Part shown: piece after piece, positions 1 to 64,000 of the stretch
How the letters are laid out: the number at the start of each line of letters is the position of its first letter
How positions within the stretch are numbered: the first letter of the stretch is position 1
DNA from: Anisus vortex
Taxonomy: Eukaryota > Mollusca > Gastropoda > Planorbidae
Assembly: GCA_949126835.1 (NCBI GenBank)
Contig: OX421495.1
Coordinates: forward strand, 17,881,079 to 17,945,078
Direction of reading: 5' to 3'
DNA length: 64,000 bases
Notes under the pieces: model-generated
Databases searched by the model: none
What the model was told of the DNA's origin: nothing
The model's input: only the letters and a program-made list of their open reading frames with translations
Made by a program: the position numbers and the translations under genes

Positions 1-343
1 GTCTTTAAATAAATCAATTTGATTCATTAAACACACACACAGAGCTTTATATATATATACTTTTTTGTACAAATACTTTTTCAAAATAATGTCCCTTTAT
101 TATCTTTTCTGGTTACATATCAAGATTTTTTAAAAATATTTTAAATAGCTCAAAAATTAAAATAGCCGATTAGCGTTTATAAAAATGTGCTAGCGTTAAC
201 TCTAAATGACAAGACTTTCTTCTCTTTACCTTTTTTTTAGCCTCAAAGGTTCAATCTATTTGTTTCACGTTCATGATTTTGCTGCATTGCAGAACGTGAG
301 ATAGTTATCCTATAAGTTAAAGACGCATTCTCTAAACTGTGGT
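1..343. other. AT-rich intergenic DNA, nothing recognised
   Basis: Short AC and AT dinucleotide runs near positions 30-60; otherwise no feature seen. Confidence 0.6.
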
Positions 344-529
344 TTAAATGTAGTCTTGAATTTTGATTAGTGTTTTAAATAATGTCAAGCTTTTGGTTTT
401 CTGATTTTTTTCAGGCAACCCATTCCATGTCCGGATGCAATCCGGAAAGAAAGAGAAGATATACGCGTTAGCTTTGTTTGCCTTAAAGAAAATTACCCGA
501 CAGGCAAGGTGGTGTACTTTAGAGTTCAT
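344..529 (-). pseudogene. LINE C-terminal fragment (Jockey/CR1-like)
   Basis: A 61-codon minus-strand frame contains FSFFPDCIRTWNGLPE at about residues 25-40. This resembles the FFPRTIxxWNxLP motif found near the C terminus of many Jockey/CR1-group reverse transcriptase polyproteins. No RT core is present, so it is the 3' scrap of a 5'-truncated insertion. A related copy lies near 28385-28480 on the same strand. The motif is seen directly; the clade assignment is inferred. Confidence 0.5.
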
Positions 530-645
530 AGTTCATCCCTATAGTGTGTATTAAAACTACTTATTTTTTCAAATTTGCACGTCTACACATAGAATAGACT
601 TCTTAAGACTTCTTTTGCATGCATCTATTAAACATCGTATGAAGA

Positions 646-870
646 TCTAATTCTTTATATAACACCTATTACATTCATTACATTGTAAGCTCTAATTCAT
701 TATATAACACCTACTACATTCATTACTTAATTACATTGTAACATCTAATTCTTTATATAACACGTATTACATTCATTACATTGTAAGCTCTAATTCTTTA
801 TATAACACGTATTACATTCATTACATTGTAAGCTCTAATTCTAAATTTAACACCGATTATATTAGATACT
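646..870. repeat. 45 bp tandem repeat, five copies
   Basis: The phrase CTAATTCTTTATATAACAC recurs starting at 647, 692, 745, 790 and 835. Spacing is 45 bp except for one 8 bp insertion in the second unit. The last unit is degenerate. Confidence 0.85.
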
Positions 871-1773
871 CAATCCTCAAAAGAATATATAATTCTAACA
901 CTGATTACTTTAATTACTTAATCATTGCCAGAAGCTTTAAAAAATAATATAACATCGTTTGCGTCACCCCAAAACATATAAACCTTTTTTTTAAAACATC
1001 CAAGTTTCAAAATTGTAAACATGTATTTCGGTTGAATTATTGTAGTTGAAATGAGCATTTTTTTTGCCTTGCTCTAGATCAGGTCATTTGTGTGCTGCAC
1101 ATTTTGAAATTTTTTTTTTTTGCGTTTTGTATTGTTTTTTTTTTTTATGTTTAGAATTTACATAAAGACAGGATTTAGCCTCAGGAAATAGGTTTTCTAA
1201 AGAAAGATTTAAACCCCAAAAAATTGTTTGTTTGTTCTTTTTAAAGATTTTTATAAAGAAACGTGTATTTTTATCAAGGCTTAATGCTGGGGCTTTTTTT
1301 TTTTTTTTTTTTTTGGCATTTTAGAGTGAGCAGTTTTATAAATAGCAAGGCCGGTGGACGTGTTGATGTCATGGGCTTTTCTGATTGGCTGTAATAGTTA
1401 GTACGTGTCAAAACTGACGCTATTGCTTCAGCTGGCGCGAGATTGAGTATCGCTTGGCAGACGTTTGTGTTGAGCCGCAGACGTTCCAGTCATTGATTAT
1501 TCAAACATTTACTAGTAACTTTAGTTTTAAATTAGACCTTGAAGATAGAACGAAAGCCAAAGTTGAAGGTGAATTTGACAATCAAAGGAAAATATTGTTT
1601 TATATTTCTTTTATTATTTTTAAGTAAAGTCAAATTTTATTTTTCGTCGAATTTTATCCGTTCGAAAACAATTAGGTCTAGTGGAATTCAAAAACGGACG
1701 AATGCCGAGGCAATTGTTTTTATACTTAAAAATTATAAAGTATTGTCCAATGTATTCTTTATATATTTTACGG
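871..1773. other. Intergenic DNA with T runs and a possible promoter-like patch
   Basis: Poly-T runs lie near 1115, 1136 and 1297-1315. From 1380 to 1520 the composition becomes more GC-rich, with an inverted CCAAT box (GATTGGCTG near 1382). No convincing open frame or TATA box follows. The frame at 1539-1859 looks like chance. Confidence 0.35.
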
Positions 1774-1827
1774 CCAAAGCCCGAAGTGCGGCCAGATCGC
1801 GATCTGGCCGGCCACTTCGCGCTTTGG
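1774..1827. repeat. GC-rich imperfect palindrome
   Basis: A perfect 22 bp palindromic core (1789-1810) is centred on GATCGCGATC at 1800/1801. It extends outward from CCAAAGC on the left to GCTTTGG on the right with a mismatch and a small length difference. It sits in a GC-rich patch (about 1770-1960) with a repeated phrase GGCCAATGTCCGATGT near 1840 and 1920. Confidence 0.75.
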
Positions 1828-1971
1828 ACGAGGCGCGTGGCCAATGTCCGATGTACTGAAAATTACCAGTGATTACGCTACTTTGGCCGGCCACTCCGCG
1901 AAGTGGCAGGAAATACCTGGCCAATGTCCGATGTGCTGATGCAAGAATGTTCGGTAAGCGGCAGAGGTGTA

Positions 1972-2256
1972 ATGGCGGCTTGCTTAAATAAAAAAAAACA
2001 AAAAAACTACGCTGTTTGGGAAGATACGCAGTATAGGATTGCATAGGGTCGGTTCCAAAAAACAACGACAATAGAATATAATGTGCCAGAATGGTTGCCG
2101 GGACAAGTGTGTCCAGACACTAAAAACAATATGCTATACTTTTCACACAGTAGTGGATTCTACGAACGATTTAACGGGCCTTTAATCCCGGCGACGTGGA
2201 CAAGGTCTTTCCAACTGCTTTCTTCGCGAATAGGAAGCTCACCATGCTCACAATAG
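1972..2256 (+). pseudogene. Decayed 94-codon frame, unrecognised
   Basis: An ATG in the context GTAATGGCGGC at 1972 opens a frame that runs to the TAG at 2254, interrupted by one in-frame TAG at 2044-2046. The composition is protein-like rather than low complexity, with tracts such as NYAVWEDTQYRIA before the stop and VPEWLPGQVCPDTK after it. I do not recognise the family. It could be a mutated small gene, an exon, a transposon gene fragment or chance. It lies 0.9 kb outside the giant inverted-repeat element. Confidence 0.25.
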
Positions 2257-2376
2257 GGTTTTCGCCAATTTGAGACTGTGTATGGGGCTAATCAAAAAGG
2301 ACCAATGTCCATATTGAAGCATTCGTTAGACAATCTTAACTTACATCCTGACACTAAGACTAGTTAGTTGGTAGCT

Positions 2377-2985
2377 AGTGATTGATTCTAGGAATAAGTT
2401 CATTGAAGCATGGTGTTAAAGAGTCAAGTGATTGATTCTAGGAATAAGTTCATTGAAGCATGGTGTTAAAGAGTCTAGTGATTGATTCTAGGAATAAGTT
2501 CATTGAAGCATGGTGTTAAAGAGTCTAGGGATTGATTCTAGGAATAAGTTCATTGAAGCATGGTGTTCAAGAGTCTAGTGATTGATTCTAGGAATACGTT
2601 CATTGAAGCATGGTGTTAAAGAGTCAAGTGATTGATTTTAGGAATAAGTTCATTGAAGCATGGTGTTAAAGAGTCTTGTGATTGATTCTAGGAATAAGTT
2701 CATTGAAGCATGGTGTTAAAGAGTCTAGTGATTGATTCTAGGAATAAGTTCATTGAAGCATGGTGTTAAAGAGTCAAGTGATTGATTCTAGAAATAAGTT
2801 CATTGAAGCATGGTGTTAAAGAGTCTAGTGATTGATTCTAGGAATAAGTTCATTGAAGCATGGTGTTAAAGAGTCTAGTGGTTGATTCTAGGAATAAGTT
2901 CATTGAAGCATGGTGTTAAAGAGTCAAGTGATTGATTCTAGGAATAAGTTCATTGAAGCATGGTGTTAAAGAGTCTAGTGGTTGA
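2377..2985. repeat. 50 bp minisatellite, about 12 copies
   Basis: The unit contains GATTGATTCTAGGAATAAG and CATTGAAGCATGGTGTT. Twelve near-identical units occur with exactly 50 bp spacing. A diagnostic base at the unit end (GTCA versus GTCT) runs a-t-t-t-a-t-t-a-t-t-a-t, suggesting a three-unit (150 bp) higher-order repeat. Confidence 0.95.
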
Positions 2986-3135
2986 CAAAAGTGCTAAAGC
3001 CTGAGCCAGGGTGAACCAGTGCTGACAATTACGTAAGCTAAGTCCATGTGAGGAGGTTATCGTTCTATTACTGTTTTTGAGTCCTGAAAGGACGTAAGGA
3101 CGGTGCAGTGCTACACGGTCCAAGAGTCAAAACGC
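2986..3135. other. Left flank of the giant element
   Basis: Non-repetitive DNA of moderate GC content; no frame or family recognised. With 17589 onward it would form the empty target site. Confidence 0.5.
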
Positions 3136-3141
3136 TACGCC
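3136..3141. repeat. Target-site duplication, left copy (TACGCC)
   Basis: TACGCC directly precedes the left terminus AGTAGTATAG and is repeated directly after the right terminus at 17583-17588. Confidence 0.85.
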
Positions 3142-3200
3142 AGTAGTATAGTGTGTAGTTTTCGGTTAGTATTTACGGAGCCGCTCCGTTGCGCCTCAGT

Positions 3201-3400
3201 TGACCTTTGACCTTTGTTCCGGAAGTGCCCTTGGACCCCGGAAGTAGCTGTACCGGAAGTGACCCCTACCGGAAGTGACGTCATCCAATATGGCGTCTCG
3301 TCGTGTTCTTACACGACCGGCCGTGACCTAGTGACCTTTTGACCTAGTGACCCCGCGCCTCAGTTGAACCAAGATGGCGTCTTGTCGTGTTGTTACACGA
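3201..3400 (+). promoter_or_regulatory. Inward-facing cluster of promoter-type motifs, left arm
   Basis: In about 200 bp there is TGACCTTTGACC (3201-3212, nuclear-receptor DR1 type), four CCGGAAGT ETS-type sites (from 3219, 3238, 3253 and 3269), a perfect CRE TGACGTCA (3276-3283) and two YY1-like AANATGGCG motifs (3287-3295, 3371-3379). Further TGACCTAGTGACC half-site pairs lie between. Two 6 bp hairpins, TCGTGT-N4-ACACGA, occur at 3301-3316 and 3385-3400. The YY1-like orientation would fit transcription toward the element centre. Motifs are seen; promoter function is inferred. Confidence 0.5.
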
Positions 3401-3559
3401 GCTTTGTTAGCACGTGATTATTTTTGTGTGGTATTATTTTTTACCATTGTCTTACAATGATTGACACATGTCCTATTTTTTTTCTCCCATTGTTTTATAA
3501 GGGTCTTTCTAAGGTTCAGCGGATCTAAAATTTTATAATTAATTAATAATATTAATTAA

Positions 3560-6145
3560 GTAATTAATCACTTGGATAGTGTTCTTTATAATTTTCAATA
3601 GTAAAAGGCTTTTTTCAATAAGTTTAATGTGTTTTTTAGCCCTAATTAGCACCTTTGAAGCGATAATTGATGTGTAAGGATCATTTTTACTTACTTGGAG
3701 GCAGTAATTTTCTTAATTTTATACTTAATTAATTAAATAATTGAAATTTTTATGGCCATTATTAGCGTGTAAAGGAACGTTTTTAAATACTAAGGGTCGT
3801 AATTATCACTAAATATCTCACGTTTTTATACTTTTTTACTTTTTACTTACTGGCATACATTAATTGTCTCTATTTTATACTTAATTAACATATTATAATT
3901 TTTATAGTTATAATTAACTTGTAAACAAGTGTTTTTAATGACTAAGGGCCGTAATTATCACTAAATAGACAACATTTTAATACGTTTTTGCCTTATTAAT
4001 TACATGGATACATTAATTGTCTCTATTTTATACTTAATTAACATATTATAATTTTTATAGTTATAATTAACTTGTAAACAGGTGTTTTTAATGACTAAGG
4101 GCCGTAATTATCACTAAATAGACAACATTTTAATACGTTTTTACCTTATTAATTACATGGATACAGTAATTTTCTTAATTTATTCTTAACTATTGAACTA
4201 ATTATAATTTTTATAGCCATAATTATCTCGTAAAGGGACGATTTTAATTCCTAAGGACCGTAATTATCACATTTTAAGCTACAAGTCTCATGTAAGGAAC
4301 GCACATTTACTTACTTCGATACGGTAATTATCTTAATTTTATTCTTAACTAATTAACTGATTATAATTTGTTTAGCCATAATTATCTCATAAAGGGACGA
4401 TTTTAATTACTAAGGGCCGTAATTATCACATTTTAAGCTACAATTCTCATGTAAGGAACGCACATTTACTTACTTCGATACGGTAATTATCTTAATTTTA
4501 TTCTTAACTAATTAACCGATTATAATTTGTATAGCCATAATTATCTCGTAAAGGGACGATTTTAATTACTAAGGGCCGTAATTATCACATTTTAAGCTAC
4601 AATTCTCATGTAAGGAACGCACATTTACTTACTTCGATACGGTAATTATCTTAATTTTATTTTTAACTAATTAACTGATTATAATTTGTATAGCCATAAT
4701 TATCTCGTAAAGGGACGATTTTAATTACTAAGGGCCGTAATTATCACATTTTAAGCTACAATTCTCATGTAAGGAACGCACATTTACTTACTTCGATACG
4801 GTAATTATCTTAATTGTATTCTTAACTAATTAACTAATTATAATTTGTATAGCCATAATTATCTCATAAAGGGACGATTTTAATTCCTAAGGGCCGTAAT
4901 TATCACATTTCAAGCAACAATTCTCATGTAAGGAACGCACATTTACTTACTTCGATACGGTAATTATCTTAATTTTATTCTTAACTAATTAACTAATTAT
5001 AATTTGTATAGCCATAATTATCTCGTAAAGGGACGATTTTAATTCCTAAGAGCCGTAATTATCACATTTTAAGCTACAATTCTCATGTAAGGAACGCACT
5101 TTTACTTACTTCGATACGGTAATTATCTTAATTGTATTCTTAACTAATTAACTAATTATAATTTGTATAGCCATAATTATCTCGTAAAGGGACGATTTTA
5201 ATTACTAAGGGCCGTAATTATCACATTTTAAGCTACAATTCTCATGTAAGGAACGCACATTTACTTACTTCGATACGGTAGTTATCTTAATTGTATTCTT
5301 AATTAATTAACTAATTATAATTTGCATAGCCATAATTATCTCGTAAAGGGACGATTTTAATTCCTAAGAGCCGTAATTATCACATTTTAAGCTACAATTC
5401 TCATGTAAGGAACGCACTTTTACTTACTTCGATACGGTAATTATCTTAATTGTATTCTTAACTAATTAACTAATTATAATTTGTATAGCCATAATTATCT
5501 CGTAAAGGGACGATTTTAATTACTAAGGGCCGTAATTATCACATTTTAAGCTACAATTCTCATGTAAGGAACGCACATTTACTTACTGTGATACGGTAAT
5601 TATCTTAATTTTATTCTTAACTAATTAACTAATTATAATTTTAATAACCATAATTAGCTTGTAAACGGGTCTGTTTTTAATTACAAAGGGCTTCAATTAT
5701 CCATAAATAGACCACATTCTATATACGTTTTACCTTTTTACTTATTGGGATAGAGTAATTATCTTAATTTTATTCTTAATTAAATAATTGAAATTTTTTT
5801 ATAGCCATAATTATCTTGTAAAGGGGCGTTTATTAATTACCAAGGGCCGTAATTAGCACTAAATAGACCAATTTTTTTTACTTTTTTAACTTTTTACTTA
5901 CTTGAATATAGTAATTGTCTTTATTGTATACTTAATTAACTAACTAATTATAACTTTAAGAACCATAATTATCGTGTAAAGAGGTGTTTTTTAATTACTA
6001 AGGCCACAAAATTAGCACTAAATAGGCCACCTTTTATATACCTTTTACATTTTTACTTACTTGTATATAGTAATTATCTCTATTTTATACTTAATTAAAT
6101 AACTAATTTGTATTTTTATAGCCATAATTATATTGTAAAGGTTTT
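3560..6145. repeat. 159 bp tandem array in the left arm
   Basis: Core copies follow each other at exactly 159 bp: the phrase CCATAATTA recurs with its second C at 4218, 4377, 4536, 4695, 4854, 5013, 5172, 5331, 5490 and 5649. Degenerate copies extend the array to both sides. Each unit contains GGGCCGTAATTATCAC and GTAAGGAACGCAC. A degenerate copy of the terminal module (AAGATGACGTC, TTACACATGA, CACGTGAT) follows at about 6156-6205, so related modules bracket the array. Confidence 0.93.
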
Positions 6146-6239
6146 TTTTAAATAAGATGACGTCTATTTTGTTCTTACACATGATTTTAACACGTGATTT
6201 TTTTAAATTTAAGAATGTTTAATATTACTATTTCGGTTT

Positions 6240-6937
6240 GATTAAGCCTTTTCCTTATTTATTGACAATAAACAAAAGTACGACATAAAGTATAACAGTA
6301 CAACACTACAACAGTACAACAAAACAACATATAGAAAAAAAAAATAGGTTTAAGTTATGATGTGATTTTATTCATAGTATTATATAGACATAGTACGTAC
6401 ATCAATTAAATAAGTTTATTTTTAATAATACTTTCATAGTATGTACATCAAACAAAAAGTTTATTTATAGCAATACATATATACATACAATAGCAACCAA
6501 AAAGCTTTATTTAGATCAATTCATATATACAGTATAATGTATTTATAGCAATCAAACAAGTTTATTTATAACAATGCGTATATACAGTATAGTGTATTTA
6601 TAGCAATTCATATATACAGTATAGTGTATTTATAGCAATCAAACAAGTTTATTTATATCAATTGATATATACAGTATAGTTTATTTACAACAGTAAACAG
6701 GAAGCGTTGACAAGATCTGAAATAAATAAATGCTTGTCTTATAAAAAATTTAATAATAGTACTATGTATATATTGTAAGCAGGTTAAAAATAAAGCCACC
6801 ACCTATCTATATAACGATACAAGCTAAATTAACATATTGTGATATAAAGACAAAAAATAACTTACCTTTTTTCTGTATATAACAGCGACCTAGACACAAA
6901 AACTGGAACAAGGGTAGATTTGCGATGCTAGAACAAG
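6240..6937 (-). ncRNA. Candidate outward, spliced noncoding transcription unit, left arm
   Basis: Read on the minus strand, a TATA box CTATATATAG (6962-6971) is followed about 30 bp later by an expected start near 6937. A consensus donor AAG|GTAAGT has its intron start at 6865, and an acceptor TTATTTCAG ends at 6717, giving a 149 bp intron. The downstream exon carries many AATAAA signals, the first at 6680-6685 and the last at 6258-6263, within AT-rich tandem repeats. I see no ATG frame of useful length, so any product would be noncoding. It is duplicated in the right arm. Signals are seen; transcription is inferred. Confidence 0.4.
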
Positions 6938-7134
6938 TGAAATTTAGCAATCTGCCTCGGACTATATATAGCGTATTTTGACCACACCTGTATTTATCAG
7001 TATCATCTTAAAAGCCAACACTGTCTAAACCCATTTAAACATTACGTCTGGTTACGTATATTAAGCATAGGCTGAGAGTTTCGGTGTACAGGTAATTGGA
7101 TTTGACTGGCCCTATGGTCAGTTTCCATTAGTTG

Positions 7135-7392
7135 CACTTGGCTAAGTGCATTTTACGCATTGCTGACCGAAACAGACCTGGTCAAAAATTTACTTATCTA
7201 CCAACCTGAATCTCGGCTACGGCATCTGGCTCGTCACGATGATGTAACAATTCAGAAATTTTTAGTTCGCCAGCTGTTGCACTAAGGCACTTAGTACAGA
7301 CCTAAAGGTCAACTTTTTGCACTAATGGGTTTTGGCTTATCAATCATCCATGTGGTCAGGTTTTTACATTTTTGCACTAAGGCACTTAGTAC
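7135..7392. promoter_or_regulatory. Hairpin-forming repeats upstream of the outward unit, left arm
   Basis: TGCACTAAGGCACTTAGTAC occurs at 7278-7297 and 7373-7392. Each contains the inverted repeat ACTAAG-N3-CTTAGT. A third dyad, GCACTT-N4-AAGTGC type, lies at 7135-7150. All are upstream of the minus-strand TATA box and resemble a set of binding sites for one dimeric factor. Confidence 0.45.
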
Positions 7393-7533
7393 AGTAAGGT
7401 AAATCCTTTTACTTATATACTTTATAATTACATAAGTCTACATTTGTATTTTGTACATTTTCTTTAAATTTTTATTGATAATACATGTAAATACAGTTTA
7501 CTTAACTCGTTTAAATTTAAATTAAATTAAAAT

Positions 7534-7690
7534 TGAATTGTTTATTTATATAGCGCTTCTATCTATGCTATTTTAGCATGCTCAGTGCGATCTGTAAACA
7601 CTTTTAAACATAAATGTTGCATATTTTAACTATTCTCTCGGCCAGATGGTCTTTAACTTGGTTGTGAGCGTTCACGCGAATGTACATTAT
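7534..7690 (-). repeat. LINE/SINE 3'-tail-like sequence in the left arm
   Basis: Reading the minus strand, the region ends AGCGCTATATAAATAA, similar to the tails of CR1/L2-like LINEs and their SINEs (compare 47080-47100). The upstream portion, with GAGCATGCTA, is not recognised. The mirror copy is at 13030-13190. Confidence 0.4.
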
Positions 7691-9089
7691 TTTAGTGAAT
7701 GTGTATTTCGAGTATTCTTTTTTTAAATATTTCTCTTTTCAATTGAAATAATTTAAATTGTTTAATAGTTAAACGAAGTGTAATGGTTGACTTACTATAA
7801 CATCGTTATTTCCTTATTTACTTACCTATTTTAAATGTGTATCTTTTAAATGTATAACTGCTAATAAACATCGCTTTAACTATTAAAATTCAGTTTGATA
7901 TACGTAAATGGTTGTATCTTTTCATTTTTGTCGTGTAATTTTTTACTTACTAGGGTTGAACGTTTTAAAATTTAAGTATATTAAGTGTTTCAAGTGGTAT
8001 CCAATATGACGGGTCAGAAGGGGGCGGATCCAAGAGGGCCGATTCGAGTGTTCCACACACGGGTCAACTGGAAAACAAGATAGCGGCTAATCCAAGTAAT
8101 ATACAAGGGCAGTTACCGTGTAATAATTTTTTAAACAGTAAACATCAAGAGATTTCATTTTTTTACATTTTTTTTTGCGCGCAATTACATCAAACAAGGA
8201 ATAAAACAACAACATGACTGGTAGTTTTTTTTATATTATTTTCTTTTTTATTTTACATCTAACTAAAGGTATATTTACAATACGAACACAGTCATTTATA
8301 ATATAATAAATACGAGCATGGTTAATTTCTTACGTACATGAAACAAATAAAAAATCGACAATTAGTAATACGTACGTGTAGTCTGTATTTGTCTGTGTGT
8401 GCGTGTGTGTAGTATATAGGTCCTAGGGGTTCCTAAAGAAAATTATACTAGTAACGGTATTGTCTTAACATTGTCTGAGTACATCTGTCTCTTTATGTAA
8501 AAATAAGAGCGTTAATTTCTGTGTAGTTAGTGTATGTATGAAGTAAAGGCGTTATGTGTAACAAACTTTTTTTAAATAGTAAATCAGACATCCAGGCTAA
8601 ACTAAATTATCAAGTTTAATGTTTATGTCACAACTGGCGACTCTTACAAATGTTGCGACAAGGTTTTCTGTAAGAATCTTGCACAATCATCCGAGCGCTA
8701 TGTGTTTCATTTGTCCCTCGGTAGTGTACTTTGAGCATGATTCCGATTGTTTACTACAGCTTTTCAACTTTTTGGTATACTGAAGTCACGGACAGGATAC
8801 GACAAGTAGTAATCTATACCCAACATACTTGTTTTTAAAACAACTAGGCATATCATCTTACACGTTTATAGAACTCCTCTTGGTACATCACAGTGACGTT
8901 AATTTTTTATACAACTAAGACATGTCAAACAATCCCAAATTTTGTGTTTGTTTCCACAATTAGAAACATTTTCAGTTTGACAAATATTTTTAGAGACCCT
9001 TGCGTGTTTGACAGGCAATAATGTTAACTTTTACATCACGAATGACTAGTTTCTTTTTCTGCCTTGCGCAATCTTTGTATCGCTTACTA

Positions 9090-9092
9090 CTT

Positions 9093-9160
<68 letters not shown>
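9090..9160. repeat. (CT)n microsatellite, left arm
   Basis: An almost pure CT run with one interruption. The corresponding GA run is at about 11566-11627. Length differences here explain part of the small difference in arm length. Confidence 0.95.
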
Positions 9161-9163
<3 letters not shown>

Positions 9164-9309
9164 CAAACCTGTTAGGGTAACTTTTTAGAAATCGTTTACA
9201 CACGCGACAAACTTTTAAGTACATCTTCTCAAACTCTCGATAGCGCTCTCTGTCTCCAACTTTCTCTCACAAAACATCTCTCTTTCAACAGCGTTCCCTC
9301 TTTCTGTCT

Positions 9310-9780
9310 TTGACTGCTTTCCTTACTATGTCTACACTTATTTATCTCTCCGTCTCTTTCTCTAACAAAACGTTAGGTCACTCCAACCTAACCATTACGC
9401 GTGCTCTTTTTTCTGCATTGCTCATTATCTGTATCTCTTACTACATGCTTCTATCTTTCTCCCGCTCTCTAGAAAAACTTTATGGTCAGCAAAACCTAAC
9501 ACATAATTTGCTACACAGCTTTCATTATGTCTTTCGTTTTCTTTTTTTTCCGCGTGCCATCGTTTACATTCTTAGTCTCTGTGACTCTCTTTCCTTACTC
9601 TTGTCTCGAGAGCTTTCTCTCACGAAACGTTTAGTTACTCTAAGGAGCACTCTTTCAACAGCGTTCCCTCTTTCTGTCTTGTTCAATCTCTACCTTCTTA
9701 CTTACTTCTTCTCTCTTTTTAAAATTGTCTTTCATTTTATGTTTTATAACGTGCAAATCGTTAAGCATGGTCACTCCTAA
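9310..9780 (+). CDS. Hypothetical hydrophobic frame in the left arm, 156 codons
   Basis: This open frame is identical to the minus-strand frame at 10949-11419, as expected from the palindrome. The conceptual protein is rich in L, S, F and Y with several hydrophobic stretches, for example SALLIICISYYMLLSF near residues 35-50 and VLFNLYLLTYFFSLF near residues 125-140. No family was recognised. The DNA is pyrimidine-rich with internal imperfect repeats (ACAGCGTTCCCTCTTTCTGT occurs twice, near 9290 and 9659), which can create hydrophobic frames without selection. It may not be a gene. Confidence 0.2.
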   Translation: MTAFLTMSTLIYLSVSFSNKTLGHSNLTITRALFSALLIICISYYMLLSFSRSLEKLYGQQNLTHNLLHSFHYVFRFLFFPRAIVYILSLCDSLSLLLSRELSLTKRLVTLRSTLSTAFPLSVLFNLYLLTYFFSLFKIVFHFMFYNVQIVKHGHS

Positions 9781-9880
9781 TGCTAAAACGGTGTGTACAT
9801 TACACGTAAACAAGGTTTTACAAGTAAGAGATATATAGCAAAGGCCAAGGTCAACTGAGACTAGTGTGAATTTGGGAAAA

Positions 9881-10848
9881 GCCCCTCCTCGCTCTACCTA
9901 ACTATCACTGTCTAAAACTTACCAAATATTACCAAACTAGTTACGTAAACCTTTTAATTATCAAACCAACATTTACTAATAGTAGTGGGTAGAACCTTTG
10001 TAACGCATACCACTCACCAACTATACAACTCTTGTCATTCCATCACCACCCAAATATATCTTCCAACTTAAGACAATCTTGCTCGACTTAAATCCTTAGA
10101 ATATTTTTATAGATAGCCCTGTCCTAACACCAACTTTACAAAACACATATCTACAACCCCCAAGTGAATTTCCCCACTTAGGAAATCTTGCTTGACTGAT
10201 GTCATGGAAGATTTCTGATAGTCTATCTTTAAAGATATCCCCGTCCTACCACCGACTTTACAAAACACATATCTACAACCCCCAAGTGAATTTCCCCACT
10301 TAGGAAATCTTGCTTGACTGATGTCATGGAAGATTTCTGATAGTCTATCTTTATCGATATCGCCGTCCTACATCAGACTTTACAAAACATATATCTACAA
10401 CCCCAAGTGAATTTTCCCACTTAGGAAATCTTGCTTGACCCAAACCTTCTAATAGGCCTACTTTTATTGATAGCCCTGTCCAAAACACTAATCTTAAAAA
10501 AACCTTTATAGATATCCCTGTCCAAAACACAACCCAAAACATATATCTACAACACCCAATTATACCTTCCCACTTAGGCAATCTTGCTTGACTCAAACCC
10601 TTATAATACTTCTATAGTTAGTCCTGTCCAAAACACTAACTTTACAAAACACTACACCTTCAGTTTAAAGTATTACTTTTTCACTACCCTATCCAACTTA
10701 TAGTAGTAATTGCTAAAAATAATAAATACACATCCTAAAACTTATCACAATTCCTTTAAACTAATTCTAGTGATTTACAAAACTCTTTACAATATTGACT
10801 ATCAACCCCAAACTAGTACAAACAAATAAATTTTTTCTTCTACCCCAC
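9881..10848. repeat. Central spacer with 122 bp tandem repeats
   Basis: This is the only single-copy part of the element. The phrase CTACAACCCCCAAGTGAA recurs at 10151 and 10273 (one C fewer at 10395), a 122 bp period. A diverged copy begins near 10547 and a further degenerate one near 10050. No coding frame outside the repeats is convincing. Confidence 0.85.
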
Positions 10849-10948
10849 TTTTCCCAAATTCACACTAGTGTCAGTTGGCCTTGGCCTTTGCTATATATCT
10901 CTTACTTGTAAAACCTTGTTTACGTGTAATGTACACACCGTTTTAGCA

Positions 10949-11419
10949 TTAGGAGTGACCATGCTTAACGATTTGCACGTTATAAAACATAAAATGAAAG
11001 ACAATTTTAAAAAGAGAGAAGAAGTAAGTAAGAAGGTAGAGATTGAACAAGACAGAAAGAGGGAACGCTGTTGAAAGAGTGCTCCTTAGAGTAACTAAAC
11101 GTTTCGTGAGAGAAAGCTCTCGAGACAAGAGTAAGGAAAGAGAGTCACAGAGACTAAGAATGTAAACGATGGCACGCGGAAAAAAAAGAAAACGAAAGAC
11201 ATAATGAAAGCTGTGTAGCAAATTATGTGTTAGGTTTTGCTGACCATAAAGTTTTTCTAGAGAGCGGGAGAAAGATAGAAGCATGTAGTAAGAGATACAG
11301 ATAATGAGCAATGCAGAAAAAAGAGCACGCGTAATGGTTAGGTTGGAGTGACCTAACGTTTTGTTAGAGAAAGAGACGGAGAGATAAATAAGTGTAGACA
11401 TAGTAAGGAAAGCAGTCAA
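10949..11419 (-). CDS. Hypothetical hydrophobic frame in the right arm, 156 codons
   Basis: Mirror copy of the frame at 9310-9780 with the same predicted protein. The two frames converge on the spacer. The same caution applies: no recognised domain, low-complexity pyrimidine-rich coding strand, and identity explained by arm homogeneity. Confidence 0.2.
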   Translation of the reverse strand: MTAFLTMSTLIYLSVSFSNKTLGHSNLTITRALFSALLIICISYYMLLSFSRSLEKLYGQQNLTHNLLHSFHYVFRFLFFPRAIVYILSLCDSLSLLLSRELSLTKRLVTLRSTLSTAFPLSVLFNLYLLTYFFSLFKIVFHFMFYNVQIVKHGHS

Positions 11420-11565
11420 AGACAGAAAGAGGGAACGCTGTTGAAAGAGAGATGTTTTGTGAGAGAAAGTTGGAGACAGAGAGCGCTATCGAGAGTTTGA
11501 GAAGATGTACTTAAAAGTTTGTCGCGTGTGTAAACGATTTCTAAAAAGTTACCCTAACAGGTTTG

Positions 11566-11627
<62 letters not shown>
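11566..11627. repeat. (GA)n microsatellite, right arm
   Basis: Mirror of the CT run at 9090-9160, with the same kind of AAAG interruption. Confidence 0.95.
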
Positions 11628-11630
<3 letters not shown>

Positions 11631-13029
11631 AAGTAGTAAGCGATACAAAGATTGCGCAAGGCAGAAAAAGAAACTAGTCATTCGTGATGTAAAAGTTAAC
11701 ATTATTGCCTGTCAAACACGCAAGGGTCTCTAAAAATATTTGTCAAACTGAAAATGTTTCTAATTGTGGAAACAAACACAAAATTTGGGATTGTTTGACA
11801 TGTCTTAGTTGTATAAAAAATTAACGTCACTGTGATGTACCAAGAGGAGTTCTATAAACGTGTAAGATGATATGCCTAGTTGTTTTAAAAACAAGTATGT
11901 TGGGTATAGATTACTACTTGTCGTATCCTGTCCGTGACTTCAGTATACCAAAAAGTTGAAAAGCTGTAGTAAACAATCGGAATCATGCTCAAAGTACACT
12001 ACCGAGGGACAAATGAAACACATAGCGCTCGGATGATTGTGCAAGATTCTTACAGAAAACCTTGTCGCAACATTTGTAAGAGTCGCCAGTTGTGACATAA
12101 ACATTAAACTTGATAATTTAGTTTAGCCTGGATGTCTGATTTACTATTTAAAAAAAGTTTGTTACACATAACGCCTTTACTTCATACATACACTAACTAC
12201 ACAGAAATTAACGCTCTTATTTTTACATAAAGAGACAGATGTACTCAGACAATGTTAAGACAATACCGTTACTAGTATAATTTTCTTTAGGAACCCCTAG
12301 GACCTATATACTACACACACGCACACACAGACAAATACAGACTACACGTACGTATTACTAATTGTCGATTTTTTATTTGTTTCATGTACGTAAGAAATTA
12401 ACCATGCTCGTATTTATTATATTATAAATGACTGTGTTCGTATTGTAAATATACCTTTAGTTAGATGTAAAATAAAAAAGAAAATAATATAAAAAAAACT
12501 ACCAGTCATGTTGTTGTTTTATTCCTTGTTTGATGTAATTGCGCGCAAATAAAAATGTAAAAAAATGAAATCTCTTGATGTTTACTGTTTAAAAAATTAT
12601 TACACGGTAACTGCCCTTGTATATTACTTGGATTAGCCGCTATCTTGTTTTCCAGTTGACCCGTGTGTGGAACACTCGAATCGGCCCTCTTGGATCCGCC
12701 CCCTTCTGACCCGTCATATTGGATACCACTTGAAACACTTAATATACTTAAATTTTAAAACGTTCAACCCTAGTAAGTAAAAAATTACACGACAAAAATG
12801 AAAAGATACAACCATTTACGTATATCAAACTGAATTTTAATAGTTAAAGCGATGTTTATTAGCAGTTATACATTTAAAAGATACACATTTAAAATAGGTA
12901 AGTAAATAAGGAAATAACGATGTTATAGTAAGTCAACCATTACACTTCGTTTAACTATTAAACAATTTAAATTATTTCAATTGAAAAGAGAAATATTTAA
13001 AAAAAGAATACTCGAAATACACATTCACT

Positions 13030-13190
13030 AAAATAATGTACATTCGCGTGAACGCTCACAACCAAGTTAAAGACCATCTGGCCGAGAGAATAGTTAAAAT
13101 ATGCAACATTTATGTTTAAAAGTGTTTACAGATCGCACTGAGCATGCTAAAATAGCATAGATAGAAGCGCTATATAAATAAACAATTCAA
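13030..13190 (+). repeat. LINE/SINE 3'-tail-like sequence in the right arm
   Basis: Mirror of 7534-7690. It ends AAGCGCTATATAAATAAAC at about 13165-13183. Confidence 0.4.
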
Positions 13191-13330
13191 TTTTAATTTA
13201 ATTTAAATTTAAACGAGTTAAGTAAACTGTATTTACATGTATTATCAATAAAAATTTAAAGAAAATGTACAAAATACAAATGTAGACTTATGTAATTATA
13301 AAGTATATAAGTAAAAGGATTTACCTTACT

Positions 13331-13589
13331 GTACTAAGTGCCTTAGTGCAAAAATGTAAAAACCTGACCACATGGATGATTGATAAGCCAAAACCCATTA
13401 GTGCAAAAAGTTGACCTTTAGGTCTGTACTAAGTGCCTTAGTGCAACAGCTGGCGAACTAAAAATTTCTGAATTGTTACATCATCGTGACGAGCCAGATG
13501 CCGTAGCCGAGATTCAGGTTGGTAGATAAGTAAATTTTTGACCAGGTCTGTTTCGGTCAGCAATGCGTAAAATGCACTTAGCCAAGTGC
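13331..13589. promoter_or_regulatory. Hairpin-forming repeats upstream of the outward unit, right arm
   Basis: GTACTAAGTGCCTTAGTGCA occurs at 13331-13350 and 13426-13445, exactly 95 bp apart. A related dyad, GCACTT-AGCC-AAGTGC, is at 13574-13589 and a half-site ATTAGTGCAAAAA lies near 13398. These precede the TATA box at 13752 by 160-420 bp. Confidence 0.45.
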
Positions 13590-13751
13590 AACTAATGGAA
13601 ACTGACCATAGGGCCAGTCAAATCCAATTACCTGTACACCGAAACTCTCAGCCTATGCTTAATATACGTAACCAGACGTAATGTTTAAATGGGTTTAGAC
13701 AGTGTTGGCTTTTAAGATGATACTGATAAATACAGGTGTGGTCAAAATACG

Positions 13752-13761
13752 CTATATATAG
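13752..13761 (+). promoter_or_regulatory. TATA box of the outward unit, right arm
   Basis: CTATATATAG; a start about 30 bp downstream, near 13786, would place the splice donor about 70 nt into the transcript. Confidence 0.45.
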
Positions 13762-13785
13762 TCCGAGGCAGATTACTAAATTTCA

Positions 13786-14480
13786 CTTGTTCTAGCATCG
13801 TAAATCTACCCTTGTTCCAGTTTTTGTGTCTAGGTCGCTGTTATATACAGAAAAAAGGTAAGTTATTTTTTGTCTTTATATCACAATATGTTAATTTAGC
13901 TTGTATCGTTATATAGATAGGTGGTGGCTTTATTTTTAACCTGCTTACAATATATACATAGTACTATTATTAAATTTTTTATAAGACAAGCATTTATTTA
14001 TTTCAGATCTTGTCAACGCTTCCTGTTTACTGTTGTAAATAAACTATACTGTATATATCAATTGATATAAATAAACTTGTTTGATTGCTATAAATACACT
14101 ATACTGTATATATGAATTGCTATAAATACACTATACTGTATATACGCATTGTTATAAATAAACTTGTTTGATTGCTATAAATACATTATACTGTATATAT
14201 GAATTGATCTAAATAAAGCTTTTTGGTTGCTATTGTATGTATATATGTATTGCTATAAATAAACTTTTTGTTTGCTGTACATACTATGAAAGTATTATTA
14301 AAAATAAACTTATTTAATTGATGTACGTACTATGTCTATATAATACTATGAATAAAATCACATCATAACTTAAACCTATTTTTTTTTTCTATATGTTGTT
14401 TTGTTGTACTGTTGTAGTGTTGTACTGTTATACTTTATGTCGTACTTTTGTTTATTGTCAATAAATAAGGAAAAGGCTTA
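13786..14480 (+). ncRNA. Candidate outward, spliced noncoding transcription unit, right arm
   Basis: Exon 1 would run from about 13786 to 13857, ending CAGAAAAAAG. The intron is 13858-14006 (149 bp), with donor GTAAGT and acceptor TTATTTCAG. Exon 2 starts at 14007 and soon enters AT-rich repeats built on CTATACTGTATATA and GCTATAAATA. It contains several AATAAA signals, the first at 14038-14043 and the last near 14460. Neither exon contains a usable ATG frame. The unit points toward the right end of the element and is mirrored at 6240-6937. Signals are seen; transcription is inferred. Confidence 0.4.
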
Positions 14481-14579
14481 ATCAAACCGAAATAGTAATA
14501 TTAAACATTCTTAAATTTAAAAAAATCACGTGTTAAAATCATGTGTAAGAACAAAATAGACGTCATCTTATTTAAAAAA

Positions 14580-17165
14580 AAACCTTTACAATATAATTAT
14601 GGCTATAAAAATACAAATTAGTTATTTAATTAAGTATAAAATAGAGATAATTACTATATACAAGTAAGTAAAAATGTAAAAGGTATATAAAAGGTGGCCT
14701 ATTTAGTGCTAATTTTGTGGCCTTAGTAATTAAAAAACACCTCTTTACACGATAATTATGGTTCTTAAAGTTATAATTAGTTAGTTAATTAAGTATACAA
14801 TAAAGACAATTACTATATTCAAGTAAGTAAAAAGTTAAAAAAGTAAAAAAAATTGGTCTATTTAGTGCTAATTACGGCCCTTGGTAATTAATAAACGCCC
14901 CTTTACAAGATAATTATGGCTATAAAAAAATTTCAATTATTTAATTAAGAATAAAATTAAGATAATTACTCTATCCCAATAAGTAAAAAGGTAAAACGTA
15001 TATAGAATGTGGTCTATTTATGGATAATTGAAGCCCTTTGTAATTAAAAACAGACCCGTTTACAAGCTAATTATGGTTATTAAAATTATAATTAGTTAAT
15101 TAGTTAAGAATAAAATTAAGATAATTACCGTATCGAAGTAAGTAAATGTGCGTTCCTTACATGAGAATTGTAGCTTAAAATGTGATAATTACGGCCCTTA
15201 GTAATTAAAATCGTCCCTTTACGAGATAATTATGGCTATACAAATTATAATTAGTTAATTAGTTAAGAATACAATTAAGATAATTACCGTATCGAAGTAA
15301 GTAAAAGTGCGTTCCTTACATGAGAATTGTAGCTTAAAATGTGATAATTACGGCTCTTAGGAATTAAAATCGTCCCTTTACGAGATAATTATGGCTATGC
15401 AAATTATAATTAGTTAATTAATTAAGAATACAATTAAGATAACTACCGTATCGAAGTAAGTAAATGTGCGTTCCTTACATGAGAATTGTAGCTTAAAATG
15501 TGATAATTACGGCCCTTAGTAATTAAAATCGTCCCTTTACGAGATAATTATGGCTATACAAATTATAATTAGTTAATTAGTTAAGAATACAATTAAGATA
15601 ATTACCGTATCGAAGTAAGTAAAAGTGCGTTCCTTACATGAGAATTGTAGCTTAAAATGTGATAATTACGGCTCTTAGGAATTAAAATCGTCCCTTTACG
15701 AGATAATTATGGCTATACAAATTATAATTAGTTAATTAGTTAAGAATAAAATTAAGATAATTACCGTATCGAAGTAAGTAAATGTGCGTTCCTTACATGA
15801 GAATTGTTGCTTGAAATGTGATAATTACGGCCCTTAGGAATTAAAATCGTCCCTTTATGAGATAATTATGGCTATACAAATTATAATTAGTTAATTAGTT
15901 AAGAATACAATTAAGATAATTACCGTATCGAAGTAAGTAAATGTGCGTTCCTTACATGAGAATTGTAGCTTAAAATGTGATAATTACGGCCCTTAGTAAT
16001 TAAAATCGTCCCTTTACGAGATATTTATGGCTATACAAATTATAATCAGTTAATTAGTTAAAAATAAAATTAAGATAATTACCGTATCGAAGTAAGTAAA
16101 TGTGCGTTCCTTACATGAGAATTGTAGCTTAAAATGTGATAATTACGGCCCTTAGTAATTAAAATCGTCCCTTTACGAGATAATTATGGCTATACAAATT
16201 ATAATCGGTTAATTAGTTAAGAATAAAATTAAGATAATTACCGTATCGAAGTAAGTAAATGTGCGTTCCTTACATGAGAATTGTAGCTTAAAATGTGATA
16301 ATTACGGCCCTTAGTAATTAAAATCGTCCCTTTATGAGATAATTATGGCTAAACAAATTATAATCAGTTAATTAGTTAAGAATAAAATTAAGATAATTAC
16401 CGTATCGAAGTAAGTAAATGTGCGTTCCTTACATGAGACTTGTAGCTTAAAATGTGATAATTACGGCCCTTAGGAATTAAAATCGTCCCTTTACGAGATA
16501 ATTATGGCTATAAAAATTATAATTAGTTCAATAGTTAAGAATAAATTAAGAAAATTACTGTATCCATGTAATTAATAAGGTAAAAACGTATTAAAATGTT
16601 GTCTATTTAGTGATAATTACGGCCCTTAGTCATTAAAAACACCTGTTTACAAGTTAATTATAACTATAAAAATTATAATATGTTAATTAAGTATAAAATA
16701 GAGACAATTAATGTATCCATGTAATTAATAAGGCAAAAACGTATTAAAATGTTGTCTATTTAGTGATAATTACGGCCCTTAGTCATTAAAAACACCTGTT
16801 TACAAGTTAATTATAACTATAAAAATTATAATATGTTAATTAAGTATAAAATAGAGACAATTAATGTATGCCAGTAAGTAAAAAGTAAAAAAGTATAAAA
16901 ACGTGAGATATTTAGTGATAATTACGACCCTTAGTATTTAAAAACGTTCCTTTACACGCTAATAATGGCCATAAAAATTTCAATTATTTAATTAATTAAG
17001 TATAAAATTAAGAAAATTACTGCCTCCAAGTAAGTAAAAATGATCCTTACACATCAATTATCGCTTCAAAGGTGCTAATTAGGGCTAAAAAACACATTAA
17101 ACTTATTGAAAAAAGCCTTTTACTATTGAAAATTATAAAGAACACTATCCAAGTGATTAATTACT
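14580..17165. repeat. 159 bp tandem array in the right arm
   Basis: Mirror of the array at 3560-6145, with a regular core from about 15075 to 16507. One visible arm difference is ATATTTATGG near 16021, where the left-arm counterpart has the usual ATAATTATGG. Confidence 0.93.
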
Positions 17166-17323
17166 TAATTAATATTATTAATTAATTATAAAATTTTAGA
17201 TCCGCTGAACCTTAGAAAGACCCTTATAAAACAATGGGAGAAAAAAAATAGGACATGTGTCAATCATTGTAAGACAATGGTAAAAAATAATACCACACAA
17301 AAATAATCACGTGCTAACAAAGC

Positions 17324-17523
17324 TCGTGTAACAACACGACAAGACGCCATCTTGGTTCAACTGAGGCGCGGGGTCACTAGGTCAAAAGGTCACTAGGTCA
17401 CGGCCGGTCGTGTAAGAACACGACGAGACGCCATATTGGATGACGTCACTTCCGGTAGGGGTCACTTCCGGTACAGCTACTTCCGGGGTCCAAGGGCACT
17501 TCCGGAACAAAGGTCAAAGGTCA
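17324..17523 (-). promoter_or_regulatory. Inward-facing cluster of promoter-type motifs, right arm
   Basis: Mirror of 3201-3400: ETS, CRE and YY1-like motifs, DR1 and the two TCGTGT/ACACGA dyads, all read on the minus strand toward the element centre. Confidence 0.5.
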
Positions 17524-17582
17524 ACTGAGGCGCAACGGAGCGGCTCCGTAAATACTAACCGAAAACTACACACTATACTACT

Positions 17583-17588
17583 TACGCC
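17583..17588. repeat. Target-site duplication, right copy (TACGCC)
   Basis: Directly follows the right terminus CTATACTACT and matches 3136-3141. Confidence 0.85.
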
Positions 17589-18620
17589 GTCCTCGGTGAG
17601 ATCGCTCTCTTGTACCAAATTAACATAGACGCGACAGAAAGCCATGCAACTTGTACGGGCAAGGCATGTGTGAGACTCTGTCCGACGATAGCCATATGCT
17701 GGCACGCTAATAGGGCGGTCACATGTTGGGTTTGCTTGTCCCGTTCGTGTTCCCCATTCTGAGCATACATTAGCTTCATCCCCTCGAGTGGCGGGGAAGT
17801 TAAAGACAATCATTTGATAATACTTTAACTTTCAATTGTAATCTTTTATAATTCATAATATAAAACTACTACATAATCTCCTGTTGACCACATATCCCCA
17901 CTTTGTTACACCTCCCTGAAACATAAATAACCTTTTTTCTAGTAATAACAATTGCATGCGTACAAGAGAAGCTCTTAACTAAATAAACATTCTCTGTTAT
18001 GCACCCGCACTTTTTGTGTTCATATATTATTATATTCTTTGTATACAATATAAATTAGTGTGACATTCGAATTCAGTTTTCCCACTATCCCCACTGTCCC
18101 ATACATCAAAAATGATCTTTCATGGAAAAAAATATAATTTGTGGAAATATATTCACTGTGTGTGCGAGATATGGATGTTGACATAGAGTCTACGTCAACT
18201 GTCAACTGTCAATTGTCACACGGAACGAAACTATACGTTGATATGTCTGGAGTACTCTTTTGGGGAGAAACGAACCATTAGTCTGGAGGTCATCAGTCAG
18301 TTCGTCTGGGCTTTGAAATGGTTATAAAAAAAGATTATATAATGGCCAACCCGAGGCCCTAAATGACCAGATGCGTACAGCAATGGTCAGTGCTACTGAC
18401 ACTTATTGCTGTTAAATGGTCTGACCGCTGGGCAGCGAAGAGTTAATGAAGACAACCTTTTTCTTTGCAAGTCTTCGACTAAAGTTGTTGGTGTAATTTG
18501 TTTTTTTTTTAAAGGATACTTTTATGTGTGTGTGTTTGGCTATTCTGAGATTTCTGTCTGCTCCTCGGTCAACGTTGTAGCAGTAGAACCATGTTCAGGA
18601 TACTTTCATACAGTTTACAT
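17589..18620. other. Right flank of the giant element, nothing recognised
   Basis: The first 220 bp are relatively GC-rich and the rest AT-rich. Minus-strand frames ending near 17514-17813 cross the element boundary and show no known motif. No RNA gene was seen. Confidence 0.45.
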
Positions 18621-18639
18621 GTGTCATGTAGCGGGAGGG

Positions 18640-19005
18640 AGAGAGAGGACAGAATAGACAGATTTGACAGAAATGAAAGACTAGGGAAATGGACACAAGG
18701 GAGAGAATAGAGAGAATAGACAGAATAGAGTGAAAAAGCGATAATACAGATAGTGTGACAGGGTAGACAGATTTACCTGAATAGTGACAAGTCACAGAAA
18801 AGATAGAAGTTACAGAAAAGAGAGAAGTTACAGAAAAGAGAGAAGTGACATTATATATAGATGTGACTGGATAGAAGAGAAGTAATAAAATGTAGAGAAT
18901 TGATCGCAAAGAGAGAAGTTTACAAATACAGAGAAACGACAGGATAGATAGAAAAGAAAGAATATATGGAATGACAGAATAGAGGAGTGACACAGTAAAA
19001 AAAAG
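18640..19005. repeat. Degenerate GA-rich tandem repeats
   Basis: Variants of ACAGAAAAGAGAGAAGT and GACAGAATAGA recur with irregular 10-19 bp spacing. The minus-strand frames here are repeat artefacts. Confidence 0.8.
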
Positions 19006-19014
19006 TTTTTAAAA

Positions 19015-19276
19015 AGTAAAGCACCCGCCGGACCAAATCTATCCATAGGGCCAGTGAACCAGCGTTCATCAGTTTCTGTGGCCAAGACGTTCTAGGTGAT
19101 TATGTGACCAGCACTATGCACAGTCGCCTTTACTTTAACCTAGCTTAAATCAGCTACCCCATCAGAGCTGGGCAGACTAAGCGACACCCTCCAGATCCTA
19201 GCCTGCACCAGGATTCGAACCGAGGACCGATGGTACGCCAGCCGAACGCGCTGCCGATCGGCCGCTGTGCCCCATG
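19015..19276 (-). mobile_element. tRNA-headed SINE, near full length
   Basis: On the minus strand it starts with a tRNA-like head (GCGTTCGGCTGGCGTACC, then GTTCGAATCCTGGTGCAGG as box B), followed by a family body with CAGCTCTGATGGG, an AAAGTAAAGGCG phrase and a GTCCGGCGGGTGCTTTAC end. The head resembles Leu/Ser-type tRNA. Related copies are at 22211, 30091, 33399, 36310, 39700, 46311, 51368 and 52944. Confidence 0.85.
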
Positions 19277-19294
19277 ACACCCTAGGAAAAAAAC

Positions 19295-19640
19295 AGACTT
19301 AAATGTGACAGAATATAGAGAATAACAGAATAGAGAGAATAACAGAATAGAAAGAAGTAACAGAATAGAGAGAATAACAGAATAGAAAGAAGTAACAGAA
19401 TAGAGAGAATAACAGAATAGAGAGAATAACAGAATAGAGAGAATAACAGAATAGAAAGAAGTAACAGAATAGATATAAGTGAAAAAAAAGAGAGATGTGA
19501 CAACATAGAGTGAGGTGATGAACTAGAGAGAAATGACAGCATAGAGAAAAGTGACAGAGTAAAGAGAAGTGGCTAGAATACGCAGTACAGAAGTGACAGA
19601 AAAGAGAGAGAGAAATAAATAAATTAAAAGAAGTGACAGT
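19295..19640. repeat. GAATA-rich tandem repeat
   Basis: Units such as ACAGAATAGAGAGAATA and ACAGAATAGAAAGAAGTA alternate with 16-18 bp spacing. It is the same sequence type as 18640-19005 on the other side of the SINE, so the SINE probably inserted into one larger array. Confidence 0.85.
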
Positions 19641-20104
19641 GTGACAGAATTTTATTAAACCCGAAAGTTTACGTGAAAACTGTCAGCTAAATCTAAATTA
19701 AACGTTTTTGCCTTTTCGATATGACTTTTTTTTTTAATATTCGGTTTTCTTATAAATCTATGGTTTAGTGATAGTGTTTTGGAAAAAAAGAAAATGGCAA
19801 TACATTTAGAGATAGGTTTGGATTATTGATTAATGTAAACTGATTAATATAAGTGTAGCAATACTGACCATTAATTGGGGTCATGAACTTTTACAGCTAA
19901 ATACAGTTAATGTTCTGTGTGTGGGGGAGGGGGTAATTAGATTTAATAAGAAGAGGGCTAAAGGTAACGTTGGTACGAAATTATAAAACAGAGAGTTTCG
20001 CAACGCCTACAATTAGTTTAATGGTCAAGTCTATATACAGCATTGAAAAATGACAGGGCAATGCATGTTGTCATAAGATAGACTTCATTGAATCCGGATC
20101 TTAA
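19641..20104. other. AT-rich intergenic DNA, nothing recognised
   Basis: No repeat family or frame identified. Confidence 0.5.
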
Positions 20105-20810
20105 TTACTTACTTATGCCTTTCGCCCCATCTGGGACATAGGCCGTCAACAAGAGTCCTCCAGGTAATCCGATCCTGGGCCAATTTCTCTATCTGATCCC
20201 AGTTAATCCCTAGCTTTTTAACATCAGTTTTCATATCTCGCCCCTCCAGGTGTTTCTCGGCCGACCTCTTTTCATTTTGCCTAGGGGGTTCCAAGTGAAC
20301 GCTCGCCGGGTGACACTGTATGCCGGTTTCCCGAGGGTGTGGCCAATACATTTCCATCTCTTTTGAGAAATTTCATCTTCCACGGGCCTCTGTTTAGTTC
20401 GTTGCCAGAGTTCTTCATTACTGATGGTTTCTGGCCAACTTATCCTAAGGATTCTTCTTAAGCATGTGTTAACAAATGTCTGTATTTCCCTGACATTGGT
20501 GGCGTTTATTCTCCAAATTTCCTATCTATACATCACAATGGGCTTAACAATGGTTGTAAATGTTCTTAATTTAGTGTTCAGGAATAAAATTCTGGAGCTC
20601 CAAAATTTTTTCAGTTGGTTAAAGGCTGCTCTTCTTTGCCCCTTCTGGCTTTTATGTCTGCCTCGGTTTCTCCTAGTTTGTCTACTATGCTGCCTAAGTA
20701 CTTGACACTTTCTACTTCTTCTAGACTTTCTCCTGTTAGCACTATTGGTGAGTTGCTTAGACAATACATATAATTTGAAGCATTACAAGAATATTTAGAA
20801 AACAACAAAA
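20105..20810 (-). pseudogene. RTE-type LINE, 3' fragment with frameshifts
   Basis: Minus-strand frames, read from 20808 to 20109, give in order ESVKYLGSIVDKLGETEADI, then AAFNQLKKFWSSRI, then KTDVKKLGINWDQIEKLAQD and a terminal WRTLVDGLCPRWG. These line up with the C-terminal third of the better preserved LINE at 60311-61929 ([63 protein letters not shown]). Several frame changes are needed and no RT core remains, so it is an old, 5'-truncated copy of a related RTE family. Confidence 0.85.
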
Positions 20811-21077
20811 ATCTAAGTTTATTATAACGTATAATTATAACGTATATTTTTATCCCGAAATCTAATCTATGCTATTATTTACTCAAAGTCTATTTCTGTG
20901 GTATTCTAATGTAAAACCAGTGTATTCAAATCCCAACAGTATTCGTTGTGGTTCCAGATTTCATTACCATATCAACAGACTGCGCTGTCCTCAACATCTC
21001 GGCGTTACAGAATAGAAGGTAGGCCATTAATTCAATACATTTGTGATGGGGACAAGGAATGCCGTTCTTCCATTCTT
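20811..21077. other. AT-rich intergenic DNA, nothing recognised
   Basis: No feature seen. Confidence 0.5.
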
Positions 21078-21091
21078 TTTCTCACACTCTT

Positions 21092-21153
<62 letters not shown>
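21078..21153. repeat. (CT)n microsatellite
   Basis: An almost uninterrupted CT run. Confidence 0.98.
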
Positions 21154-21156
<3 letters not shown>

Positions 21157-21659
21157 GAGTTTTAGATACAAATCGATTCTGTTCCTCATTGAACTAAACT
21201 TCAGCCGAGAGAGTAGAACAATTTTTATGGGGTAACTGAAGATGTCATTAAAACCGGTTATATTACACATTTGAATGTTGCTTACTGTGCATGAGAAAAA
21301 CAATGTTCAATCGGGTTTAAAATCCATTATCCCCCCCCCCTTTCAGCCCCCTCCCCACAAACACATACACGAATCCCCCAGGCAATGTGTGCGTGTGTGT
21401 GTTTGTCCTTATGATGTATAATCATGTGTGACAATTAAGAGGGGAAATTTAATTGCATTAATTTTTTTTATTTATTCTACCATTTAAAGACAAGACTGAT
21501 GAAATAATCTCTAACAAGGAGGGAGGCGTGCTGACGAATGACACAATTTATTATGACATATTGGATTAGAAGCGGATTTGAAAGATAATTGGAAATAACG
21601 TTAGACAACCTGAGGGGCTGTCCATTAATGACGTCACGCTAATTTTAGAACATTTTTAA

Positions 21660-21735
21660 GCCCGTCCTTTAGACCTATTTTACCTTTAGACCTATTTTAC
21701 CTTTTGACCTATTTTACCTTTAGACCTATTATTGA
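21660..21735. repeat. 17 bp tandem repeat
   Basis: TTTAGACCTATTTTACC and close variants occur about four times in succession. Confidence 0.85.
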
Positions 21736-21774
21736 CAATACATCTCGTTCTATTTTTACATAAATAGGACCATC

Positions 21775-22150
21775 TACTTATACATACATAGACTCAAACC
21801 AAGGATTAAAACGTAGGACGCACTGATCTATAAAAAAAATGGATTAGGACCGGAAACCGTATTCCTGAGACAAAAAGCAAATATGCTTTCACTTATCTAT
21901 AAAAGTGTATTTACTAAACACTGACCTGTAAATACATTTCAATGGACTTCCTGACTTCATTTTTATGGCATAACTTTGCTCTAATTAAAGGTGGTTCAGT
22001 CATATAACTCGCTTATTTGTAAAACAAAATGTAGCTTCCGCTAGCCTCACTTTGCATAATATACAAATTTATTACGGAGGCTCTGTCCATTCTTTTTATA
22101 GATCAGAGGTAGGACGCATAAATCTTCTGTAAAGAAGGATCGTCTGTAAC
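21775..22150 (+). repeat. Dispersed repeat interrupted by a MITE
   Basis: Flanks of the MITE match a sequence repeated at 23180-23270, 28297-28345 (minus strand) and 51201-51275, all carrying GAGCGTAGGACGCAATAATC-like cores followed by AGAAGGA. The family is unnamed here. Confidence 0.6.
21823..22108. mobile_element. MITE with CTGATCTATAAA termini
   Basis: The left end CTGATCTATAAAAAAAATGG is mirrored by CCATTCTTTTTATAGATCAG on the right. The 10 bp GTAGGACGCA occurs on both sides (21813-21822 and 22109-22118), consistent with a target duplication of about 9-10 bp. The length is 286 bp with no coding capacity. A collapsed relative lies at 38799-38851. Confidence 0.7.
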
Positions 22151-22210
22151 AGCTAAGATAGATCTAGATCTTTCGCTGGCTTTACCAATTACCTATTATT
22201 GACCTATTAT

Positions 22211-22460
22211 TGGGGGCACGATGACCTAGCGTTCGGCTGGCGTACTGAAGGTTCGAATCCTGGTGCAGGCTAGGATTTTTGTCCCGGGTCTTGAGGATGT
22301 CCCTGAGTCTACCTGACTCTGATAGTTACCTGACCTTAATTGGGGTAAAGTAGAGGCGGCTGTGCATAGTGCTGGCCACACAATCCCCTAGTATGCCGTG
22401 GCCACATAAACTGGTGAACGCTGCTTCACGGGCCCTATGGATCAATTTGGTCCGACGGGA
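22211..22460 (+). mobile_element. tRNA-headed SINE
   Basis: It has GGTTCGAATCCTGGTGCAGG (box B), AGTCTACCTGACTCTGATAG, GGGGTAAAGTAGAGGCGGC and the end TTTGGTCCGACGGG. It belongs to the same family as 19015-19276. The box A half is shortened. Confidence 0.85.
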
Positions 22461-22496
22461 TAATTTTATTATTGACTGTACATCTAGAGATATCTT

Positions 22497-23193
22497 TGTA
22501 TGTCCATGTCCATATCAAATGTCCATGTCCATATCAAATGTCCATGTCCATATCAATGTCCATGTCCATATCAAATGTCCATGTCCAGATCAATGTCCAT
22601 GTCCATATCAAATGTCCATGTCCATATCAAATGTCCATGTCCATATCAATGTCCATGTCCATATCAATGTCCATGTCCATATCAATGTCCATGTCCATAT
22701 CAAATGTCCATGTCCATATCAATGTCCATGTCCATATCAAATGTCCATGTCCATATCAAATGTCCATGTCCATATCAAATGTCCATGTCTATATCAATGT
22801 CCATGTCCATATCAAATGTCCATGTCCATATCAAATGTCCATGTCCATATCAAATGTCCATGTCCATATCAAATGTCCATGTCCATATCAATGTCCATGT
22901 CCATATCAATGTCCATGTCCATATCAATGTCCATGTCCATATCAAATGTCCATGTCCATATCAATGTCCATGTCCATATCAATGTCCATGTCCATATCAA
23001 TGTCCATGTCCATATCAAATGTCCATGTCCATATCAATGTCCATGTCCATATCAAATGTCCATGTCCATATCAAATGTCCATGTCCATATCAAATGTCCA
23101 TGCCCATATCAAATGTCCATGTCCATATCAATGTCCATGTCCATATCAAATGTCCATGTCCATATCAATGTCCATGTCCATATCAAATGTCCA
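22497..23193. repeat. 18/19 bp minisatellite, about 37 copies
   Basis: The unit TGTCCATGTCCATATCA is followed by one or two A bases, so unit length alternates irregularly between 18 and 19 bp. All three forward frames stay open (up to 279 codons), but the predicted proteins are just the repeat read in shifting frames. Confidence 0.97.
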
Positions 23194-23269
23194 TCTACTG
23201 ATACATAAATATAGACTCAACCCACGGATAAGCGTAGGAGGGCAATAATCTACTGTATAGAAGGCTCGC

Positions 23270-24058
23270 CTGAAAGATATAAGAAGAGAAGTTAAAACAT
23301 TAGTTATAGACAAGATTAAATCGCCAAATGAAAACAACAATGTCTTAACGCCGCATAGCTCCCGCCCACCCCACTCCCCCTTCTCCACCTTATATCTTTG
23401 TTTTCTATATTAGCCCTTTCATCAGGTCGGATAATACTCACTGACAGCTACTCAGAACGTACTTTATACATCGCTATACTGGACACCGGGGACAGACTGA
23501 GGTGCTCCAGTAGTCAATGCCATAGTTTCCTAAACTAAATTAGGTTTGCTTCTTGTCCCACTAACCTCCCCCCCCCCCCTCCACCTCCACCACCGTATCG
23601 CTACTTTCCTTTCTCCTATTCATTGTTATTCTTTTCTTTCTATACTAAGTTAAGAATAGATTCGTCAGTTAGAGGAGATTCTATTTTTAGTCATAAAAGT
23701 ACGCGGGGCAGCTTGGCCGCTAATATAAGAGATAAAAAATGCGAAATGATTTGTGGGTGTTGTTGTTTTTTTCTTTATAAATTATTTATCAGGAAAAGTG
23801 TGGCAGGGCCAAAAGTTTCATTCACAAAAAAGGTATCCATATTCTGTTTGACTTTAATAATTATATTATTTTACGTGTTTTTGATGAAATCCTTGTCTCC
23901 CTATATGTTTATATGCCAATGGAGGTAATAGACTATTTTCACCCTAATTCAAGGTATTCACCGAATTCACAGATTTCTCAAAACTTTAAGATGTAACTGT
24001 TCACCCACACCAGGAGTATACAAAATCCTAACTGGCTCTTTTTTACTTTAGGATATTA
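23270..24058. other. Intergenic DNA, nothing recognised
   Basis: A C-run lies near 23571-23579. The frame at 23623-23928 has no known motif. Confidence 0.45.
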
Positions 24059-24139
24059 TTAACCCATACTGTCCCGGGCGCGTATATAGCGGAACTGAAG
24101 GCAGCATAGATAGAAGTAGGTCGGTACGGGAAGGGTTAA
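24059..24139. mobile_element. 81 bp piggyBac-like mini-MITE
   Basis: It is bounded by TTAA on both sides (24059-24062, 24136-24139) with CCC...GGG ends. The terminal inverted repeat is about 15 bp (TTAACCCATACTGTCCC versus the reverse complement of GGTACGGGAAGGGTTAA). The interior GGCGCGTATATAGCGG is shared with 29701-29780. TTAA duplications with CCC ends are typical of piggyBac; the assignment is inferred. Confidence 0.7.
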
Positions 24140-24925
24140 CAAAAGTCACCCATACAAGTAATTCACACATTTCGCTAGTTTTTCTTAACGTTAGGTTGTA
24201 ATTTACCAGTGTCTGACAAACTTAAATTATGTATTTAGCCTAGCTCACTCATATTAGAGTTTGACCAAATTCACCAGTTTCACCCAACTTGAGGCTGTAG
24301 TTCACCAGTTGAATTTACTGCCAGTATGTACGTGTATTCTTCTCCGGATATTAGGGTGTAGTTTAATAGTTTGAACAAATGTCAGAACCAAATTTTCGAA
24401 AAAACATCATTTTCAACCATGGAAGTATATAATGGAACTTACTTATGTTCAAAATTGTTTTATTATAATTTAAAACAAAAATTATGCTAGCAATTTCACT
24501 TTAACTGGTTCACAACTAAGCTCATATTATACTATTTTGTGAATAACATAACCTTTTTGAAAATATAGTCAGCAGCCAGTGGCATGAAAATCAGCGAGTT
24601 CTGGCATTTATTGCCTGAGCATGGCATTTGAGCGTAAGACATCAATTTAGAAGGTGAAACTGAACAAGATGGCAATGTAAGGATATCCTGGCATGTGGCT
24701 CTATGTAAAAAATCGATAAATGTCACCATTTCCTTTTTAGTCTATGGTAGACAACAAGACTAAATTACCTGGTGGTAATATCAATGATTTATTGTTTATG
24801 TCAGAATTAGAACAGTAGAGATGTAGCCGCATACTCAATTTCTAGACATTTTATTTGTGCGTATTATCGAGATTTTTTCAGTTTAATATTTTGGCATTGT
24901 TATTTTTGTTACGTATATGACCTTT
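24140..24925. other. AT-rich intergenic DNA, nothing recognised
   Basis: Several short phrases containing TTCACC recur loosely between 23940 and 24310 (CACCAG, TTCACCAGTT). No frame or family was recognised. Confidence 0.4.
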
Positions 24926-27900
24926 TCTATCAGCACTTATAGACATAGCTATGACCTACTCTATCATTACTTTTACATATGGCTGTGACCTACTCTATCA
25001 TTACTTTTAGTCATGGATATGACCTACTATATCATTACTTTTAGTCATGTCTATGACCTACTCTATCATTACTTTTAGTCATGGCTATGACCTACTCTAT
25101 CATTACTTTTAGTCATGTCTATGACCTACTCTATCATTACTTTTAGTCATGTCTATGACCTACTCTATCATTACTTTTAGTCATGGCTATGACCTACTCT
25201 ATCATTACTTTTAGTCATGTCTATGACCTACTCTATCATTACTTTTAGTCATGGCTATGACCTACTCTATCATTACTTTTAGTCATGGCTATGACCTACT
25301 CTATCATTACTTTTAGTCATGGTTATGACCTACTCTATCATTACTTTTAGTCATGTCTATGACCTACTCTATCATTACTTTTAGTCATGGCTATGACCTA
25401 CTCTATCATTACTTTTAGTCATGTCTATGACCTACTCTATCATTACTTTTAGTCATGTCTATGACCTACTCTATCATTACTTTTAGTCACGGCTTTGACC
25501 TATTCTATCATTACTTTTAGTCATGGCTATGACCTACTCTATCATTACTTTTAGTCATGGGTATGACCTACTCTATCATTACTTTTAGTCATGGCTATGA
25601 CCTACTCTATCATTACTTTTAGTCATGTCTATGACCTACTCTATCATTACTTTTAGTCATGGCTATGACCTACTCTATCATTACTTTTAGTCATGGCTAT
25701 GACCTACTCTATCATTACTTTTAGTCATGTCTATGACCTACTCTATCATTACTTTTAGTCATGTCTATGACCTATTCTATCATTACTTTTAGTCATGGCT
25801 ATGACCTACTCTATCATTACTTTTAGTCATGTCTATGACCTACTCTATCATTACTTTTAGTCATGGCTATGACCTACTCTATCATTACTTTTACTCATGG
25901 CTATGACCTACTCTATCATTACTTTCACTCATGGCTATGACATACTCTATCATTACTTTTACTCATGGCTATGACCTACTCCATAATTTCTTTTAGTCAT
26001 GGCTATGACCTACTCTATCATTACTTTTAGTCATGGCTATGACCTACGTCATAATTTCTTTTAGTCATGGCTATGACCTACTCTATCATTACTTTTAGTC
26101 ATGGCTATGACCTACTCCATAATTTCTTTTAGTCATGGCTATGACCTACTCTATCATTACTTTTAGTCATGGCTATGACCTACTCTATCATTACTTTTAG
26201 TCACGGCTATGACCTATTCTATCATTACTTTTAGTCATGGCTATGACCTACTCTATCATTACTTTTAGTCATGGCTATGACCTACTCTATCATTACTTTT
26301 AGTCATGTCTATGACCTACTATATCATTACTTTTAGTCATGGCTATGACCTATTCTATCATTACTTTTAGTCATGGCTATGACCTACTCTATCATTACTT
26401 TTAGTCATGGCTATGACCTACTATATCATTACTTTTAGTCATGGCTATGACCTACTCTATCATTACTTTTAGTCATGGCTATGACCTACTCTATCATTAC
26501 TTTTAGTCATGTCTATGACCTACTCTATCATTACTTTTAGTCATGGCTATGACCTACTCTATCATTACTTTTAGTCATGGCTATGACCTACTCTGTCATT
26601 ACTTTTAGTCATGGCTATGACCTACTCTATCATTACTTTTAGTCATGTCTATGACCTACTCTATCATTACTTTTAGTCATGGCTATGACCTACTCTATCA
26701 TTACTTTTAGTCATGTCTATGACCTACTCTATCATTACTTTTAGTAATGTCTATGACCTACTCTATCATTACTTTTAGTCACGGCTATGACCTATTCTAT
26801 CATTACTTTTAGTCATGGCTATGACCTACTCTATCATTACTTTTAGTCATGGGTATGACCTACTCTATCATTACTTTTAGTCATGGCTATGACCTACTCT
26901 ATCATTACTTTTAGTCATGTCTATGACCTACAATATCATTACTTTTAGTCATGGCTATGACCTATTCTATCATTACTTTTAGTCATGGCTATGACCTACT
27001 CTATCATTACTTTTAGTCATGGCTATGACCTACTATATCATTACTTTTAGTCATGTCTATGACCTACTCTATCATTACTTTTAGTCATGGCTATGACCTA
27101 CTCTATCATTACTTTTAGTCATGGCTATGACCTACTCTATCATTACTTTTAGTCATGTCTATGACCTACTCTATCATTACTTTTAGTCATGGCTATGACC
27201 TAATCTATCATTACTTTTAGTTTTGGCTATGACCTACTCTATCATTACTTTCACTCATGGCTATGACCTACTCTATCATTACTTTTAGTCATGGCTATGA
27301 CCTACTATATCATTACTTTTAGTCATGGCTATGACCTACTCTATCATTACTTTTAGTCACGGCTATGACCTATTCTATCATTACTTTTAGTCATGGGTAT
27401 GACCTACTCTATCATTACTTTTAGTCATGGCTATGACCTACTCTATCATTACTTTTAGTCATGTCTATGACCTACTATATCATTACTTTCAGTCATGGCT
27501 ATGACCTATTCTATCATTACTTTTAGTCATGGCTATGACCTACTCTATCATTACTTTTACTCATGGCTATGACCTACTCTATCATTACTTTTAGTCATGG
27601 CTATGACCTACTCTATCATTACTTTTACTCATGGCTATGACCTACTCTATCATTACTTTTAGTCATGGCTATGACCTACTCTATCATTACTTTTACTCAT
27701 GGCTATGACCTACTCTATCATTACTTTTAGTCATGGCTATGACCTACTCTATCATTACTTTTAGTCATGGCTATGAACTACTCTATCATTACTTTTACTC
27801 ATGGCTATGACCTACTCTATCATTACTTTCACTCATGGCTATGACATACTCTATCATTACTTTTACTCATGGCTATGACCTACTCTATCATTACTTTTAG
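24926..27900. repeat. 34 bp minisatellite, roughly 87 copies
   Basis: The unit is about AGTCATGGCTATGACC plus TACTCTATCATTACTTTT, at exactly 34 bp spacing. Variants (GTCATGTCTATG, GTCACGGC, CATGGGTATG, CTACTATATC) recur in a patterned way, with landmark variants 578 bp (17 units) apart at 26201, 26779 and 27357. There is no unique spacer between units, so it is not CRISPR-like. Confidence 0.97.
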
Positions 27901-28384
27901 CCTTTGGCACCCTACTTCTCTCTCTCTCTTACTCTATCTAAATTATTATTTAATATCACTCCTGAGTGCACATTAGGCTATCCCTTTTTTTTTTCCAGTT
28001 CTATCTGAATTAAACTACAAAATGAATACCAATTGTCTCAATACAATTGACAAAAAACTATATTGGGACATTTTGTTGACAAGTGGGACATTTTCTTTAA
28101 AACAAATGTAAGACGATTTGAAAGTTCGTAAACAAATAAAAAGCAATTATTGTCCCTGACAAAATCTTTGTTTTACATTAAAACCTTTTTGTAGAGACTC
28201 TTTAATTGAATAGCACAACAAAAGTAATTATAATGTTAAATCGTTTTGCTCAAAGACTTTAAATTATCTTATCTTAAATGTTACAGACATTCCTTTACAA
28301 AAGATTATTGCATCCTACGCTCATCCGTGGTTTGAGGCTAGCATTGCATGTTGATAAGTTGTTTTTTTAAATAATGCTAAGTTA
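27901..28384. other. AT-rich intergenic DNA with a dispersed-repeat scrap
   Basis: The reverse complement of 28297-28345 matches the CCACGGATGAGCGTAGGA-type repeat at 21775 and 51201. Nothing else was recognised. Confidence 0.45.
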
Positions 28385-28480
28385 CTGGTTTTCCTGTTGT
28401 GTTCAGGCATCCCATTCCATGCCCGGATGTAATTCGGGAAGAAAGAGTACTTATTTGCAATTGTTCTTGCATATGGGATA
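28385..28480 (-). pseudogene. LINE C-terminal fragment (Jockey/CR1-like)
   Basis: On the minus strand the sequence reads SFFPNYIRAWNGMPE, closely matching the fragment at 344-529 and the common C-terminal motif of Jockey/CR1-group LINEs. No other part of the element was recognised. Confidence 0.5.
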
Positions 28481-29700
28481 AGTGTTTTTGTCCTTATGTT
28501 TATCTGAGCATTGTAACAGATTTCTATTGTGTTTTATGTATTATTACTACTTTTCTCTTCGCCCTTCTGTCCTCTAGTGTTTCTAGATTTATTGATTAAA
28601 CTATTGACCTTACTCTTGTGCGTTGTGGATTTTGAGTTTATCTTCTATATTACAAACGCATCTTCTGTAAAGAAGATTATTGCGTATGTCTTTGTAGATA
28701 TTATGAAGTAGGCTATCTATTGAAACGTTCGTTTCCTTGCAAAACGTGTCGATATATCTGTGATTTAACCACAAGCTAACACTGAGCAAGTCGGCTTACC
28801 GACGAGAAGCTGCGTGAGTACTGAAACGAAAAACAAAAAACACACACCTCCGTTTTCTTTTGTACTTGTAGTGCCTCCCCCCCCCCCCCGGCCATTACTG
28901 ATGTAAGTAGGTCATTGAGCCGTTAGTTGCGGTCAGCATCATTTGATGACTTCTCATTTCCTTCCCTTCTTAGTGAGCGGCCAGGGGGACCTTTTAAAGA
29001 CATAATTGAGTTTTGGAGGCAGTTTAAACTCGCTGGGGAAGTTTGGGAAAGAGGTGGGGGGGGAGGAAGTGAAAAATAACTCACAAACAATGTGGAGTTT
29101 GGGGGGGGGGGGGGGAAATGATAATGAGAAGAAAACTAGATATATGGCTTTGAATGAAGACAGAACGAAATGAATGGAAATGACTGTTAGAATGTTTAAT
29201 AATAATTTGTTGTAATATCCCATTCTTTTTGGTCGTAATTTAAAAACATATTTTATTTTAACTGATGTATGTTTCGGGAAAACTGTCCGTCTGAAGGCTA
29301 ATTGACTATTTTGCGTCATCCTCTCAAGCTGAAAAGTGGCACTTAGACTTTATGCTGTTAGCAAATATTTTTTTTTCACATTTTCATCCTCCTTTCGCAA
29401 CCTCTAAATAATATTTTCATTATACTTTATGATGCACATTTTAAAATCTTTATTGAGTGCACGTGAATGACACGTTTCCCATTTTTTAAAATTATAGATT
29501 AGTGAAATCATTTAAAGACAAATTAAATTCATTTTTTAAATGCTTTTATTCTTACTATGTATGTGGCAATAGGGCCAAATCATTGGTAGACAAATGCATA
29601 ACAAATCAATGCAGACAGCATAATATATTAACTTTGACGCTCCTCCTGTGTTTGTGTCTTTATATAAATATTTATATTTTCAATACGTTTGTTTTGTTTA
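28481..29700. other. Intergenic DNA with homopolymer runs
   Basis: A C-run lies near 28877-28889 and G-runs near 29055 and 29101-29115. No coding motif is recognised in the frames at 28399-28711, 28954-29319 and 29502-29753. Confidence 0.4.
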
Positions 29701-29780
29701 TTAACCCTTACAGTCCCTGGCGCGTATATAGCGGGACTGAAGATCATAGATAGAAAGTAGGTCGGTACAGGAAGGGTTAA
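29701..29780. mobile_element. 80 bp piggyBac-like mini-MITE, second copy
   Basis: TTAACCCTTACAGTCCC at the left end and GGTACAGGAAGGGTTAA at the right form the inverted repeat with TTAA at both edges. Its interior matches 24059-24139. A partial match (TAGCGGGACTGAA) also occurs near 38418. Confidence 0.7.
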
Positions 29781-30090
29781 CAATTGAAAGCATCATATCA
29801 CTATGAGCATTGCCGTTTTTTTCTGTGATATTTTTATCAGCCTTATTGTAAGCCATTATATCTGTTTTAGTTTCAGGATTTCCAATCAGCAGGTGTCGCT
29901 TCCTCCAGGAACAAAGCCACTGAATATAAATCAGCCAAAACAGAATAGGACAAGTCATTTAGAGTAATTTCAAATAACGGTGAGTTTATAAATAAACCAG
30001 AACAATCGGAATACCATTTCATAAAGACATTTTTTTTTATACGTTTAAGTTTTAATTTATTTATCATATAACGAGGGGGTCTAAATAAGG

Positions 30091-30210
30091 TAAAGGCAAG
30101 GTGGCTAAGCGGCAGCGCATTCGACTGGTGTACAGAAGGTCCTGTATTCAAATCCTGACGAATTCTGTGGTCACATAACTTGGTGAACGATGCTTCTAGA
30201 TCTTACTACT
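30091..30210 (+). mobile_element. tRNA-headed SINE, internally deleted
   Basis: The head AAGGTGGCTAAGCGGCAGCG and a box B variant ATTCAAATCCTG join directly to the 3' part (CTGTGGTCACATAACTTGGT). The central body is missing. Confidence 0.7.
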
Positions 30211-30692
30211 AACTAAATCACATTCGCTTTTCTTTGTTTCTCTTCAAAAGACCAGTTCACAATAAAGATGCTTAGGCCTATAAAAAATATGTGTGCAAAA
30301 ATAAAATTGTGGATGAGGGTTAAATATAGAGTTTAAATACAATTTCAAAGAACAAACAAAAACACGAAACGCAGCATTAAATATACGAACAATAAAATAT
30401 AAATTATTTACAATATTTTTCATGTGCTTTGTGTTTTCAGTGATCTGATACGAGAGTTTATCATGTATATATCATATTTCTTTCATTTGATCTTCAATCC
30501 ATGCGTTTCTATTTTAAGTTCTCATCATTCGATCCAAAAATGGATGTATGCGCCTTTAATAGACGGTTGGATCAAACTCGAACAATGCAAATAAATATGA
30601 AAGAAAAATGTAGGATGCTTCAAAAGAAATCTTTAGTTATTGTTCAGTCTGATAAGGCACTTCCTGGTCCCACGGGTATCGCTCTATATTTC
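30211..30692. other. AT-rich intergenic DNA, nothing recognised
   Basis: The frame at 30501-30704 runs into the MITE end and shows no known motif. Confidence 0.4.
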
Positions 30693-31155
30693 CATAGACT
30701 ATAATATACATGGACCGCTTGCTTTAGTTTTGTATGCTATCATCTTCTTTTTTTTTTGTTGCAATTCCCCATTCTAAATAAAGTAATTGTTATACAAGTT
30801 CCGTTTTATTAAATCGTAATTTTTTTCGACTTTACATGAATACTTGTAGGCCTATTAATTCTTTTGTCATTGACTATAATAAGATGGACCGCCTGCTCTA
30901 TTTTTAGAGCTTATATTCTTTTTCCGTGCGCACACAACACTGATCTATAAATGTTTCCGCTCTGTACAACTTTCGATTTTAATTTTTCATTGAGAAAATC
31001 ATAGCGATTAAATAAAACCGAACTTGTATATCAATAACTTTATTTCCTGTATAGCAATTACGTTATTTAGAATCGGGAATTCCGAACATCAGTGTTTCAA
31101 GTCATCATATAGCAGAAATACTAAAGCAAGCGGTCCATGTATATTATAGTCTATG
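30693..31155. mobile_element. MITE with perfect 35 bp TIRs and 7 bp duplication
   Basis: The left end (30693-30727, starting CATAGACTATAATATACATG) is the exact reverse complement of 31121-31155. ATATTTC flanks both sides (30686-30692, 31156-31162). The length is 463 bp and noncoding. The superfamily is uncertain. Confidence 0.85.
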
Positions 31156-31503
31156 ATATTTCATTGCCTTTTTCAGATTTATGCAATGTTCATTAATGGT
31201 CTTTTCTAGGTACCGTTGCATCCCTTAAGATGAATGCTATGTTCACAATGTCTCGTTTCTAGATCTCGTTTTGTCTCTCACTTCAAATTATTGCACTACA
31301 AATTGCTGACTTCTACGCTTCTACGTTTCCCAAAATGTTTCCGCTGTATACAACTTTCGATTTTAATTTTTCATTGAGAAAATCATATATATCAATAAAA
31401 CGGAAATGCACAGTACAAAATGGAATCGTGAATTCTGAAATGCAGTCATTCGAGTCATCAAATGGCAGAGATATTAAAGCAAGGGGCCCATCTTATTATA
31501 GTC
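30872..31503. mobile_element. Related TIR copy interlaced with the MITE
   Basis: A diverged left end (GACTATAATAAGATGGACC at 30872) lies inside the element at 30693-31155, while its partner (GGCCCATCTTATTATAGTC, ending 31503) lies outside. The interior phrase CAACTTTCGATTTTAATTTT occurs in both halves, near 30967 and 31350. This looks like a rearranged or partly duplicated pair of related elements. Confidence 0.6.
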
Positions 31504-32760
31504 TTTCCAGAAATCTAATAAGGTATTGCTGTCATTTTGCCTCGACTTTCTCTCTCTCTCTCTTTTTCTCTCTCCGTGTCTCTCTTTCTATCATTTTTCT
31601 CTGTTGTTTTTATATTTTATTTTATATTGATCATGGGCCAGAGGTACTTATGAGTTGTTCAGTTGATTGACGAATAATTTGATCACATGTGTTTGATTAT
31701 TGGATTAAGATGTATTAAGTTTCAACCAAACTGTTTGTATCAACGTATGACATAATCCTCTTTGACTGGTTCAAATCAGCTGTGATCAAATTACACGATT
31801 ATTGAGCTTTAAACAAAAATAAGTTATAATTTAACATTTTGTTTTGTGTGTGTGTATGTTTCTTTGCTATCATCTCTACCTTCCACCCCTTAAATTTGAT
31901 ATGTGTAGCAACAAAGTGAAGTGTTATTCAAATGCATAAAATATGTAAAAAAAAATCTAGCTGGAATACTTTTCTTTTAAATCTCGAATATGAAATTTTT
32001 ATATTAGTCTCAATGATTGTGTTATATAATGTTTATAATATTGTAATTTATATTAAATAGTATATTTGTTTAATAAACACATTTTATAGATCAGCGCCCC
32101 CCATCCCGTTTGCATAATTTTAAAAGGTAATACTATTAAAGGATTAGAAGAAAACAAACAACACTAGATGCGATAAAGGGGAAATAATGAGAGAATCGTT
32201 ATAGTAAATTAAAGCATGTTGTTTGCCAGGTAGTTTAATGCTTGCAATATACAAGACGATTATAACACATTATAAAAGAACAACAATATAATTATGATAA
32301 TCTAATGATCATCATGAGACCGTTCTGATCTAGCGCTCCAGAGTAGGCTCCTTTGACCACGTGTTACAAGTGGATTAAGCGACCCGTACAATGTACAGCT
32401 TACTTTATAATTTCTCTTTTTAATGTAAGGTAATCAGAGTAAGGTAAAGCTATCAGAGCTTGATCAAGTTATCCAACTTAAAGAGTTTCTATGCACCAAC
32501 GTACCACCAACGCTGTCTGGTCAAGAAATATGAAATGACTCAGTGTCCACATTATTTATGGCTTCGATGGTCTACGTGTGATTAAAACAGTCAGCAACGT
32601 ACACAAATAATATAGAAATTAAATTTAAATTAGACAAGTTCCATTGTAAACCTTTACAAATATAGATACACGAACGTAATAAAAGCAAAACATATAAATA
32701 ACTATTTCCTTCATTTAACAGCTAAACTGCCTATTTCCCCTCTTTTTACTCCCTTTATTT
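31504..32760. other. AT-rich intergenic DNA, nothing recognised
   Basis: A CT-rich run lies near 31549-31590. No gene or RNA is recognised. Confidence 0.4.
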
Positions 32761-32769
32761 TAAGTTGTA

Positions 32770-33150
32770 TTTTCTGTCTGTCTGCTTGCTTGCTTGGATG
32801 TTTGTTAGCAAAACTTTGCATCGATTTTTCGATTACTTCCCGTCGCCCAATCGAGTTGAAACTTTGGCAGCAGATTTGTCCCGACTAACAATACATTCTA
32901 TCAAATTTTCAGCATCGTAGCCTTTGGAATAGTCACTAATACCTTCGACCAATTTGCGAATCGAAGAAAAAAAACATGGCTGCCTAAACAGGAAGAGACG
33001 GAAGTAAATAAACTTTTCGGATCTGTTCGTTTTTACGAAATAAATAGAATGAAAACGACACAATATAGCTGAAACAAAGCTAGAACAAAAAAAAGGATGC
33101 GCAAAATTTTAGTGTGAAAATTCATAAGGTATGATATCACTTATATTTAT
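32770..33150 (+). repeat. Dispersed repeat, copy 1
   Basis: It contains CTGTCTGTCTGCTTGC, AAAACTTTGCATCGATTTTT, a GAGTTGAAACTTTGG phrase and AATTTTAGTGTGAAAA with GGTATGATATCACTTATATT. The same order appears in reverse complement at 62040-62500. No coding capacity is seen. Confidence 0.75.
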
Positions 33151-33398
33151 TTTAATCTATCAAAATATAAATGAAATATAAACTTAGTTAACAAAGATAG
33201 GGAGTATAATAAAAACTTCTTTTTTATGGGTTAGTTTATTAATCTTTCTAATAACAAAACGTATTGTTAAAGGTTTCCATACGCTTTACGTTTAACAAAG
33301 GAAACTATTTTTTATAAAAGTTTCTCGACACTTATATTTATTTAATAACATTAAAAACATTAGAGGAATATATTAGTACTTTTTTTTACCACCTGAGA

Positions 33399-33668
33399 GG
33401 TAAGGTGGCCGAGCTGTAGCGCGTTCGACTGGCGTACCTAAGGCCCTGGGTTCGAATCCTGGTGAAGGCTAGGATTTTTAACCCGCGACTCGATAGTGTC
33501 CCCGTCTCTACCAAGCTCTGATGGGCCTCTGACATGTAGTTGGGGTAAAGTAAAGGAAGCTGGGCATTGTGCTGGCCACACATCTCCTAGTATGTCTTGG
33601 CCTATAAGAAACTTGTTCACGCTGCTTCACCGCCCCTATGATAAATTTTGTCCGACAGGTACTTTACT
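33399..33668 (+). mobile_element. tRNA-headed SINE, full length
   Basis: This is the best preserved copy: AAGGTGGCCGAGCTGTAGCG (box A), GGGTTCGAATCCTGGTGAAG (box B), CCAAGCTCTGATGGG, GGGGTAAAGTAAAGGAAGC, TGTGCTGGCCACAC and the end TTGTCCGACAGGTACTTTAC. The head resembles a Leu/Ser tRNA. Predicted frames on its minus strand are artefacts shared with other copies. Confidence 0.9.
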
Positions 33669-34650
33669 AGTGTAATAAAAAATATTTTTTTAGAAAAAAA
33701 GTTTTATTGTTTTTTTTGGAGTTGAAAGGAATTACCCGGCGGTGCCAAGGGAAACAATTACACAATCCTATAGCTACAGATAAATTTTCTACAGAGTACA
33801 ATGAAGATAAAGCTATAATATATAACTTAAACTCCCAATGTGAAATCGAATAACACTGATCTGCGATAATGTACTTTAACGATAATACTAATAATACGTT
33901 AATTGCCTTTCTTGATATCATTATATTTATTTTAAAAAAAAAACACAATAACTTTGTATATGTTCGTGATATTGATAGATTCATCAATACTTCTAAAAAT
34001 ACTTCAATTGCCTTTCTTGATATCATTATATTGATATGAAAAAAAAACTTTGTATATTTTCGTGAAAATGATAGATCCACTTGTGACGTCATGGGTTAAC
34101 GTGATAGTCACGCATTAATATGATTGGATGGAGAGTGGAAAACTTTTTCGCTCAACGTTTGCTAACCTTTTCTAATTTAAATTTTCTAGAGTTTTAAAAT
34201 AGTTTATGTGTTTTTATTTTTTCTTATACTCTGTTGAGTTTTATTATGTTTGTTAATTTGTTTTTGTAGCGATCACAATGTTAATTTAATATATTTATAT
34301 TAAAGTGTATACAAATAAAAGTCTATGTTTGTTTTTGACTTATAAAAAAATAATACAATTATAGCGTTGGTTTAAAAAAAACAACTAATAAAACCGAATG
34401 GACATCGAAAAAAAAAAGAGTTTAAAAATGTTACAATTATTATCAACTCTGTCCCACAGTGTAAGAACCAAAGTCCCGCCATTTAAATCACAATGGTATT
34501 GACATAATTGGTTAGTAAGGACCCAAAGTGTCTACGGTATGGATTATAGTGTCTTGATTTGAAGAGTACTTGACGTCAAAAACACGAGACTGTAGGAAAC
34601 AGTCAAATTCATTGACTAGCATTACATGTTGAGTTTGTTTCTGGTGGTAC
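33669..34650. other. AT-rich DNA with a short duplication
   Basis: GCCTTTCTTGATATCATTAT occurs near 33905 and 34011 with similar surroundings (ACTTTGTATAT, TTCGTGA), a tandem duplication of about 105 bp. Otherwise nothing was recognised. Confidence 0.5.
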
Positions 34651-34679
34651 TTGTTATGCTGGTTAACCAGAGCAAGAAA

Positions 34680-35090
34680 CAGACAGGCTCAATTACAGTC
34701 AAACTGGCAGGCACACGTGGAGAGGCAGGCTCGCGGGCAGACAGGCAGGCACATAAGCAGACAGGCGGACACACAGGTAGACAGGCGGGCGCATTGGCAG
34801 GGACGAGGGCAGACAGGCAGGCGCACTGGTAGACAGGCAGGCACGCATGAATACAGACAGGCTAACAGTGATGCACACTGGCGGATCGGCGGACTCACAG
34901 TCAGACACACAGCAGACAGACAGGCAGGCAATCTGACATGCAGACTCACAGAGAGATGTGCAGGAACACACACGAATAGTCTAATAGTCTGGCACGGAGA
35001 CTGAAAGGCTCACAGGCAGATATGCAATGAGACAAATAAATTGCAAGACAGAAAGAAAGACAAACAGACAGGCAAGCACTCAGACAGGTA
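34680..35090. repeat. Degenerate GACAGGCAGGC minisatellite
   Basis: Phrases such as CAGACAGGCAGGCACA, GGCGGGCGCA and GTAGACAGGCAGG recur at 12-16 bp intervals and fade after 34990. Overlapping frames on both strands are repeat artefacts. Confidence 0.85.
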
Positions 35091-36309
35091 AAGAAAAGAC
35101 ATTGAAAAGAAAAAGGATGCTGACAGTTGAGGAGTGATGAAAAGAAGTGATGAAAACTGAGGAGAATAATTAACGACAGAGATGGAAGAAAAACATAAGG
35201 TTTGTTGTGTTTGTGAGAAAATATAATCAGAGGGAGACATAGGCTAAGGTGAATGGATAAATAAAAGATTTAAAAATAGAGCCAGTTCATTTGTATAAGT
35301 TACAAGGTATAGTTAACACTATATCACTAGACACAGGCTGTAAGTATAAAATTGCAAAGAATAAAACAAAAAACTATAGATAGTAAATAATTAAATGATA
35401 AAGTTACGGGCTTGTTTTACAAGTTTAAATTAAAAGCTACACGATTTACTGTAATATTAATTTGGCTTTGACAACTTGACGAATAGGCTTACCCGTTAAA
35501 GTTTCAGCAGCACAGCGAAATTTTGAATCGATGTCGGTAGCCAAATTGGTAGTCATACATGTAGGCATTTTGGCAGCAATAGAAATTGAAAGTTTCGTTG
35601 CTGATAAGATGCTGTGGTCTTAAGTATATATTTATAATAAAAAAACGAAATAGAGTGCTCATAGCAATGTTCATCATTTTAATGTTCGAACTCAAAGATT
35701 GTCTTGAAATTCAGAAAAAGGTTAACGATTCTGGCTGACCTAGCAGGAAACAATCCACACACTGAGCTGGCTAAAATGTTAATAGCATGGCTATAAGCAC
35801 TATACAGGTGATCACCATTATATAGTGCTCTCATATTAACTCTTGAGCTCTAAGTCCGGACTCAACGATGGCATGCAAATAAGAGAAAATACTTTCTAAA
35901 CTGGCACGATGTCATCCTCTATTCTATATAGTTGTTTTAGAAATCAGTTAGGTGTAGGTTCAATCAACTGGGAACAGTGTACCAAGTATCAATTCTATGA
36001 TTTCGATAAGGGTTTAAATGGGGACGAAATACAAATGTGTCAAGAAAACCGTTCAAGGTGGAATAGTGGGAAGTCATGTATTCGTGATGGACCACAGGCT
36101 CCTGAAGAATCCATCGTTCACCAGTCTCCTTGGCTAGGCATACACGTGAGGCATACACGTTAGGCGGCACAATGCCTAGACGACTTTTACTTTCATCCAA
36201 CAAATGCAATGCTAGGTCAAGGCCAATGTCAAAGGTCAAAGTCACCCATGACCTAGTAAAGATTTACGAGTCTATATCTACTCGATGAAAACTTATATTA
36301 CTTTATAGT
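35091..36309. other. Intergenic DNA, no gene recognised
   Basis: The region around 36085-36190 (CGTTCACCAGTCTCC, GGCATACACG twice) may be a heavily decayed minus-strand SINE, but the match is too weak to call. Confidence 0.35.
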
Positions 36310-36415
36310 AAGGCCAGCACAATGCCCAGCCGCCTTTACTTTACCCTAACTGAAGTGTAAGATACCCATCAGAGCTGGAAAAACTCAGGGACACCCTCCA
36401 GACCAGGGACTTGCA
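36310..36415 (-). mobile_element. tRNA-headed SINE, partial
   Basis: Only the body is present: GGCCAGCACAATGCCCAGCC, CCTTTACTTTACCCTAACT, CCCATCAGAGCTGG and GGGACACCCTCCAGA, as on the minus strand of full copies. The tRNA head is missing. Confidence 0.75.
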
Positions 36416-36855
36416 ACCTTAACTTAGGCTGCTTCAAACCAATTTATTTTGCCATTAAGCCTTGACCTCCTCACCTATTTGAACTTAAATTACAATTTAA
36501 ACCAGTAATAAAAAAAGGGAATAATAAAAACTTGATTTGAAAATCCCATTGCAAAACCTTGACCTAAATATATATATATTTAAACTTCACTTGCATTGAA
36601 ATCACACCAGTAATCAAAGCGGAATAAAACTGGAATAATAAAAAAACAGAAATGATGAAGAATAAGCAAGAAAAAAAAGCCCCTGTCCCATAAATAGACC
36701 AATCAACAAGGAATAAATTCTATATGCTGCATAAGTTTCCTTTCCGTCTCCCTTATTCAATCTAATTGGGTATCTCGCAAACTTTCCTTTATCTCTGATC
36801 TAAAGCCAAAGACTTATTCCTTTTATCCTGTGGCGCGGAACCTTTCTCCACATCT
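36416..36855. other. AT-rich intergenic DNA
   Basis: Nothing recognised. Confidence 0.4.
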
Positions 36856-36859
36856 TCAA

Positions 36860-37345
36860 CTTCTCTCTACCTCCCTCTGTCGCTGTCTTTGTCTCTGTCT
36901 CTCTCTCTCTCTCTTTCTATCTCTATCACTCTTTCTGTCTCCCTCTGTATCTCTCTGTCGCTCTGTCTCTCTCTTTATCTCTCTGTATCTGTCTGTCTCT
37001 CCTGTCTCTATCTGTTTATGTATCTCTATGTATCTCTATGTCTCTCTTTCTATCTTTCTGTCTCTCTCTTTCTCTGTTTCTTTATGTCTCTCTCTCTGTT
37101 TCTCTCTGACTTTCTCTTTATGTCTCTCTGTCTCTCCCTGTCTCTCTCTATGTATATCTTTATGTGTCTCTCTCTCTCTCTGTCCACCTTTGTCTCTCTC
37201 TGACTCTCCCTGTCTCTCTGACTCTCTCTATCTCTGTCTATCTGTGTCTCACTCTCTTTCTGTCTTTCTCTCTTTCCGCCTCTCTCTCTGTATCTCTGTG
37301 TCTCTATCTGTTCCTCTCCCTCTCTCTGTCTCTTCCTGTTCAAAT
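36860..37345. repeat. Pyrimidine-rich (TCTC/TCTG/TCTA) low-complexity tract
   Basis: Nearly 0.5 kb of CTCT, TCTGTCTC and TCTATC variants. The long frames on both strands (188 codons forward) encode only S/L/C or R/E repeats and are not genes. Confidence 0.95.
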
Positions 37346-37709
37346 TTTAGGCTATGCCTGAGACTAAAATCAATAATGTTATATTTTAAACTGTAAATTT
37401 AATTATTCTTTTTAAAATAGCTAACGTAATACAATTACAATTTGTTTACCTATTTAAAATAATTGAACATAATTCAGTGAACGATTTTAGAAAGTAAAGC
37501 GAATTAATCCTGGCTTTATATAAATCTATGACGCAAAACTGGAAATACAAAATATCATTGAAAACTACATCAGGAACAATACTGATTATACACAACACAT
37601 TAATCAAATAATATTGTATCGATCAACATTACGGCTTGTATGGATACAATTCTATTCAAAACTAACGTATGTGGTAATTTAAAGAAAACAAAATGCAACG
37701 TACTTGGAT
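37346..37709. other. AT-rich intergenic DNA
   Basis: Nothing recognised. Confidence 0.4.
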
Positions 37710-38136
37710 CAGTGGTTCCCAACCTTCCTAATATCGCGACCCCTTAATAAGCTTCTAACGTTGTAGCGACCCCCCCCCCCCCTCACCCAGCCCAAAAATA
37801 ATTATCTTCGTCGCTACCTTATAATTGTAATTTGCTACTGTTATAAATTGTAATGTAAATATCTGACATGTAGAATGCATTTCCATTGTTAAAAATTAGG
37901 CCTAAAGCTTTGTGATTAAACACACGTGTTAACGTTAGAATAAAGCAGCTGTGTTGAATACTTAAGATGTGAAATTCATTCTTATTACGTAGTATAATAA
38001 TCTACAGTCTCGTTTACTAAGACCGGCTAAAATAGGTCAATGTGTTTTACGATAGTCTTAGATATTCTTAGGTGACCCCCTCGAAATGGTCGTTCGACCC
38101 CCAAAACAGTCGCGACCCACAGCTTGGGACCCGCTG
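37710..38136. mobile_element. hAT-like nonautonomous element, decayed
   Basis: The left end CAGTGGTTCCCAACC and the right end CTTGGGACCCGCTG form a hAT-type inverted repeat with about three mismatches. Subterminal GCGACCCC and GTCGCGACCC phrases are mirrored. The flanking 8-mers ACTTGGAT and ACTTAAAA match at five of eight positions, consistent with an eroded 8 bp duplication. There is no transposase frame. Confidence 0.65.
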
Positions 38137-39385
38137 ACTTAAAAAATAAATAATACACGAGGAATTAATCACTAGTATCGCAAATGTTGATGAAGTCAGG
38201 CAAACCAGTTAAATCCTTAATTAAAATTCAAGGCTAAAACATCTAAATTGTGTATAGTGTATAGATAAAGACAACAAGAATGGACAAGTTATTTCAAGGA
38301 AGCGAACTATTTACAAGTCAAATCCAATAAAGTCTTGAAGAAAAAGTACATACTTGTTTTTTCTGGTGTTTTTTTTTTTTCTCTATCGTCTGGGAGGAGA
38401 TAACAAGCTTATGCTAATAGCGGGACTGAACATATGAGACAGTCGCTGATCTCTGGGTATTGTCTGGAAGTCACCATAAATTTAAATCCCAGACATTCAG
38501 GACTGACGTAGAATTGCTGGATTTTACCCCTGCCATGTTTTTTTTTTTTTTACATTTGTTTTGATTGTGATTTTTAATGCCAAAGTCATGTTTTGAGTTT
38601 AAAGTGAGTTTTTTGGTATAGATAGGACTCCTTTCAATAGCCATAGTGTGTGTGTATAACAAGTATGTCATTTAGGACACTTATCGTAAAGAAATTTTAA
38701 GTGATTAGCATATTTATTGTATGGGAATAAAGAAAACACATTATATACATTGGAGGTCAATGCATTGATAGAATATTCTTAACCGTCATGAATTACACCC
38801 ACTGATCTATAAAAGAATGGATATTAAGTTAGTATCCATTCTTTTTCATACACCATTAGTAAACATTTCAAAATTTAGAAACTATTTCAGAAAGAAAGTT
38901 AAAATGGCACACACAGCAATGACAGACAAAGCAATCAATTCTAATTTAGAAAATAACAAAGTCAACTAATAAACTTCTCAGAAAGATATCGAGATTCAAG
39001 ATTACGTTTGTTATTCCATAAGGAAATGATTAATTCATATTCTGTTGTTGTTGTTTTTTGTTCCCGAGTACAAAATTTGTGAGTAGAATGTGTTGATTGA
39101 AATAGCCAGGATAATCAGCAGCTTAACACCTTGGATAACTTTTATCACAATTGTAAGAATTCACTCAGACAGCAATGAATGGATCACGTATGGGCGTAAG
39201 ACTCAGTAATCTTCTGTGTAAAGGAGCTTCAGTTAATTAATATATAAGAGATTCTGGAAATTTAGTTTGTTTCTCTGGCGCTATCCAGGGTAGTCTTGTA
39301 GAACATTTCCAGCAAAAATTTTCAAATTCTGAGTAGATTTTAAAGAATAGTTTCAGTAGTCTTTCAGCATATTGCCAGGAGACTA
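38137..39385. other. Intergenic DNA with a collapsed MITE scrap
   Basis: At 38799-38851 CACTGATCTATAAAAGAATG is followed after a few bases by the inverted ATCCATTCTTTTTC. This is related to the MITE at 21823-22108 but lacks its interior. Nothing else was recognised. Confidence 0.45.
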
Positions 39386-39389
39386 TTCG

Positions 39390-39540
39390 CACATTAGCAG
39401 CGAACAAGTAAGCACGTATAGCACATTAGCAGCGAACATGTAAGCACGTATAGCACATTTGCAGCGAACATGTAAGCAGGAATAGCACATTTGCAGCGAA
39501 CATGTAAGCACGTATAGCACTATAACAACGAAAATGTCAG
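39390..39540. repeat. 32 bp tandem repeat, 4-5 copies
   Basis: The unit has CACATTAGCAGCGAAC (or CACATTTGCAGCGAAC) and ATGTAAGCACGTATAG. Confidence 0.9.
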
Positions 39541-39699
39541 CACGTATTCAGCAAACGTCTTCTTCTATCAACAAGTCTGAAAGGCTGTTTACCCTCTTGC
39601 AGTCAATACCATACAAATATATTTATATGTTGTTTATACATTTTTTCTGTATTGCTCTAAATTCTAAAGTGTTGTGGTAATGGTTTGAAAAGGGGGGGG

Positions 39700-39955
39700 G
39701 GGAATGGTGCGTCTGAGGCCGGCTAGCTTGAGGCATTCAAGTAGGAAGCGATCCTGGTGAAGACGGGAATTTTTATTCCTGGGACACGAAGGTGTTTCTG
39801 AGTCTACCCAGCTCTGATGGGTACCTGACATTAGTTGGGGGTTAAAATAAAGGCGGCTAAGCATTAAGCTGGCCAAAAATCCACTAGTATGCCGTGGCCT
39901 GTGAGAAACTGGTGAACTGGTCCTATGATAACTTTGGTCCGACGGGTACTGTACT
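39700..39955 (+). mobile_element. tRNA-headed SINE, decayed head
   Basis: The body and end are clear: CCCAGCTCTGATGGGTACC, AAATAAAGGCGGC, AGTATGCCGTGGCC and TTTGGTCCGACGGGTACTG. Box B is reduced to GATCCTGGTGAAG. Confidence 0.8.
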
Positions 39956-41955
39956 ATACTAGTTGGAAAAAGAATGGGGTTTCGGTAATGGGATGAAGCA
40001 ATATATATAAAACAAGAGTTCCTTGTTGTATGTGCAAAATAACGTACAAAAGTTTAGGAAAGTTTTTATATATATATATATATATTTTCTTTAAATATTA
40101 TGCAACCCAAAAGGAACCTACTCCATCTCCTTGGGATTCGGCCCTAAATTTCAGTCTTGCTAACGTAGAGATCAATCCGACTATGATTTTATGTCTTCCT
40201 TGGAAACTTTGTAAGAATAAAAACAATCCCATCATTCCCAGCAAACCTATTCAAAGTGTATCAGTGGTTGTTACAGAATTTTTGCCAGTCTTATGCAAGA
40301 CATCGTATAGATCGTATCATAAAGATCGTCTTGTACAGCACGAATAACAGCATAATGACTTTTGGCAACAACAAAATAAAAAACAACAACAATCAGTTAT
40401 ACATAACCGCACATTTAGATGATAAATATCCGCTATCTCCCCTCCTCCCGACCACGCTGAATCAAATACAACAAACATAAAACCTACAAATTGTGTGTAA
40501 AGATCTTCGACTTGTTATGACGACTGAGAATAATAATTTATTATTTGTTTTGACTTGATACAATTGATACATTTTGTTTTGTATTTTTTTGTTGCTATTT
40601 CTTACACAGCATGACGGGAGACAAGAGCAAGTCTTGAATGGTCGACAATTTCTGCATTTCTTTGAGTGAAGGATCCGGCGGTTCTTGTCACTTATGATTA
40701 TCTTGTCGAAGGAAGAGGTTTGTTTTTGTTTTTCATTTCTACATTTGGTTGTATGGATGTTAACGTCAATTGAATTCAGACTGAAGTTACACTGGATAAT
40801 ACATTCAGTAATATCAACGAGCTTCGAGAGTTTCACCCCCCCTCCCCCCCCCCCTCTAGTTGTTTGTTGTTTTTTAGTGGGGCACACGTATGCCAATTAA
40901 ACATTTGGTATTTTGATTACAAGTCAAGTTCAGATTTGAACTCACTAATTGCAGTCACGCTCAACACTTTCTTCCCTGAAAAAATAAATCAAATGTCTCA
41001 GCGCCTGGAGCTCATTAAAAATGATTCACTTATCACCCCCCCCCCCCCCCCCCCCACCACAAACAAACATACAAACACACTACCCATATTTTGAAATGTC
41101 TTTAATTAACCAATGATCTCTTCAAGGAGTCAGAATTGATGAACCAATCATTGACTCCATAATTTATGACTTGTGAAAGCTACTTATATTTTTATACAGT
41201 GGTGTTTTGATTGAATGTTAAGTAGAAAAATTGCTTGTTGATTTCGTACCATCGCAGTTTTATTCATTCAGACCTTTACTTTTACTTAACGGGGAGATGC
41301 GATTTAGTGTGAGAGCGTTGGACTACCAACCAATAGGTCTCAGGCGTAAGGTAGCCATAGGATCTAGCTAATACTATTATACTCCTAATTAATTATTACA
41401 TTTGTATGTCGTTTTCAATTAAAATTTAATAGGAGAATTTCACTTCTTTTCACACATCATTCAAGTCTAAATGAGAAATAATAATACATATCGCTAATCC
41501 ACAGAATTACAAAAATCCTTTACTATAACAAGCATTGTTTTCTAACAAAACATTATGTTCTCAAACAGATAATTAGATCTAATTATTTCCAGGATGAACA
41601 AAAAATTAACCAATCGACATGAAATTTAGCAAACATAAGCATAATCAATCAATACACAAGTTGTTAAAGTTTGAAATGTTTTAAGCAACATTTTAATTTT
41701 AAACAATTTAATCTTTAGAGTACATTTTGCTTGATTTATTCAAAAAGCTGGATAAAAAACAAATTTCTACAAATAATTTTAGCTTGAAAATTTCACAGCT
41801 ATAAGTTAAGGCAATTCAACATTACAAATCAATAAAAATCTATAAAACGACCTTGGACCCTTTTTCACTTTTTTCGTTTTTGTTTTTTTTTGGGCATATT
41901 TTGAAAAATCAGTATTACCGACTTTCGTACCGGTCAGTGGGGTAAGCATCACAAA
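39956..41955. other. Intergenic DNA with homopolymer C runs
   Basis: Contains an AT run near 40069-40085 and C-runs near 40836-40853 and 41036-41055. A tRNA-like scrap near 41290-41345 is too weak to call. No gene motifs were recognised. Confidence 0.4.
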
Positions 41956-41961
41956 TATTCT

Positions 41962-42412
41962 GTTCTCTAACAACAATTCTGTTCTCTAACAACAATTCTG
42001 TTCTCTAACAACAATTCTGTTCTCTAACAACAATTCTGTTCTCTAACAACAATTCTGTTCTCTAACAACAATTCTGTTCTCTAACAACAATTCTGTTCTC
42101 TAACAACGATTCTGTTCTCTAACAACAATTATGTTCTCTAACAACAATTCTGTTCTCTAACGACAATTCTGTTCTCTAACAACAATTCTGTTCTCTAACA
42201 ACAATTCTGTTCTCTAGCAACAATTCTGTTCTCTAACAACAATTCTGTTCTCTAACAACAATTCTGTTCTCTAACAACAATTCTGTTCTCTAACAACAAT
42301 TCTGTTCTCTAACAACAATTCTGTTCTCTAACAACAATTCTGTTCTCTAACAACAATTCTGTTCTCTAACAACAATTCTGTTCTCTAACAACAATTCTGT
42401 TCTCCAACATAC
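41962..42412. repeat. 19 bp minisatellite, about 24 copies
   Basis: Unit CAACAATTCTGTTCTCTAA, almost perfect, with isolated substitutions (CAACGATT, AATTATG, AACGAC, TAGCAAC). Confidence 0.98.
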
Positions 42413-44475
42413 TACTTGTGTTTCTTAAGATCATCTGACAAATTGTTAGTTTTTAAAGGCAATCTTATAAAGAAAATACAAGAAATCACAAAATAATTAA
42501 ATATTTAGAAATCAAAATCAAAATCATAAAATTTTTTAGAAAATTGACAAACCAATCAGATCTTTTAAATCCGCACAGCATTGTGCATACTCTCTGTCCC
42601 ATTCCCCCTTGCTTTCACTCAGCTCGAAATCATGTATTTGGCGTTTAAAAAAAAAACAGGCTTTAATTCGCTGGTTTGTCTTCACTTCTTTCATTTATTT
42701 TTGAATTTACTGTGCCCTCTATCATGTTGGATTAGTGTCGTGGGTTTACTGGGTACATTTCGGCTAAATGGCTCTCATCATCCTTAAAGGAATATGTTTG
42801 TAATATGCTTTGCCGGAACCTGGTTTTCTGATCTTTTCAGAAGCAGGTAACCAGTTGTAGATCCTTTTCTGAAAACATTTCAATATAAAAAAAACTCAAT
42901 ATTAAAACAATTTCGAAAAAAATTGCATATAATTATTAATATTTTGATATTGTTTTAATGTAGCCTAATTAGCTTTCTTTTTTTCTGTCTTCTCAAGCTC
43001 ACGATCGTAAAAAAACACAAAATGTCCAAACTTTCACCGTTTAATATATTTTTCGCTAAATTAAATTATAATAAGCTGGATGATTTTACATTCTAACAGT
43101 GAAAACTTTTCTTTTTTCTTGTTAAGATAGCTAGATATTTGAAACTAGATATAATGATTTTACGTCAACCGTATTAAAAAAAAAAAAAAAGCTTTAATGA
43201 GTTTCCTTATATTTTTTTTCGCATTCTATTTCAAATTCAAAACTTTTATCAATAAACTTTCAAATTTTATATTCATTGTCGAAATTGTAATTTACAGATC
43301 AACTTTTATTGTTGTGTTGTTTTATTTTCTTTTAAAAGCTATTGAAATAATTCGAATTTTCTAATTGAAGCAGTTTTGGGGTTTGTTCAGAAAAATTCAT
43401 GGCTTCTGTTCTTGAAAAATTCATGGTTATCTGGGTCTACGGTTACAATTCCCGGTTATGCACATTTGCAAGCCTTTTCAAGCCGTTGTTTCTTTTTATA
43501 CATCTTGTTTCGACCACAATCCCCTTGTGGTCAGAGCCGTGTAAATGTTGTTGATAATTCTCGTTAGTCCTAGGGTAGACTTTGGTTAATATTATTTATA
43601 TTTCAGTATTACACGAACTCTCCTTATTGTCCTGGGCACAAACTCAGGATTTGCGTTCTAACAGTTCATTTCCTTGATGTTGTAGATGTAAATAAATATA
43701 TTATCGAATTGTAAACAATGAAACAACAATAGAATAGTAACTTGACGAGGAAGCTTCAGTATAAATGTTGTTGATAATTTAATTCAGATGATAAAGTATA
43801 TACAATAAATGTAGTATTTACAACAATAATAAAATAGTGCCAACACAAGCGTCCATAACAAGCTCAAAGAAAAGTATCTACAAAACTAACTGCCTTTAAA
43901 GACAACGCGAATCATTAAATACTCGCGGAGAAGAGCGGGGAACAGACCTATTACTAGGAGGGGTGAAAATAATGGTATCATTACAAAATTCATAATAAAA
44001 AATGATATTTTCAACATAAGCTCCTCTGTACGAGAAATAATAAACTATTCCTAGCCATTCCGAGAATATGAGGTCGGCACAAGAGTGGATTCTTAGAACA
44101 GTGTAGGCTTTAGTACCTCCCACAAAACTTGCATTGAGAGAGAGCAGGGCGTTATTAATACATGACAATAATATTACACACATTTATATTTAATATTGTA
44201 TCCAAATACAACTTGTACAGCCCAGCATAAACATTTGTTGACAATCAGCGCCATTTTGTATGCAACGTGTTTGTTTAGAATGTTAGTAATTTTGTTTTAG
44301 AAACTACTACCAGCATGTGAAACAGAAACATTCGTTAAGCCCCAGGCTAAGGCTTAGCCCGCAGACTAAGGGTCGCCCCCTCTATCCCCGGGCCATTAAA
44401 AACCAGACTTAGGTAATATTATTACAATTTTATGTAAATATGTTATCGTGTTTAAACGTATAGAAATTTTTTTAA
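42413..44475. other. AT-rich intergenic DNA, nothing recognised
   Basis: An A-run lies near 43175-43189. The frames at 42581-42787, 43376-43567 and 43896-44183 show no known motif. Confidence 0.4.
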
Positions 44476-44925
44476 AGACCAAGTGAAGAGGTTTTTCTCA
44501 AATGAACGAGATTTGGGATAGCCTCATACGCAGGTGACGTTTGAGAAAGGAAGTAAATAAACAAAACTCGACGCTATAAATCTATATTTAACCATTTTGT
44601 TAAAAATAAGAACCGGGAAAAGATTCAAAACATGTGGCGACAGATTCAAAACACGTGACAATATTCATTTTTCCTAGTGGGAATCCTTTCTCTTACGTCA
44701 CTTTCCTATGTTGCCGGAAATAAAAACATCTCAAATGGCTACGAGATTTGGATTTTTCCTCCGAAAATCACACACATTTTAGTGCAAATATTGAACTAAT
44801 TACTCACAATGTATCTTTAATATCTTGTATAAATGATTTGTATTAACATTCAGATGCTGAATACACTATTTAATATTAAAATGAAATGTTAACTCAATTT
44901 TGATAAAAAGCTCTTCACTTGGTCT
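44476..44925. mobile_element. 450 bp MITE, Harbinger-like
   Basis: AGACCAAGTGAAGAG at the left and CTCTTCACTTGGTCT at the right are perfect inverse copies, extended by TTTTT/AAAAA after one mismatch. TAA flanks both ends (44473-44475, 44926-44928). TAA duplications fit PIF/Harbinger, but the superfamily is an inference. There is no coding frame. Confidence 0.75.
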
Positions 44926-46310
44926 TAAAGTTTTGTTGAACTGTGTTGTGTATAGCAAAATTAACACTCTACTTACCTGTCACAAATTCCGTCACAAAAC
45001 TCCTTATCAACCGTTACTGCTTAATGTCACTTTTGAACAAACTCATTTTTATAAAAATCAAATTTAAAATAAACAACTACTATTTTTGGTTTTCTTTCGC
45101 AGTACTTACTTAATGCCAATATAAAAAAACACTTTGTGAAATAATATTTTTAAACAAATGTTTCATAATAATTCCAAAAATAGTTAGTCTAGATCTATAT
45201 TCCATTTTACTGAAAACTATCCTCCTGCCATGTGTGCAACAGGAGTTCCACGGAGATGCGCTATTGTCTTTTCAGACGGAAGGATGACTACATCATCCTC
45301 TCAAATTTTAATAAGACGTGGTGAAACAATGTGGACATCGAAAATAATACTGGAGTTTAAATTTTACTTTTTTAAGGCTGAAATCCCAAATCCTAAAGTC
45401 AGTAATACGACAATGTAAGTCTGGGATTTAAACAGTTTAAACTGTCAGTTTTGAGTTTTATATCATTAGACATGTTTATATGGACATTAATGAATAATGA
45501 AATCAAATAGTATCTTGTGTACAGTATCGAGTCTTATAAATACATACATAATTGTATTTATAAATAATTTATACGTTGGAACGCAGCTTATATTATTATG
45601 GAGAAAAATTAAACAGCCAATGAAAACCAAGTTCTCGTATACATTCTTTATTTGTATTTTTATTGTACATTAGCCTTAGGAAAAGTTTGCTTTTGTGTTA
45701 CCAATACAAAATTCTTTAAAAAAATACAGAAATCGGCAAAAGTGGAGCTAATATATACAGGGCCTACATTTTTAATGATATAAAAAATATTTAGAATGTG
45801 CCTTCGGGTACTTTCTAAAATTATTTACCATTGTGCACCAAAAAAGGTAAAGAAATAAAGTCAGTTAAAAAAAAAAGCAATTTTTGTGAATTGTAATTGG
45901 GACATTTTATAGAATGTGTCGCCCGGGGGGTAACGTCTATGAGCGAAGTTTCAGATCGATATGATGACGGAAAGTGGTTCAATTAGTATTCCGAAAGTCG
46001 GGTCAGTCGGTCGCTAGCCAGCCAGATAGTTCTTCGAAGTTAATATAACGAATTTATCTAGGAATAAAAAAAAAAATGTCATAATCGTAATTGATGTATG
46101 GTAATAGCTGCAGCTGTATGCATGAATTTAAAGACACATTATTTGACAAAAGCCAAAATTCGGTCATAATAAACAGTATTTGAACGTCAATGCTATTTTG
46201 ATAATAAAACTATGAAGGTATTTATGCTAAGTGCAGACTTAGTCTTGAAAAAAAATGATTCTTATAGGTTGAGTTTAAAGCCAGACATTTAAATTGTTTT
46301 TTTCGGCTAT
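44926..46310. other. AT-rich intergenic DNA
   Basis: The stretch 45890-46035 (GTTTCAGATCGATATGATGA, repeated GGTC(A/G)G phrases) resembles the style of the dispersed repeat at 32770 but no solid alignment is visible. The frame at 45230-45418 is unrecognised. Confidence 0.35.
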
Positions 46311-46501
46311 ATGGGGCAAGGTGGCTGAAGGTCCTGAGTTCGAATCCTGGTATATCCGACTCTGATGGGTACTTGACATCAGTTGGGGTAAAGTAAAGCT
46401 CGGCTGGGCATTGTGCTGGCCACAGATCCCCGTGAAGCAGAAACTGGTGAACGCTGCTTCACCGGCCCTATGATTAATTTGGTCCGACGGGTACTTTACT
46501 T
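46311..46501 (+). mobile_element. tRNA-headed SINE, internally deleted
   Basis: GGCAAGGTGGCTGAAGGTCC, GAGTTCGAATCCTGG, then CTCTGATGGGTAC, GGGGTAAAGTAAAGC and TTTGGTCCGACGGGTACTTT. The box A-box B interval and part of the body are shortened. Confidence 0.85.
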
Positions 46502-46739
46502 TTCTCACCTGTAAACTTTAAAAAAGAAGACTGTCTATAAATTGTTTTCTCTACATGGTGGCCCAGTAATATTTCTATTGAAAATGCTAGTCTACAGAAA
46601 AACACATATAATAGATACATTTCCACATAGTTTCTTAGACTAGTAATTTAAGGGCTAACGTTTAAACTATGGTTTTAAATATGAAACAAATTAGGAGAAT
46701 AATCTGACAAAGATTTTAAACATTCCCCTTTATTTTGCG

Positions 46740-47105
46740 ACCCTGGTTTCTCTCTGACGACCATTGGCCTGAGAGCCTTCTCAATATCCAGTCCGAAGGT
46801 GTGGAACCTATTTCCAATTCAACTCAAGCGATGAACAAGCTCCAAAGATACTTTCAAAAAGAACTTAAAAACACATTATTTCAATATCTACCTTAGATGC
46901 TTTGAACCATATTGTCTTATCGATATGTTAGGTCGGTTAATGCGTCATTTATTGAATTTGTCCTATGTTTGTAAAGTTTTAAATCATCAATTAGCTTTAT
47001 ATTTCTTAGCCTAGAGATTATATCCGTGATCTTAGTTGTACGCTAAGTGCGCTCTGAGCTTGCATTATGTTTGTTGGTAGCGCTATACAAATATTATTAT
47101 TTCTG
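46740..47105 (+). pseudogene. CR1/L2-like LINE 3' end
   Basis: A decayed frame reads roughly SPKVWNLFPIQL and then KDTFKKNLKTHYFN. This matches the usual C-terminal pattern PxxWNxLPxxL...FKxxLKTHLF of CR1/L2-group LINEs. The 3' UTR has TTAGCTTTATATTTCTTAGC, CTAAGTGCGCTCTGAG and ends GCGCTATACAAATATTATTA, a typical tail. A second copy is at 48345-48755. Confidence 0.7.
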
Positions 47106-47261
47106 CTTTTACGGTCTGGTACCGACTATTAGGAAGCTGATGGTCTGAGTTAGTTTGTAAAACTTTTGCATGCAATTTAGTTAACTTTTGTGAGTTCTGC
47201 GTTAGTTAACAATGGCCCATTCTAAGTTATAATAAATAATGCAAAGACTACGTGAAGGATA

Positions 47262-47335
47262 CAATTGATAGATAGATAGATAGATAAAAAGACGTATATA
47301 AATATATGGATATATATAGATATATAGATAGATAA

Positions 47336-47366
<31 letters not shown>

Positions 47367-47420
47367 AATAGATAGATAGATAAGCATACCGACAGAGAAA
47401 CGGAAAGATAGATAGAGAAA
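47262..47420. repeat. (GATA)n microsatellite
   Basis: Interrupted GATA/AATA repeats. Minus-strand frames of I/Y/L/S are artefacts. Confidence 0.97.
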
Positions 47421-48344
47421 CAGATGTACAAATCGCAATGACAGCTGATAATGTAAATGATAGATACGTAGATATGTAGGTAAATAGATAGGTACGTTGT
47501 CTGTTTGAAAGGTAGGCATATAGAGGTAAGGTAGAATAGGTATTTAGATAGGTAGTAAGATAAGTGGGCTAGTAATGTTTAGCGGTAGGTTGGTAGGTAT
47601 GTAGGTATGTGGGTAGGTAGCTAGGTAGATTAAGTAGGTATGGTATATAGGTACATTGTTTGGTAAATACCTACTGATACCCACATACACATTCAGATAG
47701 ATAAATTGAGATTTAGTTTAACAACTCTTGCTCACGAAGAAACTGCCACCTTCTGTTGACTGATCTCCTGTTTACTACATATACAACTAAATATAAAACT
47801 ACAGAAACTATAAAAAGTAAAAAAATCAATACATTTCTCCATCTAAGTATATCTTGAAATTGAATAGTCACTATTTTCGTCCACTATTGTTTCTAAAATT
47901 ATTTAATGCCAGTATATATATAAATGTATTTTTAGAGAGTCGTGATTTAAAAAAAACAATCTACCTTTTTGTTTATCAAAACTTTTAAATATTTTTATAG
48001 TTACTCTCTGCTCCAGCCAAGGAAATTTTTGGTGCTCGTTATGAGCGCTTCATCAAAGGATGCCTTTATGGGTGGCAACAAGGGCAACCCCTCCAGGCCG
48101 CGCATTAGCGGGGTATTGAAGAAAAGAAGGGGTGGGATTGCGATGTGAGATTTGATCGACTCCAGCGGGCTCAACAGAAATTGAATCTTCATTATGAAAA
48201 TAAACCAGACATGTTTTTTTTTTGTTTTTGTTTTTCACTACAATGTTAATAAACTCTTTAATAATATTGATTAATATTGTTCTAGTGTTGTACCTAGTAG
48301 CAAGATAGTGTTTCGCTTTCTTTGCTATTTTCTTGGTTCAAAGT
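47421..48344. other. Intergenic DNA with GGTAG/TAGGTA-rich stretch
   Basis: From 47520 to 47660, TAGGTA and GTAGGT phrases recur loosely. Nothing was recognised from 47700 to 48344. Confidence 0.45.
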
Positions 48345-48755
48345 TCTGAGTCATCTTGCATGATCATCAACCTTCTCTCCTTCACTGGATATTTGATGAA
48401 GTCGGGGTCTCCAAGTATGGACTCTAATTCCCATCCAACTCAAGCGAACAAGTTCTATCTATCGTCACTTTTAAAGAGAAAATGAACAACACATTATTTT
48501 ATTATATACCTTCGTTAAACATTTGTATTTTTTTAGATCCCAACTGTTTTACTTTGATATTAATTCGGTTGATGCTACATTTATTTGCTTATCGTATGTT
48601 CGTAAAGTTTTAAATTATTAATTAGCTTCATATTTTTCAGCCTAGAGATTTATATCCGTGTTTCTAGTAGTTTGTTCCTCAATGTTTAGTGCGCTCTGAA
48701 CTTACATTATGTTTGTTGGCAGCACTCTACAAATATAATTAAATTATTAATATTT
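48345..48755 (+). pseudogene. CR1/L2-like LINE 3' end, second copy
   Basis: It shares with 46740-47105 the phrases CCATCCAACTCAAGCGA-like, GTAAAGTTTTAAAT, TTAGCTTCATATTTTTCAGC, AGTGCGCTCTGAACTT and AGCACTCTACAAATATAATT. It is more diverged and no continuous frame remains. Confidence 0.7.
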
Positions 48756-49219
48756 TTAATAGCCTTGCATTCAGTCACTTTTACTATTCTCATTAATACC
48801 AACAAGTATTTTTAGCAAAATGTATAAATAAAGAAATAAGCTCAAGATGAAATTAATATGTATAAGTTGGACAAGAGCATCGAGAGCAGGAACTCAGTTA
48901 GACGTCGGACCCTACAAGGAAAAAAATTAATAATTAGAGTACCGGTATTTAGAGTTCAGATTAATTATATTGGTTCGCCCAAAATGGGTTAACATGAAAA
49001 TCATGCTTTTGCACGAGGGATACAAAGAAAAAGTTAAATTTTAGATTTTACAGCGAGCTCTAAACTTGATTTTCATGGGGGGACGTCACAATTTAATTAA
49101 ATATTTCGGAGGTCATTGCTTCCGTCTTACTCCTTTGACTCTATTGGACGGTGAAGGGTAACCGGTAACTGTTTAGTGCACTTTTAAACTTAGGAACTGT
49201 GGTATATAAATAGAAATGT
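48756..49219. other. AT-rich intergenic DNA
   Basis: Nothing recognised. Confidence 0.4.
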
Positions 49220-49239
49220 GTGCATGGCAACGATAGGGT

Positions 49240-49575
49240 GAGAGGCCTTCAAGTCAGTCGTACCTCCAGTGAACTACCCACTGGGGTGAGAGGCCTTCAA
49301 GTCAGTCGTACCTCCAGTGAACTACCCACTGGGGTGAGTCGTACCTCCAGTGAACTACCCACTGGGGTGAGTCGTACCTCCAGTGAACTACCCACTGGGG
49401 TGAGTCGTACCTCCAGTGAACTACCCACTGGGGTGAGTCGTACCTCCAGTGAACTACCCACTGGGGTGAGTCATACCTCCAGTGAACTACCCACTGGGGT
49501 GAGTCATACCTCCAGTGAACTACCCACTGGGGTGAGTCGTACCTCCAGTGAACTACCCACTGGGGTGAGTCATTC
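49240..49575. repeat. 33 bp minisatellite, about nine copies
   Basis: The unit is GTCGTACCTCCAGTG plus AACTACCCACTGGGGTGA. The first two units carry an extra 15 bp (GAGGCCTTCAAGTCA type). Because 33 is a multiple of three, both strands stay open: forward as an 11-residue repeat SRTSSELPTGV (frame 49220-49642), reverse as RYDSPQWVVHW. No evidence of a gene around it. Confidence 0.95.
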
Positions 49576-49659
49576 AAAGCCTATCCCATATGTCGCCATA
49601 GAGGCTATAGCGGTTTTAGTGTGTTCAATGGACAAGTCGTAATGATTAAGCATGCAAGT

Positions 49660-51200
49660 CATTGAGTTAGTAAATTGGCGAATTGATTTACCAATGCGGT
49701 TATGCAAAGACGTACCAGATGTGTAAGATTAAATATTTGTAGAGAGTACCAGGTGACCTAGTGTGCAAATATTGGTCAACATGTGGTAGTGTCCGGAAAT
49801 TATTTTTTTATTAATGGGTTAGTAAGTTAATTAGTCAATTAACCAGTAAAAAAAAATTGATAATTTTTTAATAAGTACTTATGTGATTAGATCAGAGAGT
49901 TAGATCATCTTTACATCTAAATCAATATTAGCTTATTATTATATTAGTAATTTATTTAATACAAACTAAAACTGTTATTCGCTGAACTACGTGTTCGAGT
50001 CAGTTATCCCGTAAGCTAGTCAATTTAGTCGGTTCAGTTCCTTTATTAAATAGGGAACTGATTATTGAATGTTTCACTGAATCAATGACTCGTTCAATCT
50101 ATGACCACCTATTACTATTGAGTGAACGATACTGGAATGATTCCATCAAAGAGTGCGATTCACTTAAGACTCGTAGACAAACTTTAAATGAAAAACCAAT
50201 TCACAGAAACTGAAACGAACATAATAACATCTCAACATTGTTACAATCAATACAATGTAGTGTTTAACTGCCATCATTTCAGCGCTACCTTTAAAGATCA
50301 TCCCAAAACATCAACGTCTTCAATATCATCTCCGCCTTGGACACTAAATACGTTTGTACTTCTTGCTTTTTTTTTTGTTACGTAATGTTCTAACTATTTC
50401 AAAAAAAATTTTGTTCGGTAACCAAGAAAGACAACTCATGTTGATTACCATTGATTTCTGTCTACTTGATGTCCTTTTCCTGGTTAGACCAGTTCTTTCT
50501 TTTTATTTTTTCTCCAGTGGACAGCATTGGTCATGACGGCGTTGTAAATAGTAACCTATCAAAATGTCAATAATTGTTGACATTTTCAGACGACAGACCA
50601 TCCACTAGGGAAATGGCCGTTACTCTGAAGATCTAACCTTCGAGGAGCTCTTCGACCACTTTCTAGGGTTATCCGGGTTGCTATTTCTAAACAGTTGCTG
50701 CGTTAGTTCTTAACAAATGTCTTTTTCATTTTGCTATTCCTTTTCTTTCATTTAATTGTGGGATATTTCCTCCCATCCAACGTGGAAGCCCGCAGAAAGC
50801 ACTCGACGCACGGCTCACTGTCTGAACCACAAAAGATGAATGTATTAACACAGTTTATATATATATATAAATATTTTTTTTCCCTCGAACTAATAAGCAA
50901 AGTCTGGTCACATTTTTGATTGGAGATTAGCGATTTCATTCTGTGGGCGTGAGCGCTGAGAATCAAAGATTAAAGACTAGGACTAGGATTACTGAAATGT
51001 TGATTGTGATATTTCTTAGAAATAATCTTATTATTATAAGGTTTTATTTCATGTTTCTGGTTGGAAATAAAAGTTAAATCAATATATTCAATATATAGTT
51101 TGGGTGACCGTGATTGACCTTGATTATATTGTTATCTTCGTCTTTGGGTGTACCGATTTTCTTTCATAATTTAAAAACAGTCTTATGGAGTTATATAATG
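49660..51200. other. AT-rich intergenic DNA, nothing recognised
   Basis: No repeat family, RNA or convincing frame seen. Confidence 0.4.
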
Positions 51201-51275
51201 CAAGACTAGACTCGGAACACAAATGAGCGTAGGGCGCAATAATCTTCTTGATAGAAGGAACGTCCTTGATATATA
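51201..51275 (+). repeat. Dispersed repeat scrap
   Basis: ACTAGACTCGG, ATGAGCGTAGGGCGCAATAA and AGAAGGAACGTCC match the repeat seen at 21775-22150 and 23180-23270. Confidence 0.6.
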
Positions 51276-51367
51276 AGATATGATACGAACTTAAATCTAT
51301 CTATTTTAATCAATGAATGATATTTCGATTTTTTTTTTTTACATTCAGTTTAGTCTCTAATGCTAGA

Positions 51368-51630
51368 TGGGGAAGCATGGCCGAGCGGCAGAGCTTTCGC
51401 CTGGCGTACCGCCCGGGTTCGAATCCTGGTGAAGGCTAGAATTTGTTTCCGGGTCAGGCGGGTGTCCCTGGGTCTCCCCCAGCTCTGATAGGTACCTGAC
51501 TTTAGTTAGAGTAAAGTATAGGCGGCTACTATTAGAGTATAGTATATTTGTGGTGGCCACACAATCCCCCTACTATGTCGCGGCCACAGAAACTGGTTCT
51601 CTTGGATTGAGTTGGTCGGACTAGATACTA
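51368..51630 (+). mobile_element. tRNA-headed SINE, full length
   Basis: AGCATGGCCGAGCGGCAGAG (box A) and GGGTTCGAATCCTGGTGAAG (box B), then CCCAGCTCTGATAGGTACC, GTGGCCACACAATCCCC and GGTCGGACTAGATACTAG. Confidence 0.88.
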
Positions 51631-51677
51631 GAGCACTAGTGAGAATGATTTTACAAGTTTAATTATGTGGGCTACAC

Positions 51678-51780
51678 CAGGGGTCGGCAACCTTTTGCTA
51701 TTGGTGTGCCGTACTAGGATTTCTAAATCATTCAGTGTGCCAACGTGAAAGTAAACCTGCTCTACTATATGTATATTTTT
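51678..51780 (+). mobile_element. hAT-type terminus, 5' fragment
   Basis: CAGGGGTCGGCAACCTTTT is the classic end of many hAT elements. The next bases (GTGTGCCG, CAGTGTGCCAACGTG) also fit. I found no matching right terminus downstream, so this is a truncated copy or its end has decayed. Confidence 0.6.
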
Positions 51781-52129
51781 TATAAGACAATTTTGTTAGC
51801 GCCGTAGCAAGACCAACGCCAAAAGCAATGGAGCTTCATAGAGCAAATCGTTAAAGCGTTTTATATTTAATTTAAAAAAAAAACGTGTATGTGATACTCT
51901 TTTGTTTTTTTGTTTTTGTTGGATTTAGGACTATAGTAAAAAAAAAAATACAAACATTTATTATACAAAATTTGACATTGAAGGTTAGAGTTTAATAAAA
52001 AAATAGTTGACAAAAAATAGGTCTAATTTAAACACCAGATATTTGCTCATTATATTTTGATCTAGCAAACAGAGATTTCCTTTACATTTTTTTCGACAAA
52101 TTTAATGAGACTTAATCATAGTTAAGCAG

Positions 52130-52470
52130 ATTTGATACGTAGTAATCATACAAACTGAGTAGTTAATGTAGTGTTTAAAAATGTAAATATAAGTTATTCA
52201 GTCTTATAATATTTATATAATTTTCAACTACTTTTTATAGTTTCATAATTTTAAGGTTAGACTATACATTGTAAGCTATTTCTTTTCAAAAAAAGAAAAT
52301 ATGAAAACATTTTAACGTAAAGAAAATGGGCTAATTACCTCCCTTTAAATGAAATTTCCCAAATTAATTTTGATTTTAGTGATGACAAACAAGTCATGTT
52401 TTGTCATATAACTAATATTACTTGCAAGTCATTCTTGTTATTACTAATCTAACATCATGGTATTCATTTC
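52130..52470 (+). repeat. Dispersed repeat, copy A
   Basis: GTAGTAATCATACAAACTGA, GTAGTTAATGTAGTGTTTA and GCTAATTACCTCCCTTTA recur in the same order at 56885-57390. Confidence 0.8.
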
Positions 52471-52500
52471 AAGATGTAATTAGAGGCAGGGGCGAAACCA

Positions 52501-52540
52501 CAGGGGGGGGGGGGGGAGCTAAGCCCCCCCCCCCCCCCCC
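52501..52540. repeat. G-run/C-run inverted repeat
   Basis: A G-run of about 14 is followed by AGCTAAG and a C-run of about 16. It can fold as a GC-only hairpin and each strand has quadruplex or i-motif potential. Run lengths in assemblies are unreliable. Confidence 0.85.
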
Positions 52541-52943
52541 CGATGGAATTAAAAAAAATATATTTTTCAACAGATTTTTTTTTAAATATGTACTAAATTC
52601 GCTTAAGATATGGTAAAAATTTTGTCACATACAAACACACACAGAAAGCACACCACACCTACTATAACACATTACCTGAGAGTTTAGGTCATGCGCTACC
52701 AATGAGATGTACCTGCCACTCTTTTATTGAGAGAAAAACAATAACACAAATCATATTAGATCTCTAGGCCAATGTGCGGATCGTTTATTTATTTTCTTTG
52801 AAGAATAATAATTCCTGTTTGTGCTAAAGCTATAATTTTAGCCAGTTTAAATAATTTCAATTAAAGTTACAATATAATTATAGAATATGTTGTTTTCCTT
52901 ATAGTAATATTTTAGTAATAAATTGTATCTGCTACTTACAATT

Positions 52944-53176
52944 GGGGTACGGTAGCCTCAGCAACGCGTTGGACTAGTGTACTGAAGGTCCTGGGTTCGA
53001 ATCCTGGCGAAGGCTAGGATTTAAACGAGTCTGGAGGGTGTCCCTGAGTCTACCCAGCTCTGACCTGACTTTAGTTGGGGTACAGTAAAGGCGGCTGGGC
53101 ATTGTGCTGGCCACAGAAACTAGTGAAAGCTGCTTCACCGGCCCCATGGATGAATTGGGTCCAACTGGATACTTTA
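52944..53176 (+). mobile_element. tRNA-headed SINE
   Basis: GGGTTCGAATCCTGGCGAAG (box B), AGTCTACCCAGCTCTGACC, GGTACAGTAAAGGCGGC, TGTGCTGGCCACAG and the end GGTCCAACTGGATACTTTAC. The box A half is shortened. Confidence 0.85.
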
Positions 53177-54870
53177 CTCACTATCTTACAATGAGTCAAA
53201 CATAGTACATTAACAATTGACCATTGAGTCGCCTTGAGTGCTTTGCAGTACTTGTGATAGTAGCCCACTTTCACATTTTCTCATCAAGCAAATCAAGTCC
53301 TAGGCCTACTACTGTTCTTTTTTTGTACAATATCTGTTTTGTTTGTGTGTTTTTTTTTAATTATATTGCTGCTTTTATATAAAGTTATTTACGTTTCATT
53401 CAGCTTGTTTAAGTCATTAGATTTCTATTTAAATCAAGTTTTAAGTTGATCCACAGAGCGTTGCTATTTTAAAAGAAATAAATATTTGAAAGGTTTTGCT
53501 TAAGAAATATTGATATCATCCAAAGGGTTATTCTCTAAATTTAAATCAATTAAGGGAGGTAAAGGCAGCAGCGGATTTCCTGGTCACACGAATTCCTTTG
53601 GATATTTTTAACACAAAATAATTTGGCGAAGTCCGGTTTATATAACCGTGTAAAGCGAAGTGACTTAAATAAATTATAAACGATAAAATGTACTTTTAAA
53701 ATATTACAAATGTAAATAACTTTATAAATAGAGTTAAATTATATTGTGCACACAAATATGAGAGAAAAACACTTAAATTTTACATTGCAATAATTATATA
53801 GAATGCACTTTTTTTACATGGACAAACATTGTAAGCTAAATCACAATAAGTACACTACATTTCACTTTAAAAAAATATTATTTTTTTTTTTAGTGAAAAA
53901 CAACATGTAAATAAATTAACTTTTTCTCAATATGTATGATCTGGTTCAAAATCACTAAACCTCTTTAGAATCTCTATGACTGGCTGTCAATTACAAAGAC
54001 AACAACATTAAAAAAAAGTGGTATATTGATGCGAATCTATTTATCAAATCAAGAAATCACAAAACACCAGGTTGACTCGGTGCACCTTAAAAATGGCTGC
54101 CAAGGGAAGAGAAATCAACGCAGTAGAGAGAGAAGAAACAAAAAATATATAAAAACGGTGTTTGTGGCAACATTCATTTTCCATCTTTTTTTACATCCCC
54201 AGATAAACATTATTTCAGATTTCCTTTTTAAAACTTAGATGCATACATAAATATCAATTTGAGTAAATGTTGAATTATACGTTCTGATGATTTCTTCATT
54301 ATGTACACAAATAAAGCAGAAATAAAAATCCGGAACACAAATATGAGTTTTGGGAATTTCCAATTATTTTAAGCTAACATTGACCTGTTTCCCTTTTAAT
54401 GACATAATTTATGTCCAGTGCAAAGGTGGAATGATTAGGTCAATTGGTGTATATTTGTTTAAGTGTTGTTGTTGTTTAAAAAAAAAATGTTTTATTTGGA
54501 TCAATGCTCAAGAGAGTTCAATGTTAACATTTTGAAATGCCATTTATTTAATGGATGAAGACGAGGAACGAGAGTCAAAGAGCCTCATGTCGTGTATTAA
54601 TTTCAGAGATTATTGTATGCAAAATGAACACAGCAGAGCATGGCACATATATGCACGCAAGCAGCTGATACATTATACATCAACAAATTATATATGTGAA
54701 CACATACATCTTCATTAGTGCATAGCATATATGTAATATATATGTAATAATATATATATATATTCTTAGAAATTAGAGTTACAAAAAAAATAACATAAGA
54801 ATAACAAAATGTTTGTTCATATGCAAGGACAAATTTGCATTCTGTCAGGATGTGTTTACGATTAGGACAT
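53177..54870. other. AT-rich intergenic DNA, nothing recognised
   Basis: The frame at 54026-54238 is unrecognised. Confidence 0.4.
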
Positions 54871-54879
54871 CAACCTGGC

Positions 54880-55837
54880 AGAAGTTGGGCGATGAGAGGG
54901 GTGCGGAGTCGTAGGTGAGTAGGATAGTGGTGGCAGGTCGTCGTCGGGTATGAATTACCGTGACTGGAATCGCCCTGGAATAATTATTAATTCTCTCTCT
55001 GGCTCGTTAGATATTATGACGGACACAACCAATAGTTCTAAGTAGGCAAATAAATCGTTGGTTAAGTTCAGGTGTTTATTACCATTTCAATTCTTCACTC
55101 AATGGCAAGATACATATTATACGAATTTGCACAGGCTTCAGTTAACACTCAACACATGGTACTGCTAGGTTATCCAATTCATTAGGCAAACCTAGCTGTG
55201 TTCATGAAAATACTTAGACTGACAAAATATCTATCTATACACATGCAGGCGGTATATCCTATGGAACAACTGAATAAGTCGAGGCTAGACTCGAACAACC
55301 TTCTCCACCTAACGTTTGAGCCGAAGTGTCCTAAAACTAGTTAAGCGCGCTTTCCTGAATTTTAGTCACGTGATCAGTGGTCAATTTGATTGGATAGCTA
55401 CATTAGTTTAGAATTACATATGTTCTGGTTGGCTGGTTTGCTTGCATAAAGGATTGACTATTGGGGGGGGGGGGATTTAGGAGTGGGTATACAATTAGTA
55501 CCGCCGACTTTTGCGGGGTGGGGCCCAGGGAAAAAGGGGGGGTGGGTAGACGTATACAAAGGATAAGATAATGACTTATCTCCCCTTGATGTACCTGTCT
55601 CTTGGTTCTGGTCGGGCTCAGCCCAAGGTGCTTACGTATGTGCTAGACGCTTCGCTCCAGATGTCACTACTCGAGCGGACAAAGGGTTATGCCCACGGGC
55701 GCTGAGTAGGGGACGAAAAGGGGAGATAATGAAAAGGCGTAGCAGTGGGTGGAGTTGTCTACAGGTATGCTGAGTTTAGCAAAATAAATGAGTAGTACTA
55801 TCAAAATACAACATGAATCATCATTGACAGCATAATA

Positions 55838-55880
<43 letters not shown>

Positions 55881-56440
55881 CATTAAAGAATACACACATA
55901 CACTCACACATACAAATAGTGTAATACCAATTGGCTGAATCAAGTAGCAACTCTGAATTCGGGAATGAAAAAAGGTGTAGAGAGGGTTAAAGAGAGGTGA
56001 GGAGAAGGGGTGGTTGGGGTGTTCCTATTGCATGAGAGAGAGAGAGAGGGTAATAGCTCCAGGCTACTTTTCTACTCCCTAATCTAACTCTACGCTAACC
56101 TATGTTTCTAGTTCTACACTACTTCTGCGCTATGATCTATCCATGAGTACTAATAAGGTTACGATTTAATTCCAGAATCGTGACACATTCAATCTCTTTG
56201 TCCTCGTGTGGCATTTAAGCAAGGAATGGGTATCCCGAACTAGTCCGGCAAACGCACAACTTAATTAGCATCATGCTAATTCCTTTACTCAATGACAACT
56301 CAATCTATGTGTTAGAAAGCAAGACTGTACATTGTACGGGGGACAGTTGGAGGCTTAAGGGGGGGGGGGGGGGGGGCTGACGTTCCCGAGAGGCCATTTA
56401 GGGGCCGCGAATGGCAAGTGGGCGCTACAAACGTACCTGA
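54880..56440. other. GC-shifted block, unassigned, possibly a transposon remnant
   Basis: Composition is noticeably less AT-rich than the surroundings, with G-runs near 55465-55474 and 56360-56376, an AT run at 55841-55875 and a CCAAT/E-box-like patch near 55365-55400 (GTCACGTGATC, GATTGGAT). A phrase of GAATCGTGAC type occurs near 56175, with a looser inverse near 54958. An LTR or other repeat is possible, but no paired ends or coding domain were identified. Confidence 0.3.
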
Positions 56441-56610
56441 TATAATTTGAACACCTCAGATATTTGAATCGATTAGTTTTTGGATGCAATGTGATGTAAA
56501 AGCAAGTGCTGCTAATTATCTGTAGGTCTACATATTATTATACTAAAAGGAAATAGGAATCGTAATGACTTTTTCAAGAACAAGGGGTCAGTATTAGACA
56601 AGTATCGTGT

Positions 56611-56690
56611 GCGGCCGGCTGGTGCTGTGGTTGGTTCATCGGGCTGTCAACCGACACGTCGCGGGTCCTATCCCTGCCACCGACCGATAT
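56611..56690 (+). mobile_element. tRNA-like SINE head, second family
   Basis: GGCTGGTGCTGTGGTTGG resembles box A, CTGTCAACC an anticodon loop and GCGGGTCCTATCCCTGCC a damaged box B. It is distinct from the main SINE family in the window. No body was recognised downstream. Confidence 0.4.
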
Positions 56691-56884
56691 CCCTGTACTA
56701 AAATAAACGTTAACTAAAAATAAAGCTTGATTGTCTGGTAGCGTGGACTTATACAAAGTATTGTGATGTCTTTGGGTGCCAATATTAATGATATTTTGAT
56801 CTCAGTTGTACTGAGATGTCCTTTAATGCGTTTAATACTTCTGTTACGGACGATACAGTATAGTTAAGTGGAATAGATATATAT

Positions 56885-57102
56885 GTAGTAATCATACAAA
56901 CTGGGTAGTTAATGTAATGTTTGAAAAATATACATATAAATTATTTAGTCATATAATATTAATATAATGTTCCAATATTTTTACAGTTTGATCATTTCAA
57001 AGTTAAAAATTGTAAACCATTTTTTTTATAAAAGAAAAAAAAAAACGTAACAAATTTTAGCTCAAATGAAACGAGCTAATTACCTCCCTTTAGTAATTGT
57101 TT

Positions 57103-57151
<49 letters not shown>

Positions 57152-57390
57152 GTTCTGGCCGCAGATCACCTTTACCAACACCAAACTGTATGGAAAAGAG
57201 ACAGACCTGGAAACCACCATGCAATTCACCATAGCTATAGTCCTTGTTGTTTGAATCCCTACATTAACAAATATTGAGAACGAAGAAGAAGAAGTGATGC
57301 CAAACCGGTTATGTTTTGTAATATAACAAATATTACTGACTAATTATTATTTCTTTATATAAATTTAACATTCGTAACAAGATTTATTTA
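56885..57390 (+). repeat. Dispersed repeat, copy B, split by a retrotransposon insertion
   Basis: It matches 52130-52470 on both sides of a foreign segment at about 57105-57293: GTAGTAATCATACAAACTGG and GCTAATTACCTCCCTTTA before it, GTGATGCCAAAC and ATGTTTTGTAATATAAC after it. Confidence 0.8.
57105..57293 (-). mobile_element. Poly(A)-tailed retrotransposed fragment
   Basis: On the minus strand about 145 bp of sequence ending CTGCGGCCAGAACCTT is followed by a pure A-run of about 44. Its 5' side starts with TTC repeats. It interrupts copy B of the dispersed repeat, so it is a younger insertion. The source element is not recognised. Confidence 0.65.
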
Positions 57391-58602
57391 TTATAGGATT
57401 AAAATATTTTACGTTAAACAGTTGTAAATAAAAATTTCCTGCATTAATTGTTTTGTCAATATAACGATTTTATCTTCTAGACATTAATAATTACAGAAAT
57501 TATATTAAATAAGTCTCTTATATTGCTAAATTAATACAAATAAACTTGTTTTATAATTAATTACATTTATATTTAATAAAAGAAAATCAGCATAAAAACT
57601 CGTTGAAATGTAATTAGTCTCTATCAATTAATGAACGGTCAAGTGTAGGTGACCTCTTTGTATGCTTAAAACAGCTTTCATGTACAATCAAATCTGTTCA
57701 CAGGTGTAAGTTGAACCAAACGCTGAAAGTAAAGAAGCGAATGCCAATCAGTTAAGGATAGCAGACGACTTTCTTAAGCAGCTTCCTTCCAGTTGTTTCC
57801 GCAAATGGGCACATTGGGATGCCCTTTTTTTAAATGCTTAAAATTGAACTTGCTCCATTTTAAAATGGCCAATATTCCTCCACTTATAAAAAAAGATCTA
57901 CATCTAAGAAGGTTGTAAATCAGTTAGGCTTGATGTGGTATAAAAAAATGAGTCCATCAATTTGAAAGCTTTGAGTGCTTAGATGTACTTCTGAAAAAGC
58001 CCAACTATCTATCTTAAATACTCTTTACTTATGAATGTACATGTAGTAAAAAGTTTTTAAATTGTTCTTAGGGCACGATACGTCCAGTTTTAATGCAAAT
58101 CCATTCTAGTAGTTCTTGTAAATACAAGTTCTAATCACTGAAATGTGTCAGAAACATCGGCTTCAACAGTCAGTTTTCTTCATTCAGAACCGCAAAATGT
58201 TGTTGTTGTTTTTATCATAAAAAACACCTCTTGGAAGTCTCTCCATGCCATTGAAAATTGCTCTGTGTGCCAAGTTTTACACGCGTGCCTTTGGAAGCCG
58301 ACCTCTGATTTAGAGAACATTGTGAGATTACCTTAAGAGAGCACAATTTCCTTTATAACTGGATGAGTCCACAATGAAGCTTTTAACTTAGTTTATTTGA
58401 GTAAAAACAAACTAACCCATAAAAACCAAGTTTTTTATTATACGCCCTTTCTTTGTAAACTAAGTTTAAACTGTTTACCATCATGTAATTAAATAATTTA
58501 TAAGAAATATCTTTTGTTTTAGTCTTCTTTGGTATGGTACTAAGTATTATTTTCCTATCATAATTTTTAAGGAACATTGTTTCTCAGTATTTAATGATCA
58601 CT
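57391..58602. other. AT-rich intergenic DNA, nothing recognised
   Basis: No family or gene seen; it ends at the LINE target site. Confidence 0.4.
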
Positions 58603-58614
58603 ACGGTAGTCTCT
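58603..58614. repeat. LINE target-site duplication, left copy
   Basis: ACGGTAGTCTCT, repeated exactly at 61944-61955. Confidence 0.9.
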
Positions 58615-59023
58615 GAACCCATCTATTCATTTGTTGGTCTAATCTATTGATGGCCTTCCCGTGTTCGTCCTTGACAGGTCTTTCTGGTTTGTTGAACTTG
58701 CCAGAAAGGCGTTTGGTAATATCATACAGCTGTCGCAAGTTTCCACTGTACGCTGCTTGTTCTGCTTCTTTCGCCAGTCCGTCTATATAATTCTTCCTAT
58801 CTCTCTTTATGCTTCTCTTTACTATTCTGTGAGCCTCTGCATACTCCTCTTGAGCCTTTGCTTTGGTTGCCCTTGTTTTACTGTTGCTTACTGCTGCCTT
58901 TTTCTTCCTCCTATCTTGGATCTTGACCAAAGTTTCTGCTGTTATCCACTCTTTATGCTGCTGTTTCGTTTTCCCTACTACCTCTTGGCATGTTGTTCTG
59001 AATGACTCTTTAATTTTTGCCAT
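58615..59023 (-). pseudogene. LINE linker region between endonuclease and RT
   Basis: The frame begins MAKIKESFRTTCQEVVG and is lysine-rich and helical (KAKAQEEYAEAHRIVKRSI), ending NRLDQQMNRWVQ at the break with the 3' half. It continues the endonuclease frame after a one-base deletion in the T-run at 59014-59018 (A-run on the coding strand). The start codon is probably not a real initiation site. Confidence 0.8.
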
Positions 59024-60009
59024 CTGTTGGGTACATTGTCTTCTTCTTCCTGAAGTTCTTGAAGCACTTGAAACCTATTTTTTAGTGTTAGCTTAAACTT
59101 CTCTCTGTACATGTGATCTTTTAGGAGGTTGACATTGTACTTTTCTCTTCTGTTTGGCATGTACAGTATAGGGTTTCTCTTCAGCTTTAATTTCAGTTTG
59201 GTCACCAGCAGATGGTGATCCGATGCTGCATCTGCACCCCTTTTTACTCTGACATCTTGCATGGACCGTCTGAATCGTTTATTAATGCAGATGTGATCTA
59301 TCTGGTTCTCTGTGCGATTGTCGGGCGATACCCATGTACACTTATGAATACGCTTATGGGGAAAGATGCTACCTCCTATCACCATGTTATTTAGGGCACA
59401 AAAGTCTGCAAATTTTTCCCCGTTTTCGTTCATTTCTCCCACTGCCTGGGTGCCCATGATGTGCTCATATCCTGTGTTATCTGTCCTAATCTTGGAATTG
59501 ACGTCACCCATGAGGATAGTGATGTCCTTGCGTGGGAAGGTCTCTAGGACTTTTTGCAATCTATAAAAGAACTGGTCCTTATCCTCTTCGCTACCATCAT
59601 TTGTGGGGCCGTAGCACTGTACCACGTTCAAAGCGATCCTCTTCTTCTTTGTGCGGAACGAGGCGGTAATCATCCTGGGTCCATGTGCCTCCCATCCAAT
59701 CAAGGTGCCTTGTGCCTGGGTAGACAGCATAAGTCCTACTCCCTGTGTATGAGGGGCCTCACTCTCTTCATGCCCAGAGTACAATAATAGCTCTCCCGTC
59801 GACAGCCTTGTTTGTCCTGCTTGGGTCCACCTTGTTTCACTAATGCCCAGTATTTCAATTTTGTTTCTTTTCATTTCAGCTGCTACTTGCAGGGCTCTGC
59901 CAGTTTCATACATGGTCCTGACATTCCATGTTCCAATAATAGTATTCCTGGTTAAAAGAAAGGTAGTCGGCTTCGTGGCTTCCTTTCGGCTTTTACCACT
60001 AAACGTCAT
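58978..60009 (-). pseudogene. LINE apurinic-like endonuclease domain
   Basis: A 343-codon frame with AP-endonuclease-like motifs of RTE-clade LINEs: GTWNVRTMYETGRA (about residues 26-39), ILGISETRW (about 53-61), VVQCYGPTNDG (about 133-143), ILMGDVNSKI (about 165-174) and the terminal ASDHHLLVTKLKL (about 270-282). This enzyme would nick target DNA to prime reverse transcription at the insertion site. The frame stops early through the one-base deletion near 59016, so the copy is broken. It is close to the RTE/BovB family that includes craniofacial development protein 2-like sequences. Confidence 0.9.
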
Positions 60010-60310
60010 AAAACTTCTAGAAGTTTCTTTCCTTCCCAGGTCAAAGTCCTCAGTTTTTTCTGTGTTTGGTGTTTCTGTAGCGATTTGCGTTTTTTTTACA
60101 AAATAAGGTTGCTAGCCTTATGTTTAACCCCCAACCTGGAGGACCAGGGCACTAGCTTTTGTCTGACCCCTACCCGCGCAGATCTTCCCAGCTTGGTTGA
60201 ACCTGCCAGGAGTTTACACTCCCGCTGGTATAGCTCTGGGGGTCGTCAGGGTACACAAGCTGCCAAGCCACGTCAAGGCTCTAGTACCAGTTGGCAGCTA
60301 GTACCAGTTG
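60010..60310 (-). other. LINE 5' untranslated region with terminal direct repeat
   Basis: On the element's coding strand it starts with CAACTGGTACTAG twice (60298-60310 and 60281-60293), 17 bp apart. The presence of this 5' end indicates the copy was essentially full length when inserted. Confidence 0.7.
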
Positions 60311-61537
60311 AATAGATGGGTTCAGCATTTTGAACAGCTTCTTAATAAGCCCAAACCCCTTACTGATACTTCTATCATTGTGCCAGCAAACGAGGATCTC
60401 CCGATTAATTGCGAAAAGCCGACCAGAAACGAGATTAGGAGAGCCATTGCTGGTAAAAAAGATGGGAAAGCAGCTGGACCAGATGACATACCAGCAGAGG
60501 CCCTAAAAGCAGATGTGGATTTGTCAGTAGAGATGCTATACCCACTCTTTGAACGGATTTGGGAAGATGAAAACATACCAGCAGATTGGAAAGAAGGTTA
60601 CCTGATCAAACTCCCTAAAAAAGGTGACCTCAGTAATTGCAACAAATACAGAGGCATCACACTTCTTTCAGTGCCGGGAAAGGTCTTTAACAGAGTCCTC
60701 CTTAATAGGATGAGAGACATTGTTGATCCCAAATTGAGAGACCAGCAGGCAGGCTTCCGGCAAAAAAGATCCTGCACTGATCAGATTGCGACGCTTCGCA
60801 TCATAGTCGAGCAGTCATTAGAGTGGAATTCCCCGCTGTATATACTTTTTATTGATTATGAAAAAGCCTTCGACAGCGTGGACAGAGAGACCCTTTGGAA
60901 GCTTCTACGACACTACGGCATCCCAAATAAGATTACCAACCTTATCAAGAATTCCTACAATGAGATGTCCTGCAGAGTCGTACATGGAGGACAGCTTACA
61001 GACTCTTTCCAAGTGCGAACCGGAGTTCGTCAAGGATGCCTGTTGTCGCCATTTCTCTTCCTCCTGGTCATAGACTGGATTATGAAAACATCCACTCGGG
61101 AGCGCAGAAACGGTATACAGTGGACCTTGTGGGACCAGCTCGAAGACTTGGACTTTGCAGATGACATTGCACTCGTCTCTCACAGTCAACAACAAATGCA
61201 AGAAAAAACCAACATGGTGGCAGCCACATCAGCACAGGTTGGACTGAACATCAACAAAGAAAAGAGCAAAACCTTGAAGATCAACCCCTCTTGTGCCGAA
61301 TCAATCACACTGCATGGAATCCCACTCGAGGAGGTGCAGTCCTTTAACTACCTGGGGAGTATCATTGACCAGCAAGGAGGAACAGTTGCAGACGTCAAGG
61401 CAAGGATAGGCAAAGCAAGAGCCGCCTTCATCCAACTCAAGAATATATGGAACTCCAAAGAGCTGTCCCTAGAATTAAACTGTTCAACTCTAATGTTAAG
61501 TCAGTCCTGTTGTATGGCGCGGAAACTTGGAGAATGA
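60311..61537 (+). pseudogene. LINE reverse transcriptase domain
   Basis: The frame continues the linker (NRWVQHFEQLLNK) and carries RT motifs in order: AGPDDIPAEALK, LIKLPKKGDLSNCNKYRGIT, QAGFRQKRSCTDQI, LYILFIDYEKAFDSVDRE, GVRQGCLLSPFLF, the catalytic FADDIAL and GLNINKEKSKTLKI, then [14 protein letters not shown] one-base loss near 61470 shifts the frame, so the last codons before the stop at 61537 are out of register. In RTE elements this enzyme copies the element RNA at the nicked target. The TTG at 60308 is not a real start; the domain is cut off from its endonuclease by the inversion. Confidence 0.93.
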
Positions 61538-61929
61538 CAAAAGCTACCACTGGCAAAGTCCAAACCTTCATCAACAGCTGCCTCAGAAGGATACTCCAGA
61601 TCCGCTGGCCTGACACCATAAACAATACCGACCTCTGGCAAAGAACCTGCCAACGCCCTATAGAAGAGGATATCAGAAGAAGAAGATGGGGTTGGATAGG
61701 GCACACCCTGCGCAAGCCGCCAACCAACATCACCAGACAGGCACTCAAGTGGAACCCGCAAGGCATGCGGAAAAGGGGCCGCCCAAGGAATACCTGGCGA
61801 CGCGACCTTGAGGCAGACACAGAAAAGATGGGGTACAGCTGGACTCAATTGGAGAGAATGGCCCAGGACAGAGGACTCTGGAGATCTGTGGTTGGCGGCC
61901 CATACCCCAGCTGGGGTGACGGGCAATGA
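61470..61929 (+). pseudogene. LINE C-terminal region
   Basis: In the shifted frame the protein continues [20 protein letters not shown], then a region with [28 protein letters not shown] and [17 protein letters not shown], and ends [16 protein letters not shown]. The W, H and R/K-rich pattern is typical of the RTE C terminus and matches the older fragment at 20105-20810. The stop codon TGA (61927-61929) begins the TGA-repeat tail. Confidence 0.9.
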
Positions 61930-61943
61930 TGATGATGATGATG

Positions 61944-61955
61944 ACGGTAGTCTCT
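61944..61955. repeat. LINE target-site duplication, right copy
   Basis: ACGGTAGTCTCT directly after the ATG/TGA tail; exact match to 58603-58614. Confidence 0.9.
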
Positions 61956-62039
61956 AAAATCATTTATCAGTCTTTTAATTTATATTTTGTACGTATCTAA
62001 AATCATTTATCAGTCTTTTAATTTATATTTTGATAGATT
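61956..62039. repeat. Short direct duplication
   Basis: AAAATCATTTATCAGTCTTT followed by TAATTTATATTTTG occurs twice, offset by about 38 bp. Confidence 0.85.
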
Positions 62040-62500
62040 AAAATAAATATAAGTGATATCATACCTTAAGAATTTCTACACTAAAATTTCGAATCGGTAA
62101 TGTCGGCAAATACATAATATCTAATTTTAACGATTCCGCTTTTTAAAAAAAAATACCGGTTTCTGATTTCCGTGAACATTTGTACGGCTTTAACAAAAAC
62201 ACGACACGAATGTAAACATTTTTTTTTCTAGCTTTGTGACGAAAAACCATAAAAAGTTGGACCGGCATTTTCAACGTGAAACCAAACCATAGACCATTTA
62301 TCTATGAAGTAATTGTTAAATTTAACAAAAAATCATAATTATAGTACAATTAAGTTTTTTTAACTGAAAAATTGATAGAATGTAATGTTAGTCGCCATAA
62401 GTCTGTTGCCCAAGTTTCAGCTCTATTGGACGACGGGTAGTGGTGGGAAAATCGATGCAAAGTTTTACAAGCCAGCAGACAGACAGACGGTACGAGTTAA
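62040..62500 (-). repeat. Dispersed repeat, copy 2
   Basis: Reverse complement relative of 32770-33150, with AAGTGATATCATACCTTA, ACACTAAAATTT, CAAGTTTCAGCTCTATTGG, AAAATCGATGCAAAGTTTT and AGCAGACAGACAGAC. Confidence 0.75.
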
Positions 62501-63360
62501 GAGAATGGGAGTAAAAAAAGAGAACATTTGCCTATTTTGAAAAAACAAATAAATATAAATATCTATTATACTACTTGCACTAGAAGAATTTTAGTGTAAA
62601 AGAAATTCCTTCATTGGCGACGGTATGATGTATCGTGGATCGATGTTGTAGTTTTAAAAAGTAGTCTGTTACAGATGTATTGGCTGTCCATTTTGTGACA
62701 AAATTTAGTTACTAAAAGTCTTGGTGATTCTCTGCATTATTCCATACAATATTAGTCTACAGCAGTTCAAAAATATGTATACATTCAATGATTTTTTACA
62801 TAGCTTTGAATTGATACCTTGAATATGCCTTTATTGTACTTATATAGGCTACTATATGGCAAATAAAATATTGTTCATTCTTCATTGACGAGGACCACAA
62901 GCGATGGCTACTGCACACAGTGGTGCGTTGTTTAGCAGAAGATGACTTTTAAAAATAATGTATGGGACTTGGATTCGGTGCTCGAGTTTTTGAAATGCAA
63001 ATGCGATTCTTTGGGAGAAAATCAATCAGTTTCTCTTGGTCTGTGAGTTTTGGCAACAATTTAGTATTACATATTTATCACCCTCTTTTGTGGAAATTGG
63101 ATTTTATGCTAATACCATTTGGTTGACGAAAAGAAAACAAAACAAGCTGCAAATAGTGAAGCGTTGAGACCTAAAGGTTTTGCAACCAAAATTAAACAAA
63201 TATAGACAAACTACACCAGGCAAACGATTCACATTAATAAAAGATTTTTTTAAGCCTCTGGTCTAGGTAACTTTTTTATCTTTCTATTCTTACAATATGT
63301 TTAATTTTCAGTTTTATTAAAGTTATTAAAAAGCACATAAATCTAGTTGGACTAACAAAA
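62501..63360. other. AT-rich intergenic DNA, nothing recognised
   Basis: No gene or family seen. Confidence 0.4.
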
Positions 63361-63379
63361 ATTGCGGAAACTATATTGA

Positions 63380-63505
63380 CCCTTTAACTTCACTGGGGTG
63401 CGGGGGGGGAATGGGTGCTAAAAACAGTTTGGGGGTGGGGGGTGAACAGAACAAAATTATAAATGGGGGCGGTGAGCCGAAAAATGTTGAGAACCTATGG
63501 TCTAT
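63380..63505 (-). mobile_element. hAT-like right terminus, partial
   Basis: The run of GGGGGTG-rich sequence followed by GGTGAGCCG and TTGAGAACCTATGG resembles, in reverse, hAT ends of the CATAGGTTCTCAA type, comparable in style to 37710-38136. No left end was found. Confidence 0.4.
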
Positions 63506-64000
63506 GTTATCATCTGAACGATTTCTATGTTTCTGCAGGTTCTCGAATCTTTTCCCTTATTTAAGTATTAATTAATTTGAGTTTAGAATGTACATATTGG
63601 AATCTAAACGACAATATTTAACAAAAGAATTACCTCCAGACATAGAAATTAAGTGATGTGTTATTTCACTAAAAAAAAACTACTACGTTAAACTAAACGT
63701 TTCTTTGACTGCTGCTTGTGTGTGCTTTAGCACTCAAGCTCATGCATGACGAATGAAACATATTTTTATAGTTCAGAGACCTCGACTCCATTGATAGCTT
63801 CTCTAATTACTTTACAACTATCGGCTATGAAACTCCCATCAATTGGAAGGAAGGGGCGGGGGGGGGGAAGGGTTCTCTCCCTCAGTCAAGTTGATCTTCT
63901 GAATCCACGGACATGTAATTGAAGCTTAGTCCAGCTGTGTCCACTCTTGGAACTATTCAAAAGGACATGACATTAAAATTGGATCAGCGTTTAGCCAATA
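63506..64000. other. AT-rich intergenic DNA, nothing recognised
   Basis: A G-run lies near 63856-63867. No other feature was seen. Confidence 0.4.

What the first reader, a model, noticed from the sequence alone, without database searches (positions are those of the whole stretch)
3136..17588. A 14.4 kb gene-poor palindromic mobile element with clean ends and target duplication
The sequence directly shows two inverted arms of about 6.7 kb, a 968 bp spacer, matching termini (AGTAGTATAG/CTATACTACT) and a perfect 6 bp flanking duplication TACGCC. Fold-back elements are known, but arms this long, this similar and this internally organised, with no recognisable transposition gene, are unusual. It may be an undescribed nonautonomous family.
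Basis: seen in the sequence. Interest (0 to 1): 0.9.

Follow-up and report, generated by a model that had tools for sequence, protein, structure and literature searches.

The report
Palindromic satellite of a virus-like transposon
A 14.4 kb stretch of what looks like a snail genome is a mobile mirror-image element without recognisable genes of its own; it has the ends of Maverick virus-like transposons, shares them with gene-bearing Mavericks in the same genome, and its two halves have repeatedly been made identical, so it looks like a parasite of a virus-like parasite.

Summary
In detail: 3142-17582 is a 14,441-bp palindrome (arms 6.74 kb, 99.7% identical; 966-bp spacer) between perfect 6-bp duplications. 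The host genome shows what it is. Of 16 inverted pairs of this terminus read, 15 have perfect 6-bp duplications (14 different), and every end locus read begins AGTAGT. AGTAGT//ACTACT plus 6-bp duplications is the published vertebrate Maverick/Polinton signature (PMC8097293). Two pairs are gene-bearing Mavericks (integrase, adenovirus-type protease, packaging ATPase). Thirteen (12 independent) are palindromes; no Maverick gene was found in the frames scanned. Arm sequence beyond the ends also matches gene-bearing copies, with nothing in 49.5 kb of flank. In 10 of 11 palindromes tested the two arms are sisters, and no arm-to-arm difference is shared between copies: arms are re-made identical as copies spread. 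So this is a non-autonomous, foldback-shaped Maverick derivative, mobilised in trans (inferred). How arms are equalised is open; copy E12 records one repair event in the chromosome. New variant of a known kind; no such Maverick appeared in my paper searches.

The parts
3136..3141 (.). left target-site duplication TACGCC
17583..17588 (.). right target-site duplication TACGCC
3142..9881 (+). left arm of the palindrome
10848..17582 (-). right arm (reverse complement of the left, 99.73% over 6,741 aligned bp)
9882..10847 (+). spacer (middle domain), 966 bp, with 2.8 copies of a 122-bp repeat; found in 10 of 11 other palindromic copies compared (not E7), absent from gene-bearing E10 and E16
3142..3440 (+). 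outer terminal domain, 50% G+C, dense in CCGGAAGT, TGACGTCA and ATGGCG words; homologous to the terminal repeat of gene-bearing Mavericks E10 and E16
17284..17582 (-). outer terminal domain, right copy
3684..6151 (+). array of 159-bp units, about 15.7 copies, left arm
14572..17042 (-). array of 159-bp units, about 15.7 copies, right arm
7267..7403 (+). non-coding block shared with gene-bearing Mavericks E10 and E16 (79-80%, inverted in them)
7837..8240 (+). non-coding blocks (7837-7976, 8041-8240) collinear with the left part of gene-bearing copy E16 (88% and 81%)
9244..9780 (+). 178-aa open frame in pyrimidine-rich DNA; not a gene by its codon pattern (open in 3 of 12 copies read)

Best explanation
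The element is a non-autonomous, palindromic derivative of a Maverick/Polinton lineage living in the same genome. Shown: same end motif, same 6-bp duplication, same terminal domain and shared further non-coding sequence as gene-bearing Mavericks; many copies; common descent of the palindrome (same spacer, and the arm/spacer border at the same place wherever it could be read); arms equalised in each copy. Inferred: the Maverick integrase inserts it and the Maverick polymerase copies it from its AGTAGT ends. Also inferred: the palindrome arose once by inverted duplication of a gene-poor Maverick end, and arms are equalised because a single strand of the element can fold into one long hairpin (snap-back copying or mismatch repair of the folded strand), with an added contribution of break repair between arms in the chromosome, seen in copy E12. 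I put about 0.93 on Maverick derivation, about 0.85 on mobilisation in trans, and about 0.5 on equalisation mainly during replication rather than in the chromosome.
For: Ends: 38 of 38 further end loci have an outer terminus beginning AGTAGT, and 15 of 16 pairs have exact 6-bp duplications, the other 5 of 6. PMC8097293 passages give (AGT)2//(ACT)2 as the commonest end motif plus 6-bp duplications for vertebrate Mavericks and explain the repeated motif by jumping-back in protein-primed replication. Gene-bearing relatives: pair E10 encodes an rve+chromo integrase (well above cut-off), and a Peptidase_C5 protease and an A32/IVa2-type ATPase (each 1-2 bits above cut-off). Its 1333-aa frame shows two family-B polymerase motifs by eye (motif definitions recalled). 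Six genes shared by E10 and E16 have pN/pS 0.27. Link: E15, a palindrome, has termini that group with those of E10, E16, S42, S44 and S45; it is 87% identical to E10 over about 440 bp, against 86% for E16 versus E10 and 94-95% for S44 and S45 versus E10. E16's left piece matches 1,497 of 3,729 inner-arm bases, and about 350 bp of it match the 159-bp units over 2,458 of 2,469 array bases; 49.5 kb of window flank matches none. Equalisation: arms are sisters in 10 of 11 copies; of 32 arm-to-arm differences in two regions 26 are private to one arm and none is shared between copies, while 84+22 columns differ between copies with both arms agreeing in every copy. E1 and E3 differ by one 153-bp repeat unit and by terminal changes in both arms alike.
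Against: No polymerase profile matched the 1333-aa frame, so protein-primed replication of this lineage rests on two motifs, the ends and published relatives. No capsid gene was identified by profile. E10 has one frame interrupted that is open in E16, and E16 lacks the long polymerase frame, so no intact helper was demonstrated. The arm sequence shared with E16 could also have moved from a palindrome into E16; E10 shares less (532 bp of inner arm, no array). E12 shows that arms can be equalised in the chromosome, which weakens the replication model. Six of 32 arm differences have both states in other copies; one sister pair, E5, has only moderate support (82/75).
Confidence: 0.85

Rival explanations
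1. A classical foldback transposon of the Mutator type (or another cut-and-paste superfamily) whose long arms with internal tandem repeats arose independently of Mavericks.
For: The modular anatomy is the same: outer domain, tandem-repeat domain, inner domain, non-coding middle (PMC4079207 passages).
Against: That paper reports 8-10 bp duplications for Tetris and says that most foldbacks seem to be Mutator; here 15 of 16 are exactly 6 bp. Termini are shared with gene-bearing Mavericks.
Confidence: 0.03
2. Arms are equalised only after insertion, by gene conversion or break repair between inverted arms in the chromosome; replication plays no part.
For: In E12 the right arm carries 34 bp of the left host flank followed by a shortened terminal remnant that still bears the duplication: the right arm was apparently rebuilt by copying the left arm outwards past its end. 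Conversion would also give sister arms.
Against: In the other pairs read, the duplication abuts both outer ends, so such overruns are rare among them. Most arm differences (26 of 32) look like scattered private changes in copies that differ from each other at many columns, as expected if arms were identical when inserted.
Confidence: 0.4
3. An ordinary Maverick insertion in which one end was overwritten by the other after integration, separately at each locus.
For: Gene-bearing and palindromic copies share ends.
Against: Ten of 11 other palindromic copies compared hold the same spacer (best matches 92.5-99.8%; in E8 only 211 bp of it remain), which E10 and E16 lack, and similarity of the arms to the window arm ends at the same base in those ten. 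So the palindrome is inherited, not re-formed at each locus.
Confidence: 0.04
4. Assembly or sequencing artefact (folded reads).
For: Long palindromes are a known artefact class (recalled); E13 and E14 give the same ends and arm comparison 502 kb apart on one contig, perhaps an assembly duplication.
Against: Independent loci on many contigs, with direct 6-bp duplications and differing flanks; arms of most copies carry scattered private differences.
Confidence: 0.02

Closest known systems
Maverick/Polinton (polintovirus) elements
   Same: (AGT)2//(ACT)2 end motif, 6-bp target duplication, terminal inverted repeats, similar length; same terminal domain as gene-bearing Mavericks of this genome
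   Different: No core gene found; terminal repeats cover 93% of the element instead of about 470-560 bp as in E10 and E16; carries a 159-bp repeat array
Foldback transposons (Tetris, Galileo, FB)
   Same: Long inverted arms with internal tandem repeats, non-coding middle, non-autonomous (Tetris)
   Different: 6-bp instead of 8-10 bp duplications (Tetris); Maverick-type ends
Tlr elements of Tetrahymena
   Same: Maverick-related; PMC4028283 notes that they were once suggested to be a non-autonomous Polinton derivative
   Different: Tlr elements encode capsid proteins, integrase and ATPase; this element has no such gene
Palindromic defective genomes of protein-primed replicons such as adenovirus (recalled; searches did not bring up such papers)
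   Same: Inverted duplication of one genome end keeping two replication origins
   Different: Here integrated, inherited, equalised and multiplied in a host genome

Membership tests
Maverick/Polinton | 6-bp target-site duplication | tested here: met
   15 of 16 pairs exact, 1 with 5 of 6
Maverick/Polinton | repeated-triplet end motif (AGT)2//(ACT)2 | tested here: met
   window termini and 38 of 38 further end loci; motif from PMC8097293, vertebrate elements
Maverick/Polinton | terminal inverted repeats | tested here: met
   much longer than in gene-bearing copies E10 (about 470 bp) and E16 (about 560 bp)
Maverick/Polinton | core genes inside the element (polymerase, integrase, ATPase, protease, capsid) | tested here: not met
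   window copy: 61 open frames of 36 aa or more, no such match; other palindromes: 21 of 30 frames of 120 aa or more scanned, no such match; hence a derivative, not an autonomous Maverick
Maverick/Polinton | shared termini with gene-bearing Mavericks in the same genome | tested here: met
   E10, E16 and gene-type single ends S42, S43, S45
Maverick/Polinton | protein-primed replication | not testable with these tools
   only motif-level hints in the 1333-aa frame of E10
Foldback transposon (Mutator type) | long inverted arms with internal tandem repeats and a non-coding middle | tested here: met
Foldback transposon (Mutator type) | 8-10 bp target duplication | tested here: not met
   6 bp; 8-10 bp for Tetris from PMC4079207

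The most novel reading that the evidence does not exclude
A true sub-viral satellite of a Maverick virus of animals: a gene-free palindromic genome, about 9 to 17 kb in the copies read (E8, with its nested insertion, left aside), that keeps only replication and insertion ends, is copied and perhaps packaged by the gene-bearing Maverick, and re-creates two identical arms in every round by folding its single strand on itself, so that arm divergence dates each insertion as LTRs do for retroviruses.
Probability: 0.35. Interest if true: 0.88.

Novelty: new variant of a known kind. Interest (0 to 1): 0.74.

Why it matters
[quoted passage not shown] A multiplying, gene-free, palindromic derivative would show that Mavericks have satellites, that foldback anatomy can arise from a self-synthesising element, and that arms of such elements evolve in concert. 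Arm divergence could then give a clock for Maverick activity, and the palindromes become natural reporters of how these elements replicate.

Tried and rejected
Seed idea: two of the 11 arm mismatches lie in the innermost 31 bp (P 0.001), which I first read as relics of an imperfect snap-back primer. Other copies show that both are private to the window copy, so I dropped it. The 22-bp inverted similarity between outer and inner arm ends (E 0.13) is too weak to use.

A gene in the arms: the 178-aa frame is matched by one public protein, P0121 (98%, 1,375-bp contig), but the 150-aa part is open in 3 of 12 copies read (E1, E3, E15), with 7 synonymous to 24 non-synonymous changes against about 30% synonymous expected: no constraint. 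The 82-aa frame found nothing. No Rfam family at gathering score and no tRNA in the window.

Viral and prokaryote collections: the 17-base terminus matched 5 viral contigs but without further similarity; the 24-base terminus matched no genome contig; arm-frame and polymerase-frame searches of viral contigs found no relative; phages none.

Not done: genome-wide counts of palindromic and gene-bearing copies, and an empty-site search, because the genome search answered once only. The spacer extraction was incomplete (12 attempts skipped) and is not used; one search replaces it.

Changed on re-checking: E8, first held as a probable palindrome, is one; the frames of the other palindromes were scanned only then.
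Full report
OBSERVATION. The window copy is as described. The element is 3142-17582 (14,441 bp). Its arms align over 6,741 bp at 99.73%, with 11 mismatches and 2 gaps, and the spacer is 9882-10847. The first 10 bases are AGTAGTATAG and the last 10 their complement; TACGCC lies directly outside both ends, and the direct match is no longer than 6 bp. Each arm has an outer G+C-rich domain, an array of about 15.7 units of 159 bp, and an inner domain (composition). Of 61 open frames of 36 aa or more in the left arm and spacer, none had a convincing Pfam or PHROGs match. Two retrotransposon frames from the same window served as positive controls in the same scan: Pfam found both, PHROGs only the reverse transcriptase. 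Weak matches (Pfam DUF3915 0.0018, Atrophin-1 best 0.011, Med27 0.092; seven PHROGs at 0.024-0.083) were ignored.

A LEAD FROM THE LITERATURE. Passages and the first part of the discussion of PMC8097293 state that vertebrate Mavericks most commonly begin with AGT twice and end with ACT twice, that intact ones have 6-bp target duplications and average about 17 kb, and that the repeated end motif allows jumping-back in protein-primed replication. The window element has exactly these ends and this duplication length. That was a lead, tested next.

THE GENOME. The genome search answered once: G000 has 863 Mb in 159 contigs, the window lies on C4, and the 265-bp terminus gave 54 matches after 40 of 563 candidates were scored, so counts are lower bounds. 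I paired the matches by eye into 16 inverted pairs, the window copy included (E1 to E16), and 8 single ends (S38 to S45). All 38 further end loci read have an outer terminus beginning AGTAGT (one locus also holds an inner, partial terminus that does not). Fifteen of 16 pairs have an exact 6-bp direct duplication; E11 has 5 of 6. E13 and E14 give the same ends, duplication and arm comparison 502 kb apart on contig C47 and count as one; the 15 exact cases thus hold 14 different duplications. This shows a mobile family with Maverick-type ends.

TWO KINDS OF COPY. I fetched each further pair as two separate halves and compared the halves. Thirteen of 16 pairs are palindromes: E1-E9 and E12-E15 (12 independent). 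Best arm-to-arm alignments, each over 2.8 to 7.5 kb: E1 99.73, E2 99.63, E3 99.97, E4 99.51, E5 99.81, E6 98.85, E7 99.76, E9 99.00, E12 99.97, E13 (= E14) 95.24, E15 99.94%. E6, E9 and E13 align best with an offset of about 160-200 bp, roughly one repeat unit; aligned in register their outer parts reach only 86-93%. E8's left arm is broken by a nested insertion with a SCAN-domain frame and has lost its inner end and most of the spacer; the rest of both arms is there. E7 has lost the spacer. E11 is a 2.85-kb short form. Of 30 open frames of 120 aa or more in the halves of the palindromes other than the window, 21 were scanned with Pfam, the rest being mostly mirror or duplicate copies: only E8's SCAN domain passed its cut-off; E9 gave a sub-threshold reverse-transcriptase match in an insertion and weak zinc-finger-like matches. 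E10 (16.7 kb) and E16 (13.4 kb) have short terminal repeats and genes. E10 encodes an rve integrase with chromodomain (1.8e-15), a Peptidase_C5 protease (22.1 bits, cut-off 21.3) and an A32/IVa2-type ATPase (24.0 and 22.5 bits, cut-offs 22.8 and 21.0). Its 1333-aa frame has no profile match but contains KLLGNAAYGK and MDTDS, which I recognise from recall as family-B polymerase motifs. Six frames shared by E10 and E16 show 26 synonymous and 25 non-synonymous differences, pN/pS 0.27. One frame of E10 is interrupted where E16 has it open, and E16 lacks the long polymerase frame; no copy was shown to be intact. Of the eight single ends, judged from one 1.6-kb inner piece each, S42, S43 and S45 match gene-bearing copies, S38-S40 match palindromic arms, S41 is mixed and S44 is a short element of about 5.6 kb.

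THE LINK. The terminal domain of the palindromes is homologous to that of the Mavericks, with the same kinds of CCGGAAGT, TGACGTCA and ATGGCG words. In a tree of 38 termini the palindrome E15 groups with E10, E16, S42, S44 and S45, although its inner arm belongs with E1 and E3; many forks of that terminus tree are open. E15 and E10 are 87% identical over about 440 bp, E16 and E10 86%; S44 and S45 are closer to E10, 94-95%. Beyond the ends, the left piece of E16 matches 1,497 of 3,729 bp of the inner arm, and about 350 bp of it match the 159-bp units (over 2,458 of 2,469 array bases); E10's left piece matches 532 bp of the inner arm and no array; the right, gene-rich pieces of both match only the terminal domain. 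The window's own flanks (3.1 and 46.4 kb) match nothing at the same threshold. So arms share a good part of their sequence with the gene-poor left part of Mavericks. The direction of that exchange is not settled.

ARMS EVOLVE IN CONCERT. I compared two single-copy arm segments (A 6160-7655, B 9330-9878) from both arms of every palindrome in which both were extracted: 11 copies in A, 10 in B (E14 left out as a duplicate of E13; E8 gave its right arm only, which stays in the tree as one row). In the tree of A, the arms of 10 of 11 copies are sisters (E5 with only moderate support, 82/75); those of E1 form an unresolved group with its near-twin E3. By plain nearest neighbour, with E14 still included, the sibling arm is nearest or tied for 18 of 24 arms in A and 12 of 22 in B; the misses are E1, the E13/E14 duplicates and, in B, arms of E4-E6, which are nearly identical there. 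Of 32 arm-to-arm differences (19 in A, 13 in B), 26 are private to one arm, 6 have both states elsewhere and none is shared by two copies. In contrast 84 columns of A and 22 of B differ between copies while both arms agree in every copy. The near-twins E1 and E3 differ by one 153-bp unit and a block of terminal changes, in both arms alike. Similarity to the window arm ends at its arm/spacer border in 10 other copies (E2-E6, E8, E9, E12, E13, E15), and the same ten hold the window's spacer at 92.5-99.8% (E8 only 211 bp of it), which E7, E10 and E16 lack. So the palindrome most likely formed once and spread as a unit, and its arms were re-made identical again and again, like the two LTRs of a retrovirus.

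HOW ARMS ARE EQUALISED. Two models fit. In the first, a displaced single strand folds into a long hairpin during protein-primed copying, and snap-back extension or repair makes the arms equal. In the second, arms convert each other in the chromosome. E12 records a chromosomal event. Its right arm, read inwards from the true right end (which bears the duplication GTCGGG), starts with a terminal remnant of about 300 bp, then has 34 bp identical to the left host flank, then a full arm. The simplest reading is a break in the right arm repaired by copying the left arm outwards past its end, then end joining; the host flank there is itself a tandem repeat, so some caution is due. In the other pairs the duplication abuts both outer ends. 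I put about 0.5 on equalisation mainly at replication, 0.4 on chromosomal conversion alone.

WHAT IS KNOWN. Foldback transposons have this anatomy: PMC4079207 (passages and one section) describes Tetris, with tandem repeats inside its arms, no coding middle and 8-10 bp duplications, and cites the idea that foldbacks may arise independently from different lineages, most known ones being Mutator. I saw no foldback assigned to Mavericks. My phrase search for non-autonomous Mavericks or Polintons gave 3 papers, all matching only 'polinton-derived' (listing only); related searches (listings, titles and starts of abstracts) showed none that I recognised. [quoted passage not shown] PMC12220804 (passages) filters Polinton-like viruses for terminal repeats of 100 bp to 8 kb, so long repeats alone are not new. 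Curated repeat libraries were not available to me and may hold relatives.

HOST. The retrotransposon in the window has as its best named relative a protein of the snail Babylonia areolata (74% over 91%), followed closely by schistosome proteins; this fits a mollusc but does not prove it.

Noticed in passing
L074:3409-4056 (-), copy E16: A 216-aa open frame of the Bcl-2 apoptosis-regulator family (PF00452, 4e-25) inside a gene-bearing Maverick copy: perhaps a captured host-type gene.
   Followed up: no
L029 (C10:9630000-9631000), copy E12: Inner right terminus preceded by 34 bp of the left host flank, then a terminal remnant and the true duplication: apparent record of break repair between arms.
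   Followed up: yes
window:58601-61929: Non-LTR retrotransposon pieces with the endonuclease frame on the minus strand and the reverse-transcriptase frame on the plus strand, so rearranged.
   Followed up: partly
window:24916-27900: Tandem array of 34-bp units, about 88 copies, 94% matches.
   Followed up: no
window:22500-23194: Array of ATGTCC-type 37-bp units, open in three frames on the plus strand.
   Followed up: no
window:2375-2985: Array of 50-bp units ending about 150 bp left of the insertion.
   Followed up: no
P0121 (150 aa, 1,375-bp public contig): Public predicted protein 98% identical to the non-gene frame of the arms, with 3 differences in 150 residues: probably another copy of the family in a public assembly.
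   Followed up: partly
G000 C47:181914-194864 and 684284-697234: Copies E13 and E14 gave identical end sequences, duplication and arm comparisons, 502 kb apart on one contig: segmental duplication or assembly duplication.
   Followed up: no
L058:1752-4496 (+), copy E8: 915-aa open frame with a SCAN domain in a nested insertion of about 6.3 kb inside the left arm.
   Followed up: no
L060:3651-4514 (-), copy E9: 288-aa frame with a sub-threshold reverse-transcriptase match in an insertion of about 950 bp in the left arm.
   Followed up: no
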